Shown piece after piece: positions 1 to 64,000 of a stretch of DNA of 64,000 nucleotides. This DNA is from Streptomyces sp. NBC_01262. GTDB taxonomy: Bacteria; Actinomycetota; Actinomycetes; Streptomycetales; Streptomycetaceae. The notes beneath the pieces were generated by a model, which worked only from the letters and a program-made list of their open reading frames with translations, searched no databases and was not told the origin of the DNA. A program made the translations under genes and the position numbers. The stretch covers positions 806,001 through 870,000 of the forward strand of contig NZ_CP108462.1 in assembly GCF_036226365.1 (NCBI RefSeq). The letters run 5' to 3'. Position 1 is the first letter of the stretch. Each line of letters starts with the position of its first letter.

Positions 1-1
1 G

Positions 2-901
2 ATGTCGGTGGGCGATCTGACGACCGGCGCGCTCTACGCGCAGATGCTGGTGGACCCCGTCAATCTGATCCTGCGCTGGTACGACGAACTCCAGGTGGCC
101 CAGGTGTCGCTGGGCCGGCTGGTCGGGGTGCGTGAGATCGAGCCGGACGGCGCGGACGAGCTGCTCTCGCCCGACGGCCGGGATGTGCGCGCCAACGAGG
201 TGCGTTTCGGCTACCGCGCGGGCAGCGACGTGCTGCACGGAGTCAGCCTGCGGGTGCGGCCCGGCACCCGGCTGGCGCTGGTCGGCCCGTCGGGCGCCGG
301 CAAGTCCACCCTGGGCCGGCTGCTCGCGGGGATCTACGCCCCGCGCACGGGCGAGGTGACGCTGGGCGGGGCCGAGCTGGCGCGGATGCCGGCCGAGCGG
401 GTACGCACGCATGTGGCGCTGGTCAACCAGGAGCACCATGTGTTCGTCGGCTCGCTCCGCGACAACCTGCGGCTCGCCCGGGCCGGGGCGGACGACCCGG
501 AGCTGTGGGAGGCCCTGGAAGCGGTGGACGCCGACGACTGGGCCCGCGGCCTCGACGACGGCCTGGACACCGAGGTCGGCTCCGGCGGCGCCGCGCTGAC
601 CCCGGCCCAGGCCCAGCAGGTCGCCCTGGCCCGGCTGGTCCTCGCCGACCCGCACACTCTGGTGCTCGACGAGGCCACCTCGCTGCTCGACCCGCGCGCC
701 GCCCGGCACCTGGAGCGGTCCCTCGCCCGGGTGCTGGACGGACGCACGGTGGTCGCCATCGCCCACCGGCTGCACACCGCTCATGACGCGGATGTGATCG
801 CGGTGGTCGAGGACGGCCGGATCAGCGAGTTCGGCAGCCACCACCAGCTCGTCGAGGCGGACGGGGCGTACGCGGCCCTGTGGCGCTCCTGGCACGGCTA
901 G
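2..901 (+). CDS. ABC transporter, C-terminal part (end of membrane domain plus ATPase); 5' end outside window
   Basis: This is the 3' part of an exporter in which the membrane domain and the ATPase are fused. The first ~45 residues look like the end of a type I transmembrane domain, so the Met at base 2 is almost certainly internal and the gene begins upstream of the window. The nucleotide-binding domain shows Walker A GPSGAGKST (about residues 95-103), a Q-loop at NQEHHVF (~142), Walker B LVLDEA (~220-225) and the H-loop AIAHRL near 255. The ABC signature is degenerate: LTPAQ stands where LSGGQ is expected (~199-203). That may make this half-site weak and suggests it works as a heterodimer with a partner encoded upstream. 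Substrate is not predictable. It converges on the hydrolase gene that follows. Confidence 0.85.
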   Translation: MSVGDLTTGALYAQMLVDPVNLILRWYDELQVAQVSLGRLVGVREIEPDGADELLSPDGRDVRANEVRFGYRAGSDVLHGVSLRVRPGTRLALVGPSGAGKSTLGRLLAGIYAPRTGEVTLGGAELARMPAERVRTHVALVNQEHHVFVGSLRDNLRLARAGADDPELWEALEAVDADDWARGLDDGLDTEVGSGGAALTPAQAQQVALARLVLADPHTLVLDEATSLLDPRAARHLERSLARVLDGRTVVAIAHRLHTAHDADVIAVVEDGRISEFGSHHQLVEADGAYAALWRSWHG

Positions 902-927
902 GCCCTGTCCGGGGGCGCCGGCGTGGT

Positions 928-1722
928 CTAGCCGAGCACGTTGAGCGCCCCCACGGCGCCTGCGACGCCGAGGAGGAAGAAGACCGGGGTCAGCACCTTG
1001 ATCTCGACCCAGCTGCCGGCCCGGAATCGCATGAACTTCGGCGGTCCCAGTGGGTACCAGCGCTTGCGCCCTATCGGTATGGGCCACAGGATCGGGCAGC
1101 CGGAGACGGTCAGGGCGTCGCCGATGCAGTGCACCAGGGCGCCCAGCACGATGGGCAGGCCGATCCACAGGTAGTGCTGGCTGGGGTCGGTGAAGAGCCA
1201 GCCCTTGCCGTTCTCCGTGCTGTCCAGCACATCGGCGAGCATCCAGGCGCTGGTGGCGCCGAGCAGCCAGATCAGGATGTCGCTGGAGGCCCGGGCCTGC
1301 TTCCACAGCAGGCCCTCCAGGGCGAGCACCATGTGGACGAAGAGGATCGCCAGCACCGCCCAGCGGCCGCCCCACCAGGCCGCCGCCGAGCAGCCGCCAC
1401 CGAGCAGGACAGCCCAGACCCAGGTGTGGGTGAGCGTGCGGTGGCCGCCGGAGCGGCGCGGGTCGGCGGTCGACCGGGTCGCCGTGTAGGTCGCGTAGGA
1501 GATCTTGTCGATGATCTCGCACAGCGCGCGCGAGACCGGGCCGAAGGCCCGCGATATGGTCGCGGCCTTGTGGTCGAGGTCGGGGGCGAGAGCCGCCCCC
1601 GCGCAGATCAGGGCACCGACCACGAGCGTCGGCCAGGGCATGGGGTTGTCCAGCGCGGCGGCCGCCGCGCCCACCCCCAGCCATGCTGTCGCTCCGGACA
1701 GTGAGTGCGCCGGTCCCATCAT
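928..1722 (-). CDS. Membrane-bound metal-dependent hydrolase, YdjM/LexA-binding-type family
   Basis: A 264-residue polytopic membrane protein of the family annotated as membrane-bound metal-dependent hydrolase (YdjM-like). The visible family signatures are the N-terminal MMGPAHSLSG, an acidic-His patch APDLDHK, the motif GGHRTLTHTW and a later HCIGDALT, which together supply His/Asp residues at membrane boundaries. Several hydrophobic helices separate them. I choose the ATG at 1722, because it is preceded by a purine-rich GGGGCGGGG and because homologues begin with MxxPxHxxxG; a start 20 codons upstream is possible but adds only basic residues. The in vivo substrate of this family is not established. 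It stands alone, convergent with the ABC gene and divergent from the helicase gene. Confidence 0.75.
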   Translation of the reverse strand: MMGPAHSLSGATAWLGVGAAAAALDNPMPWPTLVVGALICAGAALAPDLDHKAATISRAFGPVSRALCEIIDKISYATYTATRSTADPRRSGGHRTLTHTWVWAVLLGGGCSAAAWWGGRWAVLAILFVHMVLALEGLLWKQARASSDILIWLLGATSAWMLADVLDSTENGKGWLFTDPSQHYLWIGLPIVLGALVHCIGDALTVSGCPILWPIPIGRKRWYPLGPPKFMRFRAGSWVEIKVLTPVFFLLGVAGAVGALNVLG

Positions 1723-1855
1723 GTTCTGGCCCCGCCCCTTTCGGCCCGCCTGCAGGCGGAGTTGACGCGTAATCGACGGCACACCATACCGCCGGTTGAT
1801 CTTCCGCTGTGCCGCCGGTTCCCTCCCCGGCCCCTGAGGCAGGCAAGATGGTGGG

Positions 1856-4378
1856 GTGACCCTTATCGATCAGCTGCCTTCCGAGGCCGACCCCGATGCC
1901 CTGTTCGAATCGTTCTCGACTTGGGCGGAGAGTCAAGGCATCGCGCTCTACCCCGCTCAGGAGGAGGCGCTGATCGAGGTCGTCTCGGGTGCGAACGTGA
2001 TCCTGTCGACCCCGACCGGCTCCGGAAAGAGCCTGGTCGCGGCGGGTGCGCACTTCGCCGCTCTGGCCCGGGACGAGGTCACCTTCTACACCGCGCCCAT
2101 CAAGGCACTGGTCTCCGAGAAGTTCTTCGACCTGTGCAAGCTCTTCGGCACCGAGAACGTCGGCATGCTGACCGGCGACGCCTCTGTGAACCCGGACGCC
2201 CCGGTGATCTGCTGCACCGCCGAGGTGCTCGCGTCCATAGCGCTCCGGGACGGCAAGAACGCCGACGTCGGCCAGGTCGTCATGGACGAGTTCCACTTCT
2301 ACGCCGAGGCCGACCGGGGCTGGGCCTGGCAGATCCCGATCCTGGAACTGCCCCAGGCTCAGTTCCTGCTGATGTCGGCCACGCTCGGTGATGTCTCCCG
2401 CTTCGAGAAGGACCTCACCCGCCGCACCGGACGGCCGACCGCCGTCGTACGCTCCGCGCACCGCCCCGTGCCGCTGTCGTACGAATACGTGACCACCCCG
2501 CTCACCGAGACGCTGACCGAGCTGCTGGAGACCCGTCAGTCGCCGGTCTACATCGTGCACTTCACCCAGGCCGCCGCCGTGGAGCGGGCGCAGGCGCTGA
2601 TGAGCATCAACATGTGCACCCGGGCGGAGAAGGACGCCATCGCCGACCTCATCGGCAACTTCCGCTTCACCACCAAGTTCGGCCAGAACCTGTCCCGCTA
2701 CGTCCGGCACGGCATCGGCGTGCACCACGCCGGGATGCTGCCCAAGTACCGCCGCCTGGTGGAGAAGCTGGCACAGGCCGGTCTGCTGAAGGTGATCTGC
2801 GGCACCGACACCCTCGGTGTCGGCGTCAACGTGCCCATCCGTACGGTGCTGTTCACCGCCCTCACCAAGTACGACGGCAACCGGGTGCGCACCCTGCGGT
2901 CGCGGGAGTTCCACCAGATCGCCGGGCGTGCGGGCCGGGCCGGCTTCGACACCTCCGGGTTCGTGGTGGCGCAGGCGCCCGAGCATGTCATCGAGAACGA
3001 GAAGGCGCTGGCGAAGGCCGGGGACGACCCGAAGAAGCGCCGCAAGGTGGTCCGCAAGAAGGCGCCGGAGGGTTTCGTCGGCTGGACGGACAGCACCTTC
3101 GAGCGGCTCATCGCATCCGATCCGGAGCCGCTCACCTCCCGCTTCCGCGTCACTCACGCGATGCTGCTGTCGGTGATCGCCCGCCCCGGCAACGCCTTCG
3201 ACGCCATGCGTCATCTTCTGGAGGACAACCACGAGGACCGTCGGTCCCAGCTGCGGCACATCAGGCGGGCCATCGCGATCTACCGCTCGCTGGTCGCGGG
3301 CGGGGTCGTGGAGCGGCTGGAGAAGCCGGATGCCGAGGGCCGCATCGTGCGGCTCACCGTGGACCTGCAGCAGGACTTCGCGCTCAACCAGCCGCTGTCC
3401 ACCTTCGCGCTGGCCTCCTTCGAGCTGCTGGAGCCGGAGTCGCCGTCGTACGCCCTCGACATGCTCTCGGTCGTGGAGTCCATCCTCGACGACCCCCGGC
3501 AGATCCTGGCCGCGCAGCAGAACAAGGCCCGTGGCGAGGCCGTCGCGGCCATGAAGGCCGACGGGATCGAGTACGAGGAGCGGATGGAGCGCCTGCAGGA
3601 CGTCTCCTACGTCAAGCCGCTGGAGGAGCTGCTCTTCCACGCTTACGGCGTCTACCGCAAGAGCCATCCCTGGGTCGGCGACCACACGCTGTCCCCCAAG
3701 TCGGTCGTGCGCGACATGTACGAGCGGGCCATGACCTTCTCCGAGTTCGTGTCCTACTACGAGCTGGCCCGCACCGAGGGCATCGTGCTGCGCTACCTCG
3801 CGGGCGCGTACAAGGCCCTGGAGCACACCGTCCCGGACGACCTGAAGTCCGAGGATCTCCAGGACCTGATCGCCTGGCTGGGCGAGCTGGTGCGCCAGGT
3901 CGACTCCAGCCTGCTCGACGAGTGGGAGCAGCTCGCCAACCCGGAGGTGATGACGGCCGAGGAGGCCCAGGAGCGCGCCGACCAGGTCAAACCGGTCACC
4001 TCCAACGCCCGGGCCTTCCGGGTCCTGGTGCGCAACGCGATGTTCCGCCGCGTGGAGCTCGCCGCCCTGGACCGCTTCCAGGAGCTGGCCGAGATGGAGG
4101 AGAGCGGAACGGGCTCGCGCTGGGACGCCGACGCGTGGGCCGAGGCGATGGACGCCTACTGGGACGAGTACGACGATCTCGGCACCGGCCCCGACGCGCG
4201 CGGCCCGAAGCTGCTGCAGATCGAGGAGCAGCCGGCGAACCGCCTGTGGCGGGTCCGCCAGGTCTTCGCCGACCCCAATGACGACCACGGCTGGGGGATT
4301 TCCGCCGAGGTCGACCTCGACGCCTCCGACGAGGAGGGCCGCGCCGTGGTCCGGGTGACGGACGTGGGCGAGCTGTGA
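1856..4378 (+). CDS. DEAD/DEAH-box RNA helicase with DUF3516-type C-terminus
   Basis: An 840-residue superfamily 2 helicase of the Ski2-like group common in actinobacteria. Walker A TPTGSGKS lies at residues 52-59, motif II reads DEFH (144-147) rather than DEAH, motif III is MSATLGD (~173-179), and motif VI reads QIAGRAGRAGF near 355-365. The C-terminal ~420 residues are helical and match the conserved DUF3516 extension of this family; its role is unknown. A function in RNA metabolism or ribosome biogenesis is inferred from the helicase class, not from context. The start is a GTG at 1856; an ATG eight bases upstream runs directly into a stop. The thioesterase gene follows 76 bp downstream on the same strand. 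Confidence 0.88.
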   Translation: MTLIDQLPSEADPDALFESFSTWAESQGIALYPAQEEALIEVVSGANVILSTPTGSGKSLVAAGAHFAALARDEVTFYTAPIKALVSEKFFDLCKLFGTENVGMLTGDASVNPDAPVICCTAEVLASIALRDGKNADVGQVVMDEFHFYAEADRGWAWQIPILELPQAQFLLMSATLGDVSRFEKDLTRRTGRPTAVVRSAHRPVPLSYEYVTTPLTETLTELLETRQSPVYIVHFTQAAAVERAQALMSINMCTRAEKDAIADLIGNFRFTTKFGQNLSRYVRHGIGVHHAGMLPKYRRLVEKLAQAGLLKVICGTDTLGVGVNVPIRTVLFTALTKYDGNRVRTLRSREFHQIAGRAGRAGFDTSGFVVAQAPEHVIENEKALAKAGDDPKKRRKVVRKKAPEGFVGWTDSTFERLIASDPEPLTSRFRVTHAMLLSVIARPGNAFDAMRHLLEDNHEDRRSQLRHIRRAIAIYRSLVAGGVVERLEKPDAEGRIVRLTVDLQQDFALNQPLSTFALASFELLEPESPSYALDMLSVVESILDDPRQILAAQQNKARGEAVAAMKADGIEYEERMERLQDVSYVKPLEELLFHAYGVYRKSHPWVGDHTLSPKSVVRDMYERAMTFSEFVSYYELARTEGIVLRYLAGAYKALEHTVPDDLKSEDLQDLIAWLGELVRQVDSSLLDEWEQLANPEVMTAEEAQERADQVKPVTSNARAFRVLVRNAMFRRVELAALDRFQELAEMEESGTGSRWDADAWAEAMDAYWDEYDDLGTGPDARGPKLLQIEEQPANRLWRVRQVFADPNDDHGWGISAEVDLDASDEEGRAVVRVTDVGEL

Positions 4379-4385
4379 CGGCTCG

Positions 4386-4412
4386 CACGAAGCACACGAA
4401 GCACACGAAGCG
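4386..4412 (+). repeat. Three tandem 9-bp repeats between helicase and thioesterase genes
   Basis: The unit CACGAAGCA occurs three times in a row (last base of the third copy is G), followed by the related GATGAAG segments up to 4445. It lies wholly in the 76-bp spacer between two same-strand genes. It could reflect slippage or form an mRNA element; no hairpin is evident. Confidence 0.7.
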
Positions 4413-4454
4413 GATGAAGACGGTGCAGTCGGTACGGATGAAGGAGCACAACCG

Positions 4455-5321
4455 ATGACCAACCCCGCCGAGCGGCTGGTTGATCTGCTGGACCTCGAGA
4501 GGATCGAGGAGAACATCTTCCGCGGCCAGAGCCCCGACGAGAGCATCCAGCGCGTCTTCGGCGGCCAGGTCGCCGGGCAGGCGCTGGTGGCGGCCGGCCG
4601 GACCACGGACGGGCAGCGGCCGGTGCACTCGCTGCACGCGTACTTCCTGCGGCCCGGCCGCCCGGGCGTGCCGATTGTGTACCAGGTCGAGCGGGTGCGG
4701 GACGGCCGGTCGTTCACCACCCGGCGGGTGGTGGCCGTGCAGCAGGGCCGGACGATTTTCAATCTGACCGCTTCCTTTCATCAGGCGGAGCCGGGCTTCG
4801 AGCACCAGTTGCCGATGCCCGAGGTGCCGGATCCGGAGAGCCTGCCGAATCTGACGGATGAGCTCCGGGAGCATCTGGGCACGCTTCCCGAGCAGTTGGC
4901 GCGGATGGCCCGGCGCCAGCCGTTCGACATCCGCTATGTGGAGCGGCTGCGCTGGACCCCCGAGGAGGTCAAGGACGCCGACCCGCGCAGCGCGGTATGG
5001 ATGCGGGCGCTCGGGCCGCTGGGCGACGACCCGCTGGTGCACACCTGCGCGCTCGCCTACGCCAGCGACATGTTCCTGCTGGACGCGGTACGGGTCCCCA
5101 TCGAACCGCTGTGGGGACCGCGCGGCTTCGACATGGCGTCCCTGGACCACGCGATGTGGTTCCACCGCCCCTTCCGGACCGACGAGTGGTTCCTGTACGA
5201 CCAGGAGTCGCCGATCGCGACCGGGGGCCGAGGGCTGGCCCGCGGCCGTATCTACGACCGCGAGGGCAGGCTCCTGGTCTCCGTGGTGCAGGAGGGTCTG
5301 TTCCGGAAGATCGCGGACTGA
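4455..5321 (+). CDS. tesB: Acyl-CoA thioesterase II
   Basis: A 288-residue double hot-dog thioesterase, full length for TesB, which hydrolyses acyl-CoA to free fatty acid and CoA in the cytoplasm. The first hot-dog includes FGGQVAGQALVAA near residues 35-47. The second carries the catalytic region: an Asp in MASLDHAMWFHRPF (about 230), a Thr in SPIATGGRGLARG (~257) and a Gln in VVQEGLFR (~279), matching the Asp-Thr-Gln triad of TesB. The ATG at 4455 is preceded by AAGGAG at a good distance. It probably shares a transcript with the upstream helicase gene, though that pairing gives no obvious functional hint. It converges with the next gene, only 7 bp away. Confidence 0.92.
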   Translation: MTNPAERLVDLLDLERIEENIFRGQSPDESIQRVFGGQVAGQALVAAGRTTDGQRPVHSLHAYFLRPGRPGVPIVYQVERVRDGRSFTTRRVVAVQQGRTIFNLTASFHQAEPGFEHQLPMPEVPDPESLPNLTDELREHLGTLPEQLARMARRQPFDIRYVERLRWTPEEVKDADPRSAVWMRALGPLGDDPLVHTCALAYASDMFLLDAVRVPIEPLWGPRGFDMASLDHAMWFHRPFRTDEWFLYDQESPIATGGRGLARGRIYDREGRLLVSVVQEGLFRKIAD

Positions 5322-5328
5322 CGGCCCA

Positions 5329-6231
5329 TCACCTGCGGCGCAGCAGCCTGCGCCATCCCCTGCGGTCCCGGTCCGGGTCCCGGTCCGGATCGTGGCCCGG
5401 ATCCGGCGCCTGCGCGGACGCCTGCGTCACGGTCGGAGCCGGCCCTCCGGGCGGCGCCGGTGGCAGCTCCGGATGAGGCGCCGCACGCTCCGCCCTGGCC
5501 CGGTGCAGCGCCTCGGTGAGCCGGGCCCGGGCAGCCGCGATCTCGTCCGGATGGTCGGCGAGGACCGTCGCCTCGACGACCTCGCGCACCGCGTACGAGC
5601 CGATGCCGCCCGGGGGAAAGCCGGGTCGCAGTCTGCGCAGGTAGGTGCGCTCGTACAGGTCGGGCACGGTCTGCGCCGTCGCCTCGGGCCCGAGGAGTTC
5701 GGCCCACACGGCGGCCTCGCCCCAGGCGTCGGCGGCCTGCCGGAGGAAGCCTGCGGCTCGGCGCGCCCGCCAGCTCCGGGCCCGGTGGTCCTCGCCCTCG
5801 GCGAGGGCCTCGCGCAGGTCGGCCGGGAGCCTGCCGGTGAGCAGTCCGGGGTGGTCCCGGGCGAACCGCCGCACGTCGTCGGCGAGATAGAGCCAGACGA
5901 CGGCCCGGTAGCGGTTGGCGTACCAGCGGACGGGGCTGATCAGTCCGCCCCTGGCCAGCTTGGCGAAACGGTCCCGGCTGATCCCGATGAGTTCCGACCC
6001 GTCGACGCTGCCCACGACGGCCACCCGCCGCCGAAGCGCCTGCGGGAACGCCTCCTCGGCCCGCAGCCGCTCCACCTCCGCGTACGGCACCTTGCGCCGT
6101 CCCGGGCCGGTCGGCACCGTACGCAGTTCGGCGAGTTGGAGCGCGACCTCGAACTCCCCCAGGTCGAGCTCCAGTTCTTGCCGGGCCCGCTCCATGCCGA
6201 GCGTTTCCTCAACAGTCCGAACGGCTGCCAT
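5329..6231 (-). CDS. Hypothetical protein with helix-turn-helix-like N-terminal half (DUF6397-like)
   Basis: A 300-residue protein I recognise only as a streptomycete conserved hypothetical, probably the DUF6397 group. The first ~110 residues contain two segments resembling excisionase or MerR-type DNA-binding helices: EVALQLAELRTVPTGPGRRKVPYAEVERLRAEE-like spacing near 25-55, and an RDRFAKLARGGLISPVRWY region near 85-103. The middle is helical. The last ~55 residues are low-complexity, rich in Pro, Asp and Arg, with a DPDRD repeat and a basic tail GWRRLLRRR. The ATG at 6231 lies next to a GTGAC...GTCAC inverted pair (6243-6267), a possible autoregulatory site. A DNA-binding role is inference only. 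Confidence 0.55.
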   Translation of the reverse strand: MAAVRTVEETLGMERARQELELDLGEFEVALQLAELRTVPTGPGRRKVPYAEVERLRAEEAFPQALRRRVAVVGSVDGSELIGISRDRFAKLARGGLISPVRWYANRYRAVVWLYLADDVRRFARDHPGLLTGRLPADLREALAEGEDHRARSWRARRAAGFLRQAADAWGEAAVWAELLGPEATAQTVPDLYERTYLRRLRPGFPPGGIGSYAVREVVEATVLADHPDEIAAARARLTEALHRARAERAAPHPELPPAPPGGPAPTVTQASAQAPDPGHDPDRDPDRDRRGWRRLLRRR

Positions 6232-6242
6232 GTCATCCCCCT

Positions 6243-6267
6243 GTGACGATCAATTACTGACAGTCAC
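6243..6267. promoter_or_regulatory. Inverted GTGAC/GTCAC pair upstream of the 5329-6231 gene
   Basis: GTGAC (6243-6247) and GTCAC (6263-6267) are separated by 15 bases that include the AT-rich ATCAATTACTGA, unusual for this genome. It sits 12-36 bp before the start codon of the helix-turn-helix-like gene. It is a plausible operator but there is no direct evidence. Confidence 0.3.
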
Positions 6268-6365
6268 GAATGTAGCCCGGGGGTCCGACAGTGGCCAGGG
6301 GCTCCTTCCGGCCTGTGGATAACTCGGTCACGGCAGGCGGGGTCCCGTCACAACGAGCCGTCTCG

Positions 6366-6752
6366 TCACAGCGCCCGCAGCCCGTTGATCACATCCCGCA
6401 GCAGGCCGGCGTCGGGCAGCTCGGCCGGCGGCACGGGGCGGATCACCCGTAGCTGGCCGTCCCGCAGCAGGTCGCCGAGAAGCACCCGCACCACGCCCAC
6501 CGCGAGGTCCGCCTCCGAGGCCAGTTCGGCGACGGAGAGCGGAGCCGGGCGGCACAGGTCGAGCAGCGCGAGATGCTGCTCGTCGAGGGTCTCGTCCGGC
6601 GCAATGTCCGGGTCCGCGACGATCACCGCGATCAGGTCGATCTCCTGACCGCTCTCAGGCCGGGTACGGCCCCCGGTGATGGTGTAGGCACGAACCATCG
6701 GACCGGCGTCGTCGTCGTACCAGAGCGCGCCCTCCTCCGCCGGCGGGCTCAT
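6366..6752 (-). CDS. cvnC: DUF742 protein of conservon 1 (CvnC type)
   Basis: A 128-residue DUF742 protein, the third component of Streptomyces conservons. The family core is clear: MVRAYTITGGRTRP near 19-32, LSVAELASEADLAVGVVRVLLGDLL near 72-96 (a winged-helix-like segment) and the conserved end LLRDVINGLRAL. In other conservons this protein associates with the membrane kinase, the roadblock protein and a Ras-like GTPase. It follows the roadblock gene with a 6-bp gap, so the two are co-transcribed. The expected GTPase gene is missing: downstream there are 134 bp without a gene and then an unrelated gene. Confidence 0.92.
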   Translation of the reverse strand: MSPPAEEGALWYDDDAGPMVRAYTITGGRTRPESGQEIDLIAVIVADPDIAPDETLDEQHLALLDLCRPAPLSVAELASEADLAVGVVRVLLGDLLRDGQLRVIRPVPPAELPDAGLLRDVINGLRAL

Positions 6753-6758
6753 GCCGCG

Positions 6759-7169
6759 TCACTCCCCCGGGTGGTCCGCGTCGTGCTGTCTCGGGGCCAC
6801 GCCCAGGTGCTCGCCGACGCGATGGACCATGAGGGTCATCTCGTAGGCGATCTGGCCGACATCGGCCTGCACCCCGCTGAGCACCGAAAGACAGCTGCCG
6901 TCGCCGGCCGCGGTGACGAAGAGAAAACCGTCGTCGAACTCGACCATCGTCTGGCGCACACCCCCGGCGTGGAAGTGCCTTCCGGCACCCTTGGCCAGAC
7001 TCTGGAAGCCGGACGAGACGGCCGCCAGGTGCTCGGCCGTCGCGCGGTCCAGACTGCTGCTGGCTCCTGTCACCAGCCCGTCGTTGGACAGCACAAGCGC
7101 ATGCCGCACATGCGGCACCCGCTCCGTCAGGTCATCCATGAGCCATGTGAGTCCAGTGCTCACCGTCAT
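6759..7169 (-). CDS. cvnB: Roadblock/LC7-domain protein of conservon 1 (CvnB type)
   Basis: A 136-residue roadblock/LC7 domain protein, a presumed regulator of a small GTPase at the membrane. The features are typical: LTWLMDDLTERVPHVRHALVLSNDGLV at the N-terminus, GAGRHFHAGGVRQTMVEFDDGFLFV in the middle and GSCLSVLSG followed by an ALxxxLxxxLG-like helix EMTLMVHRVGEHLG. Its ATG overlaps the stop codon of the kinase gene by 4 bp (ATGA, 7166-7169), indicating translational coupling. With the DUF742 gene it forms a three-gene conservon that lacks its own GTPase, so it may act with the GTPase encoded about 4 kb away at 11223-11837. Confidence 0.93.
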   Translation of the reverse strand: MTVSTGLTWLMDDLTERVPHVRHALVLSNDGLVTGASSSLDRATAEHLAAVSSGFQSLAKGAGRHFHAGGVRQTMVEFDDGFLFVTAAGDGSCLSVLSGVQADVGQIAYEMTLMVHRVGEHLGVAPRQHDADHPGE

Positions 7170-9475
7170 CCCCCGTCCTCCCCGGTCGGTCGCGGTGCTT
7201 CGGCGGAGCGCCCGCGGGCCAGCCCGCGGGCGAAAGCCGCCATGGTGGAACGGGCCTGATCAGGAGATCGTTCCCGGTCGGCACCCGTGCCCGGTGTCTC
7301 CGCGGCGCTGTCGTGCACCGTGTCGTCCATGAGCTGAGGTGCGAGATTGGCCTGTCGAACCCGCTTCGGCAACCCCATGCCGTTACGCTCCTCCCTCGTC
7401 TCCTGCGCAGGCCTGGACACGACGGCCACGCCCATGCCCCCCGGTGTGGCCGGGCCGGAGCCGCGCGCCGCCGACGGGGCCGGGGCCGAAGGCACCGAAA
7501 CCGAGGGCTCCGCGTCCGGCACCGAGCGGGGGCGCAGCGTCACCTCGCCGGTCTCGGGCTCGTCGTTCTCCGGCTCGACCAGAATCGCGCTCGGGATGAG
7601 GACGACGGCCGCCACCCCGCCGTAATCCCCCCTGCGCAGAGTGACCCGCACACCCTGGCGGGCCGCGAGCCGGCCGACGGTGAACAGCCCGAGCCGGTCG
7701 GTCTCCGGCAGCTCGACGCCCGCCGCCGCCTCGCCGACCTCGTTGTTGGCATCGGCGAGCCGTTCGGGGCTCATGCCGAGTCCCCGGTCCTCGATCTCGA
7801 CGACATAGCCCCCGCCGACGACCTCGCCCCGCACGACGACCTTGGTCTCGGGCGGTGAGAAGGCGGCGGCGTTCTCGATCAGCTCTGCCAGCAGGTGAAC
7901 GACGTCGCCGACCGCCGCGCCGGTCACGCTGATCCGCGGCATGCGCCGGACAGCCACCCGGGGGTACTCCTCGACCTCTCCGACCGCCGCGCGCACCACC
8001 TCGGCGAGCCGGACCGGACGCCGCCAGGCGCGGCCGGGCGAATTGCCGGAGAGGATGAGCAGTCCTTCGGCATGCCTGCGCATGCGGGTGGTCATGTGGT
8101 CGAGCCGGAACAGGTCCTCCAGCTCGGTGGGGTCCTGGGTGCGGCGCTGCATGGCGTCGAGCAGGGTGAGCTGCCGGTGCAGCAGCACCTGGCTGCGGCG
8201 GGCCAGGTTGGTGAAGACCGAGGACACGCCCCGCCGCATCTTCTCCTGCTCGACGGCGGCCTGCACCGCCGCCCGCTGCGAGGCGGTGAAGGCCCGGCCG
8301 ACCTGGCCGATCTCGTCCGCGCCGAGCTTCAGCGCGGGCGCCGCGCGCAGCACCGCCGCCTCGTCGAGCTCCTCGCCGGCCCGCAGCCGGCGCATGACCT
8401 CGGGCAGGCGGTTGCCGGACAGCTCCAGCGCCTCGTCGCGCAGCAGCCTGAGGCGGCGCACGAGGCGGCGGCCCAGCCGCAGCGACACCCCGATCGACAG
8501 GACGACGAGCACCAGCCCGGCCAGGCTGACCGTTCCGGTCCGCATCAGCACCGCGATGCCCGTGCTGCGGGCGTCGGCCCCGATGTCGTCGCTGGCCAGG
8601 ACATTGACGGCGTCGAGTTCGTCGAGCGCGTCGTCCACGCTCTGCCGCCACAGTTCCGCCGGGATGGCGGACGGGGCGCCCTGCGCGCCGGAGCTGCTGG
8701 TCAGCAGCTCCGCGGACTTCAGCGCGCCGCCCAGCTTGCCGTTCACGAACGCCTCCAGGCGTTCGGCGGCGGACGCCGGCAGCTCGCCCCCGTACGCCTG
8801 CTGCAGCAGCTGGCGGCCGCTGATCAGGTTGGTGAAGACCCGGAACTCCAGGCTGCTCATCTCCCCGTTGACCAGCGCGGCGGCGAACATCGCGTCTTCC
8901 TGGGAGAGGAGTTCGCGGGCCCGGACCGCTCCGACGACCACGATCGCCTCGCGGGCCAGCGGGCCGGTCTGGAGGGCGGCCAGCGACTCGCGCAGCTGGA
9001 ATCCGGGTTCGATGACGGACGAGTACGTCTCCAGTACGTGGTACCAGCTCGCCGCGGGGTCGCGCACCTCGTCGCGCAGGGTGGCGAGCCCGTCGGCGGC
9101 CCCCTTCAGCGTCAAGGTGAGACGTTCCTTCTGGTCGCCGGACAGCTGTGCGCCCTGCGCCTCCCGCTCGGCGTGGCTGCGCAGGACGGCAAGACGTTCG
9201 TCGGTCCGGGTCTGCAGCGTGGCCAGCTCGGCGCCACCCTGCTTGCCGTGCGAGGCGGTGTAGACGACGGCGGCGCGGCGTTCGGCCTGCAGCGCGAGAT
9301 CGAGGCTGTCGGTGGGGTCGCCGTAGTAGTGGTAGGTGTCGGCGACCTGGAGCAGTGCGAGCCCGTCGCGCACCGAGGAGTACGTGCTGTACGTCCACAG
9401 GCCCGCCAGGGAGAGCAGCGGCACCAGAAGCAGTGTCACGAGCTGAGTGCGGATGGTGCGGGGGCGCAAGCGCAT
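7166..9475 (-). CDS. cvnA: Nitrate/nitrite-sensing-domain sensor histidine-kinase-like protein of conservon 1 (CvnA type)
   Basis: A 769-residue membrane sensor. An N-terminal transmembrane helix (about 10-30, LVTLLLVPLLSLAGLW) is followed by an extracellular helical NIT-type sensing domain (~35-310), a second transmembrane helix (~315-335), a linker, and a kinase-like core. The LDHMTTRMRRHAEGLLILSG segment (~455-475) is the DHp-like helix, and an HATPase domain shows N-box ELIENAAAF, G1 DRGLGM and a later GLFTVGRLA. The C-terminal ~150 residues are low-complexity and end in the conserved conservon tail with a run around MAAFARGLARGR. No response regulator is nearby. It is the first gene of the operon and has an inverted repeat 42-67 bp upstream. 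Confidence 0.92.
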   Translation of the reverse strand: MRLRPRTIRTQLVTLLLVPLLSLAGLWTYSTYSSVRDGLALLQVADTYHYYGDPTDSLDLALQAERRAAVVYTASHGKQGGAELATLQTRTDERLAVLRSHAEREAQGAQLSGDQKERLTLTLKGAADGLATLRDEVRDPAASWYHVLETYSSVIEPGFQLRESLAALQTGPLAREAIVVVGAVRARELLSQEDAMFAAALVNGEMSSLEFRVFTNLISGRQLLQQAYGGELPASAAERLEAFVNGKLGGALKSAELLTSSSGAQGAPSAIPAELWRQSVDDALDELDAVNVLASDDIGADARSTGIAVLMRTGTVSLAGLVLVVLSIGVSLRLGRRLVRRLRLLRDEALELSGNRLPEVMRRLRAGEELDEAAVLRAAPALKLGADEIGQVGRAFTASQRAAVQAAVEQEKMRRGVSSVFTNLARRSQVLLHRQLTLLDAMQRRTQDPTELEDLFRLDHMTTRMRRHAEGLLILSGNSPGRAWRRPVRLAEVVRAAVGEVEEYPRVAVRRMPRISVTGAAVGDVVHLLAELIENAAAFSPPETKVVVRGEVVGGGYVVEIEDRGLGMSPERLADANNEVGEAAAGVELPETDRLGLFTVGRLAARQGVRVTLRRGDYGGVAAVVLIPSAILVEPENDEPETGEVTLRPRSVPDAEPSVSVPSAPAPSAARGSGPATPGGMGVAVVSRPAQETREERNGMGLPKRVRQANLAPQLMDDTVHDSAAETPGTGADRERSPDQARSTMAAFARGLARGRSAEAPRPTGEDGG

Positions 9476-9516
9476 GGGCGGTTGTTCCTCGGTGGCGTAC
9501 GTGGGAGCGAACGCAT

Positions 9517-9542
9517 CCGTATCGACCGTTGGTTCGATACGG
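9517..9542. promoter_or_regulatory. Inverted repeat upstream of conservon 1
   Basis: CCGTATCGA (9517-9525) and TCGATACGG (9534-9542) form perfect 9-bp arms around an 8-nt centre. The site is in the 233-bp divergent region between the conservon 1 kinase gene (start 9475) and the hydrolase gene (start 9709), closer to the kinase. An operator is more likely than a terminator because both flanking genes point away. Confidence 0.5.
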
Positions 9543-9708
9543 AGGAGGCACAGTATGTCGTACGGGGTGCCTTGCTTTCGCCCCCATTCGACAAGTCATG
9601 GCCGTGTGATACGCCTGCGCCGGTCCGCCGGGCCGGTCGGCGACCGCGTTCACGGTCCGCTAACCGGGACGCATTGCCCGGGAAACGCCGCTGTCGCACG
9701 CTGGACGC

Positions 9709-10725
9709 ATGGAACGGCGACTGGTGGCCGAGTGGGCGTACGGTCCGGCTCCGGCCGCCGTGAACGAACCGGCGGAGGTGCCGGTCCGTTACCGCGACAT
9801 CCACGGCTACCGCAGGGCGTTCCGGATGGCGGGCAGCGGTCCGCCGCTGCTCCTGGTGCACGGCCTCGGCGACTCCTCCGACACCTGGTCGCACATCCTG
9901 CCCCGGCTGGCCCGCCACCGCACCGTCATCGCACCCGATCTGCTCGGCCACGGCGAGAGCGAGCAGCCGCGCGCCGACTACGCGGTGGCGGCCTACGCCT
10001 GCGGCATGCGCGACCTGCTCGGCGTGCTGGACATCGAGCGTGTGTCGGTCGTCGGCCACTCCCTGGGCGCGGGCGTCGCCATGCAGTTCGCCTACCAGTT
10101 CCCCGAGCGCTGCGAGCGCCTGGTGATCGTCGGCGGCGGCGGGGTGGGGCCGGAGGTGCATCCGCTGCTGCGGCTCGCGTCCGGGCCCGGCGCCGAGCTC
10201 GCACTGCCGCTGGCGACCTCGGCGCCCGTGCGCAAGGCGCTCGGTCTCGCCGCCCCCCTGCTGCGCCTCACCGGAGGTCTCGGCCTCGGGCGCCACGACT
10301 TCGACTACGTGCTGGAGCGCTATCTCGCGCTGTCCAGCGCCACCAGCCGCCAGGCCTTCCTGCGCACGCTGCGCGCCGGGGTCGATCTGCGGGGCCAGGT
10401 CATCACGATGATGGACCGCAGCTACCTGACAGCCGGTCTGCCCACACTCATCGTCTGGGGCGCGCACGACCGGGTGATCCCGGTCGAGCACGCGGGGATC
10501 GCGCACGGCGCCATGCCGGGCAGCCGCCTGGAGGTGTTCGAGGACGCGGGGCATTTCCCGCACCATGACGCGCCGGAGCGCTTCATCTCCGTACTGGAGG
10601 ACTTCCTCGACACGACCACGCCCCAGGAGTACGACGCCGTGCGGTGGCGGCAGCTCCTGCGCAGGGGGCTGCCGGACGAGTCGTTGTATCCGGAGGCCGA
10701 GGCGCACCCCTCCAGCGGGTCGTGA
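9709..10725 (+). CDS. Alpha/beta-fold hydrolase
   Basis: A 338-residue alpha/beta hydrolase of unassigned substrate. The oxyanion-side motif LLLVHGLGDSSDTW lies near residues 47-60, the nucleophile elbow GHSLGAG near 115-121 (Ser), a catalytic-Asp candidate in IVWGAHDRVIPVEH near 250-262, and the catalytic His in AGHFPHHDAPE near 287-297. There is no signal peptide, so it should be cytoplasmic. Length and motif spacing are like epoxide-hydrolase or esterase relatives, but nothing fixes the substrate. Its ATG at 9709 has a weak ribosome-binding site. The oxidoreductase gene follows closely on the same strand. Confidence 0.85.
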   Translation: MERRLVAEWAYGPAPAAVNEPAEVPVRYRDIHGYRRAFRMAGSGPPLLLVHGLGDSSDTWSHILPRLARHRTVIAPDLLGHGESEQPRADYAVAAYACGMRDLLGVLDIERVSVVGHSLGAGVAMQFAYQFPERCERLVIVGGGGVGPEVHPLLRLASGPGAELALPLATSAPVRKALGLAAPLLRLTGGLGLGRHDFDYVLERYLALSSATSRQAFLRTLRAGVDLRGQVITMMDRSYLTAGLPTLIVWGAHDRVIPVEHAGIAHGAMPGSRLEVFEDAGHFPHHDAPERFISVLEDFLDTTTPQEYDAVRWRQLLRRGLPDESLYPEAEAHPSSGS

Positions 10726-10763
10726 GCTGCGGGCCGTGGGCAGCGCACGGCACGATGGGGGCC

Positions 10764-11201
10764 ATGGGAACGAAGATGAGCGACGAGCAGTGGCGGGCCT
10801 TCATCAGCGCGGGGACGCGAACCGGGAAGCTGTCGACCGTACGGGCGGACGGCAGCCCGCACATCGCGCCGATCTGGTTCGTGCTCGACGGTGACGATCT
10901 GGTCTTCAACACCGGCAAGAACACGGTGAAGGGCCGCAATCTGGCGCGCGACGGCCGGGCGGCCCTCTGCGTGGACGACGACCGGCCGCCGTTCTCCTAC
11001 GTGATCGTCTACGGCAGCGCGGAGATCAGCGAGGAGCCGGGCCCGCTGCGCGAGTGGGCGGGCCGGATCGCCGCCCGCTACATGGGCGAGGACCGTGCGC
11101 AGGAGTACGGGGAGCGCAACGGCGTGCCCGGCGAACTGCTGGTGCGGTTGCGGATCGACAAGGTCGTGAGCGAGGCGGGGGTGTCGGACACCACCCCGTA
11201 G
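10764..11201 (+). CDS. PPOX-class flavin/F420-dependent oxidoreductase
   Basis: A 145-residue split-barrel protein of the pyridoxamine-5'-phosphate-oxidase-like (PPOX) superfamily, probably using F420 or FMN. The strands TGKLSTVRADGSPHIAPIWF near 20-39 and DDLVFNTGKNTVKGRNLARDGRAALCVDDD near 43-73 match the cofactor-binding pattern of actinobacterial F420-dependent members. Starts at 10755, 10764 and 10776 are all in frame; I take 10764, though 10776 (MSDEQW) is nearly as good. It follows the hydrolase gene by 38 bp and converges with the conservon 2 GTPase gene. The substrate is unknown. Confidence 0.82.
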   Translation: MGTKMSDEQWRAFISAGTRTGKLSTVRADGSPHIAPIWFVLDGDDLVFNTGKNTVKGRNLARDGRAALCVDDDRPPFSYVIVYGSAEISEEPGPLREWAGRIAARYMGEDRAQEYGERNGVPGELLVRLRIDKVVSEAGVSDTTP

Positions 11202-11222
11202 GGCCCCGGGCACCGGAGCCCG

Positions 11223-11837
11223 TCATCCGACCGAATCCAGCATGCGCGCGGTGTGCATCCGCCCCGCGTGTTCGACCAGTGCGATGAGCACCTCCTTCCC
11301 GGACTCGCGGCTGCGCGCGTCGCACAGCACGACAGGCGTGCCCGCCTCCAGGTCCAGCGCGCGCGACACGTCCTGGGTACGGAAGGTGCGCGAGCCGGGG
11401 AAGCAGTTGACGGCGACGGCGAAGGGGATGCCGCGGTGCTCGAAGAAGTCCACCGCGGGGAAGCAGTCCTCCAGGCGGCGCGTGTCGGCGAGCACCACCG
11501 CGCCGAGCGCGCCGTTGGACAGTTCGTCCCACAGGAACCAGAAGCGGTCCTGGCCGGGGGTGCCGAAGAGGTAGAGCGAAAGGCCCGACCGGATGGTGAT
11601 CCGGCCGAAGTCCATGGCGACCGTCGTGGTGGTCTTGCGCTCGACGCCGTCGGTGTCGTCCACATCCCTGCCCGCCTCGCTGAGGCGCTCCTCGGTGCGC
11701 AGCGGGCGTATCTCGCTGACCGCGCCGACGAGCGTGGTCTTGCCGACTCCGAAGCCCCCGGCGATGAGGATCTTCAGGGCCATGACCGGCTCTTCGGGCA
11801 CGTCCCGGACCGGTCGGTCAGAGGGCGCGGAGTCCAT
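11223..11837 (-). CDS. cvnD: Ras-like ATP/GTP-binding protein of conservon 2 (CvnD type)
   Basis: A 204-residue small GTPase, last gene of a complete conservon. The P-loop GGFGVGKTT lies at 27-35, a switch-II-type FGTPGQDRFW near 105-114 (DxxG replaced by the TPGQ pattern usual in CvnD), and the specificity motif appears as VNCFPGS rather than NKxD. It is presumably cycled at the membrane by the roadblock and kinase components. The chosen ATG at 11837 lies inside the 3' end of the DUF742 gene (20-bp overlap), which is common for conservons; an internal ATG at 11783 just before the P-loop is the alternative. Confidence 0.93.
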   Translation of the reverse strand: MDSAPSDRPVRDVPEEPVMALKILIAGGFGVGKTTLVGAVSEIRPLRTEERLSEAGRDVDDTDGVERKTTTTVAMDFGRITIRSGLSLYLFGTPGQDRFWFLWDELSNGALGAVVLADTRRLEDCFPAVDFFEHRGIPFAVAVNCFPGSRTFRTQDVSRALDLEAGTPVVLCDARSRESGKEVLIALVEHAGRMHTARMLDSVG

Positions 11838-12225
11838 TGATCACCTCTCGCAGAATGCGCTCGTCGGGGAGCTGGGCGGGCGGCACGGGAATGTGCACCC
11901 GTACGCTGCCCAGCGCCAGAAGGTCGCCCAGCAGGACGCGTACGACGCCCACGGGCAGGTCGGAGTCGGCGGCGAGTTCGGCGACCGACAGGGGTTCACG
12001 GCGGCACAGGGCGAGGATCGCGGTGTGCTCGGGGGCGAGGGACGGGTCGTCCACGGCGCCGCGTTCGGCGACGACCTGGGCGATCAGGTCGAGCCGGGCG
12101 CCCTCCGAGCCGGGGCGGGTGCGGCCGCCGGTCATCGCGTACGGGCGCACCAGCGGTCCGGCCTCGTCGTCGAACCAGCGGCCGCCCTCCCGCGGACTCA
12201 TGGCCGGTTCGTCCTGTGTCATCAC
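11818..12225 (-). CDS. cvnC: DUF742 protein of conservon 2 (CvnC type)
   Basis: A 135-residue DUF742 protein closely resembling the one in conservon 1, sharing GPLVRPYAMTGGRTRPG near 25-41, LSVAELAADSDLPVGVVRVLLGDLLALGSVRVHIP near 75-109 and the terminal ILREVINGLRAL. It sits between the roadblock gene (21-bp gap) and the GTPase gene (20-bp overlap). The ATG at 12225 gives MMTQDEPAMSPREGG; the internal Met at 12201 aligns with the start of the conservon 1 copy and could be used instead. Confidence 0.92.
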   Translation of the reverse strand: MMTQDEPAMSPREGGRWFDDEAGPLVRPYAMTGGRTRPGSEGARLDLIAQVVAERGAVDDPSLAPEHTAILALCRREPLSVAELAADSDLPVGVVRVLLGDLLALGSVRVHIPVPPAQLPDERILREVINGLRAL

Positions 12226-12246
12226 ACGCGGTCCTGTCCCATCGGA

Positions 12247-12672
12247 TCAGCCGCCGACCGGACTGTCGGCGCCCCTGGCGCGCGGCGGGGTGTGCAGGTG
12301 CTCGCCCACCCGTCGCACCAGCCGGGCCATCTCGTACGCGATGAGGCCGACATCGGCCGCGGCCGTGGTGAACACGGCCAGGCAGGAGCCCTCCCCCGCA
12401 GCGGCCACGAAGAGGAAGCCGCGGTCGAGTTCGACCATGGTCTGGCGGACGGCGCCCGCGTCGAAGTGCCGCCCGGCGCCCTTGGCCAGGCTGTGGAAGC
12501 CCGAGGCGACGGCCGCCAGATGCTCGGCGTCCTCCCGGGTCAGCCCATGCGAGGCGCCCACCGCCAGGCCGTCGTTGGACAGCACCACGGCGTGGCGTAC
12601 CTGGGCGACGTGCTCGGTGAGCTCGTCGAGCAGCCAGTCGAGCTCTCCGGACCGGTGCGATGTGTCGATCAT
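12247..12672 (-). CDS. cvnB: Roadblock/LC7-domain protein of conservon 2 (CvnB type)
   Basis: A 141-residue roadblock/LC7 protein with the same landmarks as its conservon 1 paralogue: LDWLLDELTEHVAQVRHAVVLSNDGLA, then GAGRHFDAGAVRQTMVELDRGFLFV, and a C-terminal helix EMARLVRRVGEHL. It is translationally coupled to the kinase gene through an ATGA overlap (12669-12672). It probably modulates the nucleotide state of the GTPase encoded two genes downstream. Confidence 0.93.
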   Translation of the reverse strand: MIDTSHRSGELDWLLDELTEHVAQVRHAVVLSNDGLAVGASHGLTREDAEHLAAVASGFHSLAKGAGRHFDAGAVRQTMVELDRGFLFVAAAGEGSCLAVFTTAAADVGLIAYEMARLVRRVGEHLHTPPRARGADSPVGG

Positions 12673-15329
12673 CCGTGGTCTCCTTCGCTCGGCTTGATCC
12701 GCGACTGCGTCCGCGGAGTGTCCGTGCTGTCGTCTGGGTCGTCGTCCGTGCCGCCGTCGTGACGGGAGGCCACTCGCAGCGCACGGCGTTCGGGCCTGGC
12801 GTCGCGAGCCTCGGGTCCGCCGCCACGGAGCCAGCCGCTGCGGTACGCGGCCATCGTGGCGCGCACCTCGTCCGGCGACCGCTCGGGCTCGGGCGGCCGC
12901 TCGACGCCCCGGGCGCCCCGGCCCTGTGCGGCCGGAGGGTCCATGAGCTGCGGGGCGAGGCTCGCCCGCCGCACGCGGCGCGGCAGTTCACCGCCGTCGG
13001 GAAGCGGCTCCCCGGTCCCGGGGCGGGCGTCGCGCGCGGCCGGGGCGGGCGCGGGCTCGGGCCCGGCGGTGTGCCCGGCGGTGTGCCCGGCGCCGGTGGC
13101 GGGCTCAGGTGCGGGCGGCGGTCCGGCCGGTGTGTCGGGCACCTGGAGGGCGGGCCGGGGCACGCCGTTGCCGCTCCCGACGCCCAGGACGGCGGGTGGC
13201 GGCCCGGCGGTCCGCGTGGGCAGCTCGGCACCGGCGTCGCGGGGCCGGGGCCGGGCGCCGACGGGGGTGCGGCCGGTGACGTTGCGGGCAGCGTCGGCCT
13301 CGGGCGCACCCAGTTCGAGCAGGGCGGTGGGGAGCAGCACGACAGCGGTGGTGCCGCCGTACGGGGACGGGCGCAGCGACACCTTGACACCGTGCCGCTT
13401 GGCCAGCCGGCTGACCACGAAGAGCCCGAGCCGGTCGCTGTCGAAGAGGTCCAGCGCCTGCGCCTGCTCGATACGGCGGTTGGCCTCCGCCATGACCTCC
13501 TTGCCCATGCCGAGCCCCCGGTCCTCGACCTCCAGGACGTAGCCGTTGCCGACCTGTTCGCCGTAGACCCGGACCTTGGTGTGCGGGGGCGAGAACTGGG
13601 TGGCGTTCTCCACGAGTTCGGCGACCAGGTGGGTGAGGTCGGCGACGGTGGAGCCGGCCACGGCGGCCTGCGGCAGCCGCCGCACCTCGACTCGGGCGTA
13701 GTCCTCGACCTCGGCGACGGCGGCCCGGACGACATTGGTGAGCGGCACGGGCCGGCTCCAGGCACGTCCGGGAGCCGCCCCGGACAGGATGATCAGGCCT
13801 TCGGCGTGACGCCGCATGCGCGTGGTGAGGTGGTCGAGCCGGAAGAGGTCCTCCAGCTCGTTCGGGTCCTCCGTACGCCGCTCCATACTGTCCAGCAGGG
13901 CGAGCTGACGGTGGACCAGGACCTGGCTGCGGCGGGCGAGGTTGACGAAGACCCCGGAGACGCCGCTGAGCAGTTCGGCCCGCTCCACCGCAGCCTGGAG
14001 GGCGGCGCGCTGCACGGTGCCCAGCGCCTCGCCGACCTGGCCGATCTCGTCGCTGCCGTGATGGGCGCGCGGCACTTCGGCGTCGATGTCGATCTCCTCA
14101 CCGGCGCGCAGCCTGCGCATGGCGCGCGGGAGTTTGCGGCGGGCGAGCTCCAGGGCGGTGTTGCGCAGGTCGACCAGTTCGATGACCAGGCCGCGTCCGA
14201 TACGCACCGAGATCAGCAGCGAGGCGAGCACGGCCAGCAGCCCCAGCAGCACCGCGGCCCCGGACTTGGTGAGCACGCTGTGGGTGACGGGGTCGGCGCG
14301 CCCCGTCGAGCCGGCGGACGCCGCGATGTCCCGCAGGCCGGTCAGCACCGGGGCCGACACCTGCTCCCAGACGTCGGCCGACACCGCCTGCGCGGCGAGC
14401 CGGCCGGGCGGGGCCGCTGCCACCCGCTCCTCCAGGGTGCGCAGGTCCTCGTACGGGCCCGAGTGGCTGAGCCTGTCCCAGGCGGCACGGTCGGCGCCCC
14501 GCAGATCGGGGGCCGAGGCGCGCAGGAGGAGCAGCCGGCTGCTGACCGCGCCCGTGAAGTCGCGGCGGCGGTCGGCGGGGAAGTCGTCGCCGCTCTGCGC
14601 GGCGGACAGCAGGGCGTCCTCGGCGGAGAGGAGTTCGGCGGATCTGGCGATGTCGAGGGCGACCCGGTCCGAGGGGGTGGCCGCGAGCGCCCCGGCGACC
14701 GCGAAGGCGTTCTCCACGGCCGCGTTGTAGCCGGCGTACGCCTCCTGCCAGCCGGTCGCGCGGGCGCTGATGCGCGGCCGCAGCGAGGCGAGCGCGGTGA
14801 CGCCGTCCACGAAAGTCCGCACGCGGCCCGCTACCTGGGCGGACAGGCCGGTGCCGTCGGCGACGGTGTGGGTCCTGTCCAGCCGCAGCGGGGCGGCGGC
14901 GCGTTCGGTGTCGGCGGCCCGCCGCTTCAGTTCGCCGGCGCGGGCGGCGCTGGGAGCCGCGAGGTAGCGGGCGGCGGCGCGGCGCTCGGCCTGCAGGGCG
15001 GTGACCGTGGCGGTCACCGGCTGGCGGATGCTGCGGTCGACCCGCTGGGCGCGGAGCTGGCCGGAGACCTCCTGCGCGGTGGTGACGGCGGCGAAGGCCC
15101 ACAGCGCCATCAGGGAGACCACCGGGACCATGAGGACGGAGACGATCTTGGCGCGGACCGACTTGGGCCGCAGCGCCAGCCTCGGGCCGGGACGGAGGTG
15201 CGGCACCGGCCCCCGGTCGGAGACCGCCGAGGCCAGCGCGGGGCGCTGCGGGGTTTCGTCGGCGGGCAGTCCGGCATGCGCGCGCCGCCCGCGCGGCACG
15301 GTCGTGTCGCGATCGCGCTGGGTGGTCAT
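12669..15329 (-). CDS. cvnA: Nitrate/nitrite-sensing-domain sensor histidine-kinase-like protein of conservon 2 (CvnA type)
   Basis: An 886-residue sensor of the same design as the conservon 1 kinase. It has a ~55-residue basic N-terminus, a transmembrane helix (IVSVLMVPVVSLMALWAF, about 60-77), an extracellular helical NIT-like domain to ~345, a second transmembrane helix (VLLGLLAVLASLLI) and a kinase-like core with LDHLTTRMRRHAEGLIILSG, ELVENATQF and DRGLGMGK. A ~200-residue Pro/Ala-rich tail carries a conserved end around MAAYRSGWLRGGG. I place the start at the ATG 15329, which follows AGGAAGGGG and overlaps the stop of the MHYT gene as ATGA; the open frame continues far upstream but is then antisense to the MHYT gene. 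Confidence 0.92.
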   Translation of the reverse strand: MTTQRDRDTTVPRGRRAHAGLPADETPQRPALASAVSDRGPVPHLRPGPRLALRPKSVRAKIVSVLMVPVVSLMALWAFAAVTTAQEVSGQLRAQRVDRSIRQPVTATVTALQAERRAAARYLAAPSAARAGELKRRAADTERAAAPLRLDRTHTVADGTGLSAQVAGRVRTFVDGVTALASLRPRISARATGWQEAYAGYNAAVENAFAVAGALAATPSDRVALDIARSAELLSAEDALLSAAQSGDDFPADRRRDFTGAVSSRLLLLRASAPDLRGADRAAWDRLSHSGPYEDLRTLEERVAAAPPGRLAAQAVSADVWEQVSAPVLTGLRDIAASAGSTGRADPVTHSVLTKSGAAVLLGLLAVLASLLISVRIGRGLVIELVDLRNTALELARRKLPRAMRRLRAGEEIDIDAEVPRAHHGSDEIGQVGEALGTVQRAALQAAVERAELLSGVSGVFVNLARRSQVLVHRQLALLDSMERRTEDPNELEDLFRLDHLTTRMRRHAEGLIILSGAAPGRAWSRPVPLTNVVRAAVAEVEDYARVEVRRLPQAAVAGSTVADLTHLVAELVENATQFSPPHTKVRVYGEQVGNGYVLEVEDRGLGMGKEVMAEANRRIEQAQALDLFDSDRLGLFVVSRLAKRHGVKVSLRPSPYGGTTAVVLLPTALLELGAPEADAARNVTGRTPVGARPRPRDAGAELPTRTAGPPPAVLGVGSGNGVPRPALQVPDTPAGPPPAPEPATGAGHTAGHTAGPEPAPAPAARDARPGTGEPLPDGGELPRRVRRASLAPQLMDPPAAQGRGARGVERPPEPERSPDEVRATMAAYRSGWLRGGGPEARDARPERRALRVASRHDGGTDDDPDDSTDTPRTQSRIKPSEGDHG

Positions 15330-16102
15330 ATCGCCCCTTCCTGGAGCCGTTGGGCGGTCGCCGAGGCAGCGCGTTCCCTGGCGGTTGGGGACAGCGCGAC
15401 GAAGGCGGAGGTGAGGAAGAGGTACGAGCCGAGGAAGACCACGAGCGGGAAGAGGAAGGCGGTCGCTCCGGCGCCGGGCAGTCCCGCCGCCGAGGGGTGG
15501 ACCGCGACCCGTACCGCGAACATTCCCGTGTAGTGCATGCTGCTCACGGCCGCGCCCATGACCAGGGACGCGCCGGCGACCACGACCGGCCGGTGGATCG
15601 TCAGCGCCGCCCACAGCGCGGCGGTCGCGGCGGCGACGGCGATCAGCACGGACAGCGCGACCAGCCAGGGGTCGTAGCCGACCCGGCCGTGGAGCCGTAC
15701 GGCGGCCATGCCCAGGTAGTGCATGCTGGCCACGCCGAGCCCCGTGGTGAGCCCGCCCAGGGCCAGCGACCGCGCCCGCTTCTTGCCATAGCCGACGGCG
15801 AAGACACCGGCGCCGACCACGAGCATGGCGACGATCAGGCTGAGCACGGTCAGCGGCACGTTGTAGCGGATCTCGGTGCCGGAGACGCCGAAGCCGAGCA
15901 TCGCGACGAAGTGCATCGTCCAGATCCCGGTGCCCAGCGCGCTCGCGGCGGTGATCAGCCAGTTGCGTCTCGACGGTCCGGTGGTGGCCAGCGCCCGTAC
16001 GGTGCAGCGCAGGCCGAGAGCCGAGCCCACGCATGCCATCACGTACGAGAGCGTCGGGGTCAGCCAGCCGAAGCTGGCGTGGTCCATGTGTCCCATGGCC
16101 AA
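15326..16102 (-). CDS. MHYT-domain integral membrane sensor, first gene of the conservon 2 operon
   Basis: A 258-residue protein with about seven transmembrane helices. Three MHYT-type motifs are visible at helix ends: MHFVAMLGF, MHYLGMAAV and MHYTGMFAV. Known MHYT domains are proposed to bind a metal, probably copper, and to sense a diatomic gas or redox signal. Its stop codon overlaps the start of the conservon kinase gene by 4 bp (15326-15329), so both are made from one transcript and translationally coupled. There is no cytoplasmic output domain such as GGDEF, which suggests that signal output passes through the co-encoded conservon. That functional link is inference. Confidence 0.92.
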   Translation of the reverse strand: MAMGHMDHASFGWLTPTLSYVMACVGSALGLRCTVRALATTGPSRRNWLITAASALGTGIWTMHFVAMLGFGVSGTEIRYNVPLTVLSLIVAMLVVGAGVFAVGYGKKRARSLALGGLTTGLGVASMHYLGMAAVRLHGRVGYDPWLVALSVLIAVAAATAALWAALTIHRPVVVAGASLVMGAAVSSMHYTGMFAVRVAVHPSAAGLPGAGATAFLFPLVVFLGSYLFLTSAFVALSPTARERAASATAQRLQEGAI

Positions 16103-16230
16103 GGGACGCTAGTCCGGGCGGCGGAGCGGCCCGGGGGCATGACCGGACCCTGCGGAAATTGACAGCGCGGTGGCCGGTTGCGGTCCGATGCGATCACCCA
16201 GCGCCCCAACTTGCGCACACGGTGCGTAGT

Positions 16231-16566
16231 TCAGCCGCTACGTGGCGCATACATGATGACGCCCACGCCCACCAGGCACACCACCGCCCCCGCCACGTCG
16301 AACCGGTCCGGACGGTAGCCGTCCAGGACCATCCCCCACACGAGCGAACCGGCCACGAACACCCCGCCGTACGCGGCCAGAATCCGTCCGAAGTCGGCGT
16401 CCGGCTGCAGGGTCGCGACGAATCCGTACAGCCCGAGCGCGACGATGCCCGCACCCGCCCACGCCCAGCCGCGGTGCTCGCGCACGCTCTGCCAGATGAG
16501 CCAGGCACCGCCGATCTCCAGCAGCGCGGCGAGGACGAACAGAGCGACGGAGCGGAGCGGGATCAT
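16231..16566 (-). CDS. YnfA-family small membrane protein
   Basis: A 111-residue protein with four transmembrane helices, full length for the YnfA/UPF0060 family, which is related to small multidrug resistance transporters. The family landmarks are visible: [15 protein letters not shown] near 12-26, [35 protein letters not shown] near 44-78 and [14 protein letters not shown] at the end. Efflux is a family inference and no substrate is established. The ATG at 16566 is 45 bp from the divergent methyltransferase start. Confidence 0.9.
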
Positions 16567-16611
16567 GCGACCATGATGCCCGCCCCTGCCCGGAACCCGG
16601 AGGTAGCCCCC

Positions 16612-17223
16612 GTGCACACCGACCCCGCACAGGTCCGGGAGTTCTTCGCAGCCCGGGCCGCGAACTGGGAGACCCGCTATCCCGACGACGCGCCCGCCTA
16701 CGAGGCCGCGGTGGACGCCATGCGGCTGCGGTTCGGCATGACCGTGCTCGACGCGGGCTGCGGCACGGGACGGGCGCTGCCCTTCCTGCGCGCGGATGTC
16801 GGGCCCGACGGCCTGGTGATCGGCGCCGACCTCACGCCCGAGATGCTGGACGCCGCCGCGAGCAAGGGCCGGCACCGGTACGGAGCGCTGCTCCTGGCCG
16901 ACGCCGCGCGGCTGCCGCTGTGCGACGGCGGGGTGGACGCGGTCTTCGCGGCCGGCCTCATCGGCCATCTCCCCGACCCGGGCGCCGCCCTGCGCGAGCT
17001 GGCCCGGGTCACCGGGCCCCGCGGGCTGCTCGCGCTGTTCCACCCCATCGGCCGCGCGGCGCTGGCCGCCCGCCAGGGGCGTGAACTGACGCGGGACGAC
17101 CTGCGCGCGCAGCACAATCTGCGGCCGCTGCTGGCCGCCTCCGGGTGGACCCTCACCGATTACACGGACACCGACGACCGTTTCCTGGCGCTGGCATCGG
17201 CGACGGCGTCCACCAACGCCTGA
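16612..17223 (+). CDS. Class I SAM-dependent methyltransferase
   Basis: A 203-residue methyltransferase with the SAM-binding motif [16 protein letters not shown] near 45-59, motif II region [14 protein letters not shown], and a motif III/IV stretch [30 protein letters not shown] typical of the UbiE/Methyltransf_11 fold. I choose GTG at 16612 because a perfect GGAGGT (16599-16604) precedes it by 7 nt; ATG codons at 16573 and 16576 are in frame but lack a site. Methyl acceptor unknown. Confidence 0.87.
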
Positions 17224-17313
17224 GCACTGCCGCATGCCCTGCGGCTCTCGACGCGGGGGTTACCCGCTGGTTAAGGTGCGCGGACCACCGACAGCAGCAG
17301 GAAGGGGAGGCCC

Positions 17314-18174
17314 GTGACCGCGACGGACGACGACGCGCTGTATGTGCTGACCGCGGCGATGCTGACGCCCGCGCAGTTCCCGGGCGTTCTGGCCGACGAC
17401 TATCCGGCGGCATGCGCGCAACTCGGGCTGGAGCCTGCGGCGGAGGGCTACGGGCTGGTCTTCGGGCAGGACGGGGCGGGGGCCCGGTGGACGGTGGCGG
17501 TGAGTGACACGGCCCTGGTGGCGTGCGCGCTGGCGGCCTGGGACTGCGGCCTGGAGTACGACCTGTCGCCGGACGACCGGTATGTGGTGGCCGCGCTGCC
17601 GGGCTGGCCGCTTCCGGTCGCGGTCACCGCGCCGGGCGTCCCGGCCCCGCACGACCCCACGGAGGACGAGGGCGGCCGGCCGGCGCTGTCGCCGCCGGAC
17701 ACCGCGGCCTGGGGGCCCGCACAGCGGCGGCTGGGCGCGGACGAGATCGCCCTGCAGTGGCGGGTGTGGCGGGAGCAGTTGGGCGAACCCACAGCAGGGC
17801 AGGAGGCCGCGACCGCCGAGCCGGAGACCGGAAAACCCGACGCCGAAGCCGACGCTGCCGCCGACAAGCCCGCCGCGGCCTCCGCCTCCGCCTCCCGTCC
17901 CGGCCTCCACAAGGGCGTACGCCGGGCGCTGGACGCGGCCGAGGAGTACGTACGCACACCGCCGCCCGTCGGCCGGATACGGTCCGCGCCCGCCGGGGAG
18001 GGTTCCCGTACGCTGCGCGTGGACGGGCCGGGCTGGAGCATGGTGGCGCGCACGGACGACATCGCGTTCGTGCTGCTGGACGACGATCCGGGCGAGGTGC
18101 TGCCGGTCGGCCGGGGTGCGGAGCTGCCGGGGCTGCTGGAGGCACTGGAGAAGCTGGCCGTACGGCCCGACTGA
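17314..18174 (+). CDS. Conserved hypothetical protein with low-complexity linker
   Basis: A 286-residue protein I do not recognise beyond being streptomycete-like. An N-terminal globular part (1-155) begins with ALYVLTAAMLTPAQFPGVLADDYPAAC and contains a W-rich segment around 140-155. It is followed by a Glu/Ala/Pro-rich linker (~160-200) and a second small domain (~200-286) including GWSMVARTDDIAFVLLDDDP. There is no signal peptide or membrane segment. The GTG start at 17314 follows AGGAAGGGGAGG, a strong ribosome-binding site. It converges with the flavoprotein gene. Confidence 0.6.
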   Translation: MTATDDDALYVLTAAMLTPAQFPGVLADDYPAACAQLGLEPAAEGYGLVFGQDGAGARWTVAVSDTALVACALAAWDCGLEYDLSPDDRYVVAALPGWPLPVAVTAPGVPAPHDPTEDEGGRPALSPPDTAAWGPAQRRLGADEIALQWRVWREQLGEPTAGQEAATAEPETGKPDAEADAAADKPAAASASASRPGLHKGVRRALDAAEEYVRTPPPVGRIRSAPAGEGSRTLRVDGPGWSMVARTDDIAFVLLDDDPGEVLPVGRGAELPGLLEALEKLAVRPD

Positions 18175-18205
18175 CAGCCGGACCGCCCGACAACCTGCCC
18201 GACCG

Positions 18206-19597
18206 TCAGCGGGCCGCCGCCGCTGCCGTCGCCGCACTGACCTTGTCCGCCGCCTTGCGCGCCGCGACCAGCACCGGGTCCCACACCGGGGAGAACGGCG
18301 GGGCGTACCCGAGGTCGAGGCCGGTCATCTGCTCGGCCGTCATGCCGGCGGTGAGGGCGACGGCGCCGATGTCGACCCGCTTGGCCGCGCCGTCGCGGCC
18401 GACGATCTGCAGCCCGAGCAGCCGTCCGGTGACCTGCTCGGCGATGATCTTGACGGTCATCGGGGCGGCTCCGGGGAAATAGCCCGCCCGTCCGGTGGAC
18501 TCGATGACGGCGGTGACATAGCGCAGCCCGGCGGCGCGGGCCTGCGACTCCTTGAGGCCGCTGCGGGCGATCTCGACATCGCAGACCTTGCTGACCGCGG
18601 TGCCCACGACGCCGGGGAAGGTCGCGTAACCGCCGCCGATGTTGGTGCCGATGATCCGGCCGTGCTTGTTGGCGTGCGTGCCCAGGGCGATGTGCTGCAT
18701 GGCGCCCGACACGAGGTTGAGGACCTCCACGCAGTCGCCGCCCGCCCAGATCCCGTCCGTACCGCGCACGCGCATGGAGCGGTCGGTGAGCAGACCGCCA
18801 TACACGCCGAGCGGCAGCCCGGCCTCGCGGGCGAGGGTGGTCTCGGGCCGTACGCCGAGGCCGAGGACGACGATGTCGGCCGGATACTCGCCCTTGTCGG
18901 TGGCCACCGCGCGGACCCGCTTGTCGTCGCCGGTGAGCACCTCGCGCACGGCGGAGCCGGTCTCCACCCGGATGCCCATGCCCTCCATGGCCTCGCGCAC
19001 CAGGCGGCCCATGTCGGGGTCGAGCGTGGCCATGGGCTGCTCGCCGCGTTCGAGCAGGGTGACCCGCAGTCCGTGCCGCAGCATGGCCTCGGCCATCTCG
19101 ACGCCGATGTAGCCGCCGCCGACCACGACCGCGTCGCGCACACCGCCCGCGTCCAGCGTGCGCATGACGGCTTCGCCGTCGTCGAGCGTCTGCACCCCGT
19201 GGACGCCGTCCGCGTCGATCCCGGGGATGGGCGGGCGGACCGGCACCGCGCCGGTGGCGATGACCAGTTGGTCGAAGTCCGTCCAGGCCTCGTGACCGTC
19301 GTCCGTCATGCGCGTGCGCACCCGCCGCCGCCCGAGGTCGATCCCGACGGCCTCGGTGCCGAGCCGCAGGTCGATCCCCCGGGCCCGGTGTTCCTGCGCG
19401 GTACGGGCGACGAGCGCGTCCGGGTCGCCGACATCCCCGGCGATCCAGTACGGGATACCGCAGGCCGAGTACGAGGTGTGGTGGCCGCGTTCGAACGCGA
19501 TGATCTCCAGGTCCTCCGGCCCCCGCCGTCTGCGCGCCTGGGATGCCGCCGACATGCCCGCCGCGTCCCCACCGATGACCACCAGCCGTTCCGTCAT
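18206..19597 (-). CDS. FAD-dependent pyridine-nucleotide disulfide oxidoreductase, CoA-disulfide reductase/NADH oxidase-like
   Basis: A 463-residue flavoprotein. The N-terminal FAD site reads VVIGGDAAGMSAASQARR near 5-22. The motif SYSACGIPYWIAGDV (~40-54) supplies the single conserved Cys of CoA-disulfide reductases and NADH oxidases. A second Rossmann motif VVVGGGYIGVEMAEAM lies near 152-167 (NAD(P)H), and a GIWAGGDCVEV motif near 277-287 closes the FAD site. A C-terminal dimerisation domain follows. Family members reduce CoA disulfide or oxygen; which applies here cannot be read from sequence. ATG at 19597; a divergent gene starts 45 bp away. Confidence 0.85.
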   Translation of the reverse strand: MTERLVVIGGDAAGMSAASQARRRRGPEDLEIIAFERGHHTSYSACGIPYWIAGDVGDPDALVARTAQEHRARGIDLRLGTEAVGIDLGRRRVRTRMTDDGHEAWTDFDQLVIATGAVPVRPPIPGIDADGVHGVQTLDDGEAVMRTLDAGGVRDAVVVGGGYIGVEMAEAMLRHGLRVTLLERGEQPMATLDPDMGRLVREAMEGMGIRVETGSAVREVLTGDDKRVRAVATDKGEYPADIVVLGLGVRPETTLAREAGLPLGVYGGLLTDRSMRVRGTDGIWAGGDCVEVLNLVSGAMQHIALGTHANKHGRIIGTNIGGGYATFPGVVGTAVSKVCDVEIARSGLKESQARAAGLRYVTAVIESTGRAGYFPGAAPMTVKIIAEQVTGRLLGLQIVGRDGAAKRVDIGAVALTAGMTAEQMTGLDLGYAPPFSPVWDPVLVAARKAADKVSAATAAAAAR

Positions 19598-19642
19598 ACC
19601 CGCAGCGTATGCGGCCCAGCGCATGCCGCACACTTGTGCGTC

Positions 19643-20878
19643 ATGGAGCTGCAGATCACCGCGACCTCGCCCGAGCACCCGGCGGCCCTTCTCGACCTGC
19701 CCTGGGGCATCCCCCTGGAGGAGTGGCCGGAGGAGCACCTGGTGTCGCTGCCGCGCGGTATCTCGCGGCACGTCGTGCGGTTCGCCTGCGCCGGCGACGA
19801 GGTGGTCGCCGTCAAGGAGGTCGGCGAGTGGGCGGCCGTACGGGAGTACGGGCTGCTGCGCGACCTGGACCGGATGGGCATACCCGCCGTGGACCCGCTC
19901 GCCGTCGTCACCGGGCGCACCGACGCCGTCGGCGAACCCCTGGAACCGGTGCTGATCACCCGGCACCTGGGCGGCTCGCTGCCGTACCGCTCGATGTTCG
20001 AGACGACGATGCGGCCGGGCACCGTCAACCGCCTGCTCGACGCGCTCGCAGTGCTGCTCGTACGGCTGCACCTCACCGGCTTCGCGTGGGGCGACTGCTC
20101 GCTGTCCAACACCCTCTTCCGGCGCGACGCGGGCGCCTACGCCGCGTATCTCGTGGACGCCGAGACCGGTCAGATCCAGCCGCAGCTCAGCCGTGGCCAG
20201 CGCGAATACGACATCGAGGTCGCCCGGGTCAATATCGCGGGCGAGCTGCTCGACCTGGAGGCGGGCGGCTCGCTGCACCCGTCCGTGGACCCGATCACCT
20301 TCGGCCAGGCCATCGCCGACCGCTACGGCGAGCTGTGGCACGAACTCACCCGGGAATCCGTCTACCCGGTGGACAAGCGGCACCACATCGACCTGCGCAT
20401 CCGCCGCCTCAACGAACTCGGCTTCGACGTGGCCGAGATGCAGATCCAGAAGTCGCCCGACGGCGACCAGGTCACCTTCCTCCCCAAGGTCGTCGACGCC
20501 GGCCACCACCAGCGCCAGCTGCTGCGCCTCACCGGCCTCGACGCCGAGGAGAACCAGGCCCGCAGCCTGCTGAACGACCTGGAGACCTGGATGGCCACCC
20601 AGGACGACTACGCCCCCGGCGACCCCCTCGGCGCCCGCCCCGAGGTGCTGGCCCACCGCTGGGTCCGCGATGTCTTCCGCCCGACGGTCCGGGCCGTGCC
20701 GCTGGAGGTGCGCCGGGCCGTGGACACCGCGCAGGTCTACCACGAGCTGCTGGAGCACCGGTGGTTCATGTCCGAACAGGCGCAGCGCGATGTCGGCCTG
20801 GAGGCCGCCGTCGAGGACTACGTACGCAATGTGCTGCCCCACGCGCCGGAGGTCCCGGCAGCCCTGCCCGATGCCTGA
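19643..20878 (+). CDS. DUF4032 protein with lipopolysaccharide-kinase-like fold
   Basis: A 411-residue cytoplasmic protein of the actinobacterial DUF4032 family. The N-terminal half resembles a protein-kinase-like fold: VVAVKEVGEWAAVREYGLLRDLDRMG near 55-80 supplies a Lys and a Glu, and GFAWGDCSLSNTLFRRDAGAYAAYLVDAETGQ near 148-180 looks like the catalytic GDxxxxN...VDxET loop. The C-terminal half carries the DUF4032 segment (about 230-410) with HHIDLRIRRLNELGFDVAEMQIQ. Kinase activity is an inference from motif order. The substrate is unknown. ATG at 19643, overlapping promoter region with the flavoprotein gene. Confidence 0.82.
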   Translation: MELQITATSPEHPAALLDLPWGIPLEEWPEEHLVSLPRGISRHVVRFACAGDEVVAVKEVGEWAAVREYGLLRDLDRMGIPAVDPLAVVTGRTDAVGEPLEPVLITRHLGGSLPYRSMFETTMRPGTVNRLLDALAVLLVRLHLTGFAWGDCSLSNTLFRRDAGAYAAYLVDAETGQIQPQLSRGQREYDIEVARVNIAGELLDLEAGGSLHPSVDPITFGQAIADRYGELWHELTRESVYPVDKRHHIDLRIRRLNELGFDVAEMQIQKSPDGDQVTFLPKVVDAGHHQRQLLRLTGLDAEENQARSLLNDLETWMATQDDYAPGDPLGARPEVLAHRWVRDVFRPTVRAVPLEVRRAVDTAQVYHELLEHRWFMSEQAQRDVGLEAAVEDYVRNVLPHAPEVPAALPDA

Positions 20879-20899
20879 CGCTCAACGCCTGACGCCTGA

Positions 20900-21652
20900 T
20901 CAGGGTGCCCGCGTGGCCGAGATCGTGAGCCGGACGTAGTCCACGACAGGCTCCGGCAGCCGGTCCGCCACCGCCCTGACGAAGGCCTCGTGCTCGCCGT
21001 CGGGCAGCCGCTCCAGCTGGCCGCCGAGGACCACGACGGCCAGGTAGCTCAGGAACTGGTCGCCGGGCTCCAGACGTGCGGGGTCGGGCAGCAGGGCGAC
21101 CCGTACATCGGTGAAGCCGGCGTCGAGCAGCCGGCGTTCGGTCTCCTCGGTGCCGGCGAAGTTCCAGACGGCGGGCCGCGGGCCCAGGACGTCGTCGACC
21201 GCGGCGGACACGGACGCGATGTTGCCGAGGCCGCCGCATTCGGCGACGAAGGCCCCGCCGGGCCGCAGCGCGGCGGCGACAGCCGCGAAGAGCGCCGCGT
21301 GGTCGGGGATCCAGTGGAGCGTGGCGACGCTGGTGACCGCGTCGACGAGGCCCCGCACGGGCAGCGGCGGCCGGGTGATGTCGGCGTGCGTGATGTCGAC
21401 GCGGTCCCGGTCCGGGCGCCCGTCCAGCCGGGCCCGCAGCTGGTCGAGCATGCGCAGCGAGCCGTCGAGGGCGATCACACGGCCCCCGGGGAGGCGGTCG
21501 AGCAGGGCGACGGTGTCGCGGCCGGTGCCGCAGCCCAGGTCGAGCACGCGCTCGTCGCCGGAGAGGCTGAGGCGGTCGAGGGTCCGGCGGCCCCATTCCA
21601 GGTGCGGCAGCGGCAGCGAGTCGTACGTCGTGGCGTCCCATTCCCTTGGCAT
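20900..21652 (-). CDS. Class I SAM-dependent methyltransferase, trans-aconitate methyltransferase-like
   Basis: A 250-residue methyltransferase beginning MPREWDATTYDSLPLPHLEWGRRTLDRL, a start pattern shared with Tam-like enzymes. Motif I is VLDLGCGTGRDTVALL near 36-51, followed by VIALDGSLRMLDQLRARL, and a motif near 96-110 reads VDAVTSVATLHWIPDH, where the LHWI segment is typical of the trans-aconitate methyltransferase group. The true acceptor is not certain. I use the ATG at 21652, conserved for the family, rather than 21694. It is divergent from the TrmO-like gene, with 82 bp between them. Confidence 0.85.
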   Translation of the reverse strand: MPREWDATTYDSLPLPHLEWGRRTLDRLSLSGDERVLDLGCGTGRDTVALLDRLPGGRVIALDGSLRMLDQLRARLDGRPDRDRVDITHADITRPPLPVRGLVDAVTSVATLHWIPDHAALFAAVAAALRPGGAFVAECGGLGNIASVSAAVDDVLGPRPAVWNFAGTEETERRLLDAGFTDVRVALLPDPARLEPGDQFLSYLAVVVLGGQLERLPDGEHEAFVRAVADRLPEPVVDYVRLTISATRAP

Positions 21653-21734
21653 GGGACGTACGCTACTCACGCCCGTCCGTAAGGTGATACTCATATCTCA
21701 TATAGCGAGAATGACGAGAGCCGGGAGGAACACC

Positions 21735-22208
21735 ATGTCCGAGATCCAAGTCCGCCCCGTGGGCCATGTGGTGGGCGGCCGCGTCCCCGTCGAGGACGAC
21801 GACTGGGGCGGCGTCGAAGCCGTGATCCGGCTGGACGGGGAGCAGTTCGGACCGGAAGCGCTGTACGGGCTGGACGGCTTCTCGCACATCGAGGTGGTGT
21901 TCCACTTCGACCGCGTGCCGCCCGCGAAGATCGAGACGGGGGCACGGCATCCGCGCGGCAACACGGACTGGCCGCTCGTCGGGATCTTCGCGCAACGCGG
22001 CAAGAACCGTCCCAACCGTCTTGGCGTCTCGCGCTGCCGGCTTGTGAAAGTGGACGGCCTGGATGTCCACGTCTCAGGGCTCGACGCGGTGGACGGTACG
22101 CCCGTGCTCGACATCAAGCCCTGGATGGCCGAGTTCGGTCCACGGCCGACAGCCGGCACGCCGTCCCAGCCCGAGTGGGCATCCGAACTGATGCGTGATT
22201 ACTACTGA
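21735..22208 (+). CDS. TrmO-like SAM-dependent methyltransferase (tRNA t6A37 N6-methyltransferase family)
   Basis: A 157-residue protein of the TrmO/YaeB (UPF0066) family, which methylates N6 of t6A at position 37 of certain tRNAs in known members. The signature block runs through ARHPRGNTDWPLVGIFAQRGKNRPNRLG near 72-99, with the conserved RPNR-(I/L)-G and a downstream DGTPVLDIKPW. It lacks the longer C-terminal domain of E. coli TrmO, as many actinobacterial homologues do. The ATG at 21735 follows GGGAGGAA. A strong hairpin 50 bp past the stop is a likely terminator. Confidence 0.8.
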   Translation: MSEIQVRPVGHVVGGRVPVEDDDWGGVEAVIRLDGEQFGPEALYGLDGFSHIEVVFHFDRVPPAKIETGARHPRGNTDWPLVGIFAQRGKNRPNRLGVSRCRLVKVDGLDVHVSGLDAVDGTPVLDIKPWMAEFGPRPTAGTPSQPEWASELMRDYY

Positions 22209-22259
22209 GGCGGTCCCCGGATCTCCGGTATTTCGGACAGGAAAAAGGAAGGCGTACGA

Positions 22260-22285
22260 CCGGGTGAGGCTCCGGCCTCACCCGG
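22260..22285 (+). terminator. Hairpin after the TrmO-like gene
   Basis: CCGGGTGAGGC (22260-22270) pairs perfectly with GCCTCACCCGG (22275-22285) across a 4-nt loop. It lies 52 bp after the stop codon and 44 bp before the next start. There is no U-run, which is usual for Streptomyces terminators. Confidence 0.7.
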
Positions 22286-22328
22286 CGTGTCGCCATAACC
22301 ATCGAGCATATGAACTGACGATGCGTTA

Positions 22329-23141
22329 ATGCGCTCCATTCAAGCGGCCTCGCTTTGCGCCGCGGGTGCCGGGATCATCGGTCTCGCAGCCGTCGCCGCC
22401 TGGGGCGCCCACGCCGTCCCGCACTCCCCGCCGGCCGCCGGGCCGCTGCCCCGCCCCAGCCCCCAGCCCCGCCCGGTTCCGCTGACCGACTTCTCGCGGC
22501 GCACGCTCACCCACCACGTCTCGCTGTACGGGGCCACGCGGCCCTCGATCGTCAGCCGCGCCGGGTGGGGCGCGGACGAGTCGCTGCTCCACGAGGCACC
22601 GCGCTACGGGCACGCCGTGCGGGTCGTCTTCCTGCACCACACCGACAACGGCAACGGATACGACTGCGCCAGGGTGCCCGAGATCATCCGGGGCATCTAC
22701 ACCGGCCACGTCAAGGACCAGAACTGGGACGACGTCGGCTACAACTTCTTCGTCGACAAGTGCGGCACGATCTACGAGGGCCGGGCGGGCGGCGTCACCA
22801 GGCCGGTCGTCGGAGCGCAGTCCGTCGGCTTCAACATCGACACCATGGGCATCGCCGCGATCGGCAGCTACGACGCGGCGGGCAGCGTGCCGCACGCCAT
22901 GACCGAGGCCATCGCGAAGCTCTCCGCCTGGAAGCTCGGGCTGGCCGGGATCGATCCGCGCAGTACGCAGACGCTCCGCTCGACCAACGACAAGGCGCGC
23001 TTCCACAAGGGCGCCCACGCGGACTTCGACGCCATCTCCGGCCACCGGGACGCCTACTTCACCGACTGCCCCGGCGAGGAGCTCTACGCGCGGCTGCCCG
23101 CGATCCGCGCGGAGGCCGCCCGGCTCCAGGGCCGCCACTGA
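22329..23141 (+). CDS. Secreted peptidoglycan-recognition-type N-acetylmuramoyl-L-alanine amidase
   Basis: A 270-residue protein with an N-terminal signal or anchor (IQAASLCAAGAGIIGLAAVAAW, residues 4-25), a Pro-rich linker, and a PGRP/amidase_2 domain from ~60 on. The domain starts with the family hallmark SRAGWGADESL, then VFLHHTDNGN (first Zn His), DDVGYNFFVDKCGTIYEGR, and ends with ISGHRDAYFTDCPG, which gives the second Zn His and the Cys ligand. These residues support a Zn amidase cleaving the MurNAc-L-Ala bond in peptidoglycan. No cell-wall-binding repeats are present. It converges with the phosphatase gene after only 9 bp. Confidence 0.9.
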   Translation: MRSIQAASLCAAGAGIIGLAAVAAWGAHAVPHSPPAAGPLPRPSPQPRPVPLTDFSRRTLTHHVSLYGATRPSIVSRAGWGADESLLHEAPRYGHAVRVVFLHHTDNGNGYDCARVPEIIRGIYTGHVKDQNWDDVGYNFFVDKCGTIYEGRAGGVTRPVVGAQSVGFNIDTMGIAAIGSYDAAGSVPHAMTEAIAKLSAWKLGLAGIDPRSTQTLRSTNDKARFHKGAHADFDAISGHRDAYFTDCPGEELYARLPAIRAEAARLQGRH

Positions 23142-23150
23142 AAGGGCGGG

Positions 23151-24254
23151 TCAGCGCGGTGTGAGCGCGAGCAGCGCGACATCGTCGGCGACCGCCCCCG
23201 CGTACGCCGCCAGGTCCTCCCACACCGCGTCCACCACCGCCTCCGGCGCGGCCGGGGTGCCGTCCTTGAGCCGCGCCACGAGCCGGTCGGCCAGCGGGTA
23301 GAAGGCGCCGGAGGCGTCGCGTGCCTCGGTCACGCCGTCCGTGTAGGCCAGCACCAGATCGCCGGGCAGCAGCGGCTCGGTGACCGCCACCGGCGCCGCC
23401 AGGCCGGGCAGGCCCATCCCGAGCGGCGGGGCCGGCTCGCCGCAGATCTCGCGAGCCCGGCCGTCCCGGACCAGCAGGGCGGGCGGATGGCCGCAGCAGA
23501 CCACCCGCACCTCGTCCCGGCCGGGCGGGAACTCCAGCAGCAGCGCGGTGGCGAACAGTTCGATGTCGCCGTTGCCCGCCGAGTCCAGGCTGAGCCTGCG
23601 CTCAAGCCGTCCGGCCACCTCGCCGAGGTCCGGCAGGTCCAGCACGGCCTCCCGGAACGCCCCCAGCAGCGCCGCCACCGAGCCGACGGCCGCGAGCCCG
23701 TGCCCCTGCACATCCGCGACCAGGGCCCGCACCCCGTACGGGCACGGCCGCACGTCGTAAAGGTCGCCGCCGACCAGCGTGCCGCGCTGAGCGGCCCGGT
23801 AGAGCGCGGCGCAGTGCACCGGCCCGACGGAGGCGGGCAGCGGGGCCAGCACGGCGAGCTGGGCGGCCTCGGCGACGGTGCTGACCCGCACCAGGCGGCC
23901 GACGTGGCGGCTGCGGACCCAGGAGATCACCACACTCAGGGCCCCGATGAGGGCCACGGCCCCGGTGTCGCTCCCGGCGAGGCTGCCCGCACCGATCAGC
24001 GGCAGCTGCATCACGACCAGGACGGTGCCGGACAGGACCGCCGTACCGGCCACCCCGTAGGTCAGCGCGGCCAGCGGCGGCACGGCCGCGTAGTAGGCGC
24101 CGAGCTCGACATCGCCCGGGGTGAACGCCTGGGCGGCTATCAGGACGGCGAGCAGGACCACGGGAAGGGCGCGCAGCCACAGTGGCGAGCGCGCCACCCT
24201 CAGCTCGCCGGAACCCCCGGCCCCGTTCGGCCCGCGCGTGCCAAAGACGCCCAT
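23151..24254 (-). CDS. Membrane-anchored PP2C/SpoIIE-family serine/threonine phosphatase
   Basis: A 367-residue protein with three to four transmembrane helices in residues 25-120 and a cytoplasmic SpoIIE/PPM phosphatase domain from ~135. The metal-binding motifs are RGTLVGGDLYDVRP near 166-179, VRALVADVQGHGLAAVGSVAALL near 183-205 and LVLAYTDGVTEARD near 312-325, with a final AGAVADDVALL. Such phosphatases act on anti-anti-sigma factors or similar partners in actinobacteria; no partner gene adjoins it. ATG at 24254. Confidence 0.9.
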   Translation of the reverse strand: MGVFGTRGPNGAGGSGELRVARSPLWLRALPVVLLAVLIAAQAFTPGDVELGAYYAAVPPLAALTYGVAGTAVLSGTVLVVMQLPLIGAGSLAGSDTGAVALIGALSVVISWVRSRHVGRLVRVSTVAEAAQLAVLAPLPASVGPVHCAALYRAAQRGTLVGGDLYDVRPCPYGVRALVADVQGHGLAAVGSVAALLGAFREAVLDLPDLGEVAGRLERRLSLDSAGNGDIELFATALLLEFPPGRDEVRVVCCGHPPALLVRDGRAREICGEPAPPLGMGLPGLAAPVAVTEPLLPGDLVLAYTDGVTEARDASGAFYPLADRLVARLKDGTPAAPEAVVDAVWEDLAAYAGAVADDVALLALTPR

Positions 24255-24392
24255 AACAGCACGGTAGTCGCAGGTGACGCACCCCGCCGGGCAAAGGGCA
24301 AGCCTTTACGCGGCCGGCCCGTCCATCCGCTTCTTGAATCTTCAACCAAAGCCTCGTAGGCTGGGCGCAGACACACTCGAAGGAGCAGAACG

Positions 24393-24890
24393 ATGCCTGT
24401 CCGCCGTCTCAACCACGCCGTGCTCTACATCCGCGATGTCGCCCGCTCCGTCGAGTTCTACACCGACACCCTCGGCTTCGAGATCAGCGTCGAGATCCCC
24501 GGCCGCGCCGCCTTCCTGAGCTCTCCCGGCAGCGACAACGACCACGACCTCGGCCTCTTCGCCCTCGGCGCCGACGCGCCCGGCCCCGAGCAGGGCCACG
24601 TCGGCCTCTACCACCTGGCCTGGGAGGTCGCCACGCTCGGCGAACTGGGCGACACGGCCGGCCGGCTCAGCGAGCGGGGCGCCCTGGTCGGCTCCAGCGA
24701 CCACGGCGTCTCCAAGTCGCTCTACGCCAAGGACCCCGACGGCAACGAGTTCGAGGTCATGTGGCGCGTGCCGCGCGAGGACTGGCCCACCGGGCAGGAC
24801 ACCCGGCCGCGCCCGCTCGACCTCCGGGCGGACATCGACCGATGGGGCGCGGACCGCGCGACCGGAGCAGGCCTCGGCTCCACCACGTGA
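24393..24890 (+). CDS. VOC-family protein (glyoxalase/catechol 2,3-dioxygenase fold)
   Basis: A 165-residue protein of the vicinal-oxygen-chelate fold. The first module starts RLNHAVLYIRDVARSVEFYTDTLGFEISVEIPGRAAFLSS, giving a metal-ligand His near residue 6. The second contains HVGLYHLAWEVATLGELGD (His ~70 region) and SLYAKDPDGNEFEVMWRVP (Glu ~125), the usual metal-ligand set of catechol 2,3-dioxygenase-like members. The size suits a single two-module unit that dimerises. Substrate unknown. The ATG follows AAGGAGCAG, an excellent ribosome-binding site. Confidence 0.88.
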   Translation: MPVRRLNHAVLYIRDVARSVEFYTDTLGFEISVEIPGRAAFLSSPGSDNDHDLGLFALGADAPGPEQGHVGLYHLAWEVATLGELGDTAGRLSERGALVGSSDHGVSKSLYAKDPDGNEFEVMWRVPREDWPTGQDTRPRPLDLRADIDRWGADRATGAGLGSTT

Positions 24891-24922
24891 GGTTCAGGCT
24901 GACGCTCGGGCGGTGAGACTCG

Positions 24923-25105
24923 TCAGCGGTCGATCTGCTTGCGGCCCGACTTGCGCAGGCGGCGCCGCTGCGACGGGTCGAGCGCCACATAGCCGACCAC
25001 CGGGACGCCGATGACGATGAGCAGGGCGAGCCAGTTCGGAAGCAGGACGAACAGCAGGATCGCGACCGCCAGCCCGCCCACTGCGTACTTCACGCGATTG
25101 GACAT
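24923..25105 (-). CDS. Small two-helix membrane protein
   Basis: A 60-residue protein beginning MSNRVKYAVGGLAVAILLFVLLPNWLALLIVIGVPVVGYVAL-type hydrophobic stretch (residues 8-43) with a short turn at PNW, then a strongly basic tail QRRRLRKSGRKQ. Two membrane helices with a cytoplasmic basic end is the likely topology. I do not recognise a function. It lies downstream of two other small minus-strand genes and may share their transcript. Confidence 0.65.
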   Translation of the reverse strand: MSNRVKYAVGGLAVAILLFVLLPNWLALLIVIGVPVVGYVALDPSQRRRLRKSGRKQIDR

Positions 25106-25117
25106 CTCCGGACTCCT

Positions 25118-25285
25118 CTACTCGCCCGCGTCGGCCGCGGATACCGGGTGGCCGTCGGCCGTCGGCGCCTCACGTTCAGTGTGGCACGGGGCGTCCGCTG
25201 TGCGGGGCGCGCATGCGTGGTCGGTTTCACGGGTGGCCTCGGCGCGTACGAGCGCGCCCAGGGCGGCGTAGATGTCCAGGGGCAT
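25118..25285 (-). CDS. Possible small protein of 55 residues
   Basis: An open frame starting MPLDIYAALGALVRAEATR and ending in SAADAGE, 13 bp upstream of the small membrane-protein gene. The ATG at 25285 is preceded by GCAGGAGAG at a suitable distance, and codon third positions are mostly G or C. A His/Cys/Glu-rich middle follows the amphipathic N-terminal helix. No family is recognised; it is a candidate, not a certain gene. Confidence 0.4.
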   Translation of the reverse strand: MPLDIYAALGALVRAEATRETDHACAPRTADAPCHTEREAPTADGHPVSAADAGE

Positions 25286-25354
25286 GGGGTGTCTCTCCTG
25301 CGGTGTCGTCCTGCTGACTGGGTGGGCTGCTCCAGGCCGTGCGGCCGGGCCCTG

Positions 25355-25762
25355 TCAGCAGCGCAGGACGGTGTGCGGGAGAGCGGATCCGGCCGGGGAC
25401 GCGGCCCGGCGGCCGGGCCCGCGCGGCGATCCGGCGGGCGCTTGCGGGATACGGGTGCCTGCGCAGGCGGCGTGTCCGAAGGGCAGGAGTGCGCGGTGCT
25501 GCGGCCCCGCGTGCGGGGCGGGGCGCCGGGCCAGGGAGGCCGGATGCTGGTGCGAGCCCGCGTCCGGCTGGTGATCGGCGGCGGCGACCACCACGGATGC
25601 CCGCGCGGCCTGCGCATGTCCCGCCCCGGCCCCGGCGCCCGCTCCCCCGCACAACGCGTGCAGCAGGCAGACGAACGCCGCGAGCAGCACCGCCCCCGCC
25701 CCCAGCGGGGTCAGGACCGGCGCTGCGCGACGGCGGACTGCGGCGGGCTGCACCCTCCACAC
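25355..25762 (-). CDS. Hypothetical His-rich protein with one N-terminal membrane helix
   Basis: A 135-residue protein with a basic start (VQPAAVRRRA), one hydrophobic helix (APVLTPLGAGAVLLAAFVCLL, about 13-34) and an Ala/Gly/His-rich remainder with nine or more His residues, including SHQHP and HAGPQHR, and a few Cys. It resembles small exported His-rich actinobacterial proteins, which are sometimes placed near metal genes, but I cannot assign a family. The start is GTG at 25762 without a clear ribosome-binding site. An alternative is that part of this frame is spurious, as several frames are open here. Confidence 0.45.
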   Translation of the reverse strand: MWRVQPAAVRRRAAPVLTPLGAGAVLLAAFVCLLHALCGGAGAGAGAGHAQAARASVVVAAADHQPDAGSHQHPASLARRPAPHAGPQHRALLPFGHAACAGTRIPQAPAGSPRGPGRRAASPAGSALPHTVLRC

Positions 25763-25856
25763 ATAGCCCGGTACGGTCCCCGGCGCCGCCGCTCGTAGGC
25801 CGATCGCGGCATACGTTCACCCGACAGGGCCCAAAAGAGCCCCGCCGAGCCGACCG

Positions 25857-27155
25857 CTAAGCCGCCCGGTAGCGGCGGAAGGCCGGGACGGCGGCGGCGA
25901 GGCCGAGCATGATCGCCACGACGAGCAGGCCGCCCGCGGTGACGGCGGTGCGGGGGCCCAGGGCGGAGCCGGTGGTTCCGTGCAGGAGGTCGGCGAGGCG
26001 GGGGCCGCCGGCGACGACGACGGTGAAGACGCCCTGCATGCGCCCGCGCATGTCGTCCGTGGCGACCGACTGGAGGATGGCGCCGCGGAAGACCATGGAG
26101 ACCATGTCGGCGACCCCCGCGAGCGCGAGGAAGCCGGCCGCCCACCACAGCCCCGCGCTCAGCCCGAAGCCCGTGATGGCGGCGCCCCAGCCGACGACGG
26201 CCGCGATGACCATGAGCCCGTGCCGGCGGGCCCGCGAGAAGGTGCCGGAGAGCAGGCCTCCGGCGACGGCGCCGATGGGAATGGCGGCGTAGAGCAGGCC
26301 GAGGGCGAAGCCGCCGCCCCAGCCCGCGTACGTGGTGGCTGCGAGCTGCGGGAACAGGGCGCGGGGCATGCCGAAGACCATGGCGACGATGTCGGCGAGG
26401 AAGGACAGCAGCAGGATGCGGTGGCCCGTGATGTAGCGGAAGCCGTCCGCGACTTCGCGCCAGCCCGCCCGGCGGGCGACGGCCTCGCCCAGCGGCGGCA
26501 GCGCGGGCAGCCGCCAGACGGCCCAGACGGTGGCGCAGAGCGCGACCGCGTCGATGAGATACAGCTCGGCGAGGCCGATGACCGGGATGAGCACTCCGGC
26601 GAGCAGCGGTCCGACGATCTGACCGGTCTGCATCACGGTGGAGCCCAGCGCGTTCGCGGCCGGGAGCTCGGCGGCGGGGACGAGTCGGGCGATGGAGGCG
26701 CTGCGGGCGGGGGCGTTCATGCCCCAGCAGGCCTGCTGGGCGGCGAGCAGCACCATCAGCAGGACCACGGACCGGGCCCCCGCCAGGGCCTGCGCCCACA
26801 GCAGCAGCGCGGTGACGGCGAGACCGACGTTGGTGACCAGCATCAGCTTGCGGCGGTCGACGCTGTCGGCGACCGCGCCGCCCCACAGTGCGAATACGAC
26901 GAGCGGGACCAGGCCGGCGAGGCTCGCGTAGCCGACCCAGGCGGAGGATCCGGTGATGTCGTAGATCTGCTTGGGGACGGCGACGGCGGTGAGCTGGCTG
27001 CCGACGGCGGTGACGGTGGTCGAGGACCACAGGCGGCGGTAGGCGGGATGTCTCAGTGGCCGGGTGTCCATCACCCACCGCCGCCATCCGGAGCGCTTGG
27101 GCGCCTCGGGAGGTGTTATGTCGGTTTCGTCATCCGCCGTCGCATCCACTGGCAC
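25857..27155 (-). CDS. MFS transporter (EntS/MFS_3-like)
   Basis: A 432-residue major facilitator protein with about 12 transmembrane helices. The first starts after a 35-residue cytoplasmic segment at LRHPAYRRLWSSTTVTAVGSQLTAVAVPKQIYDITGS, the common opening of the EntS/MFS_3 group, and the loop 2-3 motif appears as WGGAVADSVDRRKLMLVTN (about 90-108). Members export siderophores, macrolides or other small molecules; nothing here fixes the substrate. Its upstream region carries the right end of the IS200/IS605-like element, so transcripts of that element could run into this gene. Confidence 0.87.
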   Translation of the reverse strand: MPVDATADDETDITPPEAPKRSGWRRWVMDTRPLRHPAYRRLWSSTTVTAVGSQLTAVAVPKQIYDITGSSAWVGYASLAGLVPLVVFALWGGAVADSVDRRKLMLVTNVGLAVTALLLWAQALAGARSVVLLMVLLAAQQACWGMNAPARSASIARLVPAAELPAANALGSTVMQTGQIVGPLLAGVLIPVIGLAELYLIDAVALCATVWAVWRLPALPPLGEAVARRAGWREVADGFRYITGHRILLLSFLADIVAMVFGMPRALFPQLAATTYAGWGGGFALGLLYAAIPIGAVAGGLLSGTFSRARRHGLMVIAAVVGWGAAITGFGLSAGLWWAAGFLALAGVADMVSMVFRGAILQSVATDDMRGRMQGVFTVVVAGGPRLADLLHGTTGSALGPRTAVTAGGLLVVAIMLGLAAAVPAFRRYRAA

Positions 27156-27189
27156 TTCGTTTGCTTCCCCTTACACCTATCCGCTGATG

Positions 27190-27330
27190 CAGGAGACAGT
27201 ACCGGTCACTTGACTGCTCCCCTCCCCAAGGGAGGGGATTCCTCACCCTCCAGGGCTGATCGGGATTTCTAGCTCACGCCGCCAGGTGGGGCAGCGCCCC
27301 ACCTGGTCTTCCGCGATCAGCACTAGCCGG
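27190..27330 (-). ncRNA. Predicted omega RNA with guide from flanking DNA
   Basis: In TnpB systems the guide RNA comes from the end of tnpB and the right end of the element, with its guide in the adjacent host DNA. Here the region contains the tnpB 3' end, the GC-rich hairpin 27218-27238 and the terminal AGTCAA. The predicted 20-nt guide is the minus-strand sequence from 27209 to 27190, upstream of the MFS gene. The 5' limit is arbitrary. Confidence 0.4.
27218..27238. repeat. Terminal hairpin of the IS200/IS605-type element
   Basis: TCCCCTCCC (27218-27226) pairs with GGGAGGGGA (27230-27238) around a 3-nt loop. It lies 36 bp after the tnpB stop codon, and in this position it would form part of the right end and of the omega RNA. 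Confidence 0.75.
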
Positions 27331-28494
27331 GGCCAGACCAGCCCGGACCAGCATCACGCGGGCGGAGTTCTTGTCCCTGGGGGACACGACTGCGCACGCG
27401 GTGCAGGTGTAGGTACGTTCCGAAAGAGGAAATGCGTGCTTGGTTCTCGCTCCGCACGACGCGCAGTCCATCGTGGTGTGCGCGGGGTGCACTAGGTGCA
27501 CCGTCCGGCCGTGCTTCCGGGCCATCTCGACCAGCGCCGCCTTCGTCGCGCCGATCGCAGCGTCGGCCGCCTTGCGGGCCATGGTCGACTTGGCGAGGAA
27601 CTTCGGCTTGAAGTCCTCGACCGCGAGGCGGTCGTGGTCGCGGACGACCTTCTTGGCCCATTTGCGGCCGGTGTCCTGCCGCTGCCGTGCGGTCTTCTTG
27701 TGCAGCTTCGCGGCCTGCCGCTTCGCCTGGCGGTAGCCCTTCGAACCAGCCTGTCCACGCTTCGGCTTCCGCCGGGCCATCATCCGCTGATAGTGGGCAA
27801 GCCGCTGGGCGGCCTTCACCCCGTGCCCGGCATGGGGAAGATCGTGGGTGTCGCTGGTGGTGGTCGCGGTCTCCTTCACGCCCCAGTCGACGCCGATCAC
27901 CGCACCGGTCCTGGGTAGCGGCTCCACGGTCGCCGGTACAACGAAGGAGCAGTACCAGTGCCCGACGCTGTCCTGATAGACGCGGACGCTGGACGGGTCG
28001 ACGGGGAGTTCCCGCGACCACACCACCGTCAGGGCGATGCCTCCCGCGAGATATAGCTTCCCGTCCTTCAACCGGAAGCCGCGCCGCGTGTAGTTCAGGC
28101 TCGGCCGGGCTTCCCGCTTCTTCTTCCACCTAGGCATCCCGGCCCGTCGTGCCATGGGCAGCCGGTCCTTGATGTCTTTTTGCGCCTTGGCGCGGGACTT
28201 GCCGAAGTCCCGGACGAGCTGCTGTTGCGGGACGCTGGCGCCTTCACGCAGCCAGGTGTTCCTCTTGCGGGCCTCGGTCAGCATCTTGTCGAGCTGCGCC
28301 GGACCGCAGGTCTGCCTCTCGCTGGTGGCCTTGTTGCGCGCGTGCACCTGCTTCGACTTGGCGACGCACTCGTTCCACACCCAGCGGCACCTGTCCCACT
28401 CCGCTTCGAGCACGGCGCGGGCGGTGGACGACACGCGAAGCCGGAAAGTCCACCGGGCGTGCCCAGCGTCCTCGGCTGACTGCGTCGTCGTCAT
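27274..28494 (-). CDS. tnpB: RNA-guided endonuclease TnpB
   Basis: A 406-residue TnpB of normal length. The N-terminal helical part (1-180) carries RARYNP-type recognition segments such as CRWVWNECVAKSKQ. The RuvC catalytic residues are all present: Asp in VIGVDWGVKETAT (~201), Glu in LAVEDFKPKFLAKS (~291) and Asp in SPRDKNSARVML (~377). The zinc ribbon shows CASCG and CTAC (~352-372). It should therefore be an active omega-RNA-guided nuclease rather than one of the inactivated regulators. The start at 28494 is 28 bp from the divergent RHH start. No transposase TnpA is visible, so mobility needs one in trans. Confidence 0.93.
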   Translation of the reverse strand: MTTTQSAEDAGHARWTFRLRVSSTARAVLEAEWDRCRWVWNECVAKSKQVHARNKATSERQTCGPAQLDKMLTEARKRNTWLREGASVPQQQLVRDFGKSRAKAQKDIKDRLPMARRAGMPRWKKKREARPSLNYTRRGFRLKDGKLYLAGGIALTVVWSRELPVDPSSVRVYQDSVGHWYCSFVVPATVEPLPRTGAVIGVDWGVKETATTTSDTHDLPHAGHGVKAAQRLAHYQRMMARRKPKRGQAGSKGYRQAKRQAAKLHKKTARQRQDTGRKWAKKVVRDHDRLAVEDFKPKFLAKSTMARKAADAAIGATKAALVEMARKHGRTVHLVHPAHTTMDCASCGARTKHAFPLSERTYTCTACAVVSPRDKNSARVMLVRAGLAPASADRGRPGGALPHLAA

Positions 28495-28522
28495 GGCTAC
28501 ACGGTAGCTATATGATGGCTGC
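28495..28522. promoter_or_regulatory. 28-bp divergent promoter between tnpB and the RHH gene
   Basis: The spacer contains TAGCTATATGAT. On the plus strand TATGAT (28511-28516) ends 6 nt before the ATG, fitting a leaderless transcript; on the minus strand TATAGCT lies about 12 nt before the tnpB ATG. The TAGCTA core is palindromic and could be the operator for the RHH protein. Neither gene has room for a normal leader. Confidence 0.45.
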
Positions 28523-28729
28523 ATGGTCAACTTCAACGTTCGCTTCCCCGATGAGCTGATCGCACGCGTGCGCATCCAGGCGACTGCGGACCGGCGGTCC
28601 ATCAACTCCGAGATCCTGCATCTGCTTGAGGTCGCTCTCGCCACCGTCGGGGAGGACGCCGAATCGCCCGGCGGCAATTCGGCTGCCCCTGCCCCGCTAC
28701 GGGGGAAGCCGGATTCCTCCCCGGCCTGA
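28523..28729 (+). CDS. Arc-like ribbon-helix-helix DNA-binding protein within the tnpB element
   Basis: A 68-residue protein. Residues 3-41 match the Arc/MetJ ribbon-helix-helix fold: a beta strand FNVRFPD, then helix ELIARVRIQATADR, a turn, and helix SINSEILHLLEVALATV. The tail after 45 is unstructured, and its stop codon lies inside the terminal hairpin of the element, which shows that it belongs to the element. A repressor of tnpB or omega-RNA promoters is the natural guess because the two genes share a 28-bp divergent promoter. It could instead be an orphan antitoxin-like protein; no toxin gene is present. Confidence 0.8.
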   Translation: MVNFNVRFPDELIARVRIQATADRRSINSEILHLLEVALATVGEDAESPGGNSAAPAPLRGKPDSSPA

Positions 28730-28734
28730 AGGCC
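28692..28734. repeat. Paired small hairpins at the left end of the element
   Basis: CCCCG-CTA-CGGGG (28692-28704) is followed by GGCC-TGAA-GGCC (28723-28734). They lie at the end opposite to the tnpB 3' hairpin, and the second contains the stop codon of the RHH gene. Subterminal hairpins are the recognition structures of IS200/IS605 transposases. Confidence 0.6.
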
Positions 28735-28748
28735 AGGGCATCCTCCGA

Positions 28749-30497
28749 TTACACGGTGAACAGCCGGTCGAGGAAGGGGTTCCGGAAGAGCCGGTGCGGG
28801 TCCAGCCGGTCCAGGATCTGCGCCGCCTCGTCCCATCCGGGGCCCTGCCCGTCCGTGAACGAGGCGGGCACGGCGGTGCCGAAGACCTCGGGTTCGGCCC
28901 AGGCGGCCTCCTCCGTGTAGGCCCAGCCCTTGGACCACTCGACGCGGGTGAGCGCGTGGCCGCCGTCGTAGGTGTCGAGCAGGAAGCGCTCCAGCTCCCG
29001 GAAGAAGGCGGGCGCGTCCGGGGTGCCGGGGAGGGTGAGCACGTCCAGCCATACCGCGGTGTCCCACTCGGGGTGGTCGGCCCGGGGCCGCAGCGCGGAC
29101 AGCAGCGGGGGCTGCGCGCCGGTCGAGTCGGCCTCGGCGGGGTCGTCGAGGCCGGTGACCCGGATCTCGACCTGGCCGTTGACGGGAAAGCGCCCCTGCG
29201 CGGTGTACGCGGCCAGCCGTTCGCGGTAGAAGGCGGTGAACTCCGCGACGACGCGCTGCACCTGGTCCCGCGAGGTCAGCACGGCGTAGCCGTTCGCCGT
29301 CTCCCGCAGTGTGGTCGGTTTGATGTAGAGCAAAGTGTTCTTGGAGGGGCCCCAGATGTCGGCGGACACGGTGGTGGTGAGGCCGAGGACGGACGCGGCG
29401 AGCTGGGCCTGGCCCAGCGCCGGCGCGAGATACCAGGCGGCGTCGGACACCAGGGTCCCGGCGAGCCGGGCGACGGCGGTCGGGACGTTGTCGGAGAAGG
29501 GGTAGTTGTACGGCGAGGTGACCCGGCGCGAGGTCAGCGGGCGGTTCGGTGCCACGCTCCACACCTTCAGCCAGGGGAATTCGGTGTACGCGAACCAGAT
29601 CGCCTCGGCCCGGCCCGACTCGTCCAGGAAGCTCGCGAAGGTACGGTCGCCGTCGCCGCCGGGGGCCGCGAAGAGCTCGGCGGCAGGGATGTCGGTGCGG
29701 CTGAGGCAGCGCAGGGAGGAGTTCTCCCCCACGCGCAGGACGACTTCGGTGACCAGGGCCCGGCCGAGGTGCGTGAGGAGCGCCGCGCAGTCCGGGTCGT
29801 CGCGCTGGTACGTACGCAGTGCGTAGGCGCCGCTGTCCTCGTCCCACACCACCGCCGTCAGCGACAGCACGCGATTGCTGAGCGAGCCGTAGGTCTGGCC
29901 GGGAAGCCGGCTCTCGCCCTCGGCCGGTACGGCGGTGCCGTGGGCGTCGATGGCCAGTGCGCCGCCGATCGTGATGTCGCCGGGCGCGGGGGCCGCGGTG
30001 ACGCCGAGGCCGTGCTCCTCCAGGTAGCCGAGCAGGGTCTCCATCGAGGCGCCCGCGCCGGCCCGGACGGCGGCGAGGCCGGTGGACCCGGCGGGCTCCA
30101 GGGCCAGGCCGGTGAGGTGGGCGGTGGTGTCGACGAGCAGCAGCGGCGCCCCGGCCGCGGTCCCGGCCGGGATGGTCAGCGGGGACCAGCCGTGGGCGTA
30201 ACCCCGGGCGCGCACCGTCCAGCCGTTCTCCCGGGCCCAGTTGACGACGGCGACCACTTGGTCCGGGGTGCCGGGTGCGCAGGCCCACAGCCCGTCGGCG
30301 CTGATCTCGCCCACCCAGTTGCGGTACGCGGACCGGTAGAGCCCGGCGTCCTCCGGGAATCCGGGCAGGTCCGCGGCCGCCGCTTCCTGTGCCATGGCGA
30401 GGGGGGCGACGGCCGCCACCATGCCGGCCGCGCCGAGGGAGGCAGCTGTGCGCAGGAATGCCCGGCGGGTCTCTTCACGTCTGCGTATTCGAGTCAT
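28749..30497 (-). CDS. Secreted type II (covalent-FAD) cholesterol oxidase
   Basis: A 582-residue VAO-family flavoenzyme that aligns throughout with the Brevibacterium type II cholesterol oxidase, which oxidises and isomerises cholesterol to cholest-4-en-3-one. A Tat signal (RRAFLRT, residues 11-17, then a hydrophobic stretch to AQEAAAA) exports it folded. FAD-domain landmarks are VRARGYAHGWSPLT (the His that binds FAD covalently), ITIGGALAIDAHGTAVP and TYGSLSNRVLSLTAVVWD; the substrate domain carries EIRVTGLD, whose Glu and Arg match the catalytic pair. The IS element adjoins its stop codon: the last residues and stop may come partly from the element. Confidence 0.88.
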   Translation of the reverse strand: MTRIRRREETRRAFLRTAASLGAAGMVAAVAPLAMAQEAAAADLPGFPEDAGLYRSAYRNWVGEISADGLWACAPGTPDQVVAVVNWARENGWTVRARGYAHGWSPLTIPAGTAAGAPLLLVDTTAHLTGLALEPAGSTGLAAVRAGAGASMETLLGYLEEHGLGVTAAPAPGDITIGGALAIDAHGTAVPAEGESRLPGQTYGSLSNRVLSLTAVVWDEDSGAYALRTYQRDDPDCAALLTHLGRALVTEVVLRVGENSSLRCLSRTDIPAAELFAAPGGDGDRTFASFLDESGRAEAIWFAYTEFPWLKVWSVAPNRPLTSRRVTSPYNYPFSDNVPTAVARLAGTLVSDAAWYLAPALGQAQLAASVLGLTTTVSADIWGPSKNTLLYIKPTTLRETANGYAVLTSRDQVQRVVAEFTAFYRERLAAYTAQGRFPVNGQVEIRVTGLDDPAEADSTGAQPPLLSALRPRADHPEWDTAVWLDVLTLPGTPDAPAFFRELERFLLDTYDGGHALTRVEWSKGWAYTEEAAWAEPEVFGTAVPASFTDGQGPGWDEAAQILDRLDPHRLFRNPFLDRLFTV

Positions 30498-30549
30498 ACG
30501 GTCAAACGTAGGCACGCACTGGACACCAACGACGTTCGTGTCAACGCGA

Positions 30550-30567
30550 TTCACTCGTGTGAGTGAA
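30550..30567. promoter_or_regulatory. Perfect palindrome before the MetE-like gene
   Basis: TTCACTC (30550-30556) and GAGTGAA (30561-30567) are perfect arms around GTGT, 18 bp in all. It ends one base before the AGGAGG ribosome-binding site, so a bound repressor or an mRNA hairpin would block initiation. The 81-bp region is shared with the divergent cholesterol oxidase gene. Confidence 0.6.
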
Positions 30568-30578
30568 CAGGAGGCGCC

Positions 30579-31703
30579 ATGACCACCCGCACCCAGCCGC
30601 CCTTCCGCGCCGACCATGTGGGCAGTCTGCTCAGGCCGCAGCGGCTGCTGCGCGCCCGCGAGGAGCACGCCAAAGGCACCGTCACGCAGGACGAGTTGCG
30701 CGCACTGGAGGACGAGGCGGTGCGGGACGTCGTGCGCATGCAGGAAAACGCCGGCCTGCGGTCCGCGACGGACGGCGAGTTCCGCCGGGCGTCCTGGCAC
30801 ATGGACTTCATCTACCAACTGGGCGGCATCCGGCCCACCGACGAGAAGCTCGCCGTCCACTTCTACAACGAGCAGGGCGAACTGGACTTCTCCTCGGCCG
30901 CGCTGCGCGTGCACGACCGCATCTCGCTGCGCGAGACGATTTTCGCCGACGCCTTCCGCTTCCTGCGCGGCACGGTCACCACCGCCGTACCCAAGCTGAC
31001 CATCCCCTCCCCCAGCATGGTCCACTACCGCGGCGGCCGCGCCGCGATCGACCCGCAGGTCTACCCGGACCTGGAGCCCTTCTGGCACGACCTGAGCGCC
31101 GCCTACGCCCAGGAGGTGCGCGCTCTGGCGGAACTGGGCTGCACCTACCTGCAGTTCGACGACACGAGCCTCGCCTACCTCAACGATCCGAGGCAGCGCA
31201 AGCTCGTCGCCGAGCAGGGCGGCGACCCGGAGCACCAGCACGAGCGCTACATCCGTCAGATCAACGCGGCGCTGGCCGGCCGGCCCGAGGGCCTGTCCGT
31301 CACCACCCACATGTGCCGCGGCAACTTCCGTTCCTCCTGGGCCGCCGAGGGCGGTTACGACTTCGTCGCCGAGGAGCTGTTCTCCCGGCTCGACGTCGAC
31401 GGCTTCTTCCTGGAGTACGACGACGCCCGCTCCGGCGGCTTCGAGCCGCTGCGCTTTGTCCCGCCCGGCAAGCACGTGGTCCTCGGCCTGGTCACGACCA
31501 AGCGCGGCGCGCTGGAGGACAAGGACACCCTCAAGCGCCGGATCGAGGAGGCCGCCCGTTACGTGGACATCGACCAGTTGTGCCTGTCCCCGCAGTGCGG
31601 CTTCTCCTCGACCTCGGAGGGCAACACGCTCACCTATGACGAGCAGGTCGCCAAGCTAGGACTGATCGTCGAGACCGCCGAAGAGGTGTGGGGCCGGAGC
31701 TAG
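30579..31703 (+). CDS. Cobalamin-independent methionine synthase-like methyltransferase (MetE C-terminal domain family)
   Basis: A 374-residue stand-alone MetE-C-type TIM barrel, like YxjG/YxjH. It starts PPFRADHVGSLLRP, a typical opening, and shows SATDGEFRRASWHMDF near 63-78. The zinc ligands appear as TTHMCRGN (His and Cys, ~245) , Glu in FLEYDDARSGGFEPL (~271) and Cys in LSPQCGFSS (~335). Such proteins transfer methyl groups to homocysteine from donors that are often not folate. The start has AGGAGG and an adjoining palindrome, so its expression is probably controlled. Its last 48 bp overlap the 3' end of the convergent peptidase gene. Confidence 0.87.
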   Translation: MTTRTQPPFRADHVGSLLRPQRLLRAREEHAKGTVTQDELRALEDEAVRDVVRMQENAGLRSATDGEFRRASWHMDFIYQLGGIRPTDEKLAVHFYNEQGELDFSSAALRVHDRISLRETIFADAFRFLRGTVTTAVPKLTIPSPSMVHYRGGRAAIDPQVYPDLEPFWHDLSAAYAQEVRALAELGCTYLQFDDTSLAYLNDPRQRKLVAEQGGDPEHQHERYIRQINAALAGRPEGLSVTTHMCRGNFRSSWAAEGGYDFVAEELFSRLDVDGFFLEYDDARSGGFEPLRFVPPGKHVVLGLVTTKRGALEDKDTLKRRIEEAARYVDIDQLCLSPQCGFSSTSEGNTLTYDEQVAKLGLIVETAEEVWGRS

Positions 31704-33644
31704 CGAGGCGGTCAGGTCTTCGGCGGTCGCCGTTGCGGCGGCGGTCGCCGTGGTGGTGGCGAGTGCGCCGTGGCCGCCGACGAGCGGGAGCCCGGCAGAG
31801 GAGCGGGCCAGGTCGACGGTGACGGCCGGGGTCGTGTCGGCCGGCTCGATCAGGCCGCCGTCGGTGCCGGCCACGATGAGCGCGAGCCGGTGTCCGGCCG
31901 GGAAGACATGGTCGGTGGCGGCCAGCTGGATGGTGATCGTGTACTTCTTGCCGGGCGTCAGCGCCGTGCCGTGCCGGAGTGAGGCGGAGTGGCCGAGGTC
32001 GGCCCAGCCGCGGCTGACCACCTGGTGGTCCACGGTCTCGGAGTCGGCGGCGGTGTCCAGGAAGCAGGCGCTGTCGCCCGCCGTGCTCTCGCCGTAGCAG
32101 GAGCGGGTGGTGAGGTTGACGATGCCTTCCTTGGCGCCGAGGTAGTCCCGTATGGTCTGCGGGCCGAGGTCGACCACGACCGCCGACAGGTGGGCGCTGG
32201 CGGTCGACGAGGACGCGGTGAGAGTCACCGTGCCGCTGCCGGACAGCCGCAGGTCCTTGGTGAGCGTCCCGGTGGTGAAGGCGGTCTTCGCCGGGGTCGC
32301 GGTGTCGGCCGCCGCCGCCCAGTCCTCCTCCCACAAGGAGGGGTCGTCGGTGAAGGACTCGGTGCTGCCCGGCTTCGCGGCCTTCAGCCCCAGCGTGCCG
32401 AGACCCGCCGTGGCGCCCGCGCGCAGGCTCAGCCGGGTCTGGGCGGTGCCGTGCGGCTCCCAGCGGGCGTCCCGCGTCCACTGGCCGGGGCTGCGCTCGA
32501 CGTCGGCGCCGGCTTCGTGGTCGATGCCGTTGCGCACGCCGAGCAGATAGTGGTCGAACCAGCGGTGGAGGGTGTCCACCCACTGCGTACGGCGGTAGTC
32601 GAACGGGTCGACGTGGCCGGTCTGGGACAGCCACACCTTGCGCTGGACGCCGTTCTTGGCGAGCGCGTCCCACCACTGGCCGAAGTGCTTGGTGCGCACG
32701 TTGAGGTCCTGCATGCCGTGGACGGCGAAGACGCTGGCGTGCACCTTCGACGCCTTCTTGGTGTAGTCGCGCGCCGACCAGAAGTCCGTCCAGTCGCCGC
32801 TGCGCGGGGCGCCCTTGACGATGGCCTCCTGCACAGCCTCGCAGTTCTTCCTGGCGCTCGCGCTCTCCACGTAGTCCGACAGCCAGTCCGGGCCGGAGTC
32901 GTAGAGGGCGGCGCCCTGCTGGAAGTAGTAGTCGTACCACGAGCTGATGGCGCTGATCGGCACGATGGTCTTCAGGCCTTTGACGCCGGTCGCCGCCACG
33001 GCGTTGGCGATGGTGCCGTCCCAGCTCTTGCCGATCATGCCGGTGGAGCCTGTCGTCCAGTCGGCGGTGACGGGGGTGGTGCCGGTACGCGTCCGGTACG
33101 CGGTGGCGCGGCCGTTCAGCCAGTCGATCACCGCCTTGGCGGAGCCGACCTCCGAGGGGCCGCCGATGTCGTCACAGCCGTCGGAGCGGTTGGTCCCGGC
33201 GAGGTCCACGAGGACGACCGCGTAGCCGCGCGGAACGAAGTAGTTGTCGTAGAACAGGGGCGCCTGGACGACGTTCCCGTTCGCGTCGTACGTCTTGAGC
33301 TGGCTCTCGTTGCCGCGCCCGCAGCAGGAGTAGTACGGGCTCGCGTCCATGATGACCGGGACCTTGAGCCCGGCCCGGGCGGCCTCTCGGGGCCGGATGA
33401 TGTCGGCGGCGATCCGGTCGGTCTTCCCGTCCCCGTCGCTGTCGAGCCCGTCGTCGACCCACACCGCTTCCCGGATGGCGTCCTCGTAGGAGTACACAGG
33501 CTGGCTGGCGCCGCCGCGTACGGTGCCCGTCGCCGCGGCCTGAGCGGTGGCCGGCGGCATCAGGACGGTCAACAGGGCGGCGGCCAGCGCCGCCACGACG
33601 GATATCAGCTGTGTGGTGCGGTTCCCCCGCGCGTGTGAGAGCAC
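31656..33644 (-). CDS. Secreted S15-family Xaa-Pro dipeptidyl-peptidase
   Basis: A 662-residue extracellular peptidase. The signal peptide spans about 1-37 (TTQLISVVAALAAALLTVLMPPATAQAAA). The alpha/beta hydrolase core carries the nucleophile Ser in GMIGKSWDGTIAN near 210, and the later D/H partners are likely in HGMQDLNV and SQTGHVDPF. A C-terminal jelly-roll domain (PepX_C, from about 430) contains LSGSGTVTLTASSS and later YTITIQLAATDHVFPAGHRLALIVAGTD. The enzyme removes Xaa-Pro dipeptides. Its 3' end overlaps the MetE-like gene by 48 bp tail to tail; both stop codons lie inside the other gene. Confidence 0.9.
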   Translation of the reverse strand: MLSHARGNRTTQLISVVAALAAALLTVLMPPATAQAAATGTVRGGASQPVYSYEDAIREAVWVDDGLDSDGDGKTDRIAADIIRPREAARAGLKVPVIMDASPYYSCCGRGNESQLKTYDANGNVVQAPLFYDNYFVPRGYAVVLVDLAGTNRSDGCDDIGGPSEVGSAKAVIDWLNGRATAYRTRTGTTPVTADWTTGSTGMIGKSWDGTIANAVAATGVKGLKTIVPISAISSWYDYYFQQGAALYDSGPDWLSDYVESASARKNCEAVQEAIVKGAPRSGDWTDFWSARDYTKKASKVHASVFAVHGMQDLNVRTKHFGQWWDALAKNGVQRKVWLSQTGHVDPFDYRRTQWVDTLHRWFDHYLLGVRNGIDHEAGADVERSPGQWTRDARWEPHGTAQTRLSLRAGATAGLGTLGLKAAKPGSTESFTDDPSLWEEDWAAAADTATPAKTAFTTGTLTKDLRLSGSGTVTLTASSSTASAHLSAVVVDLGPQTIRDYLGAKEGIVNLTTRSCYGESTAGDSACFLDTAADSETVDHQVVSRGWADLGHSASLRHGTALTPGKKYTITIQLAATDHVFPAGHRLALIVAGTDGGLIEPADTTPAVTVDLARSSAGLPLVGGHGALATTTATAAATATAEDLTASLAPAPHLFGGLDDQS

Positions 33645-33772
33645 GGGCGGAGGCTAATGGTTGGCGAAGCCATGCCAACAGGGGGTTCTCGGTCAACTTG
33701 TGAGTCCGCTGTGACGGCTGGGGCCCGCCCGAGGGTCACGCGCCCCAACCGTCACACCGGACTGTGTACCGC

Positions 33773-36136
33773 TCAGCGGCCGTTGCCGCCCAGGCCGGCC
33801 CGCCGCAGGGCCTCGGCCATGGCGCCGCCGGCCGGCGGCTGCGAGGAGCCGCCGCCGCGGGCCTGGCGGGGCGGATTGGCCCGGCGCTCGGGGCGGGCAC
33901 CGCGCTCGCCCCGCCCGCCGCGCTGCTCGTTGCCGCCCTGGGGGGCCGCGCCCTTGGGGGCGGCCTCGTCGTCGAGCCGCAGCGTCAGCGAGATCCGCTT
34001 GCGCGGGATGTCCACGTCGAGCACCTTCACCCGCACGATGTCACCGGACTTGACCACGTCCCGCGGGTCGCTGACGAAGGTCTTCGACATCGCGGAGACA
34101 TGCACCAGACCGTCCTGGTGGACGCCGACGTCGACGAAGGCCCCGAAGGCCGCGACATTGGTGACCACGCCCTCCAGCACCATCCCGGACCGCAGGTCCT
34201 TCAGCTCCTCGACGCCCTCCTTGAAGGTCGCGGTCTGGAACGCGGGGCGTGGGTCGCGCCCCGGCTTCTCCAGCTCGGCCAGGATGTCGGTGACGGTCGG
34301 CAGACCGAAGCTGTCGTCCACGAACTGCTGGGCCCGCAGCGTGCGCAGCACCGTGGCGTTGCCGATCAGGGCCTTGATGTCGGTGCCCGCGGCCGAACTC
34401 ATCCTGCGCACGACGGGGTACGCCTCCGGGTGGACGCTGGAGGCGTCCAGCGGGTCGTCGCCGCCCGGAATGCGCAGGAAGCCCGCGCACTGCTCGTACG
34501 CCTTGGGGCCGAGCCGGGCCACCTCCTTGAGCGCCTTGCGCGTGCGGAACGGCCCGTTGGCGTCGCGGTGGGCGACGATGTTGCCGGCCAGCCCCTCGGT
34601 GATGCCGGAGACCCGGCGCAGCAGCGGGGCGGAGGCAGTGTTGACGTCCACGCCGACGCCGTTGACGCAGTCCTCGACCACCGCGTCGAGCGAGCGGGAC
34701 AGCTTCAGCTCGGACAGGTCGTGCTGGTACTGGCCGACGCCGATGGACTTCGGGTCGATCTTCACCAGCTCGGCCAGCGGGTCCTGCAGCCGCCGGGCGA
34801 TGGACACCGCGCCGCGCAGCGACACGTCCAGCTCGGGCAGTTCGGCGGAGGCGTACGCGGACGCGGAGTAGACCGAGGCCCCGGCCTCCGAGACGACCGC
34901 CTTGGTGAGCTTCAGCTCCGGGTGGCGCTTGATGAGGTCGGCGGCGAGCTTGTCGGTCTCGCGGGAGGCGGTGCCGTTGCCGATGGCGATGAGGTCGACG
35001 TTGTGGGCGGCCGAGAGCCGGGCGAGGGAGGCGATGGACTCGTCCCACTTGTTGCGCGGGACGTGCGGGTAGATCGTGTCGGTGGCGACGACCTTGCCGG
35101 TGGCGTCCACGACGGCGACCTTCACGCCCGTACGGAAGCCAGGGTCCAGCCCCATGGTGGCGCGGGTGCCGGCCGGGGCGGCGAGCAGCAGGTCGCGCAG
35201 GTTGGTGGCGAAGACCCGCACCGCCTCGTCCTCGGCCTGCTGGCGCAGCTGCACGCGCAGGTCGATGCCGAGCCGGACCAGGAAGCGGGTGCGCCAGGCC
35301 CAGCGCACGGTGTCGGCCAGCCACTTGTCACCGGGGCGGCCCCGGTCCGTGATGCCGAAGTTGTGCGCGATGCTGCGCTCGAAGCTCGACGGCCCCTCGA
35401 CCGGCTCCTCGGGCTCCAGGGTGAGGTCGAGGACCTCCTCCTTCTCGCCGCGCAGCATCGCCAGTACGCGGTGGGAGGGGAGCTTGGTGAAGGGCTCGGC
35501 GAAGTCGAAGTAGTCGGCGAATTTCGCGCCGTCCTCCTCCCTGCCCTCACGGACCTTGGCGACCACCCGGCCGCGCTCCCACATGCGCGTGCGCAGCGAG
35601 CCGACCAGGTCGGCGTCCTCGGAGAAGCGCTCGGTGAGGATGGCCCGGGCCCCGTCCAGGGCCGCCGCCGCGTCCTCGACGCCCTTGTCGGCGTCCACGT
35701 ATCCCGCGGCCTCCGCCTGCGGGTCCAGTGACGGGTCGCCGAGCAGCCGGTCGGCGAGCGGTTCCAGGCCCGCCTCGCGGGCGATCTGCGCCTTGGTGCG
35801 CCGCTTGGGCTTGAAGGGCAGGTAGATGTCCTCCAGCCGCGCCTTGGAGTCGGCGGCGAGGATCTGCGCCTTCAGGGCGTCGTCGAGCTTGCCCTGGGAC
35901 TCGACCGACTCCAGGATCGCCGCCCGCCGCTCGTCGAGTTCGCGCAGATAGCGCAGCCGCTCCTCCAGCGTGCGCAACTGCGCGTCGTCCAGCGTGCCCG
36001 TGGCCTCCTTGCGGTACCGCGCGATGAACGGCACCGTCGCACCGCCGTCGAGCAGCTCGACGGCCGAGCGCACCTGGCATTCCCGTACTCCGAGCTCCTC
36101 GGCGATCCTGCGTTCGACCGACCCCTGAACAGACAT
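33773..36136 (-). CDS. tex: Tex-family transcriptional accessory RNA-binding protein
   Basis: A protein of about 787 residues with the Tex layout: N-terminal helical domain ([34 protein letters not shown] near 10-45), a YqgF-like RNase fold ([20 protein letters not shown] near 330-350), helix-hairpin-helix units ([21 protein letters not shown], and [23 protein letters not shown]) and an S1 domain ([34 protein letters not shown] near 650-690). A Gly/Arg-rich tail of ~60 residues is extra. ATG at 36136 and GTG at 36142 are both in frame and neither has a good ribosome-binding site. Tex is linked to transcription, but its exact role is unsettled. Confidence 0.93.
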
Positions 36137-36220
36137 CGTCACGATGTACTGACCTGCTTTCTCGCTGGACTACCCGTGCATTATCGCCGAGTGCCGCGAG
36201 GACGGGGGCAGCCCGGGCGG

Positions 36221-36733
36221 TCAGCCGAGCTTCTTCTCGAAGAAATGGTCCGCGTAAGGATCGTCGTGATACGCCGGAATCTCCGCGTAGCCCAGCTTCG
36301 CGTACAGCGCCCTGGCCTCCACCAGGTCCTTTCTCGTGTCCAGCCGCATCGCCACCGCGCCCAGCGCTTCGCGCGCCGCCTGCTCGGCCGCGGTCACCAG
36401 TGCCGGCCCGCCGCCGGTGCCGCGGGCGGAGCCCCGGACGAAGACCCGCTTCAGCTCCGCCGTGCCGGCGGCGGCGTCCATGACGCGGACGCCCGCGCAC
36501 CCGGCGGGGGCTCCGTCGTAGTACCCGACCAGGAACAGCCCGGCGGGCGGGGCGAGACAGTCGCTGGGGAATTCCGCGAGGATGCCGTCGATCTCGGACG
36601 TGGTCGTCGGGCGGTCGTAGTAGCGGCCGACGATGTCCTCGAAGTACTGCCGGAGCAGACCCGCCGAGACGGGGTCACCGACGGGCAGCGGGGCGACAAG
36701 CCAGCCCGTGGACGTTTGTGTTGATCCCTTCAC
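36221..36733 (-). CDS. GNAT-family N-acetyltransferase
   Basis: A protein of about 170 residues with a GNAT fold. The acetyl-CoA site is visible as ELKRVFVRGSARGTGGGPALVTAAEQAAREAL, where R/Q-x-x-G-x-G/A is represented by RGTGGG; this is followed by MRLDTRKDLVEARALYAKLGYAEIPAY, the usual beta5-alpha4 region. It ends FFEKKLG. The start is uncertain: GTG at 36733 (protein begins VKGSTQ) is my choice; an upstream frame to 36808 exists but looks unlike protein. It lies 111 bp downstream of the small motif-bearing gene on the same strand. Substrate unknown. Confidence 0.82.
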   Translation of the reverse strand: MKGSTQTSTGWLVAPLPVGDPVSAGLLRQYFEDIVGRYYDRPTTTSEIDGILAEFPSDCLAPPAGLFLVGYYDGAPAGCAGVRVMDAAAGTAELKRVFVRGSARGTGGGPALVTAAEQAAREALGAVAMRLDTRKDLVEARALYAKLGYAEIPAYHDDPYADHFFEKKLG

Positions 36734-36844
36734 AGCGCCATCGTGGCAGAGGCCGCCGTGGCTATCCTCCGAATATTCCTGAGCGGTTCCACGACACGGG
36801 GGCACCATGTCGCCTCGGCGTGCCCCCGGCGGCGGACCGGGCTG

Positions 36845-37138
36845 TCACTGACCGGAATACCTCCGACCGAAGTCGATGCCGCCGTGGATGTCGCGGGCCT
36901 GGATCACCGGGCCGTGGACGGTGGTGTTCCCGCCGGTGGTGTTGGTGACGCTGTCGTCGCGGGCTTCCAGCACGGCCGCGTGCTCCCGCTGCCAGTCGGC
37001 CAGTTCCGCGAGGAAGTCCGGATCCTCCCGCGCCCAGGCCAGCACGAGGTCGCGAAGCGACACGGCAGCGGCCCCGCCCGCGGAGTTGGCTGCCGCGACG
37101 ACTGCTGCGCCGATCGCACCGGCTGCGGATGGGTCCAT
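36845..37138 (-). CDS. Small protein with C-terminal RHIM-like (BASS3-type) amyloid-signalling motif
   Basis: A 97-residue protein. The N-terminal ~25 residues are Ala/Gly-rich and hydrophobic (AAGAIGAAVVAAANSAGG), and a helical segment VSLRDLVLAWAREDPDFLAELADWQREHAAVLE follows. The C-terminal stretch TTGGNTTVHGPVIQARDIHG plus GIDF resembles the actinobacterial RHIM-like BASS3 motif (G-x-V-V-Q-A-x-x-I-x-G-G pattern), which in other genomes links effector domains to NLR-type sensors by amyloid templating. ATG at 37138 is chosen over 37189. No NLR gene is in the window. The functional reading is inference; the motif is visible. It may be co-transcribed with the acetyltransferase gene. Confidence 0.55.
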   Translation of the reverse strand: MDPSAAGAIGAAVVAAANSAGGAAAVSLRDLVLAWAREDPDFLAELADWQREHAAVLEARDDSVTNTTGGNTTVHGPVIQARDIHGGIDFGRRYSGQ

Positions 37139-37207
37139 GAGGCCCACCGCAGGGGCGGCAACTGTGGTGTGTCCATGACGGGTTGGCACCTGCTAGGTTC
37201 CAGCGCC

Positions 37208-38320
37208 ATGGCTGCCTGCGGGATGGGGACGGGGATGTTTCGGCGTGCGCGTGCGGTGTCGGTCGGGCTGTGCGCGGTGGCGCTCGCGGCGTTGAATGTC
37301 CTTCCGGCGCATGCGCATGCGCGATCAGGACCGGCGTGGGAGATCCGTGACACCGGCAGCACCGCCCGCTTCCGGGGGCTGTCGGCGGTGAGCCGCGGCA
37401 CCGCGTGGGCGGCGGGCTCGGCGGGAACGGTGCTGCGCACGCTGGACGGCGGGCGCAGCTGGCAGGACGTGTCCCCGCCCGGCGCGGGCGACCTGCTGTT
37501 CCGCGACATCGAGGCGTTCGACGCGAGGCGGGCCGTGGTGCTGGCGATCGGCGAGGGCGAGGCCTCGCGGATCTTCCGGACCCAGGACGGCGGCGCGACC
37601 TGGACGGAGACCTTCCGCAACACCGACCCCAGGGCCTTCTACGACTGCGTCACCTTCTTCGACCCGGGGCACGGGCTGGCGGTGAGCGACCCGGTCGACG
37701 GCAAGTACCGCATCCTGTCCACCCGGGACGGCGGCCGCAGCTGGACGGTCCTGCCGTCGGAGGGCATGCCGGCCGCACTCGACGGCGAGGCGTCCTTCGC
37801 GGCGAGCGGCCAGTGCCTGGTCAGCGCGGGCAGCCATGACGTATGGCTGGCGACCGGCGGCGGCGCCACCGCGCGCGTGCTGCATTCCGGCGACCGGGGC
37901 CTGACCTGGAGCGCCACCGGCACTCCCGTCCCGGCGGGCGATCCGGCGAAGGGCGTCTTCGCCCTGGCCTTCCGCGACGGCGACCCGCGCCACGGCATCG
38001 CCGTCGGCGGCGACTACCGGGCCGACCAGGCCTCGCCCGACGCGGCCGCCGTCAGCCGGGACGGCGGGGCGACCTGGACCGCCTCGCCGCAGCCCCCTCA
38101 GGCGTACCGCTCCGGCGTCAGCTGGCTTGCGCAGTACCCGCACGGGCGCTCGGCCGCCGTCGCGGTCGGGCCGACCGGCAGCGACCTGACCACCGACGGC
38201 GGCCTCACCTGGCGGACCTTCGACACCGGCTCGTACGACACCGTCGACTGCGCCCCCGACGGCGGCTGCTGGGCCGCGGGCGAACTGGGCCGTATCGCGC
38301 GGCTGGAATTCCCGCGCTAG
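37208..38320 (+). CDS. Secreted beta-propeller protein (sialidase/BNR-like, photosystem-assembly-factor-like repeats)
   Basis: A secreted protein of about 370 residues. A signal peptide follows a short leader (MFRRARAVSVGLCAVALAALNVLPAHAHA). The mature part consists of repeated Asp-box units: VLRTLDGGRSWQDV, IFRTQDGGATWTETF, ILSTRDGGRSWTVL, VLHSGDRGLTWSAT, AVSRDGGATWTAS and LTTDGGLTWRTF, giving a six-bladed propeller like those of Ycf48-type or BNR proteins. No catalytic sialidase residues could be identified, so a binding or scaffolding role is as likely as an enzymatic one. Starts at 37175, 37208, 37223 and 37235 are in frame; the last fits the signal peptide best, 37208 is listed as a compromise. 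Confidence 0.75.
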   Translation: MAACGMGTGMFRRARAVSVGLCAVALAALNVLPAHAHARSGPAWEIRDTGSTARFRGLSAVSRGTAWAAGSAGTVLRTLDGGRSWQDVSPPGAGDLLFRDIEAFDARRAVVLAIGEGEASRIFRTQDGGATWTETFRNTDPRAFYDCVTFFDPGHGLAVSDPVDGKYRILSTRDGGRSWTVLPSEGMPAALDGEASFAASGQCLVSAGSHDVWLATGGGATARVLHSGDRGLTWSATGTPVPAGDPAKGVFALAFRDGDPRHGIAVGGDYRADQASPDAAAVSRDGGATWTASPQPPQAYRSGVSWLAQYPHGRSAAVAVGPTGSDLTTDGGLTWRTFDTGSYDTVDCAPDGGCWAAGELGRIARLEFPR

Positions 38321-38391
38321 ACCGGCAACCTTTCCGATGTGACCGGCCACAGCCTCTCAGGAGGGGGCCGACCACGAAGGAGAGCCGCACC

Positions 38392-40071
38392 ATGAACGAG
38401 CAGGAGAGCACGCGCGAACCCCGCTTGCGCAGGCGCGCCTTACTGGCAGCGACCGCCGCGATCGGCGCGGGCGCGATGATCGAGGGGCCGCTCGCCGGCA
38501 CCGCGTCCGCCGCGGCGTTCGGCTACAGCGACGACGGCACGAACTACGTCATCGACACCGGCGCGAGCCTGGTGTTCAAGGTCAGCCATGTCAACGGCGA
38601 CCTGACCTCGCTGGTCTACAAGGGCACCGAATACCAGGGCTTCGACGGCAAGAACTCACACGTCGAGTCGGGCCTGGGCGCCTCGACCGTCACCATCTCG
38701 CAGTCGGGGACGACGATCCTGGTCAAGGTCGTCCACGGGACGCTGATCCACTACTACGCGGCGCGCAGCGGCGAGAACAACGTCTACCTGTGGACCAACA
38801 AGGCGGACACCTCGGTCTCCGCCACCCGCTACATCGTCCGCGTCAAGCCCGGCCTGTTCCCCAACACCGATCCCGACGCCTGGGATTCGGCCACCGACAC
38901 CGTCATCGAGGCGGCGGACGTCTTCGTCAAGCCCGACGGCACCACCCGCTCCAAGCACTACTCCGGGCTCCGGGTCATGGACTACGACTACATCGGCTGG
39001 AGCACCGGCTCGGTCGGCCTGTGGATGGTCCGCAGCAACCACGAGAAGGCCTCCGGCGGGCCGTTCTACCGCTCGCTGCTGCGCCATCGCAACGACGGCG
39101 GGGGCGGCCTGTACGAGATCCTCTACTACGGCGAGAACCAGACCGAGGCCCAGCGGTTCGGCCTTCAGGGCCCGTACGTCATCGCCTTCACCGACGGCGG
39201 CGCGCCCGCCTCCGCGCTCTACGCCAGGAACATCGACACCTCGTGGGCGGACGCCCTCGGCCTGACCGGCTGGACCGGCGCGAGCGGCCGGGGCAGGGTC
39301 GCGGGCGTCGGCATCTCGGGGCGCGACAGCGCGTATCCGTACACGGTCGGGCTGGCCAACGCCGACGCGCAGTTCTGGGGGACGGCCGACGCGGGCACCG
39401 GCTACTTCTCCATCCCCAAGGTGCTGCCCGGCACCTACACCCTCACGGTCTTCAAGGGCGAGCTGGGGGTGTACACCGGCAGCGTCACGGTGACGGCGGG
39501 GGCGACCACCGTCCTCAACACGATCGCCGTCGTGAACGACCCGGCCACCGCCTCGGCGATCTGGCGGATCGGCGACTGGAACGGCACCCCCGCCGGGTTC
39601 AAGAACGCGAGCCTGATGACCTACGCGCACCCCTCCGACGTCCGGGCGAGCGCCTGGACCGGCGACTTCACCGTCGGCTCGTCGTCGGCGGGCAGCTTCC
39701 CCGCCTACATCTGGAAGGACGTCAACAACGGACTTGCGGTCTACTTCAAACTCACCGCCGCGCAGGCGGCCGCCGCGCACGTCCTGCGCATCGGCATCAG
39801 CACCAACTACATCAACGGCCGCCCCCAGGTGACCGTCAACGGCTGGACCTCCTCCGTCCCCTCCCCGCCGACGGAACCGAGCACGCGCACGCTCACGGTG
39901 GGCTCCTACCGGGGCAACAACGTGACGTTCACGTACTCGGTCCCCGCCAGCGCGTGGCTGACGGACACGAGTCAGTACAACGTGCTCCGGATCTATGTCG
40001 CGAGCGGATCCTCCGGGACCGCGTATCTCAGTCCCGGAGTCTCCGTCGACGCGATCGATCTGCTCGCCTAG
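38392..40071 (+). CDS. Secreted PL4-family rhamnogalacturonan lyase with a TTA codon
   Basis: A 559-residue enzyme that cleaves the rhamnogalacturonan-I pectin backbone by beta-elimination. A Tat-type signal (RLRRRALLAATAAIGAGAM, cleavage near TASAAA) is followed by the catalytic beta-sandwich domain (about 40-340; FKVSHVNGDLTSLVYKGTEYQ, later RSKHYSGLRVMDYDYIGW), an FnIII-like domain (KVLPGTYTLTVFKGELGVYTG) and a C-terminal CBM-like sandwich starting at IWRIGDWNGTPAGFKNAS. Codon 17 is TTA (38440-38442), so translation should need the bldA tRNA in Streptomyces. ATG is preceded by GAAGGAG. Its stop TAG is the same CTAG used in reverse by the next, convergent gene. Confidence 0.9.
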   Translation: MNEQESTREPRLRRRALLAATAAIGAGAMIEGPLAGTASAAAFGYSDDGTNYVIDTGASLVFKVSHVNGDLTSLVYKGTEYQGFDGKNSHVESGLGASTVTISQSGTTILVKVVHGTLIHYYAARSGENNVYLWTNKADTSVSATRYIVRVKPGLFPNTDPDAWDSATDTVIEAADVFVKPDGTTRSKHYSGLRVMDYDYIGWSTGSVGLWMVRSNHEKASGGPFYRSLLRHRNDGGGGLYEILYYGENQTEAQRFGLQGPYVIAFTDGGAPASALYARNIDTSWADALGLTGWTGASGRGRVAGVGISGRDSAYPYTVGLANADAQFWGTADAGTGYFSIPKVLPGTYTLTVFKGELGVYTGSVTVTAGATTVLNTIAVVNDPATASAIWRIGDWNGTPAGFKNASLMTYAHPSDVRASAWTGDFTVGSSSAGSFPAYIWKDVNNGLAVYFKLTAAQAAAAHVLRIGISTNYINGRPQVTVNGWTSSVPSPPTEPSTRTLTVGSYRGNNVTFTYSVPASAWLTDTSQYNVLRIYVASGSSGTAYLSPGVSVDAIDLLA

Positions 40072-40919
40072 GCCTGCTGCTCCCGGCGGCGCGAGGGCCG
40101 GGCGAAGTTGTACCCGGCCACGCCCGCCAGGGCGCCGAGCACTCCCCCGGCCACGGTCCAGATCCAGCGGTCGGACCACCAGCCGGGGGACCAGCCGCCG
40201 TCCGGCGCGGCCAGCGATGCGGGCTCCTCGGAGGCGCTCGCGGACGCCGACGGGGTCGCGCCGGCCTCCGCGTCCGGGTCGAGCGTGGCGCCCGCCTGCT
40301 CGACCGGGGTGAGCGGGGCGGCCAGTTCACCGTCGGCCGCCTTGGAGCCGCCCGCGTCGGCGGCGGTGGCCAGGATCTCGGCGCTCGCGGGGAGGCCGAG
40401 GTCCTGGTCGGGGAGGTCGGCGACCGTCAGGCGCACGTAGTACGCCCCGGGCAGCGGGTCGTTGGCCCATGCCTCGGACCACGGCCGTACGGTGCGCAGC
40501 CTGCAGCGCAGCTCGACGGTGGTGTCCTCCACCGCCGCCGTGCGCGACGGGTGGCCGGCGGCGCAGGCCTGGCGGCGCCGCAGTCCGTCGTAGACGTCCA
40601 GCCGCCAGGTGGCGGAGCCGTGCCGGGACGAGGACTCGGGCAGGGTGACGGTCGCCTTGACGGTGACGTTCTGCCCGGCGGCGGCCGGGACCATCCAGTA
40701 CAGGTAGTCGCCGGTGGAGGCGGTGGCGGTGGCCGCCTGCCCCTGCTGGATGGCCGTGGCGGTACGGAAGTTCGTCCCGGCCTCGGTGGGCGCGGCGGCG
40801 CTGCCGCTGGGGCTCGGGCTCGGGCTCGCGGTGTCGTCGGCGAGGGCCGGTCCCGCGCAGCTCAGCACAGCGGTTCCGGCTGCGAGGACGGCGGCCGTCA
40901 GGCGAGAGGTCGTACGCAT
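40068..40919 (-). CDS. Membrane-anchored extracellular protein with PPC-like domain, partner of the VWA protein
   Basis: A 283-residue protein with a signal peptide (LTAAVLAAGTAVLSCAGPALA), an extracellular beta-rich domain (about 45-185) including GDYLYWMVPAAAGQNVTVKATVTLP that resembles a PPC-type sandwich, a Ser/Ala/Pro-rich stalk, and a C-terminal membrane helix WIWTVAGGVLGALAGVAGYNFA followed by a basic tail RPSRRREQQA. Its ATG overlaps the stop of the VWA gene by one base (TGATG), so the two products are co-produced and probably form a surface complex. Function unknown. The start at 40919 is fixed by the signal peptide and the overlap. Confidence 0.7.
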   Translation of the reverse strand: MRTTSRLTAAVLAAGTAVLSCAGPALADDTASPSPSPSGSAAAPTEAGTNFRTATAIQQGQAATATASTGDYLYWMVPAAAGQNVTVKATVTLPESSSRHGSATWRLDVYDGLRRRQACAAGHPSRTAAVEDTTVELRCRLRTVRPWSEAWANDPLPGAYYVRLTVADLPDQDLGLPASAEILATAADAGGSKAADGELAAPLTPVEQAGATLDPDAEAGATPSASASASEEPASLAAPDGGWSPGWWSDRWIWTVAGGVLGALAGVAGYNFARPSRRREQQA

Positions 40920-42181
40920 CAGTTGGTCCTCCAGACGGCGACGCGGATGCGGGACAGCCAGCCCCACAGCAGTCCGGCGAGCAGACCGGTGACGGTGAGG
41001 ACGGCGAGCAGGATCCAGCCGCGGCCGAGCCCGAACGAGGCCACGTCGGAGGCGTCGTCGGGGGCGGACACGAGGCCGACGGTCAGCTCGACCGGCAGGC
41101 CGGGGGTGGTCTTGACGGAGGCCGGGGCGGAGAAGGAGTTGCTGACCTCCAGGCAGACGATGTGCGAGGCCGGGGTGTCGGCGTCGTCCTGCTCGGCGAA
41201 GCCGTAGCGCAGCCCGGCCGAGATCACGTCGGTGCGCCCGCTGTCCGCGTCACTGCCGCGCACGAGTTCGCGGTCGCCGGTGACGGCCCGCAGCAGCACC
41301 CCGTAGTCGTTGTTGACGGCCCGGTCGGCGCCGACGCTGACCGAGGCGCGCAGTTCCTGTCCGTCGGCGACGTTGAGGCGGTACCAGCGGTGCTCGGCGA
41401 ACTTCTCGCGGTCGCTGTAGACGCCCGCGCCGATCAGCGGGGCCGTGGAGCAGCTCGCGGAGCCGTCGACGGCGGTCGGGGTCACGGCGGGGGCGTCGGC
41501 CGCCCGGTCGATCAGCTGCTTGGTGCGGTCGGCGAGCTGGTCCTTGTGGGACACGGAGGTATAGGTGCCGCCGGTGGCCTCGGCGATGCAGGTGAGCTGC
41601 TCGCGCATCTTGTCACTGGAGGCCAGGCCCAGGGTGTCGATGACCAGGCTGGTGCCGGAGGCGGCCAGTTCACGGGCCACCGCGCAGGGGTCCAGCGGGG
41701 CGCAGGTGTCCTCTCCGTCGGTGATGAGGACGATCCGGCGGGTTGCGTCACCGCCCGCCAGGTCCTTGCCGGCGGCCTGCAGTGCGGGACCGATGGGCGT
41801 CCAGCCTGTGGGAGACAGGGTGGCGACGGCGGTCTTGGCCTCGGTGCGGTCCAACTGGCCGACAGGGTAGAGCTGTTCGGTGTCCTTGCAGCCCTCGGTC
41901 TTGCTCTTGCCGGGGTAGTTGGCGCCGAGGGTGCGGATCCCGAGACGTACGTCGTCGGGCACGGCGTCCAGTACCTCGTTGAAGGCCTGCTTTGCGGCCG
42001 ACATCCGGGACTGGCCGTCGATGTCGGTGGCGCGCATCGAGCCGCTGACGTCCAGCACCAGCTCGACCTTGGGGGATTCCGCCTGTGTCTCGTCCGCTAT
42101 CGCCGCAGCCGGGAAGAGCCCGGCCGCCAGCGTGGCGGACAAGGCGCACAGGCCCGCCGCCAGCCGTTTTCTGAAGATCAT
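40919..42181 (-). CDS. Membrane-anchored extracellular VWA-domain protein
   Basis: A 420-residue protein with a signal peptide (1-29, ending AAAIADE), a von Willebrand A domain (about 35-230) with an intact MIDAS: DVSGSM (DxSxS), Thr in GWTPIGPAL and Asp in LITDGEDTC. Then comes a beta-rich domain (HRWYRLNVADGQELRASVSVG) similar in character to that of the partner gene, and a C-terminal membrane helix WILLAVLTVTGLLAGLLWGWL. This topology places the metal-dependent adhesion domain outside the membrane. Four or more Cys residues probably form disulfides. It is the first gene of a two-gene unit. Confidence 0.85.
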   Translation of the reverse strand: MIFRKRLAAGLCALSATLAAGLFPAAAIADETQAESPKVELVLDVSGSMRATDIDGQSRMSAAKQAFNEVLDAVPDDVRLGIRTLGANYPGKSKTEGCKDTEQLYPVGQLDRTEAKTAVATLSPTGWTPIGPALQAAGKDLAGGDATRRIVLITDGEDTCAPLDPCAVARELAASGTSLVIDTLGLASSDKMREQLTCIAEATGGTYTSVSHKDQLADRTKQLIDRAADAPAVTPTAVDGSASCSTAPLIGAGVYSDREKFAEHRWYRLNVADGQELRASVSVGADRAVNNDYGVLLRAVTGDRELVRGSDADSGRTDVISAGLRYGFAEQDDADTPASHIVCLEVSNSFSAPASVKTTPGLPVELTVGLVSAPDDASDVASFGLGRGWILLAVLTVTGLLAGLLWGWLSRIRVAVWRTN

Positions 42182-42222
42182 TGCCGGATCCTATGGGATC
42201 ACGGGCCCCGCCCCGGACCATG

Positions 42223-42666
42223 CTATTGGGGCTGGTCCACCGGCCCCAACTCGGCCCACACCACGCGCCCGCGGCCGCCCTCCCCCGCCAGCACGCCCCA
42301 GGCCCTGGACAGCACACTGACCAGCAGCAGTCCGCGGCCGCACTCCTCGTCGAGCCCTGCCACCCGGGGCTGAGGAACCGTCAGTCCCGTTCCCCCGTCG
42401 GTGACTTCGATACGCACCAGCCCCTCGCAGATCCGGACCGCGCAGCCTATCTTCTCGCTGTCGCCGTAGCGCAGGGCGTTGGTGAAGAGTTCGGACACGA
42501 TCAGCCCGGCGTCATCGGACAGCTCGTCGTCCACACCCCACTCCCACAGCCGTGCCTGGACGCGCCGTCGCGCCTCGGCGACCGCGGCGCCCTGCGCGGT
42601 CAGGCGGAACGCGTCATGGGAGGAAGCCACTCCGCTACTATGCGCGGCGTGCCGAACGGATGGCAA
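42223..42666 (-). CDS. RsbW-like HATPase regulatory protein
   Basis: A 147-residue HATPase_c domain protein of the anti-sigma-factor-kinase-like group very common in Streptomyces. Visible: AGLIVSELFTNALRYG (N-box with Glu and Asn near 54-69), EVTDGGTGL (G1 Asp near 92) and GRGLLLVSVLSRAWGV (G2 near 110-125). These proteins may phosphorylate anti-anti-sigma factors or simply bind partner regulators. It is divergent from the XRE-DUF5753 gene, a pairing seen repeatedly in this genus. Confidence 0.87.
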   Translation of the reverse strand: MPSVRHAAHSSGVASSHDAFRLTAQGAAVAEARRRVQARLWEWGVDDELSDDAGLIVSELFTNALRYGDSEKIGCAVRICEGLVRIEVTDGGTGLTVPQPRVAGLDEECGRGLLLVSVLSRAWGVLAGEGGRGRVVWAELGPVDQPQ

Positions 42667-42710
42667 GATGCGATCTGCAATTTACAGAATCGTATGCGCA
42701 GGATGCGATC
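42667..42710. promoter_or_regulatory. Direct repeats and AT-rich dyad between the HATPase and XRE genes
   Basis: GATGCGATC occurs at 42667-42675 and again at 42702-42710, 35 bp apart. Between them lies CTGCAATTTACAG (42675-42687), an imperfect 13-bp dyad that is AT-rich for this genome. This fits operators of the divergent XRE regulator. Confidence 0.4.
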
Positions 42711-42766
42711 CGTACTCACGTCATGACAGACTGCAAGCGGGACCAGGGCAGTTGAAGGAGTGGGTC

Positions 42767-43636
42767 GTGAACGATGCGCGTCCGGCGAACGCCGCGCCGA
42801 CCGTCCTCAGAGTGGTACTCGGCAGGCGTCTGCAGGATCTCCGGGAGAAGGCCGGACTCTCCTACGAGGAGGCCGCGCGCGCCCTCGATGTCACCCACGC
42901 CACGATCCGCCGCATGGAGAAGGCCGAAGTGGGCCTGCGGCTGCCGTACGTCGAGAAGCTGCTGCAGACCTACGGCGTCACCGAGCCCTTCGAGATCGAG
43001 AAGTTCCTCGACCTGACCAAGGACGCCAACCGCCCCGGCTGGTGGCACCGTTTCCGCGATGTCCTCCCCGAGTGGTTCAGCGCCTTCGTCAGCCTGGAGG
43101 GCTCCGCCGAGCTGATCCGGGCCTATGAGCCGCACTACGTACCCGGGCTGCTGCAGACCGACGACTACGCCCAGGCCGTGCTGCGCGCGGGCCGTCCCGG
43201 CGCCACGCCGGAGGAGATCGACCGCTCGGTCGCCCTGCGCAGGGAGCGTCAGGCGCTGCTGACCCGCGAGGAACCGCCCATGCTGTGGGTGGTGATGGAC
43301 GAAACGGTCCTGCGCCGCCCGATCGGCGGACCGGGCGTCATGCGCGCCCAGATCGAGCGGCTGATCGAGGCCTGCGACATGCCGCAGGTACGGCTCCAGG
43401 TCCTGCCCTTCGCGTCGGGCCCGCACCCGGCGATGTACGGCCCGTTCCACGTCTTCCGCTTCGAGCATCCCGAACTGCCGGACGTCGTCTACGTCGAGAG
43501 CCTGGTCGGCGCCATCTACCTCGACGAACGCAACGACGTGTCGACCTTCCGTGAGGCCCTGGACCGGATGAGCGCCCAGGCCCCGTCGACGAACCGGACG
43601 AAGGACTTCCTCAACGCCCGGCGCCGGGAGCTCTGA
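42767..43636 (+). CDS. XRE-family transcriptional regulator with DUF5753 domain
   Basis: A 289-residue regulator. The N-terminal helix-turn-helix is GRRLQDLREKAGLSYEEAARALDVTHATIRRMEKAE (about 19-55), and DUF5753 spans ~95-280 with the characteristic YEPHYVPGLLQTDDYAQAVLRAG near 122-144, RRERQALL, and VRLQVLPFASGPHPAM. The GTG at 42767 follows AAGGAG at 6 nt. Proteins like this (the WhiJ/BldB-associated group) usually have a small DUF397 partner, which is not present here. It is divergent from the HATPase gene and converges on the siderophore operon. Confidence 0.9.
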   Translation: MNDARPANAAPTVLRVVLGRRLQDLREKAGLSYEEAARALDVTHATIRRMEKAEVGLRLPYVEKLLQTYGVTEPFEIEKFLDLTKDANRPGWWHRFRDVLPEWFSAFVSLEGSAELIRAYEPHYVPGLLQTDDYAQAVLRAGRPGATPEEIDRSVALRRERQALLTREEPPMLWVVMDETVLRRPIGGPGVMRAQIERLIEACDMPQVRLQVLPFASGPHPAMYGPFHVFRFEHPELPDVVYVESLVGAIYLDERNDVSTFREALDRMSAQAPSTNRTKDFLNARRREL

Positions 43637-43640
43637 GACC

Positions 43641-44834
43641 TCACAGGTAGTGGAACCCCGGCCGGGGGTGCATCAGGAAGTCGTGATGCGAGATGTTCCA
43701 CGCGTAGGCCCCCGCCATCGCGAAGACCACCCGGTCCCCCGCCCGCAGCCGCGCGACCCGCGCATGCCGTGCCAGCAGGTCCTTGGGCGTGCACAGCTGT
43801 CCGGCCAGGGTGATCCTCGCGTCGCGCACGCCGGGCCGGGGCCACGGGTGCGGCCAGTGCTCGGTGGGCAGTACGGCGAAGGGCTGGTCGTGCTGCTTGG
43901 CCGCCGGGGTGCGCAGGTGGTGGGTGCCGCCGCGCAGCACGGCGAAGTCCTCGCCATGGCTGCGCTTCACGTCCAGCACCTCGGTCGCGTACCAGCCGCA
44001 GTACGCCGTCAGGGCCCGGCCCGGCTCGATGCGCAGGGTCAGGCCGGGGTACCGGTCCAGGATCCCGGCCAGGCCGGCGCCGAAGGCCGCCCAGTCGAAG
44101 CGGGCGGCCGGGTCGGCGTAGTCGACGGCCATGCCGCCGCCGACGTTGACCTCGGGCAGCGGGATCCGGTGCCGCTCGGACAGTCCGGCCGCCCAGTCCG
44201 CGATCTGCCCGGCCACCGCCAGCTGGGCGGCCGCGTCAAGGCCGCTGGCGAGGTGGGCGTGGATGCCCCGCAGGCGCAGGCTCGCGCGGTCCGGGCCGTC
44301 GAGCACGCGCAGGCAGCCGCCGATGTCCGCCGGGTCGATGCCGAACGGGGTCGGGCGGCCGCCCATCGCCAGGGCGACGCCGTCCAGCGCCTCCGGGGCG
44401 ACCGGGAGGTTCACCCGCAGCAGCACGTCCACGGTCCGCTCCGGGGCGAGCCGGGCGGCGAGCGCGCCCAGCAGCCGCAGCTCGTGCTCGCTCTCCACGT
44501 GGAAGAGCTCCACACCCAGCCGCAGCGCCGTGGCGATCTCGGCGGGCGTCTTGCCCGGCGCGCCGAAGGCCAGCGGCGCGCCGGGAACGGCGGCACGCGC
44601 ATGGGCCAGTTCGCCGCCGGAGGAGACCTCGAAACCGGTGACGATGCCGCTCAGCGCCGCCAGGACCGGCGCCTCGGGGTTGGCCTTGGCCGCGTAGTAG
44701 AGCTCGACGCGCGCGGGCAGCGCGGCCCGTACGGAGGCGGCATGCGCGCGCAGCGCGGCGAGGTCGTAGAGGTAGGCGGGCAGGTCGTCGGCGGTGAGCC
44801 CGGCGACGCGGTCGCGGACCGGGGCGGTGATCAC
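43641..44834 (-). CDS. PLP-dependent decarboxylase of the siderophore operon (PvsE/diaminopimelate-decarboxylase-like)
   Basis: A 397-residue fold-type III PLP enzyme. The Lys that binds PLP is in VELYYAAKANPEAPVL near 41-56. Other active-site blocks are IHAHLASGLD (His/Ser ~190), NVGGGMAVDYADP (~225), RIEPGRALTAYCGWY (~264), GQLCTPKDLLA (Cys ~340, the residue acting at the opposing active site) and GAYAWNISHHDFLM (Tyr ~378). In the vibrioferrin pathway the equivalent enzyme decarboxylates an amino acid to the amine building block. Its substrate here is unknown. GTG start overlaps the preceding stop as GTGA; it is the last gene of the operon. Confidence 0.87.
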   Translation of the reverse strand: MITAPVRDRVAGLTADDLPAYLYDLAALRAHAASVRAALPARVELYYAAKANPEAPVLAALSGIVTGFEVSSGGELAHARAAVPGAPLAFGAPGKTPAEIATALRLGVELFHVESEHELRLLGALAARLAPERTVDVLLRVNLPVAPEALDGVALAMGGRPTPFGIDPADIGGCLRVLDGPDRASLRLRGIHAHLASGLDAAAQLAVAGQIADWAAGLSERHRIPLPEVNVGGGMAVDYADPAARFDWAAFGAGLAGILDRYPGLTLRIEPGRALTAYCGWYATEVLDVKRSHGEDFAVLRGGTHHLRTPAAKQHDQPFAVLPTEHWPHPWPRPGVRDARITLAGQLCTPKDLLARHARVARLRAGDRVVFAMAGAYAWNISHHDFLMHPRPGFHYL

Positions 44835-46477
44835 GCGTCCTCCCAGGACAGCGGCGAGGGGATGGGGACGTAGCCGCTGCTGCGGTCGGCCTGGCGCCGC
44901 CAGCGGGTGAGGAGGTTGGCCTTGGCGGGCAGCGGGGCGCCGTCGAGCAGTGCGCGCAGGGCGGGCGGGCAGCCGTTCTCGGCGGCGTACTCGCGCAGGG
45001 TCCGGTGGACCCGGCCCCACAGGGCGGGTTCGAGGTGCGGGTGCAGGTCGGCGATGGCCGCGGCCAGCTCGGCCAGGTGGTTGACGAACAGGCAGTACAC
45101 CACCCGGTCCCAGCCGCGCCGGGCGTCGTAGGTCATCGGCCGGGCCACGTCGGCGGGCAGCGACGCGAGCAGCCCGGCATGGCACTCGGGCAGCAGCTTG
45201 GCGCCCTCCAGGTCGCGGAAGAGCACCCGGACCGGGAAGCCGTCGCTGTCCACGCCGATCAGCACGTTCTGCAGATGGGGTTCGAGCACCACCCCGTGGT
45301 CGAAGTACGCCGCCAGCACCGGCGGCACCACCAGCCGCAGATACGCCGACCACCACTGAAGGGCGGCCTGCGGCCCGGCGCCCTCCAGCAGCCGTGAGAT
45401 GTGCGCGGAGCAGGTCGGGTACTCGTCGGCGACCGCGGCGGCCAGCAGCGGCGTCACCCCCGGCGGGAGGTGGCGGGCGGGGCCCTCGCGGACGATCACC
45501 CCCAGGCCTTCGAGCAGGTCGTTGCCGAGCCCGGCACTGCGGTAGGCCGGTTCGCGCAGCACGGCATGGCCGGGGAAGCGCCCGGCGAGCCGCTCCAGGA
45601 CCGGCGCCAGGGCCCGGGTGAGGGCGACGGCGCCGGTCAGTTCGTACGCGGCGTTCTTGCGAAGGCAGTTGGTGATGCGGACGTTGAGGCTGAACTTGAG
45701 GAACATCCCGTCCCCGTACAGCGTGCGCACCGACGAGGTGGGCGTGTAGAGCGCGCCGCCGGTGCCGAGGTCGAGGATGTCGCGTGCTGCGAGGGCGGCG
45801 CGCAGCCGGGGGTGGCCGCTCAGCAGTTCGTACTGCCAGGGGTGGGCGGGCAGCAGCCGGTATCCGTCGGGCACCGGGCGCAGCCGGTCGAGCGCGTCCG
45901 GCGCCCAGGGCTCGGAGCTGTCCTGCGCGAGCAGCCCGGCCCGCACGGCGAGATGGCGGAGCGGGAAAGCGGCGCGGGCCTCGGGCGCGTACGCGGTCCA
46001 GGCGTCCCGGCCGCCGGTGCGGGCCTTGGGGGTGGGGTGGAAGCGGTGGCCGAAGACCAGGGCCTGCTCGGACTCCAGGTAGCCGTCGTCCGGTGGCGCC
46101 GCGGGCCGGTCGAGGGCGGCCTCGACGCCCTCGTGACTGGAGGCGAGCTGCTCCAGGAACTCGTCGTTGGCGACACCGGTACGCGCGGTCAGTTCGGCGT
46201 GCACGCGCATCGCGAGCCGTTCCCGGCCCAGCTCGGTCCAGCCGCCGTGCCACTCCTCGAACACCGGCCCGGTGAAGCGGTGGGCCCCGGTCAGGGAGGT
46301 GCGGCGCAGGGCGACGCGCAGCAGCGTCCCGGTCGCGGGCAGCCGCAGCAGCAGGTGCCCGTCGGTGACGGCGGTGCGGTGTTCGGGCCCGCACACCTCA
46401 CGCAGCAGGCAGTTGAGGAGAGTGTGGGCGACGGCGTGGCCCGCGGTGGGGAGCCCGGTGGGCACTGTGGTGCTCAT
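44831..46477 (-). CDS. IucA/IucC-family NRPS-independent siderophore synthetase (second)
   Basis: A 548-residue NIS synthetase, normal length. Conserved ATP-site features are LLPAHPWQYELL near 215-226, TSSVRTLYGDGMFLKFSLNVRITNCLRKN near 255-283, the motif VVLEPHLQNVLIG near 395-407 and VLFRDLEGAKLLPE near 418-431. Such enzymes adenylate a carboxylate of citrate or a citrate intermediate and join it to an amine or alcohol. ATG at 46477 overlaps the upstream synthetase stop by 4 bp. Position in the operon corresponds to PvsD of vibrioferrin synthesis. Confidence 0.92.
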   Translation of the reverse strand: MSTTVPTGLPTAGHAVAHTLLNCLLREVCGPEHRTAVTDGHLLLRLPATGTLLRVALRRTSLTGAHRFTGPVFEEWHGGWTELGRERLAMRVHAELTARTGVANDEFLEQLASSHEGVEAALDRPAAPPDDGYLESEQALVFGHRFHPTPKARTGGRDAWTAYAPEARAAFPLRHLAVRAGLLAQDSSEPWAPDALDRLRPVPDGYRLLPAHPWQYELLSGHPRLRAALAARDILDLGTGGALYTPTSSVRTLYGDGMFLKFSLNVRITNCLRKNAAYELTGAVALTRALAPVLERLAGRFPGHAVLREPAYRSAGLGNDLLEGLGVIVREGPARHLPPGVTPLLAAAVADEYPTCSAHISRLLEGAGPQAALQWWSAYLRLVVPPVLAAYFDHGVVLEPHLQNVLIGVDSDGFPVRVLFRDLEGAKLLPECHAGLLASLPADVARPMTYDARRGWDRVVYCLFVNHLAELAAAIADLHPHLEPALWGRVHRTLREYAAENGCPPALRALLDGAPLPAKANLLTRWRRQADRSSGYVPIPSPLSWEDA

Positions 46478-48147
46478 GCGCGCGCCCCCTGTGGGAGCCG
46501 CAGATAGTTGGGCCCGGTGGTGTAGTGCTTGTTGATGTCCGACGCCCCCGATCGCTCCTTGGTGAGCAGCGTGCCCGCCGTGACCATCGCCTTGACGGGC
46601 AGGCGCTCGGCCTCCAGGACACGCGCGCGCAGCCCCGCCCCGGCCAGGACGCCGATGCGGTCGCGTACCAGGGCGAGGAGCCGCTCGCGGTGCTCGGGCA
46701 GGGCGAAGGCGAAGGCTCCCGCGCACAGGTGCACGGTAATGGTGGTGAACAGGTCGGCGAGCGGTCCGTCCGAGTCGGTGAAGGTGCGCGGGTCGGCGTA
46801 GTCCGGGACCTGGCCGAGGGTGTCCTTCAGTCGGCGCGCGTTGATGCGGGGGCCGTCGTTGTCCTTGAGGAGCAGGCGCGCACGGGTCCGGCCCGCCGGG
46901 CGGTCCAGTACCAGCGAGATGTTCTGCTGGTGCGATTCCAGGGCGATGCCGTAGGCGAACAGGGTGGTCTGCCAGTCGATGAGCGGCGTCAGCCAGTCGT
47001 CGAACAGGGCGGGTACGTCGCCGCCGTAGAAGCGCTCCGCGAGCCGGTCGAGCACGCGCCGGCCGTCCGGTCCTTCGGCGAGCAGCGCCGCCAGGGGCAC
47101 GATGACGGCGTCGTCCAGGCCCGGCGGAAGGCGGCGGCAGAGCACGGCGAGGAGTTCGTGGCCGGCGTGCAGATGGAGCTGTTCGTCGGCGTGCAGGATG
47201 CGGCCGGCGAAGCGCGGTTCGCGGTCGATGACGCTCTGCAGGAGCCGCTGGGTGGTGGCTCCGTCCTCCAGCACGCCCGCCTTGATGGTGCGCCGGTTGC
47301 GCAGGCCGAGGGTGGCGGTGGGCAGCGGGAGCTTGAGGTGCAGCGACGGGTCGTCGGCGAGGGCGACGGTGCGCATCGACAGGGTCGGTACGGCGGTGAG
47401 CCGGGCGGGTCCGGCGCGGACGGCCCGTTCGGGGAGATGGCCGAGGGCCAGCGGGTGGACGGGCAGGGCGAGGTGGCTGGCGTCCAGCTCCGGCAGGCCG
47501 AGGGCGCCGGGGGTGGGCCACCGGCTGGGGAGGGCGGGGACGGTGCGCGGGGTGAGGTCGGCCAGGGGCACGGCTGCCCAGCGCAGTTCGAACGACGGGT
47601 GGAATTCCGGTGCGTGGCCCCGCAGCTCGGCCTCGCCGAGCCCGGCCCGGCCGCGCGATGCGGGGTAGACGGGGTGGTCCTGATAGGCCGCGAGCGTGTC
47701 GAAGGCCAGTGACGCGGCATGGCCGGTCCAGTCCGCCGGGTCGTCGCCGTACGTGTGCGCCAGCCGGTCGCGTACCGGCCCTGCGGCTTCGTCCTGCATG
47801 CGCATGCAGGCCAGCGCCCGGCGGCACTCGGCGGCGAAGTCCGCGTAGCCGTCCCGGTCCTCGGGCGCGGCGAGCTCCGCGAGGGCGCCGAGGACGCGGT
47901 CGAGACCGGCGATGAGGGCGCCGTCCGGCTCGCGTTCCAGGAACGGGAGCCGGGCGGCGTACTCGCACTGGAAGCCGTCCTCGGCGACCGGCAGCAGCAG
48001 CGCCCCGCCGGTGGGCCGGGGCAGCCGCAGCCAGAGGCCGTCGGGGCGGCGCAGGGGTGCGCTGCGGGTGCGCAGGCCCGCGGCGTCCTCCCGGAGCAGG
48101 GCGCTGAGCACGCGCAGCAGCAGTTGTTCCTCGGCGGTCGTCGTCAC
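46474..48147 (-). CDS. IucA/IucC-family NRPS-independent siderophore synthetase (first)
   Basis: A 557-residue NIS synthetase, paralogous to the next gene but divergent. It shows LALPVHPLALGHLPE near 222, LSMRTVALADDPSLHLKLPLPTATLGLRNRRTIK near 255-288, ALESHQQNISLVLD near 400 and LLLKDNDGPRIN near 420, where DND replaces the RDLE-type motif of the second enzyme. Its C-terminus holds KAMVTAGTLLTKERSGASDINKHYTTGPNYLRLP, a family signature. The GTG start overlaps the ATP-grasp stop (GTGA, 48144-48147). Position corresponds to PvsB. The two enzymes presumably act in sequence on the two ends of a citrate core. Confidence 0.92.
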   Translation of the reverse strand: MTTTAEEQLLLRVLSALLREDAAGLRTRSAPLRRPDGLWLRLPRPTGGALLLPVAEDGFQCEYAARLPFLEREPDGALIAGLDRVLGALAELAAPEDRDGYADFAAECRRALACMRMQDEAAGPVRDRLAHTYGDDPADWTGHAASLAFDTLAAYQDHPVYPASRGRAGLGEAELRGHAPEFHPSFELRWAAVPLADLTPRTVPALPSRWPTPGALGLPELDASHLALPVHPLALGHLPERAVRAGPARLTAVPTLSMRTVALADDPSLHLKLPLPTATLGLRNRRTIKAGVLEDGATTQRLLQSVIDREPRFAGRILHADEQLHLHAGHELLAVLCRRLPPGLDDAVIVPLAALLAEGPDGRRVLDRLAERFYGGDVPALFDDWLTPLIDWQTTLFAYGIALESHQQNISLVLDRPAGRTRARLLLKDNDGPRINARRLKDTLGQVPDYADPRTFTDSDGPLADLFTTITVHLCAGAFAFALPEHRERLLALVRDRIGVLAGAGLRARVLEAERLPVKAMVTAGTLLTKERSGASDINKHYTTGPNYLRLPQGARA

Positions 48148-49370
48148 GGTGTGATCTCCCAGTGCTGGGCCGCGATGAAGTTCGCTACGGCTCGGTTGAC
48201 GCGTTCCTGGTCGGTTCCGGTGGCGCGGACCACACCGAGGAAGTCCCGGTTGGTGTGGTGGAGCTCGTGCCGCTCGCCGATGTCGCGCAGCGGTCGGTAC
48301 GTCAGACGGACATCGCCGATGCGGAGTTCCTGTGCTCCGGGCGCGGCGGTCAGGGTCCCGGGGCGGTCGGCCAGGGGGTAGTCGAGCCGGGCACGGCCGT
48401 CGGTGCGCGCTCCGAGGTCCGCGGGGAGCGGCTCGCCCAGGTGCGTGCGCAGGACGGTTTCGAAGTACGGAATGCCGAGGAGCTCGGCGAGCAGCAGGTC
48501 GCACTGGTCGCCGATGGCCCGGTAGTTGACCTCGATGACGCGCGGGCGTCCGTCGGCCTGGAGGACGAATTCGGTGTGGCAGGCGCCGAGGCCCACCCCC
48601 AGGGCATTGAGCCGGTCCAGCAGCGCGCCGGTCACACCGGGGTCGTGGGCGGGCACGAAGTCCAGCCGCTCCTCGATGAAGTACGGCGGGTCCGACAGCT
48701 CGGTGCGGAAGCCGCCGAGGACGTGCAGCAGGTCGCCGTCGCCGATGGTCTCCAGGGTGTGGAGCTCCCCTTCGAGGAACTCCTCGACGACCAGGGCGGC
48801 TCCGGGCCGACGGGCACGTATCCCTGCGCAGTGCCGCAGCAGTTCGGCGGTGTCCGCCACCAGCACGACGTCCTCGCTGGCCACGCCCTCGCGGGGCTTG
48901 ACGACCACCGGCCAGGGCACGCCCCGCTCGGTCAGGGCGGCAGGGTCCTGGTCCGGGGCGAGCTCGGCGGACCAGACGGGATCCGCGCCGGTGGCGGCGA
49001 GGTGGCGGCGCATCTGCGCCTTGTTCTTCGTGCGCAGCGCGGCTCTCCAGTCCTTGGCGGGCAGGCCGAAGTAGCCGGCCGCCAGGGCGGTCTGGGTCTG
49101 GAGGTGGTCGCTGTTGGAGAACACCGCGTCCGGGGCGTGGTGCCGGGAGATCCGGCCGATCACCTCCCGGAAGTCCCGGACTTCGCACTCCAGGACCTCG
49201 ACTTGCGGTCCCTGCGCCTCGTACGCCCGCCGGTGGGCGGCTGCGTAGCCGGGCTCGGTCAGGACGGTGACATCGAGGCCGAGCCGGACGGCGGCCGGGA
49301 GGAAGCCCTCGGTGACCGAGTCGGTGGGGTTCAGCGCGATGACATACAGGCGCCTGTGGGGGTTTGGCAC
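48144..49370 (-). CDS. ATP-grasp ligase, first gene of the siderophore operon (PvsA-like)
   Basis: A 408-residue ATP-grasp enzyme. It contains FSNSDHLQTQTALAAGYFGLPAKDWRAALRTKNKAQMRRHLA near 85-125, PWPVVVKPREGVASEDVVLV (ATP-binding Lys ~160), ALVVEEFLEGELHTLETI and, at the metal site, GRPRVIEVNYRAIGDQ near 286-301 (Glu and Asn). Such enzymes form amide bonds through acyl-phosphates, here probably joining an amino acid to the siderophore scaffold. The start is GTG at 49370 with no ribosome-binding site; a TTGACA hexamer ~32 nt upstream suggests transcription starts nearly at the start codon. Iron control is likely from the iron boxes. Confidence 0.85.
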   Translation of the reverse strand: MPNPHRRLYVIALNPTDSVTEGFLPAAVRLGLDVTVLTEPGYAAAHRRAYEAQGPQVEVLECEVRDFREVIGRISRHHAPDAVFSNSDHLQTQTALAAGYFGLPAKDWRAALRTKNKAQMRRHLAATGADPVWSAELAPDQDPAALTERGVPWPVVVKPREGVASEDVVLVADTAELLRHCAGIRARRPGAALVVEEFLEGELHTLETIGDGDLLHVLGGFRTELSDPPYFIEERLDFVPAHDPGVTGALLDRLNALGVGLGACHTEFVLQADGRPRVIEVNYRAIGDQCDLLLAELLGIPYFETVLRTHLGEPLPADLGARTDGRARLDYPLADRPGTLTAAPGAQELRIGDVRLTYRPLRDIGERHELHHTNRDFLGVVRATGTDQERVNRAVANFIAAQHWEITP

Positions 49371-49378
49371 GAGATCAA

Positions 49379-49398
49379 CTTAGGGTTGCCATACCTTG
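49379..49398. promoter_or_regulatory. Weaker iron-box-like dyad at the siderophore operon promoter
   Basis: TTAGGGTTGCCATACCTTG matches the DtxR/IdeR/DmdR consensus at about 12 of 19 positions and keeps AGG...CCT symmetry. It would overlap the -10 region that belongs to a perfect TTGACA (minus strand, 49407-49402) reading into the ATP-grasp gene. Confidence 0.45.
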
Positions 49399-49430
49399 CA
49401 GTGTCAAGTTGCTTCCTCCGGGCATGCATA

Positions 49431-49450
49431 TAAGGTTAGCCTCACCTTAA
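49431..49450. promoter_or_regulatory. Iron box (DmdR/IdeR/DtxR-type operator) between siderophore genes
   Basis: TAAGGTTAGCCTCACCTTAA is a near-perfect dyad close to the consensus TTAGGTTAGGCTAACCTAA. It overlaps a TATAAG -10-like hexamer (49429-49434) oriented toward the FhuF-like gene. It should repress when iron is sufficient, and it is the strongest evidence that the two divergent units are iron-regulated. Confidence 0.88.
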
Positions 49451-49485
49451 CCACCTGCTGATTCAGGCGAGTTGATCGGAGCACC

Positions 49486-50292
49486 ATGCTCGCTGTGCCC
49501 ACCCCGGCCGCCGACGCCTACCGGCGACTCGCCGGACTGTGCGACGCCATGGCCGTGGAGGTCACGGACGACAGGCACCCCGCCGACACCTTCGGCACCT
49601 TCGGCGGGACCTGGTGGGACGCCACCGAGCTGGCCACCCGGCCAGAGGCGCTGCGCGCCGCCGTCGACGGCGAGGCCGCCCGGATCCTGGCCGAACACGG
49701 CCACTCCCCGCGCCGCCACGTGGCCGCCTCGCGCGTGCTGCACGACTACCTGTGGACCGTCGGGCTGCTGTTCGCCGGTCCCTGGTACCTGGAGGGCCGC
49801 ATACCCGTGCTCCGGCCCGAGCGCCTGTGGTTCGAGCCCGTCGGGGGCGGCTTCGCCGTCTCCCCCGACGGCTTCGCCTCCCCGCCCGGCGAGGCGGGCT
49901 CGCCGGAGGGACTGCGCAGGGCGTTCGACGAGTTCGTGGATCCCCTGCTCACCGCCTTCCGGCCCGAGATCAGGCGCGGCCCGCACGCACTTCGGGGCAT
50001 GGCCGCCGACGATCTCGTCTCGGCGCTGTGCTACCTCGGCCGCACCATCGGCCAGGAGGCGCAGACCATGCGCGAGGCGGCGGCCCTGGCACCCGAAGGA
50101 CCGCAGTTCCGCACCCTGCGGGGCCCTTCCGGCCGTTCGCACCCCGTACGGACCAGGACCGGCTGCTGCCTGTTCTACGCGATCCGGCCGGCCGAGGCCT
50201 GCCTGACCTGCCCGCGCATCGACGACACGGAGCGGGTGCGGCAACTGGAGGCAGAGGCCGACCAGGCCGAGGCCGAGGCCGAAGCCGGCTGA
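49486..50292 (+). CDS. FhuF-like (2Fe-2S) ferric-siderophore reductase
   Basis: A 268-residue protein with a helical N-terminal part and the FhuF-type C-terminal 2Fe-2S motif GCCLFYAIRPAEACLTCPR near 226-244, i.e. C-C-x10-C-x2-C. Proteins of this type release iron from imported ferric siderophores by reduction. The last ~20 residues form an acidic Glu/Ala repeat helix. The gene is divergent from the siderophore operon across the iron box, which supports the role. No receptor or import permease gene is nearby, so uptake must be encoded elsewhere. It converges with the ABC permease gene after 4 bp. Confidence 0.85.
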   Translation: MLAVPTPAADAYRRLAGLCDAMAVEVTDDRHPADTFGTFGGTWWDATELATRPEALRAAVDGEAARILAEHGHSPRRHVAASRVLHDYLWTVGLLFAGPWYLEGRIPVLRPERLWFEPVGGGFAVSPDGFASPPGEAGSPEGLRRAFDEFVDPLLTAFRPEIRRGPHALRGMAADDLVSALCYLGRTIGQEAQTMREAAALAPEGPQFRTLRGPSGRSHPVRTRTGCCLFYAIRPAEACLTCPRIDDTERVRQLEAEADQAEAEAEAG

Positions 50293-50296
50293 CACG

Positions 50297-51163
50297 TCAC
50301 TCCGCCTGACGGAACTCCAGGCTCGCCACGCCCAGCATGAGCAGCCCCACCGCCGCCACGATCATCAGCTCCAGCCAGACCGGCACGCGATAGCTCCCCC
50401 AGCCCACGCCCGGCGCGTAGGCGGCCCGCGCCACGGCGCTGATGTCGAGGTGATCGAAAACCGTACGGCGGATGGGGTCGACGGCGTACGTCAGCGGGTT
50501 GAGCCGGGTCACCCAGGCCAGCCACGCGGGCAGGCCGGAGAGCGGGAACATCGCGCCGGAGGTGAAGAACAGCGGCATCAGCAGCATCTGGGTCAGCCCC
50601 ATGAAGCCCTGGAAGGTGGCGATCCGGGCCGCCATCATCACGCCGAACGCCGTGAGGGTGAAGGCGAGCAGCGCCATCATGCCGAGCAGTTTCAGCATCA
50701 GCAGCGGGTCGTACGGCACCCCGACCGGCCCGGCCAGCGCGAGCACGACCACGCCCTGCGCGGTGGCCGTCGTCGCCCCTCCCAGGCACTTGCCGATGAC
50801 GATGGCGGTGCGGCTGACCGGGGCCACCAGCATCTCCCGCAGAAAACCGAACTCCCGGTCCCAGACGATGGAGCCGGCCGAGAACACGGCCGTGAACAGC
50901 ACCGACATGGCCAGGGCGCCCGGGTAGACGAAGGTCTTGAAGTCCACTCCGGGCACGCCCCTGGTGAGCGAGCCCAGCCCGGTGCCGAGGACGAAGACGA
51001 ACAGCAGCGGCTGGATCAGCGCGGTGACGATCCGGAGCCGGTCGCTCCAGAAGCGCAGCAGCTCGCGGTGCCAGACGATCCGCACCGCCCTGATCCCGCT
51101 GCTGAGACCGCCGCGCGGAATGGCGACCGCGACGACATCGGCGACGACCGCTTCCATACTCAT
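50297..51163 (-). CDS. ABC-2 type exporter permease (DrrB-like)
   Basis: A 288-residue membrane protein with six transmembrane helices. It begins with a 45-residue cytoplasmic part ending WHRELLRFWSDRLRIVTALIQPLLFVFVLGTGLG, the usual ABC2 membrane entry, and contains EFGFLREMLVAPVSRTAIVIGKCLGGATTA near 125-154, the typical coupling loop of DrrB/NodJ permeases. It is coupled to the ATPase gene by an ATGA overlap (51160-51163). The exported compound is unknown; drug-exporter annotation comes from the family only. Confidence 0.9.
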   Translation of the reverse strand: MSMEAVVADVVAVAIPRGGLSSGIRAVRIVWHRELLRFWSDRLRIVTALIQPLLFVFVLGTGLGSLTRGVPGVDFKTFVYPGALAMSVLFTAVFSAGSIVWDREFGFLREMLVAPVSRTAIVIGKCLGGATTATAQGVVVLALAGPVGVPYDPLLMLKLLGMMALLAFTLTAFGVMMAARIATFQGFMGLTQMLLMPLFFTSGAMFPLSGLPAWLAWVTRLNPLTYAVDPIRRTVFDHLDISAVARAAYAPGVGWGSYRVPVWLELMIVAAVGLLMLGVASLEFRQAE

Positions 51164-52143
51164 CGCCTCCCCCGGGCCATCATGGCCCGCATGAAGGCGT
51201 CGCCGCCGGCGGCGGACTCCGCGTCCCGGATGGTCTTGCCGGTGTAGGTCATGAAGACGTCGTCCAGGGAGGGGCGGGAGACGCTGACCGATCTGATCGG
51301 GACATTCAACGTGTCGAACAGTTTAGGGACGAACTGTTCCCCCGAGGCCACATGGAAGGTCAGCTGGCCCTCGCTGACCCGCCCCTCGATCCCGAAGCGC
51401 TCCCGCAGCACCCTGGCCGCGGCGGCGTCGTCGGCGGTCGTCACCCGCACCCGGTCCTCGCCCACTCTGGCCTTGAGCGCCTCGGGAGTGTCGATCGCCA
51501 CGATCGTCCCGTTGTCGATGATCGCGATCCGGTCGCAGTACTCGGCCTCGTCCATGTAGTGGGTGGTCAGGAAGATCGTGATGTCCTCGGTGCGCTTCAG
51601 CTCGTCGATGTACTCCCAGATCGAGCTGCGGGTCTGCGGGTCCAGGCCCACCGTCGGCTCGTCCAGGAACAGCACGCGCGGCGAGTGCAGCAAGCCGCGG
51701 GCGATCTCCAGCCGGCGCTTCATCCCGCCGGAGAACGTCATCACCTTGCCCTTGCGGCGGTCGGCGAGGTTCACCATCTCCAGCACCCGGTCCATCCGCG
51801 GGCCCACGACGGCGCGCGGGACGCCGTAGAGCTCGGCGTGGAAGCGCAGATTCTGCTCGGCGCTGAGGTAGCCGTCCAGGGTGGTGTCCTGGAAGACCAG
51901 GCCGATGTTGCGGCGTACGGTCCCACGGTCGCGTACGACATCGTGGCCGGCCACCTTCGCGGAGCCGCCGGTCGGGGTGACCAGCGTGCACAGCATGCCG
52001 ATCGTCGTGGACTTGCCCGCGCCGTTGGGGCCGAGAAAACCGAAGGTCTCCCCGGCCGCCACCTCGAAGTCGATACCCCGGACCGCCTCGACCTCCGCGT
52101 AGGTCTTGCGCAGGCCGCTCACCGCCACCGCCGCTTCCGCCAT
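51160..52143 (-). CDS. ABC exporter ATPase (DrrA-like)
   Basis: A 327-residue DrrA-family ATPase. Walker A GPNGAGKST lies near 39-47, Q-loop in LVFQDTTLDGY near 84, signature FSGGMKRRLEIARGL near 139-153 (SGGM instead of SGGQ, usual for this group), Walker B VLFLDEPTVGLD near 159-170 and the H-loop FLTTHYMDEAEYCDRI near 193. The C-terminal ~90 residues form the DrrA-type extension with SLDDVFMTYTGKTIRD. I use the ATG at 52143; an upstream frame to 52185 is less conserved. It is the first gene of the exporter pair. Confidence 0.92.
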   Translation of the reverse strand: MAEAAVAVSGLRKTYAEVEAVRGIDFEVAAGETFGFLGPNGAGKSTTIGMLCTLVTPTGGSAKVAGHDVVRDRGTVRRNIGLVFQDTTLDGYLSAEQNLRFHAELYGVPRAVVGPRMDRVLEMVNLADRRKGKVMTFSGGMKRRLEIARGLLHSPRVLFLDEPTVGLDPQTRSSIWEYIDELKRTEDITIFLTTHYMDEAEYCDRIAIIDNGTIVAIDTPEALKARVGEDRVRVTTADDAAAARVLRERFGIEGRVSEGQLTFHVASGEQFVPKLFDTLNVPIRSVSVSRPSLDDVFMTYTGKTIRDAESAAGGDAFMRAMMARGRR

Positions 52144-52251
52144 ATCGCGAGCGTACGTCGCGAGACCTCTCCAGGGGTGGGACAACCCGGTTGTTTACGT
52201 GCACTTTGCCGCGTACCGCTCGTCGGCGCGCCCCGGGACCCCGGGGCCCGG

Positions 52252-52692
52252 TCAGACGCGGCTCAGCCGCACCACCGGGATGTCCCGCTCGGTCTTCTTC
52301 TGGTAGTCCGCGTAGGGCGGGAAGACCTCGACCATGTGCGGCCAGACCCGGGCCTTCTCCTGCGGCGAGAGGGTCTCGGCGCGGGCCGGGAAGCGCTCGG
52401 TGAGAACCCGCAGGTGGATCTGCGGGTTGGCCACCAGGTTGAGGTACCACTGCGGGTGGGCGTCGGCGCCGCCCTTGGAGGCGACGAGCAGGTAGTCCTC
52501 GCCGTCCCGGCCGTAGATGAGCACGTTGCGGTACCAGTCGCCGCTGCTGCGCCCCTGGTAGTCCATGAGGAGGCAGGGCGCGCCGCGCAGGTCGGTGGCG
52601 TCGGTGCCGCCGGACTCCTCGTAGCGCTGGGCCTGCTCGGCCACCCAGCCGCTCGCACTGGGCTTCACCTTGTTCGCGTCGTAATCAGTCAT
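52252..52692 (-). CDS. Deazaflavin (F420)-dependent nitroreductase-family protein
   Basis: A 146-residue protein of the Ddn/DUF385 family, split beta-barrels that bind F420 or related cofactors. Landmarks are APCLLMDYQGRSSGDWYRNVLIYGRDGEDYLLVASKGGADAHPQWYLNLVANPQIHLRV near 38-95, where the KGGxxxHPxWYxNLxANP block is diagnostic, and VWPHMVEVFPPYADYQKKTERDIPVVRL at the end. Physiological substrates are probably quinone-like or other hydrophobic molecules; none can be named here. Confidence 0.92.
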   Translation of the reverse strand: MTDYDANKVKPSASGWVAEQAQRYEESGGTDATDLRGAPCLLMDYQGRSSGDWYRNVLIYGRDGEDYLLVASKGGADAHPQWYLNLVANPQIHLRVLTERFPARAETLSPQEKARVWPHMVEVFPPYADYQKKTERDIPVVRLSRV

Positions 52693-52783
52693 CTGTTCAC
52701 GGTACGACCGCAGGGCTGGAAACGGCGTGGCGACAGGCCTGCCGGACGGCCGGCGTCGATGATTGATGCTCCGTCAACTCATC

Positions 52784-52810
52784 GTCGAATCTGTTGAATC
52801 TGTCGAGTCT
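52784..52810 (+). repeat. Three tandem 9-bp repeats before the phosphodiester glycosidase gene
   Basis: GTCGAATCT, GTTGAATCT and GTCGAGTCT follow one another directly, ending 9 bp before the GTG start at 52820. The segment is also open in frame with the gene (three Val-Glu-Ser units) and so could be coding if the start were at 52763, but a signal peptide begins after 52820. A direct-repeat regulatory site is the alternative. Confidence 0.6.
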
Positions 52811-52819
52811 GGGGGACAT

Positions 52820-54058
52820 GTGATCCGGCACCACCGCGGCGCGGCGCGCACGGCACTGACGGTACTGCTCGCGTTCGGCGCCCTGGTCGGGGGTGCGGGT
52901 ACGGGAACCGCCGAGGCTGCGGCGCTGCGCTACGACAGCCGGGCGGCGGCGCTCGCGCCGGGGGTGCAGTACCGGGAGTTCACCTTCGCCGCCTCGCACG
53001 GGCAGGCGCACGGGCATCTGCTGACGGTCGACCTGCGCAGCAGCCGTGTCTCCGTGGACCTGCTCACACCGGGCGCGGTCGCGGCCCGCCTGCCGGTCTC
53101 CCGGCTGGCGGACGCGCGGGGCGCGCAGGGCGCGGTCAACGGGGACTTCTTCGACATGACCGAGACCCAGCACCCGGGCGTGGCGGCGACCGGCGCCTCC
53201 GTCGGCCCGGCGATCGCCTCCGGGCACCAGCTGAAGGCCGCCGTGCCGAACGGCCAGCGCTTCGGTCCCTCGCTGCCGCCCGGCACCACCACCGAGGACG
53301 TGCTCGGCGTCGGGACCGACCGGACCGCGCGGCTCGACCGGCTCGCCCTCAGCGGCGCCGTGGCCTCCGGCCTGGGCACGCTGCGGCTGCGCGGGTTCAA
53401 CCAATACGCCGTCCCGGCCGGCGGCGTCGGCGCGTACACCCCCGCCTGGGGCACGGCCTCACGGCTGCGGGCGGTCTGCGGCACCGACACCGACCGGGCG
53501 GCGCCATGCAGCGACGACACGTACGAAGTGACGGTGCGGGCGGGCAAGGTGTCCCGGGTGGCCACCGCCCCCGGCCGGGGCGCGATCCCGGCCGGGTCGG
53601 TCGTCCTGGTCGGCCGCGAGGCGGGCGCGGACGACCTGCGCAAGCTAGAGGTCGGCGACCGCGTCTCGGTCAGCACGTCCCTGGTCGCCGCCGGGAGCCG
53701 GACCCCCTACCGTTTCGCGATCGGCGGCTTCCCCATCCTGCGCGACGGCAGTGCGCTCACCGGCCTCAACGACACCACGGCGGCCACCCGTACGTCGGCG
53801 GGCTTCGGCGACGCGGGCCGGACGCTGTACCTGCTGGCCCTGGACGGCAACGCCGAGACCGGCGCCGGGCTGACGGTCCGCGAACTCGCCTCCCTCATGG
53901 GCGACATCGGCGCGACCGGCGCCGTCAACCTCGACGGCGGCGGCTCCTCGACGCTGGTGTCGCGCAGAGCGGGCGCCGCGCATGTCACCGTACGCAACCA
54001 TCCGTCGGGCGGCGCGGAGCGGCCCGTGCCGAACGCGATCGGGGTGTTCTCGTCCTGA
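52820..54058 (+). CDS. Secreted phosphodiester glycosidase-family (NAGPA-domain) protein
   Basis: A 412-residue exported protein. The signal peptide covers RHHRGAARTALTVLLAFGALVGGAGTGTAEAAA. The NAGPA domain (phosphodiester N-acetylglucosaminidase-like) includes GAVNGDFFDMTETQHPGVAATGASV near 105-129, where the N-G-x-F/Y-F motif is characteristic, the segment PYRFAIGGFPILRDG near 295-309 and a C-terminal EDGGGSSTLV-like block LDGGGSSTLVSRRAG (Asp-Gly-Gly-Gly-Ser-Ser) near 375. Bacterial members are thought to trim exopolysaccharide or teichoic-acid phosphodiesters. GTG at 52820 is preferred over the ATG pair at 52763-52766. Confidence 0.82.
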   Translation: MIRHHRGAARTALTVLLAFGALVGGAGTGTAEAAALRYDSRAAALAPGVQYREFTFAASHGQAHGHLLTVDLRSSRVSVDLLTPGAVAARLPVSRLADARGAQGAVNGDFFDMTETQHPGVAATGASVGPAIASGHQLKAAVPNGQRFGPSLPPGTTTEDVLGVGTDRTARLDRLALSGAVASGLGTLRLRGFNQYAVPAGGVGAYTPAWGTASRLRAVCGTDTDRAAPCSDDTYEVTVRAGKVSRVATAPGRGAIPAGSVVLVGREAGADDLRKLEVGDRVSVSTSLVAAGSRTPYRFAIGGFPILRDGSALTGLNDTTAATRTSAGFGDAGRTLYLLALDGNAETGAGLTVRELASLMGDIGATGAVNLDGGGSSTLVSRRAGAAHVTVRNHPSGGAERPVPNAIGVFSS

Positions 54059-54092
54059 CCCGCAGCGCGCGGACCTGGGGCGCGCCGGGCCC

Positions 54093-54677
54093 TCACAGAC
54101 CGGGCGCGCCCCAGACCGGGAACCAGCGGGACAGGTCCTCCTCGACCCGGAGGTCGTCGCCGATCATCGCCTTGATCTGCAGCTCCAGCGCGTTGTCCCG
54201 CTTCTCGCCCTCCCCCGGCCGGGGCGCGAACGGGTAGAAGGCGCCGCGCTTGTAGAGGTAGACCAGGGCGAGCGGGCGGCCGTCCGCGTCCCGGAAACCG
54301 GCGAGCGAGCACAGCAGCTGCGGGCCGAAGCCCTGGCTCTCCAGCCCGGAGTTCACCGCGTGCAGGTCGGTGACCAGGGAGGTCAGGTCGTCGGGGGTGT
54401 GCCGCAGGAGCAGCCAGGTGTAGCCGTACGCGTCCCGGCTGGACTCCACCGGGGCGCCGCCCTCGGCGGTGTCCATGTCGAGCAGGGCCCGTACGTCCTG
54501 CTGCACCTCCGCGAAGGCGCCGCCCTCGACGGCGGCGAAGCACACCGAGCCGAGCCCGGTGGGTTTGAATCCGGCGGCGGCCTCAAGGGTGACCGCGGCC
54601 GACGGCAGCCCGAAGAGCTGGTCGAGGTCGGGCTTGACGGGCTTGCTGCGGCCGAGGATCACATCGAGCAGGCCCAT
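54093..54677 (-). CDS. pspAB: PspA-associated protein PspAB
   Basis: A 194-residue cytoplasmic protein that matches the actinobacterial PspAB family: it begins MGLLDVILGRSKPVKPDLDQ and continues with LFGLPSAAVTLEAAAGFKPTG. The remainder contains DVRALLDMDTAEGG and RDAYGYTWLLLRHTPDDLTSLVTDLHAVN. The family is named for its genomic link to phage-shock-protein and membrane-stress loci; its biochemistry is not known. Its ATG shares one base with the stop of htpX (TGATG), so it is translated with that protease, which fits a role in membrane protein quality control. Confidence 0.8.
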   Translation of the reverse strand: MGLLDVILGRSKPVKPDLDQLFGLPSAAVTLEAAAGFKPTGLGSVCFAAVEGGAFAEVQQDVRALLDMDTAEGGAPVESSRDAYGYTWLLLRHTPDDLTSLVTDLHAVNSGLESQGFGPQLLCSLAGFRDADGRPLALVYLYKRGAFYPFAPRPGEGEKRDNALELQIKAMIGDDLRVEEDLSRWFPVWGAPGL

Positions 54678-55585
54678 CAGCGGCGGCCCAGTTCGACGCT
54701 GATCCGCCCGAGCTGTTCGAGGCGCTGCTCCAGCGTGGGGTGGGTGGACAGCAGCTTGGACAGGGACTGGCCGGAGGAGAAGGCCGGGGCGAAGTAGAAG
54801 GCGTTGAAGGGCTCTGCCTTGCGCAGGTCCCTGGTGGGGATCTTGGCCATCTGGCCGGTGACCTTGGTGAGCGCCGAGGCCAGGGAGGAGGGGCGGCCGG
54901 TGAGCAGCGCGGCGGAGCGGTCGGCGGACAGCTCGCGGTAGCGGGACAGCATCCGGGTGAGCATGAAGCTGATCGCGTAGACGACCGCGCTGACCAGCGG
55001 GATGAGGATGGCGACCAGCTGCGCGTTCTGGTCGCGGCCGCCGCGTCCGAAGCCGCCCCACAGGCCGATCCGGGTGATCAGCCCCGCCATGACACCGAGG
55101 AAGGAGGCGATGGTCATCACGGCGACGTCCTTGTGCGCCACGTGGGAGAGCTCGTGGGCCAGGACCCCCTCCAGCTCGTCCGGCTCCAGGCGGCGCAGCA
55201 GCCCGGTGGTGGCGCAGACCACGGCCGCCTTCTGGCTGCGGCCGGTGGCGAAGGCGTTGGGCACGTCGCTGTCGGCGATGGCGACCTTGGGCTTGGGCAT
55301 GTCGGCGAGCGCGCAGATCCGGTCGACGACGCCGTGCAGCTCGGGCGCCTCTTCGGGGGTGACCTCGCGGGCGCCCATGCTGAAGGCGGCGATGCGGTCG
55401 CTGAACCAGAACTGGGCGATGAACAGGCCGCCGCCGATCAGCAGGATGAGCGGCCAGGCCCCGCGCAGCATGACGAGCAGTCCGCCGACGAAGACCACGT
55501 AGAGCAGCCCGATCATGAACATCGTGACCGTCATACGGGTCGTGAGTCCCCGGTCTGGAGCGAATCGGGTCCTGTCCGTGGCCAT
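54677..55585 (-). CDS. htpX: HtpX-family membrane zinc metalloprotease
   Basis: A 302-residue M48 protease. Two N-terminal membrane helices (VTMFMIGLLYVVFVGGLLVML and WPLILLIGGGLFIAQFWF) are followed by the catalytic motif LEGVLAHELSHVAHKDVAVMT near 138-158 (HExxH with the third ligand Glu in ELSADRSAALLTG near 217). Two further helices lie between. HtpX degrades misfolded membrane proteins. ATG at 55585; 116 bp separate it from the next gene. Confidence 0.93.
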   Translation of the reverse strand: MATDRTRFAPDRGLTTRMTVTMFMIGLLYVVFVGGLLVMLRGAWPLILLIGGGLFIAQFWFSDRIAAFSMGAREVTPEEAPELHGVVDRICALADMPKPKVAIADSDVPNAFATGRSQKAAVVCATTGLLRRLEPDELEGVLAHELSHVAHKDVAVMTIASFLGVMAGLITRIGLWGGFGRGGRDQNAQLVAILIPLVSAVVYAISFMLTRMLSRYRELSADRSAALLTGRPSSLASALTKVTGQMAKIPTRDLRKAEPFNAFYFAPAFSSGQSLSKLLSTHPTLEQRLEQLGRISVELGRR

Positions 55586-55701
55586 GGCCCCTCCCGGTTT
55601 CCTGCGGGCGCCTGGGTGCTGCTCGGTGCGGCTCGCCGTGCACCCCTGTCGCTGTCGATTGTGCCTCCGCGACAGGGCATGCGACGAGCCGCCTGCGACG
55701 A

Positions 55702-56655
55702 TCAGCGTGACACGTCGAGGATCAACTTGCCGTAAGTGCGGCGGGCCCGCAGGTCCTCGTGCGCCCGGGCCACCTCCGAGAGCGGGTAGATTCCGCCGAC
55801 CTGTGGCTTCAGCCGTCCGTCCGCCGTCATGGCGAGCAGCTCGGCCATCGGCTCGCGGTACATGCCCGGACGGCCGATGGTGTGCATCAGCCAGAAGCCG
55901 ACCACCGCGCGGGAGCGGCCCATGAGTTGCGCGGCCTGCACGGGGGTGGGCGGGACGCGGGAGGCGAGGCCGTAGGTGACCAGTCGTCCGAAGGGCGCCA
56001 GGGCGGCCAGCGAGGCGTCGAAGACCGGTCCGCCGGTCATCTCCAGGACGATGTCGACCTTCTTGCCGCCGTTCGCCTCGATCAGACGCTCCTTCAGGCC
56101 CTCGCCGTCCGCCTCGACCGCGATGTCGGCGCCCAGTTCCAGAGCGAGGTCGCGCTTGTCCTTGGAGGAGGCGGTGGCGATCACCCGGCCTGCCCCGAAC
56201 GCCTTGGCGAGCTGTACGGCGAGCGAGCCGGTGCCGCCGGCCGCCGCGTGCACGACCACGGACTCGCCCTGCGCGATGCGGGCCGAGGTGCGCAGCAGGT
56301 GCCAGGCGGTCAGCCCCTGCACGACCAGGGCGAGCGCCTGCCCGTCGGTGACGCCGTCGGGGACCTCGTGGGCCATGTACTCCTGTACGGCGGCCCGCTC
56401 GGCGTAGCCGCCGTTGTCGGTGAGGGCGACGACCCGGCGGCCGTCGGGGGTGCGGCCGACGACCTCGCCGCCCGGAACCAGCGGGAGGGCCGCCTTGGAC
56501 AGGTAGGAGTTCTCCACCATGTGGGTGTCGGCGTAGTTGATGCCCGCCGACGTGACCTCCACCAGGACCTGGCCGGGGCCTGCGACCGGCTCGGGCAGCT
56601 CCGCCTGCCGCAGCACTTCCGGCCCGCCGAACTCGGTGATCTGGATCGCGCGCAC
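55702..56655 (-). CDS. Quinone oxidoreductase-like zinc-free MDR alcohol dehydrogenase
   Basis: A 317-residue NADPH-quinone oxidoreductase of the MDR superfamily. N-terminal RAIQITEFGGPEVLRQAELPEPVAGPGQVLVEVTSAGINYAD is the typical opening, and the cofactor loop reads VVVHAAAGGTGSLAVQLAKAFGAGRVIATASSKDKRDLALELGAD near 140-184 (AxxGGxGxxxxQ). No structural zinc cysteines are seen. It ends YGKLILDVSR. GTG at 56655 has a GGAGGGAG site 5-6 nt upstream and is preferred over the ATG at 56670. Divergent from the carbohydrate-binding-like gene. Confidence 0.9.
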   Translation of the reverse strand: MRAIQITEFGGPEVLRQAELPEPVAGPGQVLVEVTSAGINYADTHMVENSYLSKAALPLVPGGEVVGRTPDGRRVVALTDNGGYAERAAVQEYMAHEVPDGVTDGQALALVVQGLTAWHLLRTSARIAQGESVVVHAAAGGTGSLAVQLAKAFGAGRVIATASSKDKRDLALELGADIAVEADGEGLKERLIEANGGKKVDIVLEMTGGPVFDASLAALAPFGRLVTYGLASRVPPTPVQAAQLMGRSRAVVGFWLMHTIGRPGMYREPMAELLAMTADGRLKPQVGGIYPLSEVARAHEDLRARRTYGKLILDVSR

Positions 56656-56784
56656 CGCGACTCCCTCCATCGTTTGCGTGTACGGGGACACGCTATCGGC
56701 AACACCGACCAGTCGGTATGTGACATCCGCCGCCGGACCGGAAGAATGTGACTCTGCATCTTCTCGCGAGCACAGGGAGTGACC

Positions 56785-57060
56785 ATGCTCAGGCGCACCA
56801 AGCTCTTCGGCAGGAAGACCCGCGTCACCTTCGCCCTCCCCGCCGGCCAGCCGCCCGGCACCGTCAGCGTCGTCGGCGACTTCAACGACTGGCAGCCCGG
56901 CCGCCACGCCCTCGTACCGCGCCGCGACGGCACCCGTACGATCTCGGTCATCCTGCCGTCCGGCGTCCACCGCTTCCGCTACCTGGCCACCGGCGCCGTG
57001 TGGTTCGACGACGCCCACGCGGACCGCATAGACGCGGAGGGCGGCCTGCTGGAACTGTGA
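56785..57060 (+). CDS. Small isoamylase-N-terminal/CBM48-like protein
   Basis: A 91-residue protein that is a single early-set Ig-like domain. The characteristic segment is VTFALPAGQPPGTVSVVGDFNDWQPGRHALVPRRDGTRTISVILPSGVHRFRYLATG, with GDFNDW as the glycogen/starch-binding motif found in branching enzymes and AMPK beta subunits. It has no enzyme domain, so binding to alpha-glucans or to a partner is the likely role. ATG at 56785 follows GGGAG with 5-nt spacing; GTG at 56779 is less likely. Confidence 0.85.
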   Translation: MLRRTKLFGRKTRVTFALPAGQPPGTVSVVGDFNDWQPGRHALVPRRDGTRTISVILPSGVHRFRYLATGAVWFDDAHADRIDAEGGLLEL

Positions 57061-57159
57061 CCCTTAACCCAACTGCCCGTCTCGGGTTGAGCGCCCTTAC
57101 CGCCCGCCACGTATGGTCGGGCGTAGTTCTTTGGACGGGGACCCGAAGGGTGAAAACGA

Positions 57160-58104
57160 ATGTGGCGTCGGCTCCCTGTCCGTCAGATATGCGCTGTGGT
57201 CCCCCTGCTGATGGTCGCCGCGCTGGTCTGCTGGCGCTGGCCGATGGTGGACTCCGGCACCGACCAGCTGGGCTCGGCGGACCGGGAATGGCTGCTCATG
57301 GCGGCCGGCGCGGCGGTGCTGACGTGGGTCTGCTCGGCGGTCGCGCAGCAGGGCGCGGTGATCGAGCAGCTGCCGCGCCGGCGGTTGCTGCTCGCGCAGT
57401 TCGCGGCGTCGGCGGCGAACCACATCCTGCCGGCGGGCGTCGGGGGCAACGCGGTCAATCTGCGCTTCCTGGTCCGCTGCGGCCTCTCGCCCAGCCGGTC
57501 GGCCGCCGCACTCGCGGTCCGGGCCCTGGCGGGCGCGGTGGTGCGGGTCACGCTGCTGCTGGCCCTGCTGGTGGCCTTCCCGCACGCGCTGCGCATGCAC
57601 CGCGTCGTTCCGGCCGGGACCGGGCGGCCCGACGACTCGCTGGTCATCGCGGTCGCCGTGCTGCTGTGCGCGGTCGTGGCGGGGCTCGCCGGGGTCCGGC
57701 GGCTGCGTACGGCGCTGCGCACCTTCCTGGGCGCCGTGGTGACCGACGTGCGCGAGGTGCACGGCTGCTCGGCACGCGCGGCGACGCTCTGGGCGGGCTC
57801 GCTGGCCTTCCCGGTGATGCACGCGATGGTGCTGGTCGCGGTCGTACAGGCGCTGCACGCCCCGGTGCCGCCCGCGCATGTGGCGGTCGCGTATCTGGCG
57901 GGCAGCGCCGCCGCCGCGCTGCTCCCGACCCCCGGCGGGCTGGGCTCGCTCGACGTCGCCCTGGGGCTCGCGCTGGTCACGGCGGGCGCGACGGCGGTCG
58001 CGGCCACCTCGGCGGTGCTGGCGTACCGCATCGTCACCGTATGGCTGCCGCTGCTGCCCGGCGTGCTGGTGCTGGCCGCGCTGGTGCGCCGCCGGGTGCT
58101 GTGA
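57160..58104 (+). CDS. Lysylphosphatidylglycerol synthase TM-region family (YbhN-like) membrane protein
   Basis: A 314-residue protein with about eight transmembrane helices that matches the LPG_synthase_TM/UPF0104 family. Visible are LLLAQFAASAANHILPAGVGGNAVNLRFLVRCGLSPSRSAAALAVRALAG near 83-132, and the later AAALLPTPGGLGSLDVALGLALVTAGA near 245-272, with the P-x-G-G-x-G motif. These proteins lack the synthase catalytic domain, and some are lipid flippase-like; role unassigned. The next gene begins 1 bp after its stop codon, so both are one operon. Confidence 0.88.
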   Translation: MWRRLPVRQICAVVPLLMVAALVCWRWPMVDSGTDQLGSADREWLLMAAGAAVLTWVCSAVAQQGAVIEQLPRRRLLLAQFAASAANHILPAGVGGNAVNLRFLVRCGLSPSRSAAALAVRALAGAVVRVTLLLALLVAFPHALRMHRVVPAGTGRPDDSLVIAVAVLLCAVVAGLAGVRRLRTALRTFLGAVVTDVREVHGCSARAATLWAGSLAFPVMHAMVLVAVVQALHAPVPPAHVAVAYLAGSAAAALLPTPGGLGSLDVALGLALVTAGATAVAATSAVLAYRIVTVWLPLLPGVLVLAALVRRRVL

Positions 58105-58105
58105 C

Positions 58106-59233
58106 ATGCGCGTACTGCCCGGCGTGCTCGGCGCCCTGATCGTCGCCGGCACCTTCTCGTCCGTCCTGCGCACGCTGGTCATCCCCCGGCCGACCACTTC
58201 CGGCTTCACCCGGGTCGTCCAGGCGGTGGTGCGGCGGGTCTTCCAGACCGCGGCCGACCTGTGCCCGACGCCCGAGGGCAAGGACCGGGTGCTGGGCCCG
58301 GTCGCGCCGCTGTCCATCCTGGCGACGCTGGTGTGCTGGCTGCTGGCCTTCCTGATCGGCTACGCGCTGCTCCAGGGCGCCGTCAGCGACCTGCACCCGG
58401 TGGACGCCGCCCGGGAGGCCGGCTCCTCGCTGTTCACCCTCGGCTTCGCCAGCAGCCACCACGTCGACCTGACCGTCATCGACTTCTGCGCCGCCGCCAC
58501 CGGGCCCATCATCATCGGCCTCCAGGTCGGCTACCTCCCCACCATCTACGGTGCGTACGCGCGCCGCGAGACCGAGGTCACCCTCCTCCAGGCCCGGACC
58601 GGCAGCCCGCCCTGGGGCCCGGAGATCCTCGCCCGTTACGCCCAGGTCGGCCTGCTCGACCGGCTCACCGAGCTCTTCCACAACTGGGAGCGCTGGAGCG
58701 CCGAGGTCAGCGAGAGCCATACCTCCTACCCGATCCTCATCCACTTCCGCTCCCCCCGCGCCGACCGCAACTGGCTCGTCGCCCTCCTCGCCGTCCTCGA
58801 CGCCGGCGCCCTGCGGCTCGCCCTCAATCCCGGCTGCCCCCAGGCCGAGATCCGTATGGCGCTGCGCGCAGGCTTCGTCTGCCTGCGCGACCTCGCCGAC
58901 ATCCGCGGCTTCGCCTACGACCGCGACCCCTCCCCCGACAGCCCCGTCCGGATCACCTACGAGGAGTTCCTCCAGGGCGTCGACCGCATGGCTGAGCAGG
59001 GCTACCCCATGGAGCGCACCCCCGAACAGGCCTGGCCCGACTTCCGCGGCTGGCGGGTCAACTACGAGGCCCTCGCCCACCGCCTCGCCTACGACATCGA
59101 CGCCGTCCCCGCCGCCTGGTCAGGCCCCCGCCGCACCGCCGAGCCCGTCCTCGTCCCCTCCACCCCGGTCAACCGCCGACCGGCACCGGCTGCGGGGCGG
59201 CCGGGCCCACATAACGGGCCGACGGGCGAATGA
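58106..59233 (+). CDS. Two- to three-helix membrane protein with long cytoplasmic domain; tail supplied by duplicated citrate synthase DNA
   Basis: A 375-residue protein. Hydrophobic helices lie at 1-22 ([19 protein letters not shown]), 68-88 ([21 protein letters not shown]) and about 130-148 ([18 protein letters not shown]), followed by a soluble ~220-residue domain with [26 protein letters not shown] and [46 protein letters not shown]. The fold has an ion-channel-like opening but no filter that I can recognise. Residues after about 358 ([18 protein letters not shown]) and the stop are encoded by copy 1 of a 126-bp duplication whose other copy is the antisense of citrate synthase. Confidence 0.75.
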
Positions 59234-59306
59234 TCTTGCTGTCCTCCGCCTGCTCCAGGACGTTCGCACTCCACCCCACCACCCGCGCGCAGGCGAACGT
59301 CGGCGT
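59169..59306 (-). pseudogene. Duplicated 3' fragment of the citrate synthase gene
   Basis: On the minus strand this fragment encodes [20 protein letters not shown] and [12 protein letters not shown], then a slightly different end (PVPVGG and stop), matching the last ~42 residues of the intact citrate synthase at 59378-60520. It has no start codon or upstream part. Five of 126 positions differ from the intact copy. It overlaps the last 17 codons of the plus-strand gene. Confidence 0.85.
59181..59306. repeat. 126-bp direct repeat, copy 1
   Basis: Copy 1 of a direct repeat whose copy 2 is 59387-59512, offset 206 bp, about 96 percent identical (five mismatches, three of them clustered near 59196-59201). 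It begins in the tail of the 58106-59233 gene and ends at CGGCGT, where homology to the citrate synthase stops abruptly. Confidence 0.9.
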
Positions 59307-59377
59307 ACTGCAATCCCCGGGGAGCGACCCCCCGAACCCCCACGACACCCCGCCCCGCCCGCCGGACCCCCAACCAC

Positions 59378-60520
59378 TCACACCGCCGGCACCGGCTGCG
59401 GCGCAGGCGGGCCCACATAACGGGCGGACGGGCGAATGATTTTGCTGTCCTCCGCCTGCTCCAGGACGTTCGCACTCCACCCCACCACCCGCGCGCAGGC
59501 GAACGTCGGCGTGAACATCTCCCGGGGCAGGCCGCACAGTTCCATCACCACGCCCGCGTAGAACTCGACGTTGATATGCAGCTCGCGCCCCGGCTTGAGC
59601 TCGGCGAGGATGGCCTCGACGCGCTCCTCGACCTGGACGGCGAAGTCGACGAGGGGGCCGCCGAAGTCGCGGGCGATCGCCTTGAGCATGCGGGAGCGGG
59701 GGTCCTCGGTGGTGTAGACGGGGTGGCCGAAGCCCATGATGCGGTCGCCGGCGAGGACGCTGTCGCGGATCCAGGAGTCGATGCGGTCGGGGGTGCCGAT
59801 GGCGTCGAGGGTGTCGAGGGCCCGGCTGGGGGCGCCGCCGTGGAGGGGGCCGGAGAGGGCGCCGACGGCGCCGACGAGGCAGGCGGCGAGGTCGGCGCCG
59901 GTGGAGGTGATGACGCGGGCGGTGAAGGTGGAGGCGTTGAAGCCGTGGTCGACGGTGGAGATGAGGTAGCGCTCGACGGCCCGGGCGCGTACGGGGTCGG
60001 GCTCCTCGCCGGTGAGCATGTAGAGGTAGTTCGCGGCGTACGGCAGGTCGTCGCGCGGCTCGACCGGCGACAGGCCCTGGCCGAGGCGGTGCAGGGCGGT
60101 GAGCAGCGTCGGTACGGCGGCGCAGGCGGCGAGCGCGTCCTCGCGGCGGCGGGCGGGGTCGATGTCGTAGAGCGGGCGGAATCCGGCTGACGCGCCGAGC
60201 AGGGACAGCGCGGTGCGCAGCCCCGCGAGCGGGCCGCTGAGCGCGCAGGAGCGGGCGATGGCGGGAAGCGCGTCGCGCACGTCGTCGGGCAGGTGGCGCA
60301 GCGCGGCGGTGCGGGCGGTGAACTCCGCGCGGGCGGCCGCGTCGGGCAGGGCGCCGTCGAACATCAGGTGCCAGACGTCCTCGAAGGTGCGGGTCTGCGC
60401 CAGCTCGACGGCCGAGTACTGGCGGTAGTGGTAGAAGCCCTCACCGCCCCGGACGTCGCCTATTCCCGTCTCGGTGACGACGACGCCCTTGAGACCGCGC
60501 GGTACATCGGTGATCGACAT
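59378..60520 (-). CDS. Citrate synthase family protein with Glu in place of the catalytic Asp
   Basis: A 380-residue citrate synthase-like enzyme. Catalytic region: [16 protein letters not shown] near 213 (first His), [16 protein letters not shown] near 248 (second His), and [18 protein letters not shown] near 305, where most citrate synthases have NVDFY; the Asp is replaced by Glu. It ends [20 protein letters not shown] followed by RPSARYVGP, typical of short actinobacterial forms. It may be a citrate or methylcitrate synthase, or have altered activity. ATG at 60520 follows GAGGAGA. It is divergent from a second, HTH-fused citrate synthase and shares its operator. Confidence 0.87.
59387..59512. 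repeat. 126-bp direct repeat, copy 2 (inside citrate synthase)
   Basis: Copy 2 lies in the intact citrate synthase gene, ending three codons before its stop. The 80-bp DNA between the copies (59307-59386) is C-rich and contains no gene. This is a recent local duplication rather than an insertion sequence, as no terminal repeats or transposase are present. Confidence 0.9.
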
Positions 60521-60533
60521 GGTCGTTTCTCCT

Positions 60534-60599
60534 CGATTGACGTTGATCCGACTGTCGATGATTGACTGGATCCATGTCAATATTGATTCAATCAACATG
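60534..60599. promoter_or_regulatory. Operator region between the two citrate synthase genes
   Basis: TTGATTCAATCAA (60583-60595) is a perfect 13-bp palindrome, flanked by CATGT (60573-60577) and ACATG (60595-60599), making an outer dyad. GATTGAC occurs at 60535 and 60560. The 94-bp spacer is clearly AT-richer than the surroundings. A natural binder is the HTH domain fused to the adjacent citrate synthase. Confidence 0.6.
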
Positions 60600-60614
60600 T
60601 GATGGGATGAGGTC

Positions 60615-61895
60615 ATGACGGAACCAGCGAGACTGAGCACGCGCGAGGCGGCCGAGCGGCTCGGCGTCAAGCCGGAGACGGTCTACGCGTATGTCAGCCG
60701 CGGGCTGCTGACCAGCCGCCGCGCGACCGGCGGCCGGGGAAGCACCTTCGACGCGGCAGAGGTCGACGCGCTGGCCCGCCGCAACCGGCGCCCCGCCTCC
60801 GACGCCGAGCCCGGCACGCCGCCGGGCGCCCCCGGCGTGGGCGCCATCCGTACCGGCATCACCTTCATCGACAAGGACCGCTACTACTTCCGCGGCGTCG
60901 ACGCGACCGCGCTCGCCCGGCGCTACGGCTACGAGGAAGCCGCCGAGTGGCTGTGGACGGGCGTGCTGCGCCCCGGCGTGCGCTTCACGGCGCCGCGGGA
61001 GACCCTCTCGGCCGCCCGGCGGGCGGTCGAGGCCCTGCCCGCGCACAGCGGACCGGTGGACCGGCTGCGGGTCGCGGCCATCGCGGCGGCGGCCGCCGAC
61101 CCGCTGCGCTTCGACCTGTCGCCGGAGGCGGTGCTCGGTTCGGCGCGGGCCCTGATCCCCACGCTGGTCGACGCGCTGCCGCCCGCCGGTGGCCCGGACG
61201 CGGAGGAACCGGACGCGGGGGACGGAGCCCTGGCCCGGCGTCTGTGGTCGCGACTGAGCGACCGGTCGCCCGACGATGCGTCACTGCGCGTACTGGACAC
61301 CGCTCTCGTGCTGCTCATCGACCACGACCTGGCCGCCTCCACCCTCGCCGTCCGGGTCGCCGCGTCCGCCCGCGCCCACCCCTACGCCGTGGTCTCGGCG
61401 GGCCTCGGCACCCTCGAAGGCCCCCTCCACGGCGCCGCCAGCGGGCTGGCCCATCACTTCCTCGCCGATGTCCTCCAGCGCGGCAGCGCGGCCCCGGTGG
61501 TCGCCGACCAGTTGCGCACCGGCCGTCGCGTGCCGGGGCTGGGCCACCGTCTCTACCCGGGCGAGGACCCGCGCGCCCAGGAGCTCTTCCGGCTTCTGGA
61601 CGGCATCCCCGCCGCCGCGCCGACCCTCGGCGCCGCCCGCGACATCGTGGAGACCACCGCGCGGCACGTCCCGCTGCACGCCAACGTCGACCTCGCCCTC
61701 GCCGCGCTCTCCGTCTCGGCCGGAATGCCCGCCGAGGCCGGCGAAACGGTCTTCGCCGTCGCCCGCACCGCCGGATGGATCGCCCACGCGCTGGAAGAGT
61801 ACGAGGAGCATCCCCTGCGGATGCGCCCCGTCGGCCGCTACGACGGACCCAAGCCCCCGCAGCCGCTGCCCCTGCCTGTGCCTGCTGCGCCGTGA
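60615..61895 (+). CDS. Citrate synthase with N-terminal helix-turn-helix domain
   Basis: A 426-residue fusion. Residues 6-58 form an excisionase/MerR-like HTH: RLSTREAAERLGVKPETVYAYVSRGLLTSRR, then GSTFDAAEVDALARRNRR. After a Pro-rich linker the citrate synthase fold begins near 80 (GITFIDKDRYYFRGVDATALARRYGYEEAAEWLW). Catalytic blocks are GPLHGAASGLAHHF (His), PGLGHRLYPGEDPRAQE (His) and HANVDLALAALSV (Asp retained). The fold starts like a single citrate synthase unit with RPVGRYDGP at the end. It could be a bifunctional enzyme-regulator, or an inactive enzyme domain serving as a ligand sensor. It faces the other citrate synthase across a palindromic operator. Confidence 0.88.
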   Translation: MTEPARLSTREAAERLGVKPETVYAYVSRGLLTSRRATGGRGSTFDAAEVDALARRNRRPASDAEPGTPPGAPGVGAIRTGITFIDKDRYYFRGVDATALARRYGYEEAAEWLWTGVLRPGVRFTAPRETLSAARRAVEALPAHSGPVDRLRVAAIAAAAADPLRFDLSPEAVLGSARALIPTLVDALPPAGGPDAEEPDAGDGALARRLWSRLSDRSPDDASLRVLDTALVLLIDHDLAASTLAVRVAASARAHPYAVVSAGLGTLEGPLHGAASGLAHHFLADVLQRGSAAPVVADQLRTGRRVPGLGHRLYPGEDPRAQELFRLLDGIPAAAPTLGAARDIVETTARHVPLHANVDLALAALSVSAGMPAEAGETVFAVARTAGWIAHALEEYEEHPLRMRPVGRYDGPKPPQPLPLPVPAAP

Positions 61896-61907
61896 CCGGG
61901 CACGGCA

Positions 61908-61932
61908 ATAGTTCCGCTCGCGAATAGTCCCG
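61908..61932. promoter_or_regulatory. Repeated ATAGTyCCG motifs upstream of the MarR gene
   Basis: ATAGTTCCG (61908-61916) and ATAGTCCCG (61924-61932) recur 16 bp apart just before the MarR gene, and the same ATAGTCCCG occurs in the dyad upstream of the MFS gene (62505-62513). This shared motif suggests that the MarR protein controls both promoters. Confidence 0.5.
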
Positions 61933-61962
61933 TAGTGAACCTTTTTTTGTTACGGTAGCCCC

Positions 61963-62481
61963 ATGACCACCGCACAGGATCAGGCGCAGGCACAGGCACA
62001 GGCGCCGACATCGACCGCCCCGGACCTCACGGGGCTGCTGCAGCACGCGGCCCACGTGCTGACCACGCAGACCACAGCGGCACTGGGCGGCGAGCTGGAC
62101 ATCTCGTCGCGGGGCTTCTGCGTGCTCGCCCACGCGATGCCCGGCGGGCTCACCCAGGCGCAGGTGGCGGAGCAGTCCCGGCTGGACAAGACCACGATGG
62201 TGGTGACCGTCGACGAGCTGGAGAAGGCCGGCCTGGCGGAGCGCGTGCCGTCGCCGACCGACCGCCGGGCACGGATCATCCGGGTCACCGAGGCCGGCCG
62301 CAAGGCCGTCGCGGCGGGCCAGGAGATCGTCGACCACGTCCACAACGACGTGCTCGGCGCACTGCCGGAGGACGAGCGGAAGGCCTTCACCTCCGCACTC
62401 ACCCGACTGGTCGGCGGGCACCTCGCGGAACCGGTGGAGTGCGAGCGGCCGGTGCGGCGGCCACGGCAGGCCCGAAAGTAG
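61963..62481 (+). CDS. MarR-family transcriptional regulator
   Basis: A 172-residue regulator. After a Gln/Ala repeat (residues 4-14: QDQAQAQAQAQ) comes the MarR winged helix: GFCVLAHAMPGGLTQAQVAEQSRLDKTTMVVTVDELEKAGLAERVPSPTDRRARIIRVTEAGRKAV near 47-112, with the wing at PTDRRARII. It probably represses the neighbouring exporter and itself, and is released by a drug or phenolic ligand; this is inferred from family and from the shared operator motif. ATG at 61963 is 31 bp after a run of seven T. Confidence 0.9.
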   Translation: MTTAQDQAQAQAQAPTSTAPDLTGLLQHAAHVLTTQTTAALGGELDISSRGFCVLAHAMPGGLTQAQVAEQSRLDKTTMVVTVDELEKAGLAERVPSPTDRRARIIRVTEAGRKAVAAGQEIVDHVHNDVLGALPEDERKAFTSALTRLVGGHLAEPVECERPVRRPRQARK

Positions 62482-62501
62482 GCCAAGAACTCGATCGGAA
62501 A

Positions 62502-62527
62502 CAGATAGTCCCGAACAAAACTATCTG
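62502..62527. promoter_or_regulatory. Inverted repeat upstream of the MFS exporter gene (probable MarR operator)
   Basis: CAGATAGT (62502-62509) and ACTATCTG (62520-62527) are perfect 8-bp arms around 10 nt, AT-rich, 44 bp before the start codon. The left arm continues as ATAGTCCCG, the motif that also lies upstream of the marR-type gene. A simple -10 or repressor overlap is expected. Confidence 0.65.
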
Positions 62528-62571
62528 CTAGCGTCCTTCCTGGTACTTCAGCGACCAGGAGGCGACCCGAT

Positions 62572-64000
62572 ATGTCCCAGCACGTCCCCGCACCCCCGAC
62601 CGACAGTTCACGCTGGCCGGCGCTGCTCGTCCTCTGCGCGGGCACCCTCATGGTGATCCTGGACGGGACCATCGTGAACGTGGCCCTGCCGTCCATCCAG
62701 AGCGATCTCGGCTTCTCCCAGGCGAGCCTGACCTGGGTCGTCAACGCCTACCTGATCGCCTTCGGCGGCCTGCTCCTGCTCGCCGGACGGCTCGGCGACC
62801 TCATCGGGCGCAAGCGCGTCTTCATCGCCGGGCTCGCGGTCTTCACGGCGGCCTCGCTGCTGTGCGGGGTGTCGGCGGATCCCGGCACGCTCATCGCCGC
62901 CCGCTTTCTGCAGGGGGTCGGCGGCGCGATGGCGTCGGCGGTGACGCTCGGCATGATCGTCGCGCTCTTCACCGAACCGCGCGAGCGGTCCAGGGCGATC
63001 GCCGTCTACAGCTTCGTCGGCTCCGCCGGCGCGTCGATCGGGGTCATCGCCGGCGGGGTGCTGACCCAGGCCATCAGCTGGCACTGGATCTTCTTCGTCA
63101 ACCTCCCGATCGGCGTCGCAGCGGCCGTCCTCGCAGGGCGGGTGCTCGGCCCCGACCACGGCGCCGGGCCCCGTCAGGGCGCCGACGTGACCGGCGCGGT
63201 CCTGGTCACCGCCGCCCTCATGCTCGGCGTCTACACCATCGTCAAGGCCGCCGACCACGGCTGGGGTTCACTGCACACCCTCGGCCTCGGCGCGGTCTCG
63301 GCCGCACTGCTGGGCGCGTTCGTCCTGCGCCAGGCACGGGCCGCGCACCCATTGCTCCCGTTGCGGATATTCCGCTCCCGGAACGTCTCGGGGGCCAATC
63401 TCGTCCAGTTCGTCATGGTGGCCCCCATGTTCGGCTTCCAGTTTCTGGTCGCGCTGTATCTGCAGCGGGTGCTGGGCTACGACGCCATCGGCACCGGGAT
63501 CGCCTTCCTGCCGGTCACCACCTCGATCGGACTGACCTCGCTCTTCCTCGCAGCCCGGCTCATCGCGCGCTTCGGGCTGCGGACCGTACTGGCGGCCGGT
63601 CTGCTCCTGCTCGCCGCCGGCTTCGTACTCCTCACCCGGCTTCCCGCGCAGGGCGGTTACGGCGTCCACGTACTGCCCGCCCTGGTGCTGCTCGGCGCCG
63701 GGGCCGGCCTGGCCCTGCCCGCCATCACCACCCTGGCCATGTCGGACGCGACCCCCGGAGACTCCGGGCTCGTCTCCGGCCTGGCCAACACCACCCAGCA
63801 GGTCGGCGGCGCGCTCGGCCTCGCCGTCCTCAGCACCCTGGCCGCCTCCCGCACCGACCGGCTGCTGGGCACCGGCGAGGACACCGCGGCCGCGCTCACC
63901 GGCGGCTACCACCTGGCCTTCGTCACCGGCGCCGCGCTGATGCTGCTGGCGGCAGCCCTCACCGCGACCGCGCTGCGCCCCGGACGCACGGCCGCGCCCG
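62572..64000 (+). CDS. MFS exporter, DHA2 (EmrB/QacA-like) family; runs off the right edge
   Basis: The first ~476 codons of a 14-helix drug:proton antiporter. Motif A-like TWVVNAYLIAFGGLLLLAGRLGDLIGRKRVFIAG near 52-85 (GRLGDLIGRKR), and motif C-type GFVGSAGASIGVIAGGVLTQ near 145-160, with the DHA2-typical opening ALLVLCAGTLMVILDGTIVNVALPSIQSDLG near 18-48 containing the Asp of motif D1. The ATG at 62572 follows AGGAGG with 9-nt spacing. The stop lies beyond the window. The upstream MarR gene and shared operator suggest inducible efflux, substrate unknown. Confidence 0.9.
   Translation, partial: MSQHVPAPPTDSSRWPALLVLCAGTLMVILDGTIVNVALPSIQSDLGFSQASLTWVVNAYLIAFGGLLLLAGRLGDLIGRKRVFIAGLAVFTAASLLCGVSADPGTLIAARFLQGVGGAMASAVTLGMIVALFTEPRERSRAIAVYSFVGSAGASIGVIAGGVLTQAISWHWIFFVNLPIGVAAAVLAGRVLGPDHGAGPRQGADVTGAVLVTAALMLGVYTIVKAADHGWGSLHTLGLGAVSAALLGAFVLRQARAAHPLLPLRIFRSRNVSGANLVQFVMVAPMFGFQFLVALYLQRVLGYDAIGTGIAFLPVTTSIGLTSLFLAARLIARFGLRTVLAAGLLLLAAGFVLLTRLPAQGGYGVHVLPALVLLGAGAGLALPAITTLAMSDATPGDSGLVSGLANTTQQVGGALGLAVLSTLAASRTDRLLGTGEDTAAALTGGYHLAFVTGAALMLLAAALTATALRPGRTAAP

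Follow-up and report, generated by a model that had tools for sequence, protein, structure and literature searches.

The window, a stretch of 64,000 nucleotides from Streptomyces sp. NBC_01262 (NZ_CP108462.1, positions 806,001 to 870,000 of the forward strand), harbors an IS200/IS605-like element in which tnpB and a small gene coding for a ribbon-helix-helix (RHH) protein, rhh, are divergently oriented from a common spacer (Table 1). The element is read here in the direction of tnpB, its left end (LE) being position 28755 and its right end (RE) position 27210.

Table 1. Features of the element, in coordinates of the window.
Feature	Position	Strand	Basis
Whole IS200/IS605-like element, 1,546 bp	27210..28755	-	Homology to L002; ends seen in copies at other sites; empty relative G014
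Right-end hairpin region, 9-bp stem, ends ...GTCAA (27214-27210)	27214..27239	-	Sequence, folding
tnpB, 406 aa, RNA-guided nuclease TnpB	27274..28494	-	Profile match; D/E/D and four-Cys zinc motif intact
Shared spacer, predicted operator, 28 bp	28495..28522	.	Sequence; layout recurs in L016, L031, L044, L065
Direct repeats, 11-bp spacing: GGCTACA; AGCTATA; GGCTGCA	28495-28501; 28506-28512; 28517-28523		Sequence
Predicted tnpB -10 box TACCGT, 12 nt 5' of ATG	28501..28506	-	TAnnnT at same offset in 50/72 RHH+ loci
Predicted rhh -10 box TATGAT, 12 nt 5' of ATG	28511..28516	+	Same offset in 30/72 loci
rhh, 68-aa Arc-like ribbon-helix-helix protein	28523..28729	+	Pfam, model, selection analysis
Left-end hairpin, RHH stop codon in loop	28719..28738	-	Sequence, folding
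Target site / presumed TAM TTCAC adjoining left end	28756..28760	-	Sequence

Both ends, already proposed in the first-pass annotation, agree with those of four of six aligned pairs of similar copies, in which LE follows TCAC and RE ends in TCAA; the remaining two pairs showed no clean ends. (T/G)TCAC is found at LE in all four pairs with clean ends, and a separate tally of TCAC is no independent proof of the TAM, because that tally required TCAC. The left-end hairpin region as a whole folds no better than most shuffles (z -0.67). In one relative (G014) both flanks are adjacent and the element is absent, the exact empty-site junction being left imprecise by a 64-bp tandem repeat located there. 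A single genome (G314) carries two pairs of rhh-tnpB copies, 99.6-99.7% identical, at different sites. The genome of the window itself has a second copy at 6.57 Mb (L002), with the same layout and identities of 79% for DNA, 80% for TnpB and 56% for RHH. Since this copy repeats the layout, which also recurs in the family, the arrangement is more than chance.

TnpB scores 239.5 bits against the NF040570 guided_TnpB profile, above the curated cut-off of 100. D203, E293 and D374, presumably the RuvC D/E/D residues, and Cys344, Cys347, Cys364 and Cys367, presumably the zinc ribbon, are all present and are kept in the second copy, in line with the intact nuclease described at first. In a scan of the element with Rfam models, no guide RNA was matched above chance, the best hit being sot0042 (14.9 bits against a cut-off of 88, 27218-27344, minus strand). 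The element holds no transposase, as had been noted, and a profile built from five Y1 TnpA proteins of the same genome detected none in the RHH-bearing loci scanned (those other than L223-L243, L271, L306 and L307). The same scan found no tnpA in the close relatives that lack RHH, the single Y1 fragment (L003) lying outside the element. Y1 TnpAs do occur elsewhere in the genome, for instance tnpA at 7201380-7201742 (minus strand) with tnpB at 7201820-7202908 (plus strand), but the TnpBs that accompany them are only about 25-31% identical to that of the window. The proposal that rhh stands in place of tnpA was thus abandoned, because this TnpB clade is without tnpA whether RHH is present or not.

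The RHH protein scores 36.8 bits with the Pfam Arc family (PF03869), above the cut-off of 20.4, and its TGA stop codon (28727-28729) falls inside the left-end hairpin, as the first-pass annotation had it, in the loop of 4 nt. Residues 1-45 form the domain, while residues 46-68 are translated left-end DNA and are predicted to be disordered. The structural model adopts an RHH fold that matches Arc with a Z of 5.7 (35% identity over 43 residues); structural matches in general reach a Z of 5-6, modest values given the small size of the fold. Over 1718 pairs, the core has a median dN/dS of 0.48, with values below 1 in 97% of pairs, constraint being weak among close pairs, for which pN is near pS. 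A functional role for the tail was rejected on its pN/pS of 0.86; in many loci the protein stops short of it, at 52 aa.

In support of the accessory proposed at first, RHH is a recurrent partner of TnpB. Across 394 genomes of the family, 70 RHH places were found, of which 60 have a divergent TnpB or piece of TnpB, two are cut by contig ends and eight have none; one of the 60 (L150) counts by a C-terminal piece alone, and several other TnpBs among them are broken frames. When only places with E < 1e-10 that are not contig-cut are considered, TnpB or a piece of it is found beside 56 of 57. In a class-wide sample of 394 genomes, 21 of 28 RHH places have TnpB, and all three plasmid records with RHH carry the pair. 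L232, a strong RHH match from which TnpB is absent, and L159 are orphans. A broader alignment (A4) matched in 225 of 293 genomes of an order-wide sample, mostly weakly and, among the matches listed, to other RHH genes; 21 of the 22 loci checked, many of them repeating earlier places, had a TnpB match, L232 being the exception. With the same alignment in a phylum-wide sample (30 loci per search), none of 22 loci from outside the class had a TnpB match within about 1.5 kb, and neither did five loci from the family itself, the TnpB model having been built from near relatives and being liable to miss distant TnpBs. The phages searched gave no match; viral contigs contained 12 RHH relatives, two next to TnpB and ten without it. 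No report of the RHH-TnpB pair was found in the open-access literature searched. From the side of the nuclease, among the 80 TnpB loci nearest to that of the window, 19 have an intact RHH gene, six a remnant (decayed copies L009, L027, L032, L033, L070 and L082) and 55 none; RHH is therefore dispensable.

The 28-bp spacer is shared by both genes, as was first proposed, and looks like an operator for the RHH protein. The palindromic TAGCTA core assigned to it did not hold up: TAGCTA sits in the middle one of three direct repeats, and the direct-repeat reading is preferred because other classes keep the 11-bp spacing without TAGCTA. The repeats of the window spacer reach p 0.043 by shuffles; across 48 loci, internal spacer repeats have a mean z of 2.10, with p <= 0.05 in 20 of them. 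The complete three-repeat pattern occurs three times in the 394 genomes, each time in a tnpB-rhh spacer. The putative promoters were tallied in 72 loci (74 deduplicated RHH-TnpB loci minus L187 and L156, which have no readable triplet). For tnpB, TAnnnT lies exactly at -12 in 50 of them and at any other offset in at most two, while the rhh box is at -12 in 30, at -7 in 12 and at -13 in five. The spacer is best read as three direct repeats within two overlapping, probably leaderless promoters.

The motifs of the spacers follow the DNA-contact residues of the RHH proteins, even where the TnpBs are less than 45% identical. For such distant TnpBs, spacer similarity is 7.88 between loci sharing the contact triplet (17 pairs) and 5.91 between loci with different triplets (303 pairs), some of the low identities stemming from truncated frames such as L185; below 65% TnpB identity, the values are 7.59 (113 pairs) and 5.85 (430 pairs). 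L048, L111, L129, L142, L149, L150 and L152 were left out for an uncertain tnpB start or the lack of a usable spacer. The observed effect was reached in none of 2000 label permutations, which ignore relatedness. It shrinks when matched for RHH divergence: with helix identity below 65% and TnpB identity below 75%, the difference is 0.47 (reached in 1 of 2000 permutations), and with helix identity below 45% and all TnpBs, similarities are 5.92 and 5.67. A natural swap is seen between L161 (NVNVR), which has GGCTACA, and L162 (HVNLR), with a similar tnpB start, which has GGTCCCA; conversely, the KLNLR loci L107/L133 and L153 have GGCCCCA in common with TnpBs 25% identical. The R-T-R class has at least two operator types, and L025, L022 and L138 fit poorly. 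The association is indirect support for the predicted binding of DNA by dimers of the Arc-like protein through the β ribbon, though rhh and its spacer may just move together as a unit.

The element thus probably encodes an autorepressor of tnpB, acting on the spacer, a reading based on features legible in the DNA: recurrence of the pair, promoter geometry, the link between contact residues and spacer motif, and an intact RHH domain. The protein would most likely bind the 11-bp-spaced half-sites as tandem dimers. As these predicted half-sites fall downstream of the -10 box and upstream of the ATG for tnpB as well as for rhh, an occupied spacer would silence the two putatively leaderless promoters; and as they cover the shared promoter region, control of the nuclease by the element itself is probable. 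TnpB would be kept low and self-limited if the effect is indeed repressive. Known TnpBs take their guide RNA from the 3' end of their own mRNA; a guide RNA of the same origin here would follow in level.

An RHH protein could instead act as an antitoxin-like brake, holding TnpB inactive by contact, with DNA binding doing no more than balancing the amounts of RHH and TnpB, as type II toxin-antitoxin systems do for their partners. RHH domains are frequent in antitoxins, the best structural matches of the model are the antitoxins Rv0298 and TacA1, and the two genes form a tight pair. Such a brake is nevertheless unlikely, since the part that usually holds the toxin, beyond the RHH domain, is here the tail of translated left-end DNA, little constrained, predicted to be disordered and missing in many loci, scores against the FitA-like and ParD-like Pfam models are below cut-offs (23.7 versus 27 and 17.1 versus 23), and the genes are divergent, not operonic. 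Activation of tnpB, by displacement of another repressor or recruitment of RNA polymerase for instance, is a little less likely still: RHH proteins can activate, and the -35 regions seem weak in several classes by inspection, but sites downstream of -10 boxes are in the typical position of a repressor's.

Lower again is the likelihood that RHH is a passenger serving the host, or a decaying frame kept open by left-end DNA. The six decayed copies and the derivation of the tail would fit, but the dN/dS of the core argues against it, and confinement of the full operator pattern to tnpB-rhh spacers in the 394 genomes speaks against complete sites as targets in the host. Least probable is a role mainly in transposition, such as handling of the left end or aid to a TnpA in trans, which could be suggested by the end of rhh within the left-end hairpin and by copies that seem to move without a tnpA of their own, as well as by the Y1 TnpAs elsewhere in the genome of the window; relatives without RHH have the same ends, and it is the promoter spacer, not those ends, that has the class-specific repeats.

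How autorepression by RHH relates to the control of neighboring TnpBs can be outlined tentatively. Absence of the RHH gene from homologous copies had been named at the outset as evidence against the pairing; this is the case for the nearest TnpBs (of the 11 others in the clade of the window TnpB, ten have no RHH and one a remnant), not for the element type. Nine of the ten nearest RHH-free relatives have a RecA-NDp-like (DNA-damage) promoter at the same place, which makes control look like an exchangeable cassette. It is conceivable, although short of probable, that in one tnpA-less actinobacterial TnpB clade the tnpB promoter is such a cassette, some 140 bp long and separating an invariant left end from tnpB, in one of three versions that largely exclude each other: RHH as an autorepressor together with its operator, a DNA-damage promoter of the RecA-NDp-like (PafBC-type) kind, or a box resembling that of LexA. 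The window element would then combine the RHH version with a TnpB from a clade in which the others rely on the damage promoter, and TnpB activity would be either self-limited or raised upon DNA damage. If the damage-promoter relatives are real, cutting by TnpB is tied to the DNA-damage response.

Little is known of how levels of TnpB nucleases are controlled, although their genes are among the commonest and they are the ancestors of Cas12. An element-borne repressor whose operator can be read from its contact residues would allow a direct test and supply naturally swapped specificities, along with a small promoter under regulation. With its TnpB, hairpin ends, TCAC/TCAA-type end sites and lack of tnpA, the element belongs to the IS1341-like, tnpB-only group of the IS200/IS605 superfamily, to which it adds a divergent RHH gene with a matching promoter-operator. 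IS605-type tnpA-tnpB elements, seen in the same genome, also have two divergent genes, but what tnpB is paired with there is a gene for a Y1 transposase, and here one for a DNA-binding protein. The RSxNSE motif is common to the window RHH, Arc of phage P22 and AmrZ (35% and 31% identical over the fold, respectively), and operator subsites one turn apart, predicted here, are a feature of Arc too; unlike in those systems, the gene paired with rhh encodes an RNA-guided nuclease, and the pair sits on a mobile element. Regulators derived from TnpB, TldR among them, likewise link a TnpB locus to regulation; the difference is that the window TnpB retains its nuclease residues and the putative regulator is a separate protein.

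The 1,546-bp element, flanked by genes for a transporter and an oxidase in a complete genome of 9.7 Mb, adjoins TTCAC and comprises, in the direction of tnpB, a hairpin, a divergent gene (rhh) for an Arc-like ribbon-helix-helix (RHH) protein, a 28-bp spacer, tnpB, a hairpin and GTCAA. Its TnpB exceeds the NCBI cut-off and its RHH protein the Pfam Arc cut-off. A second copy at 6.57 Mb has the same genes at 79% DNA identity, and most named close relatives come from Streptomyces. In a relative, G014, the element is absent and both flanks adjoin, save for a tandem repeat of 64 bp where they meet. The element is inserted at the 3' end of the adjacent oxidase gene, and part of that gene's final codons and stop (F-T-V-stop) comes from the left end of the element. 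Contigs 4, 66, 311 and 325 of G014 contain ~60-115 bp matches to the left or right element end only, which are possibly small non-coding derivatives.

Features of the element, and spacer motifs found with each class of RHH contact residues
Feature	Position in window	Sequence or motif
Element	27210-28755	
Insertion point	28749-28760	
Spacer, predicted operator	28495-28522	
Direct repeat (repeats 11 bp apart)	28495 (start)	GGCTACA
Direct repeat	28506 (start)	AGCTATA
Direct repeat	28517 (start)	GGCTGCA
Triplet N-N-R		GGCTAC
Triplet K-N-R (KLNLR)		GGCCCC
Triplet H-N-R		GGTCCC/GGGACC
Triplet R-A/S-R		GATGYCA and TAGCATC
Triplet R-T-R (two spacer types)		TAGCACC and ACCAC

The first-pass annotation had proposed a search of actinobacterial genomes for rhh genes divergent to tnpB, and these recur. 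Among the near TnpB loci (the best 80 of 366 TnpB relatives), 30 were matched by the RHH model; by reading, 19 of these have an intact rhh and 6 a remnant, divergent to tnpB, while 5 match only left-end DNA. Searching with the RHH protein gave 70 places in 45/394 genomes of the family sample, with TnpB or a piece of it starting on the opposite strand within 400 bp at 60, none at 8, and a contig end cutting off 2; TnpB lies beside 56/57 strong places clear of contig ends. The class sample gave 28 places in 22/394 genomes, 21 of them beside TnpB, including some TnpBs very distant from that of the window. All three plasmid records that match RHH do so beside TnpB, and in two of them the genes carry the labels 'transposase' and 'Arc family DNA-binding protein'. 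Because TnpB recurs beside RHH and one genome (G314) has two pairs of rhh-tnpB copies, 99.6% and 99.7% identical, at different sites with sharp ends, rhh and tnpB travel together as one unit. A further genome, G041, has seven RHH places, many at contig ends, which suggests a multi-copy element. At L232:1465-1731 (-), a strong RHH relative has no TnpB match within 3.2 kb of locus sequence and is possibly the leftover of an element. On viral contigs (L310, L311, L312, L313, L314, L317), two divergent Arc-like RHH genes face each other without TnpB.

That rhh stands in place of tnpA, as initially proposed, was not borne out. A model built from five TnpAs of the window's genome gave zero matches in the rhh-bearing loci scanned and, on the near loci (best 80 of 366), just one fragment, at L003, outside the element. 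Of 13 TnpBs above cut-off in the window's genome, 6 have an adjacent Y1 tnpA, and TnpBs of other regions are only about 25-32% identical to that of the window where tblastn matched; rhh is therefore no tnpA substitute.

The RHH protein is confidently predicted at residues 1-40, with low confidence beyond, and its predicted structure matches antitoxins, AmrZ and Arc. Across 1718 pairs the core has a median dN/dS of 0.48 and is better kept by selection than the tail, for which pN/pS is 0.86. The tail is probably a by-product, since proteins of the 52-aa class end before the left end.

Exactly 12 nt upstream of the ATG stands TACCGT when read from tnpB, and TATGAT when read from rhh. Across 72 rhh-bearing loci, TAnnnT is found at -12 of tnpB in 50, with every other offset at 2 or fewer, and relative to rhh at -12 in 30, -7 in 12 and -13 in 5. 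Of the relatives lacking rhh with an ATG at the match start (30/55), 12 have it at -13 and 5 at -12. Such -10-like boxes fixed close to both ATGs argue that tnpB and rhh are probably leaderless. The six bases from the -10 box to the ATG are the spacer part specific to the RHH class.

The three β-strand residues at the positions that contact DNA in Arc fall into classes associated with spacer motifs (see table). Over 65 loci, spacers are more alike in same-triplet than in different-triplet pairs at every level of TnpB identity; below 45%, similarity is 7.88 (17 pairs) versus 5.91 (303 pairs), a difference reached by 0/2000 label shuffles, which ignore the relatedness of loci. The effect is smaller once matched for RHH helix divergence (difference 0.47, 1/2000 shuffles) and nearly gone in the most diverged RHH proteins (5.92 versus 5.67), except where the TnpBs are diverged too (with TnpB < 70%, 6.75 versus 5.83). 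The clearest cases are L161 and L162, whose tnpB starts are alike and whose triplets and spacers differ, and L107/L133 versus L153. By eye, L226 (H-N-R, with GGTCCC and GGGACC), L228 (GGCATCATTTTAGC, same as L208) and L271 together with L111 also fit. In full, the N-N-R operator pattern is present in 3/394 genomes, each time inside a tnpB-rhh spacer.

Relatives without rhh may be controlled otherwise. A quick TnpB tree (124 rows) places the window in a starred 12-member clade, in which ten rows lack rhh and one has a remnant. The element aligns with L003, L006 and L011 over the left end and tnpB and not over the rhh core and spacer, and with L004 in tnpB only. TGTCRGT-N9-TAnnnT, whose letters we take to be those of the RecA-NDp promoter of PafBC, occurs in 9 of the 10 rows of this clade that lack rhh; eight have it at -28 or -29, and L013, with a later match start, has it at -53. 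Upstream of tnpB, it is found in 17/55 near loci lacking rhh (L003, L004, L005, L006, L008, L011, L013, L015, L020 and others) and 2/74 bearing it (at -68 and -71); shuffles expect 0.01, and flank windows give 3/2440. As a control, the strict pattern occurs 31 times in the window's genome versus 1 for its reversed form; these sites include one directly upstream of recA and others close to uvrB, ruvC, ung, ogt and the gene of a DinG/YoaA-like helicase. Two papers describe the role of this promoter and its -26 position (PMC8223512, PMC11804915); counting against the RecA-NDp reading, PMC9380542 states that the PafBC motif of M. smegmatis did not seem to be conserved in S. venezuelae. A further 18/55 loci lacking rhh (L010, L019, L037, L038, L042, L067, L069, L076 and others) have a LexA-like box ~-130 to -170 from the tnpB match, versus 0/74 bearing rhh and 6/2440 flank windows. 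Five of the 18 have the form GAACN4GTTC, the S. venezuelae consensus being tCGAAC-N4-GNNCGa (PMC9380542). Also counting against the damage reading, the LexA-like boxes stand far from the tnpB start, that start is unsure in 25/55 loci lacking rhh, and the loci are related to one another. The tie between clades lacking rhh and damage motifs is thus a lead, not proof.

For the rhh-bearing element, the best-supported reading is self-repression, in which the RHH protein would bind the predicted operator across both promoters and repress its own gene and tnpB, possibly with an effect on the guide RNA. No mention of an RHH-TnpB pair was found in searches of open-access papers. Among known systems, the RHH-bearing element is a variant form within the tnpB-only IS200/IS605 elements.
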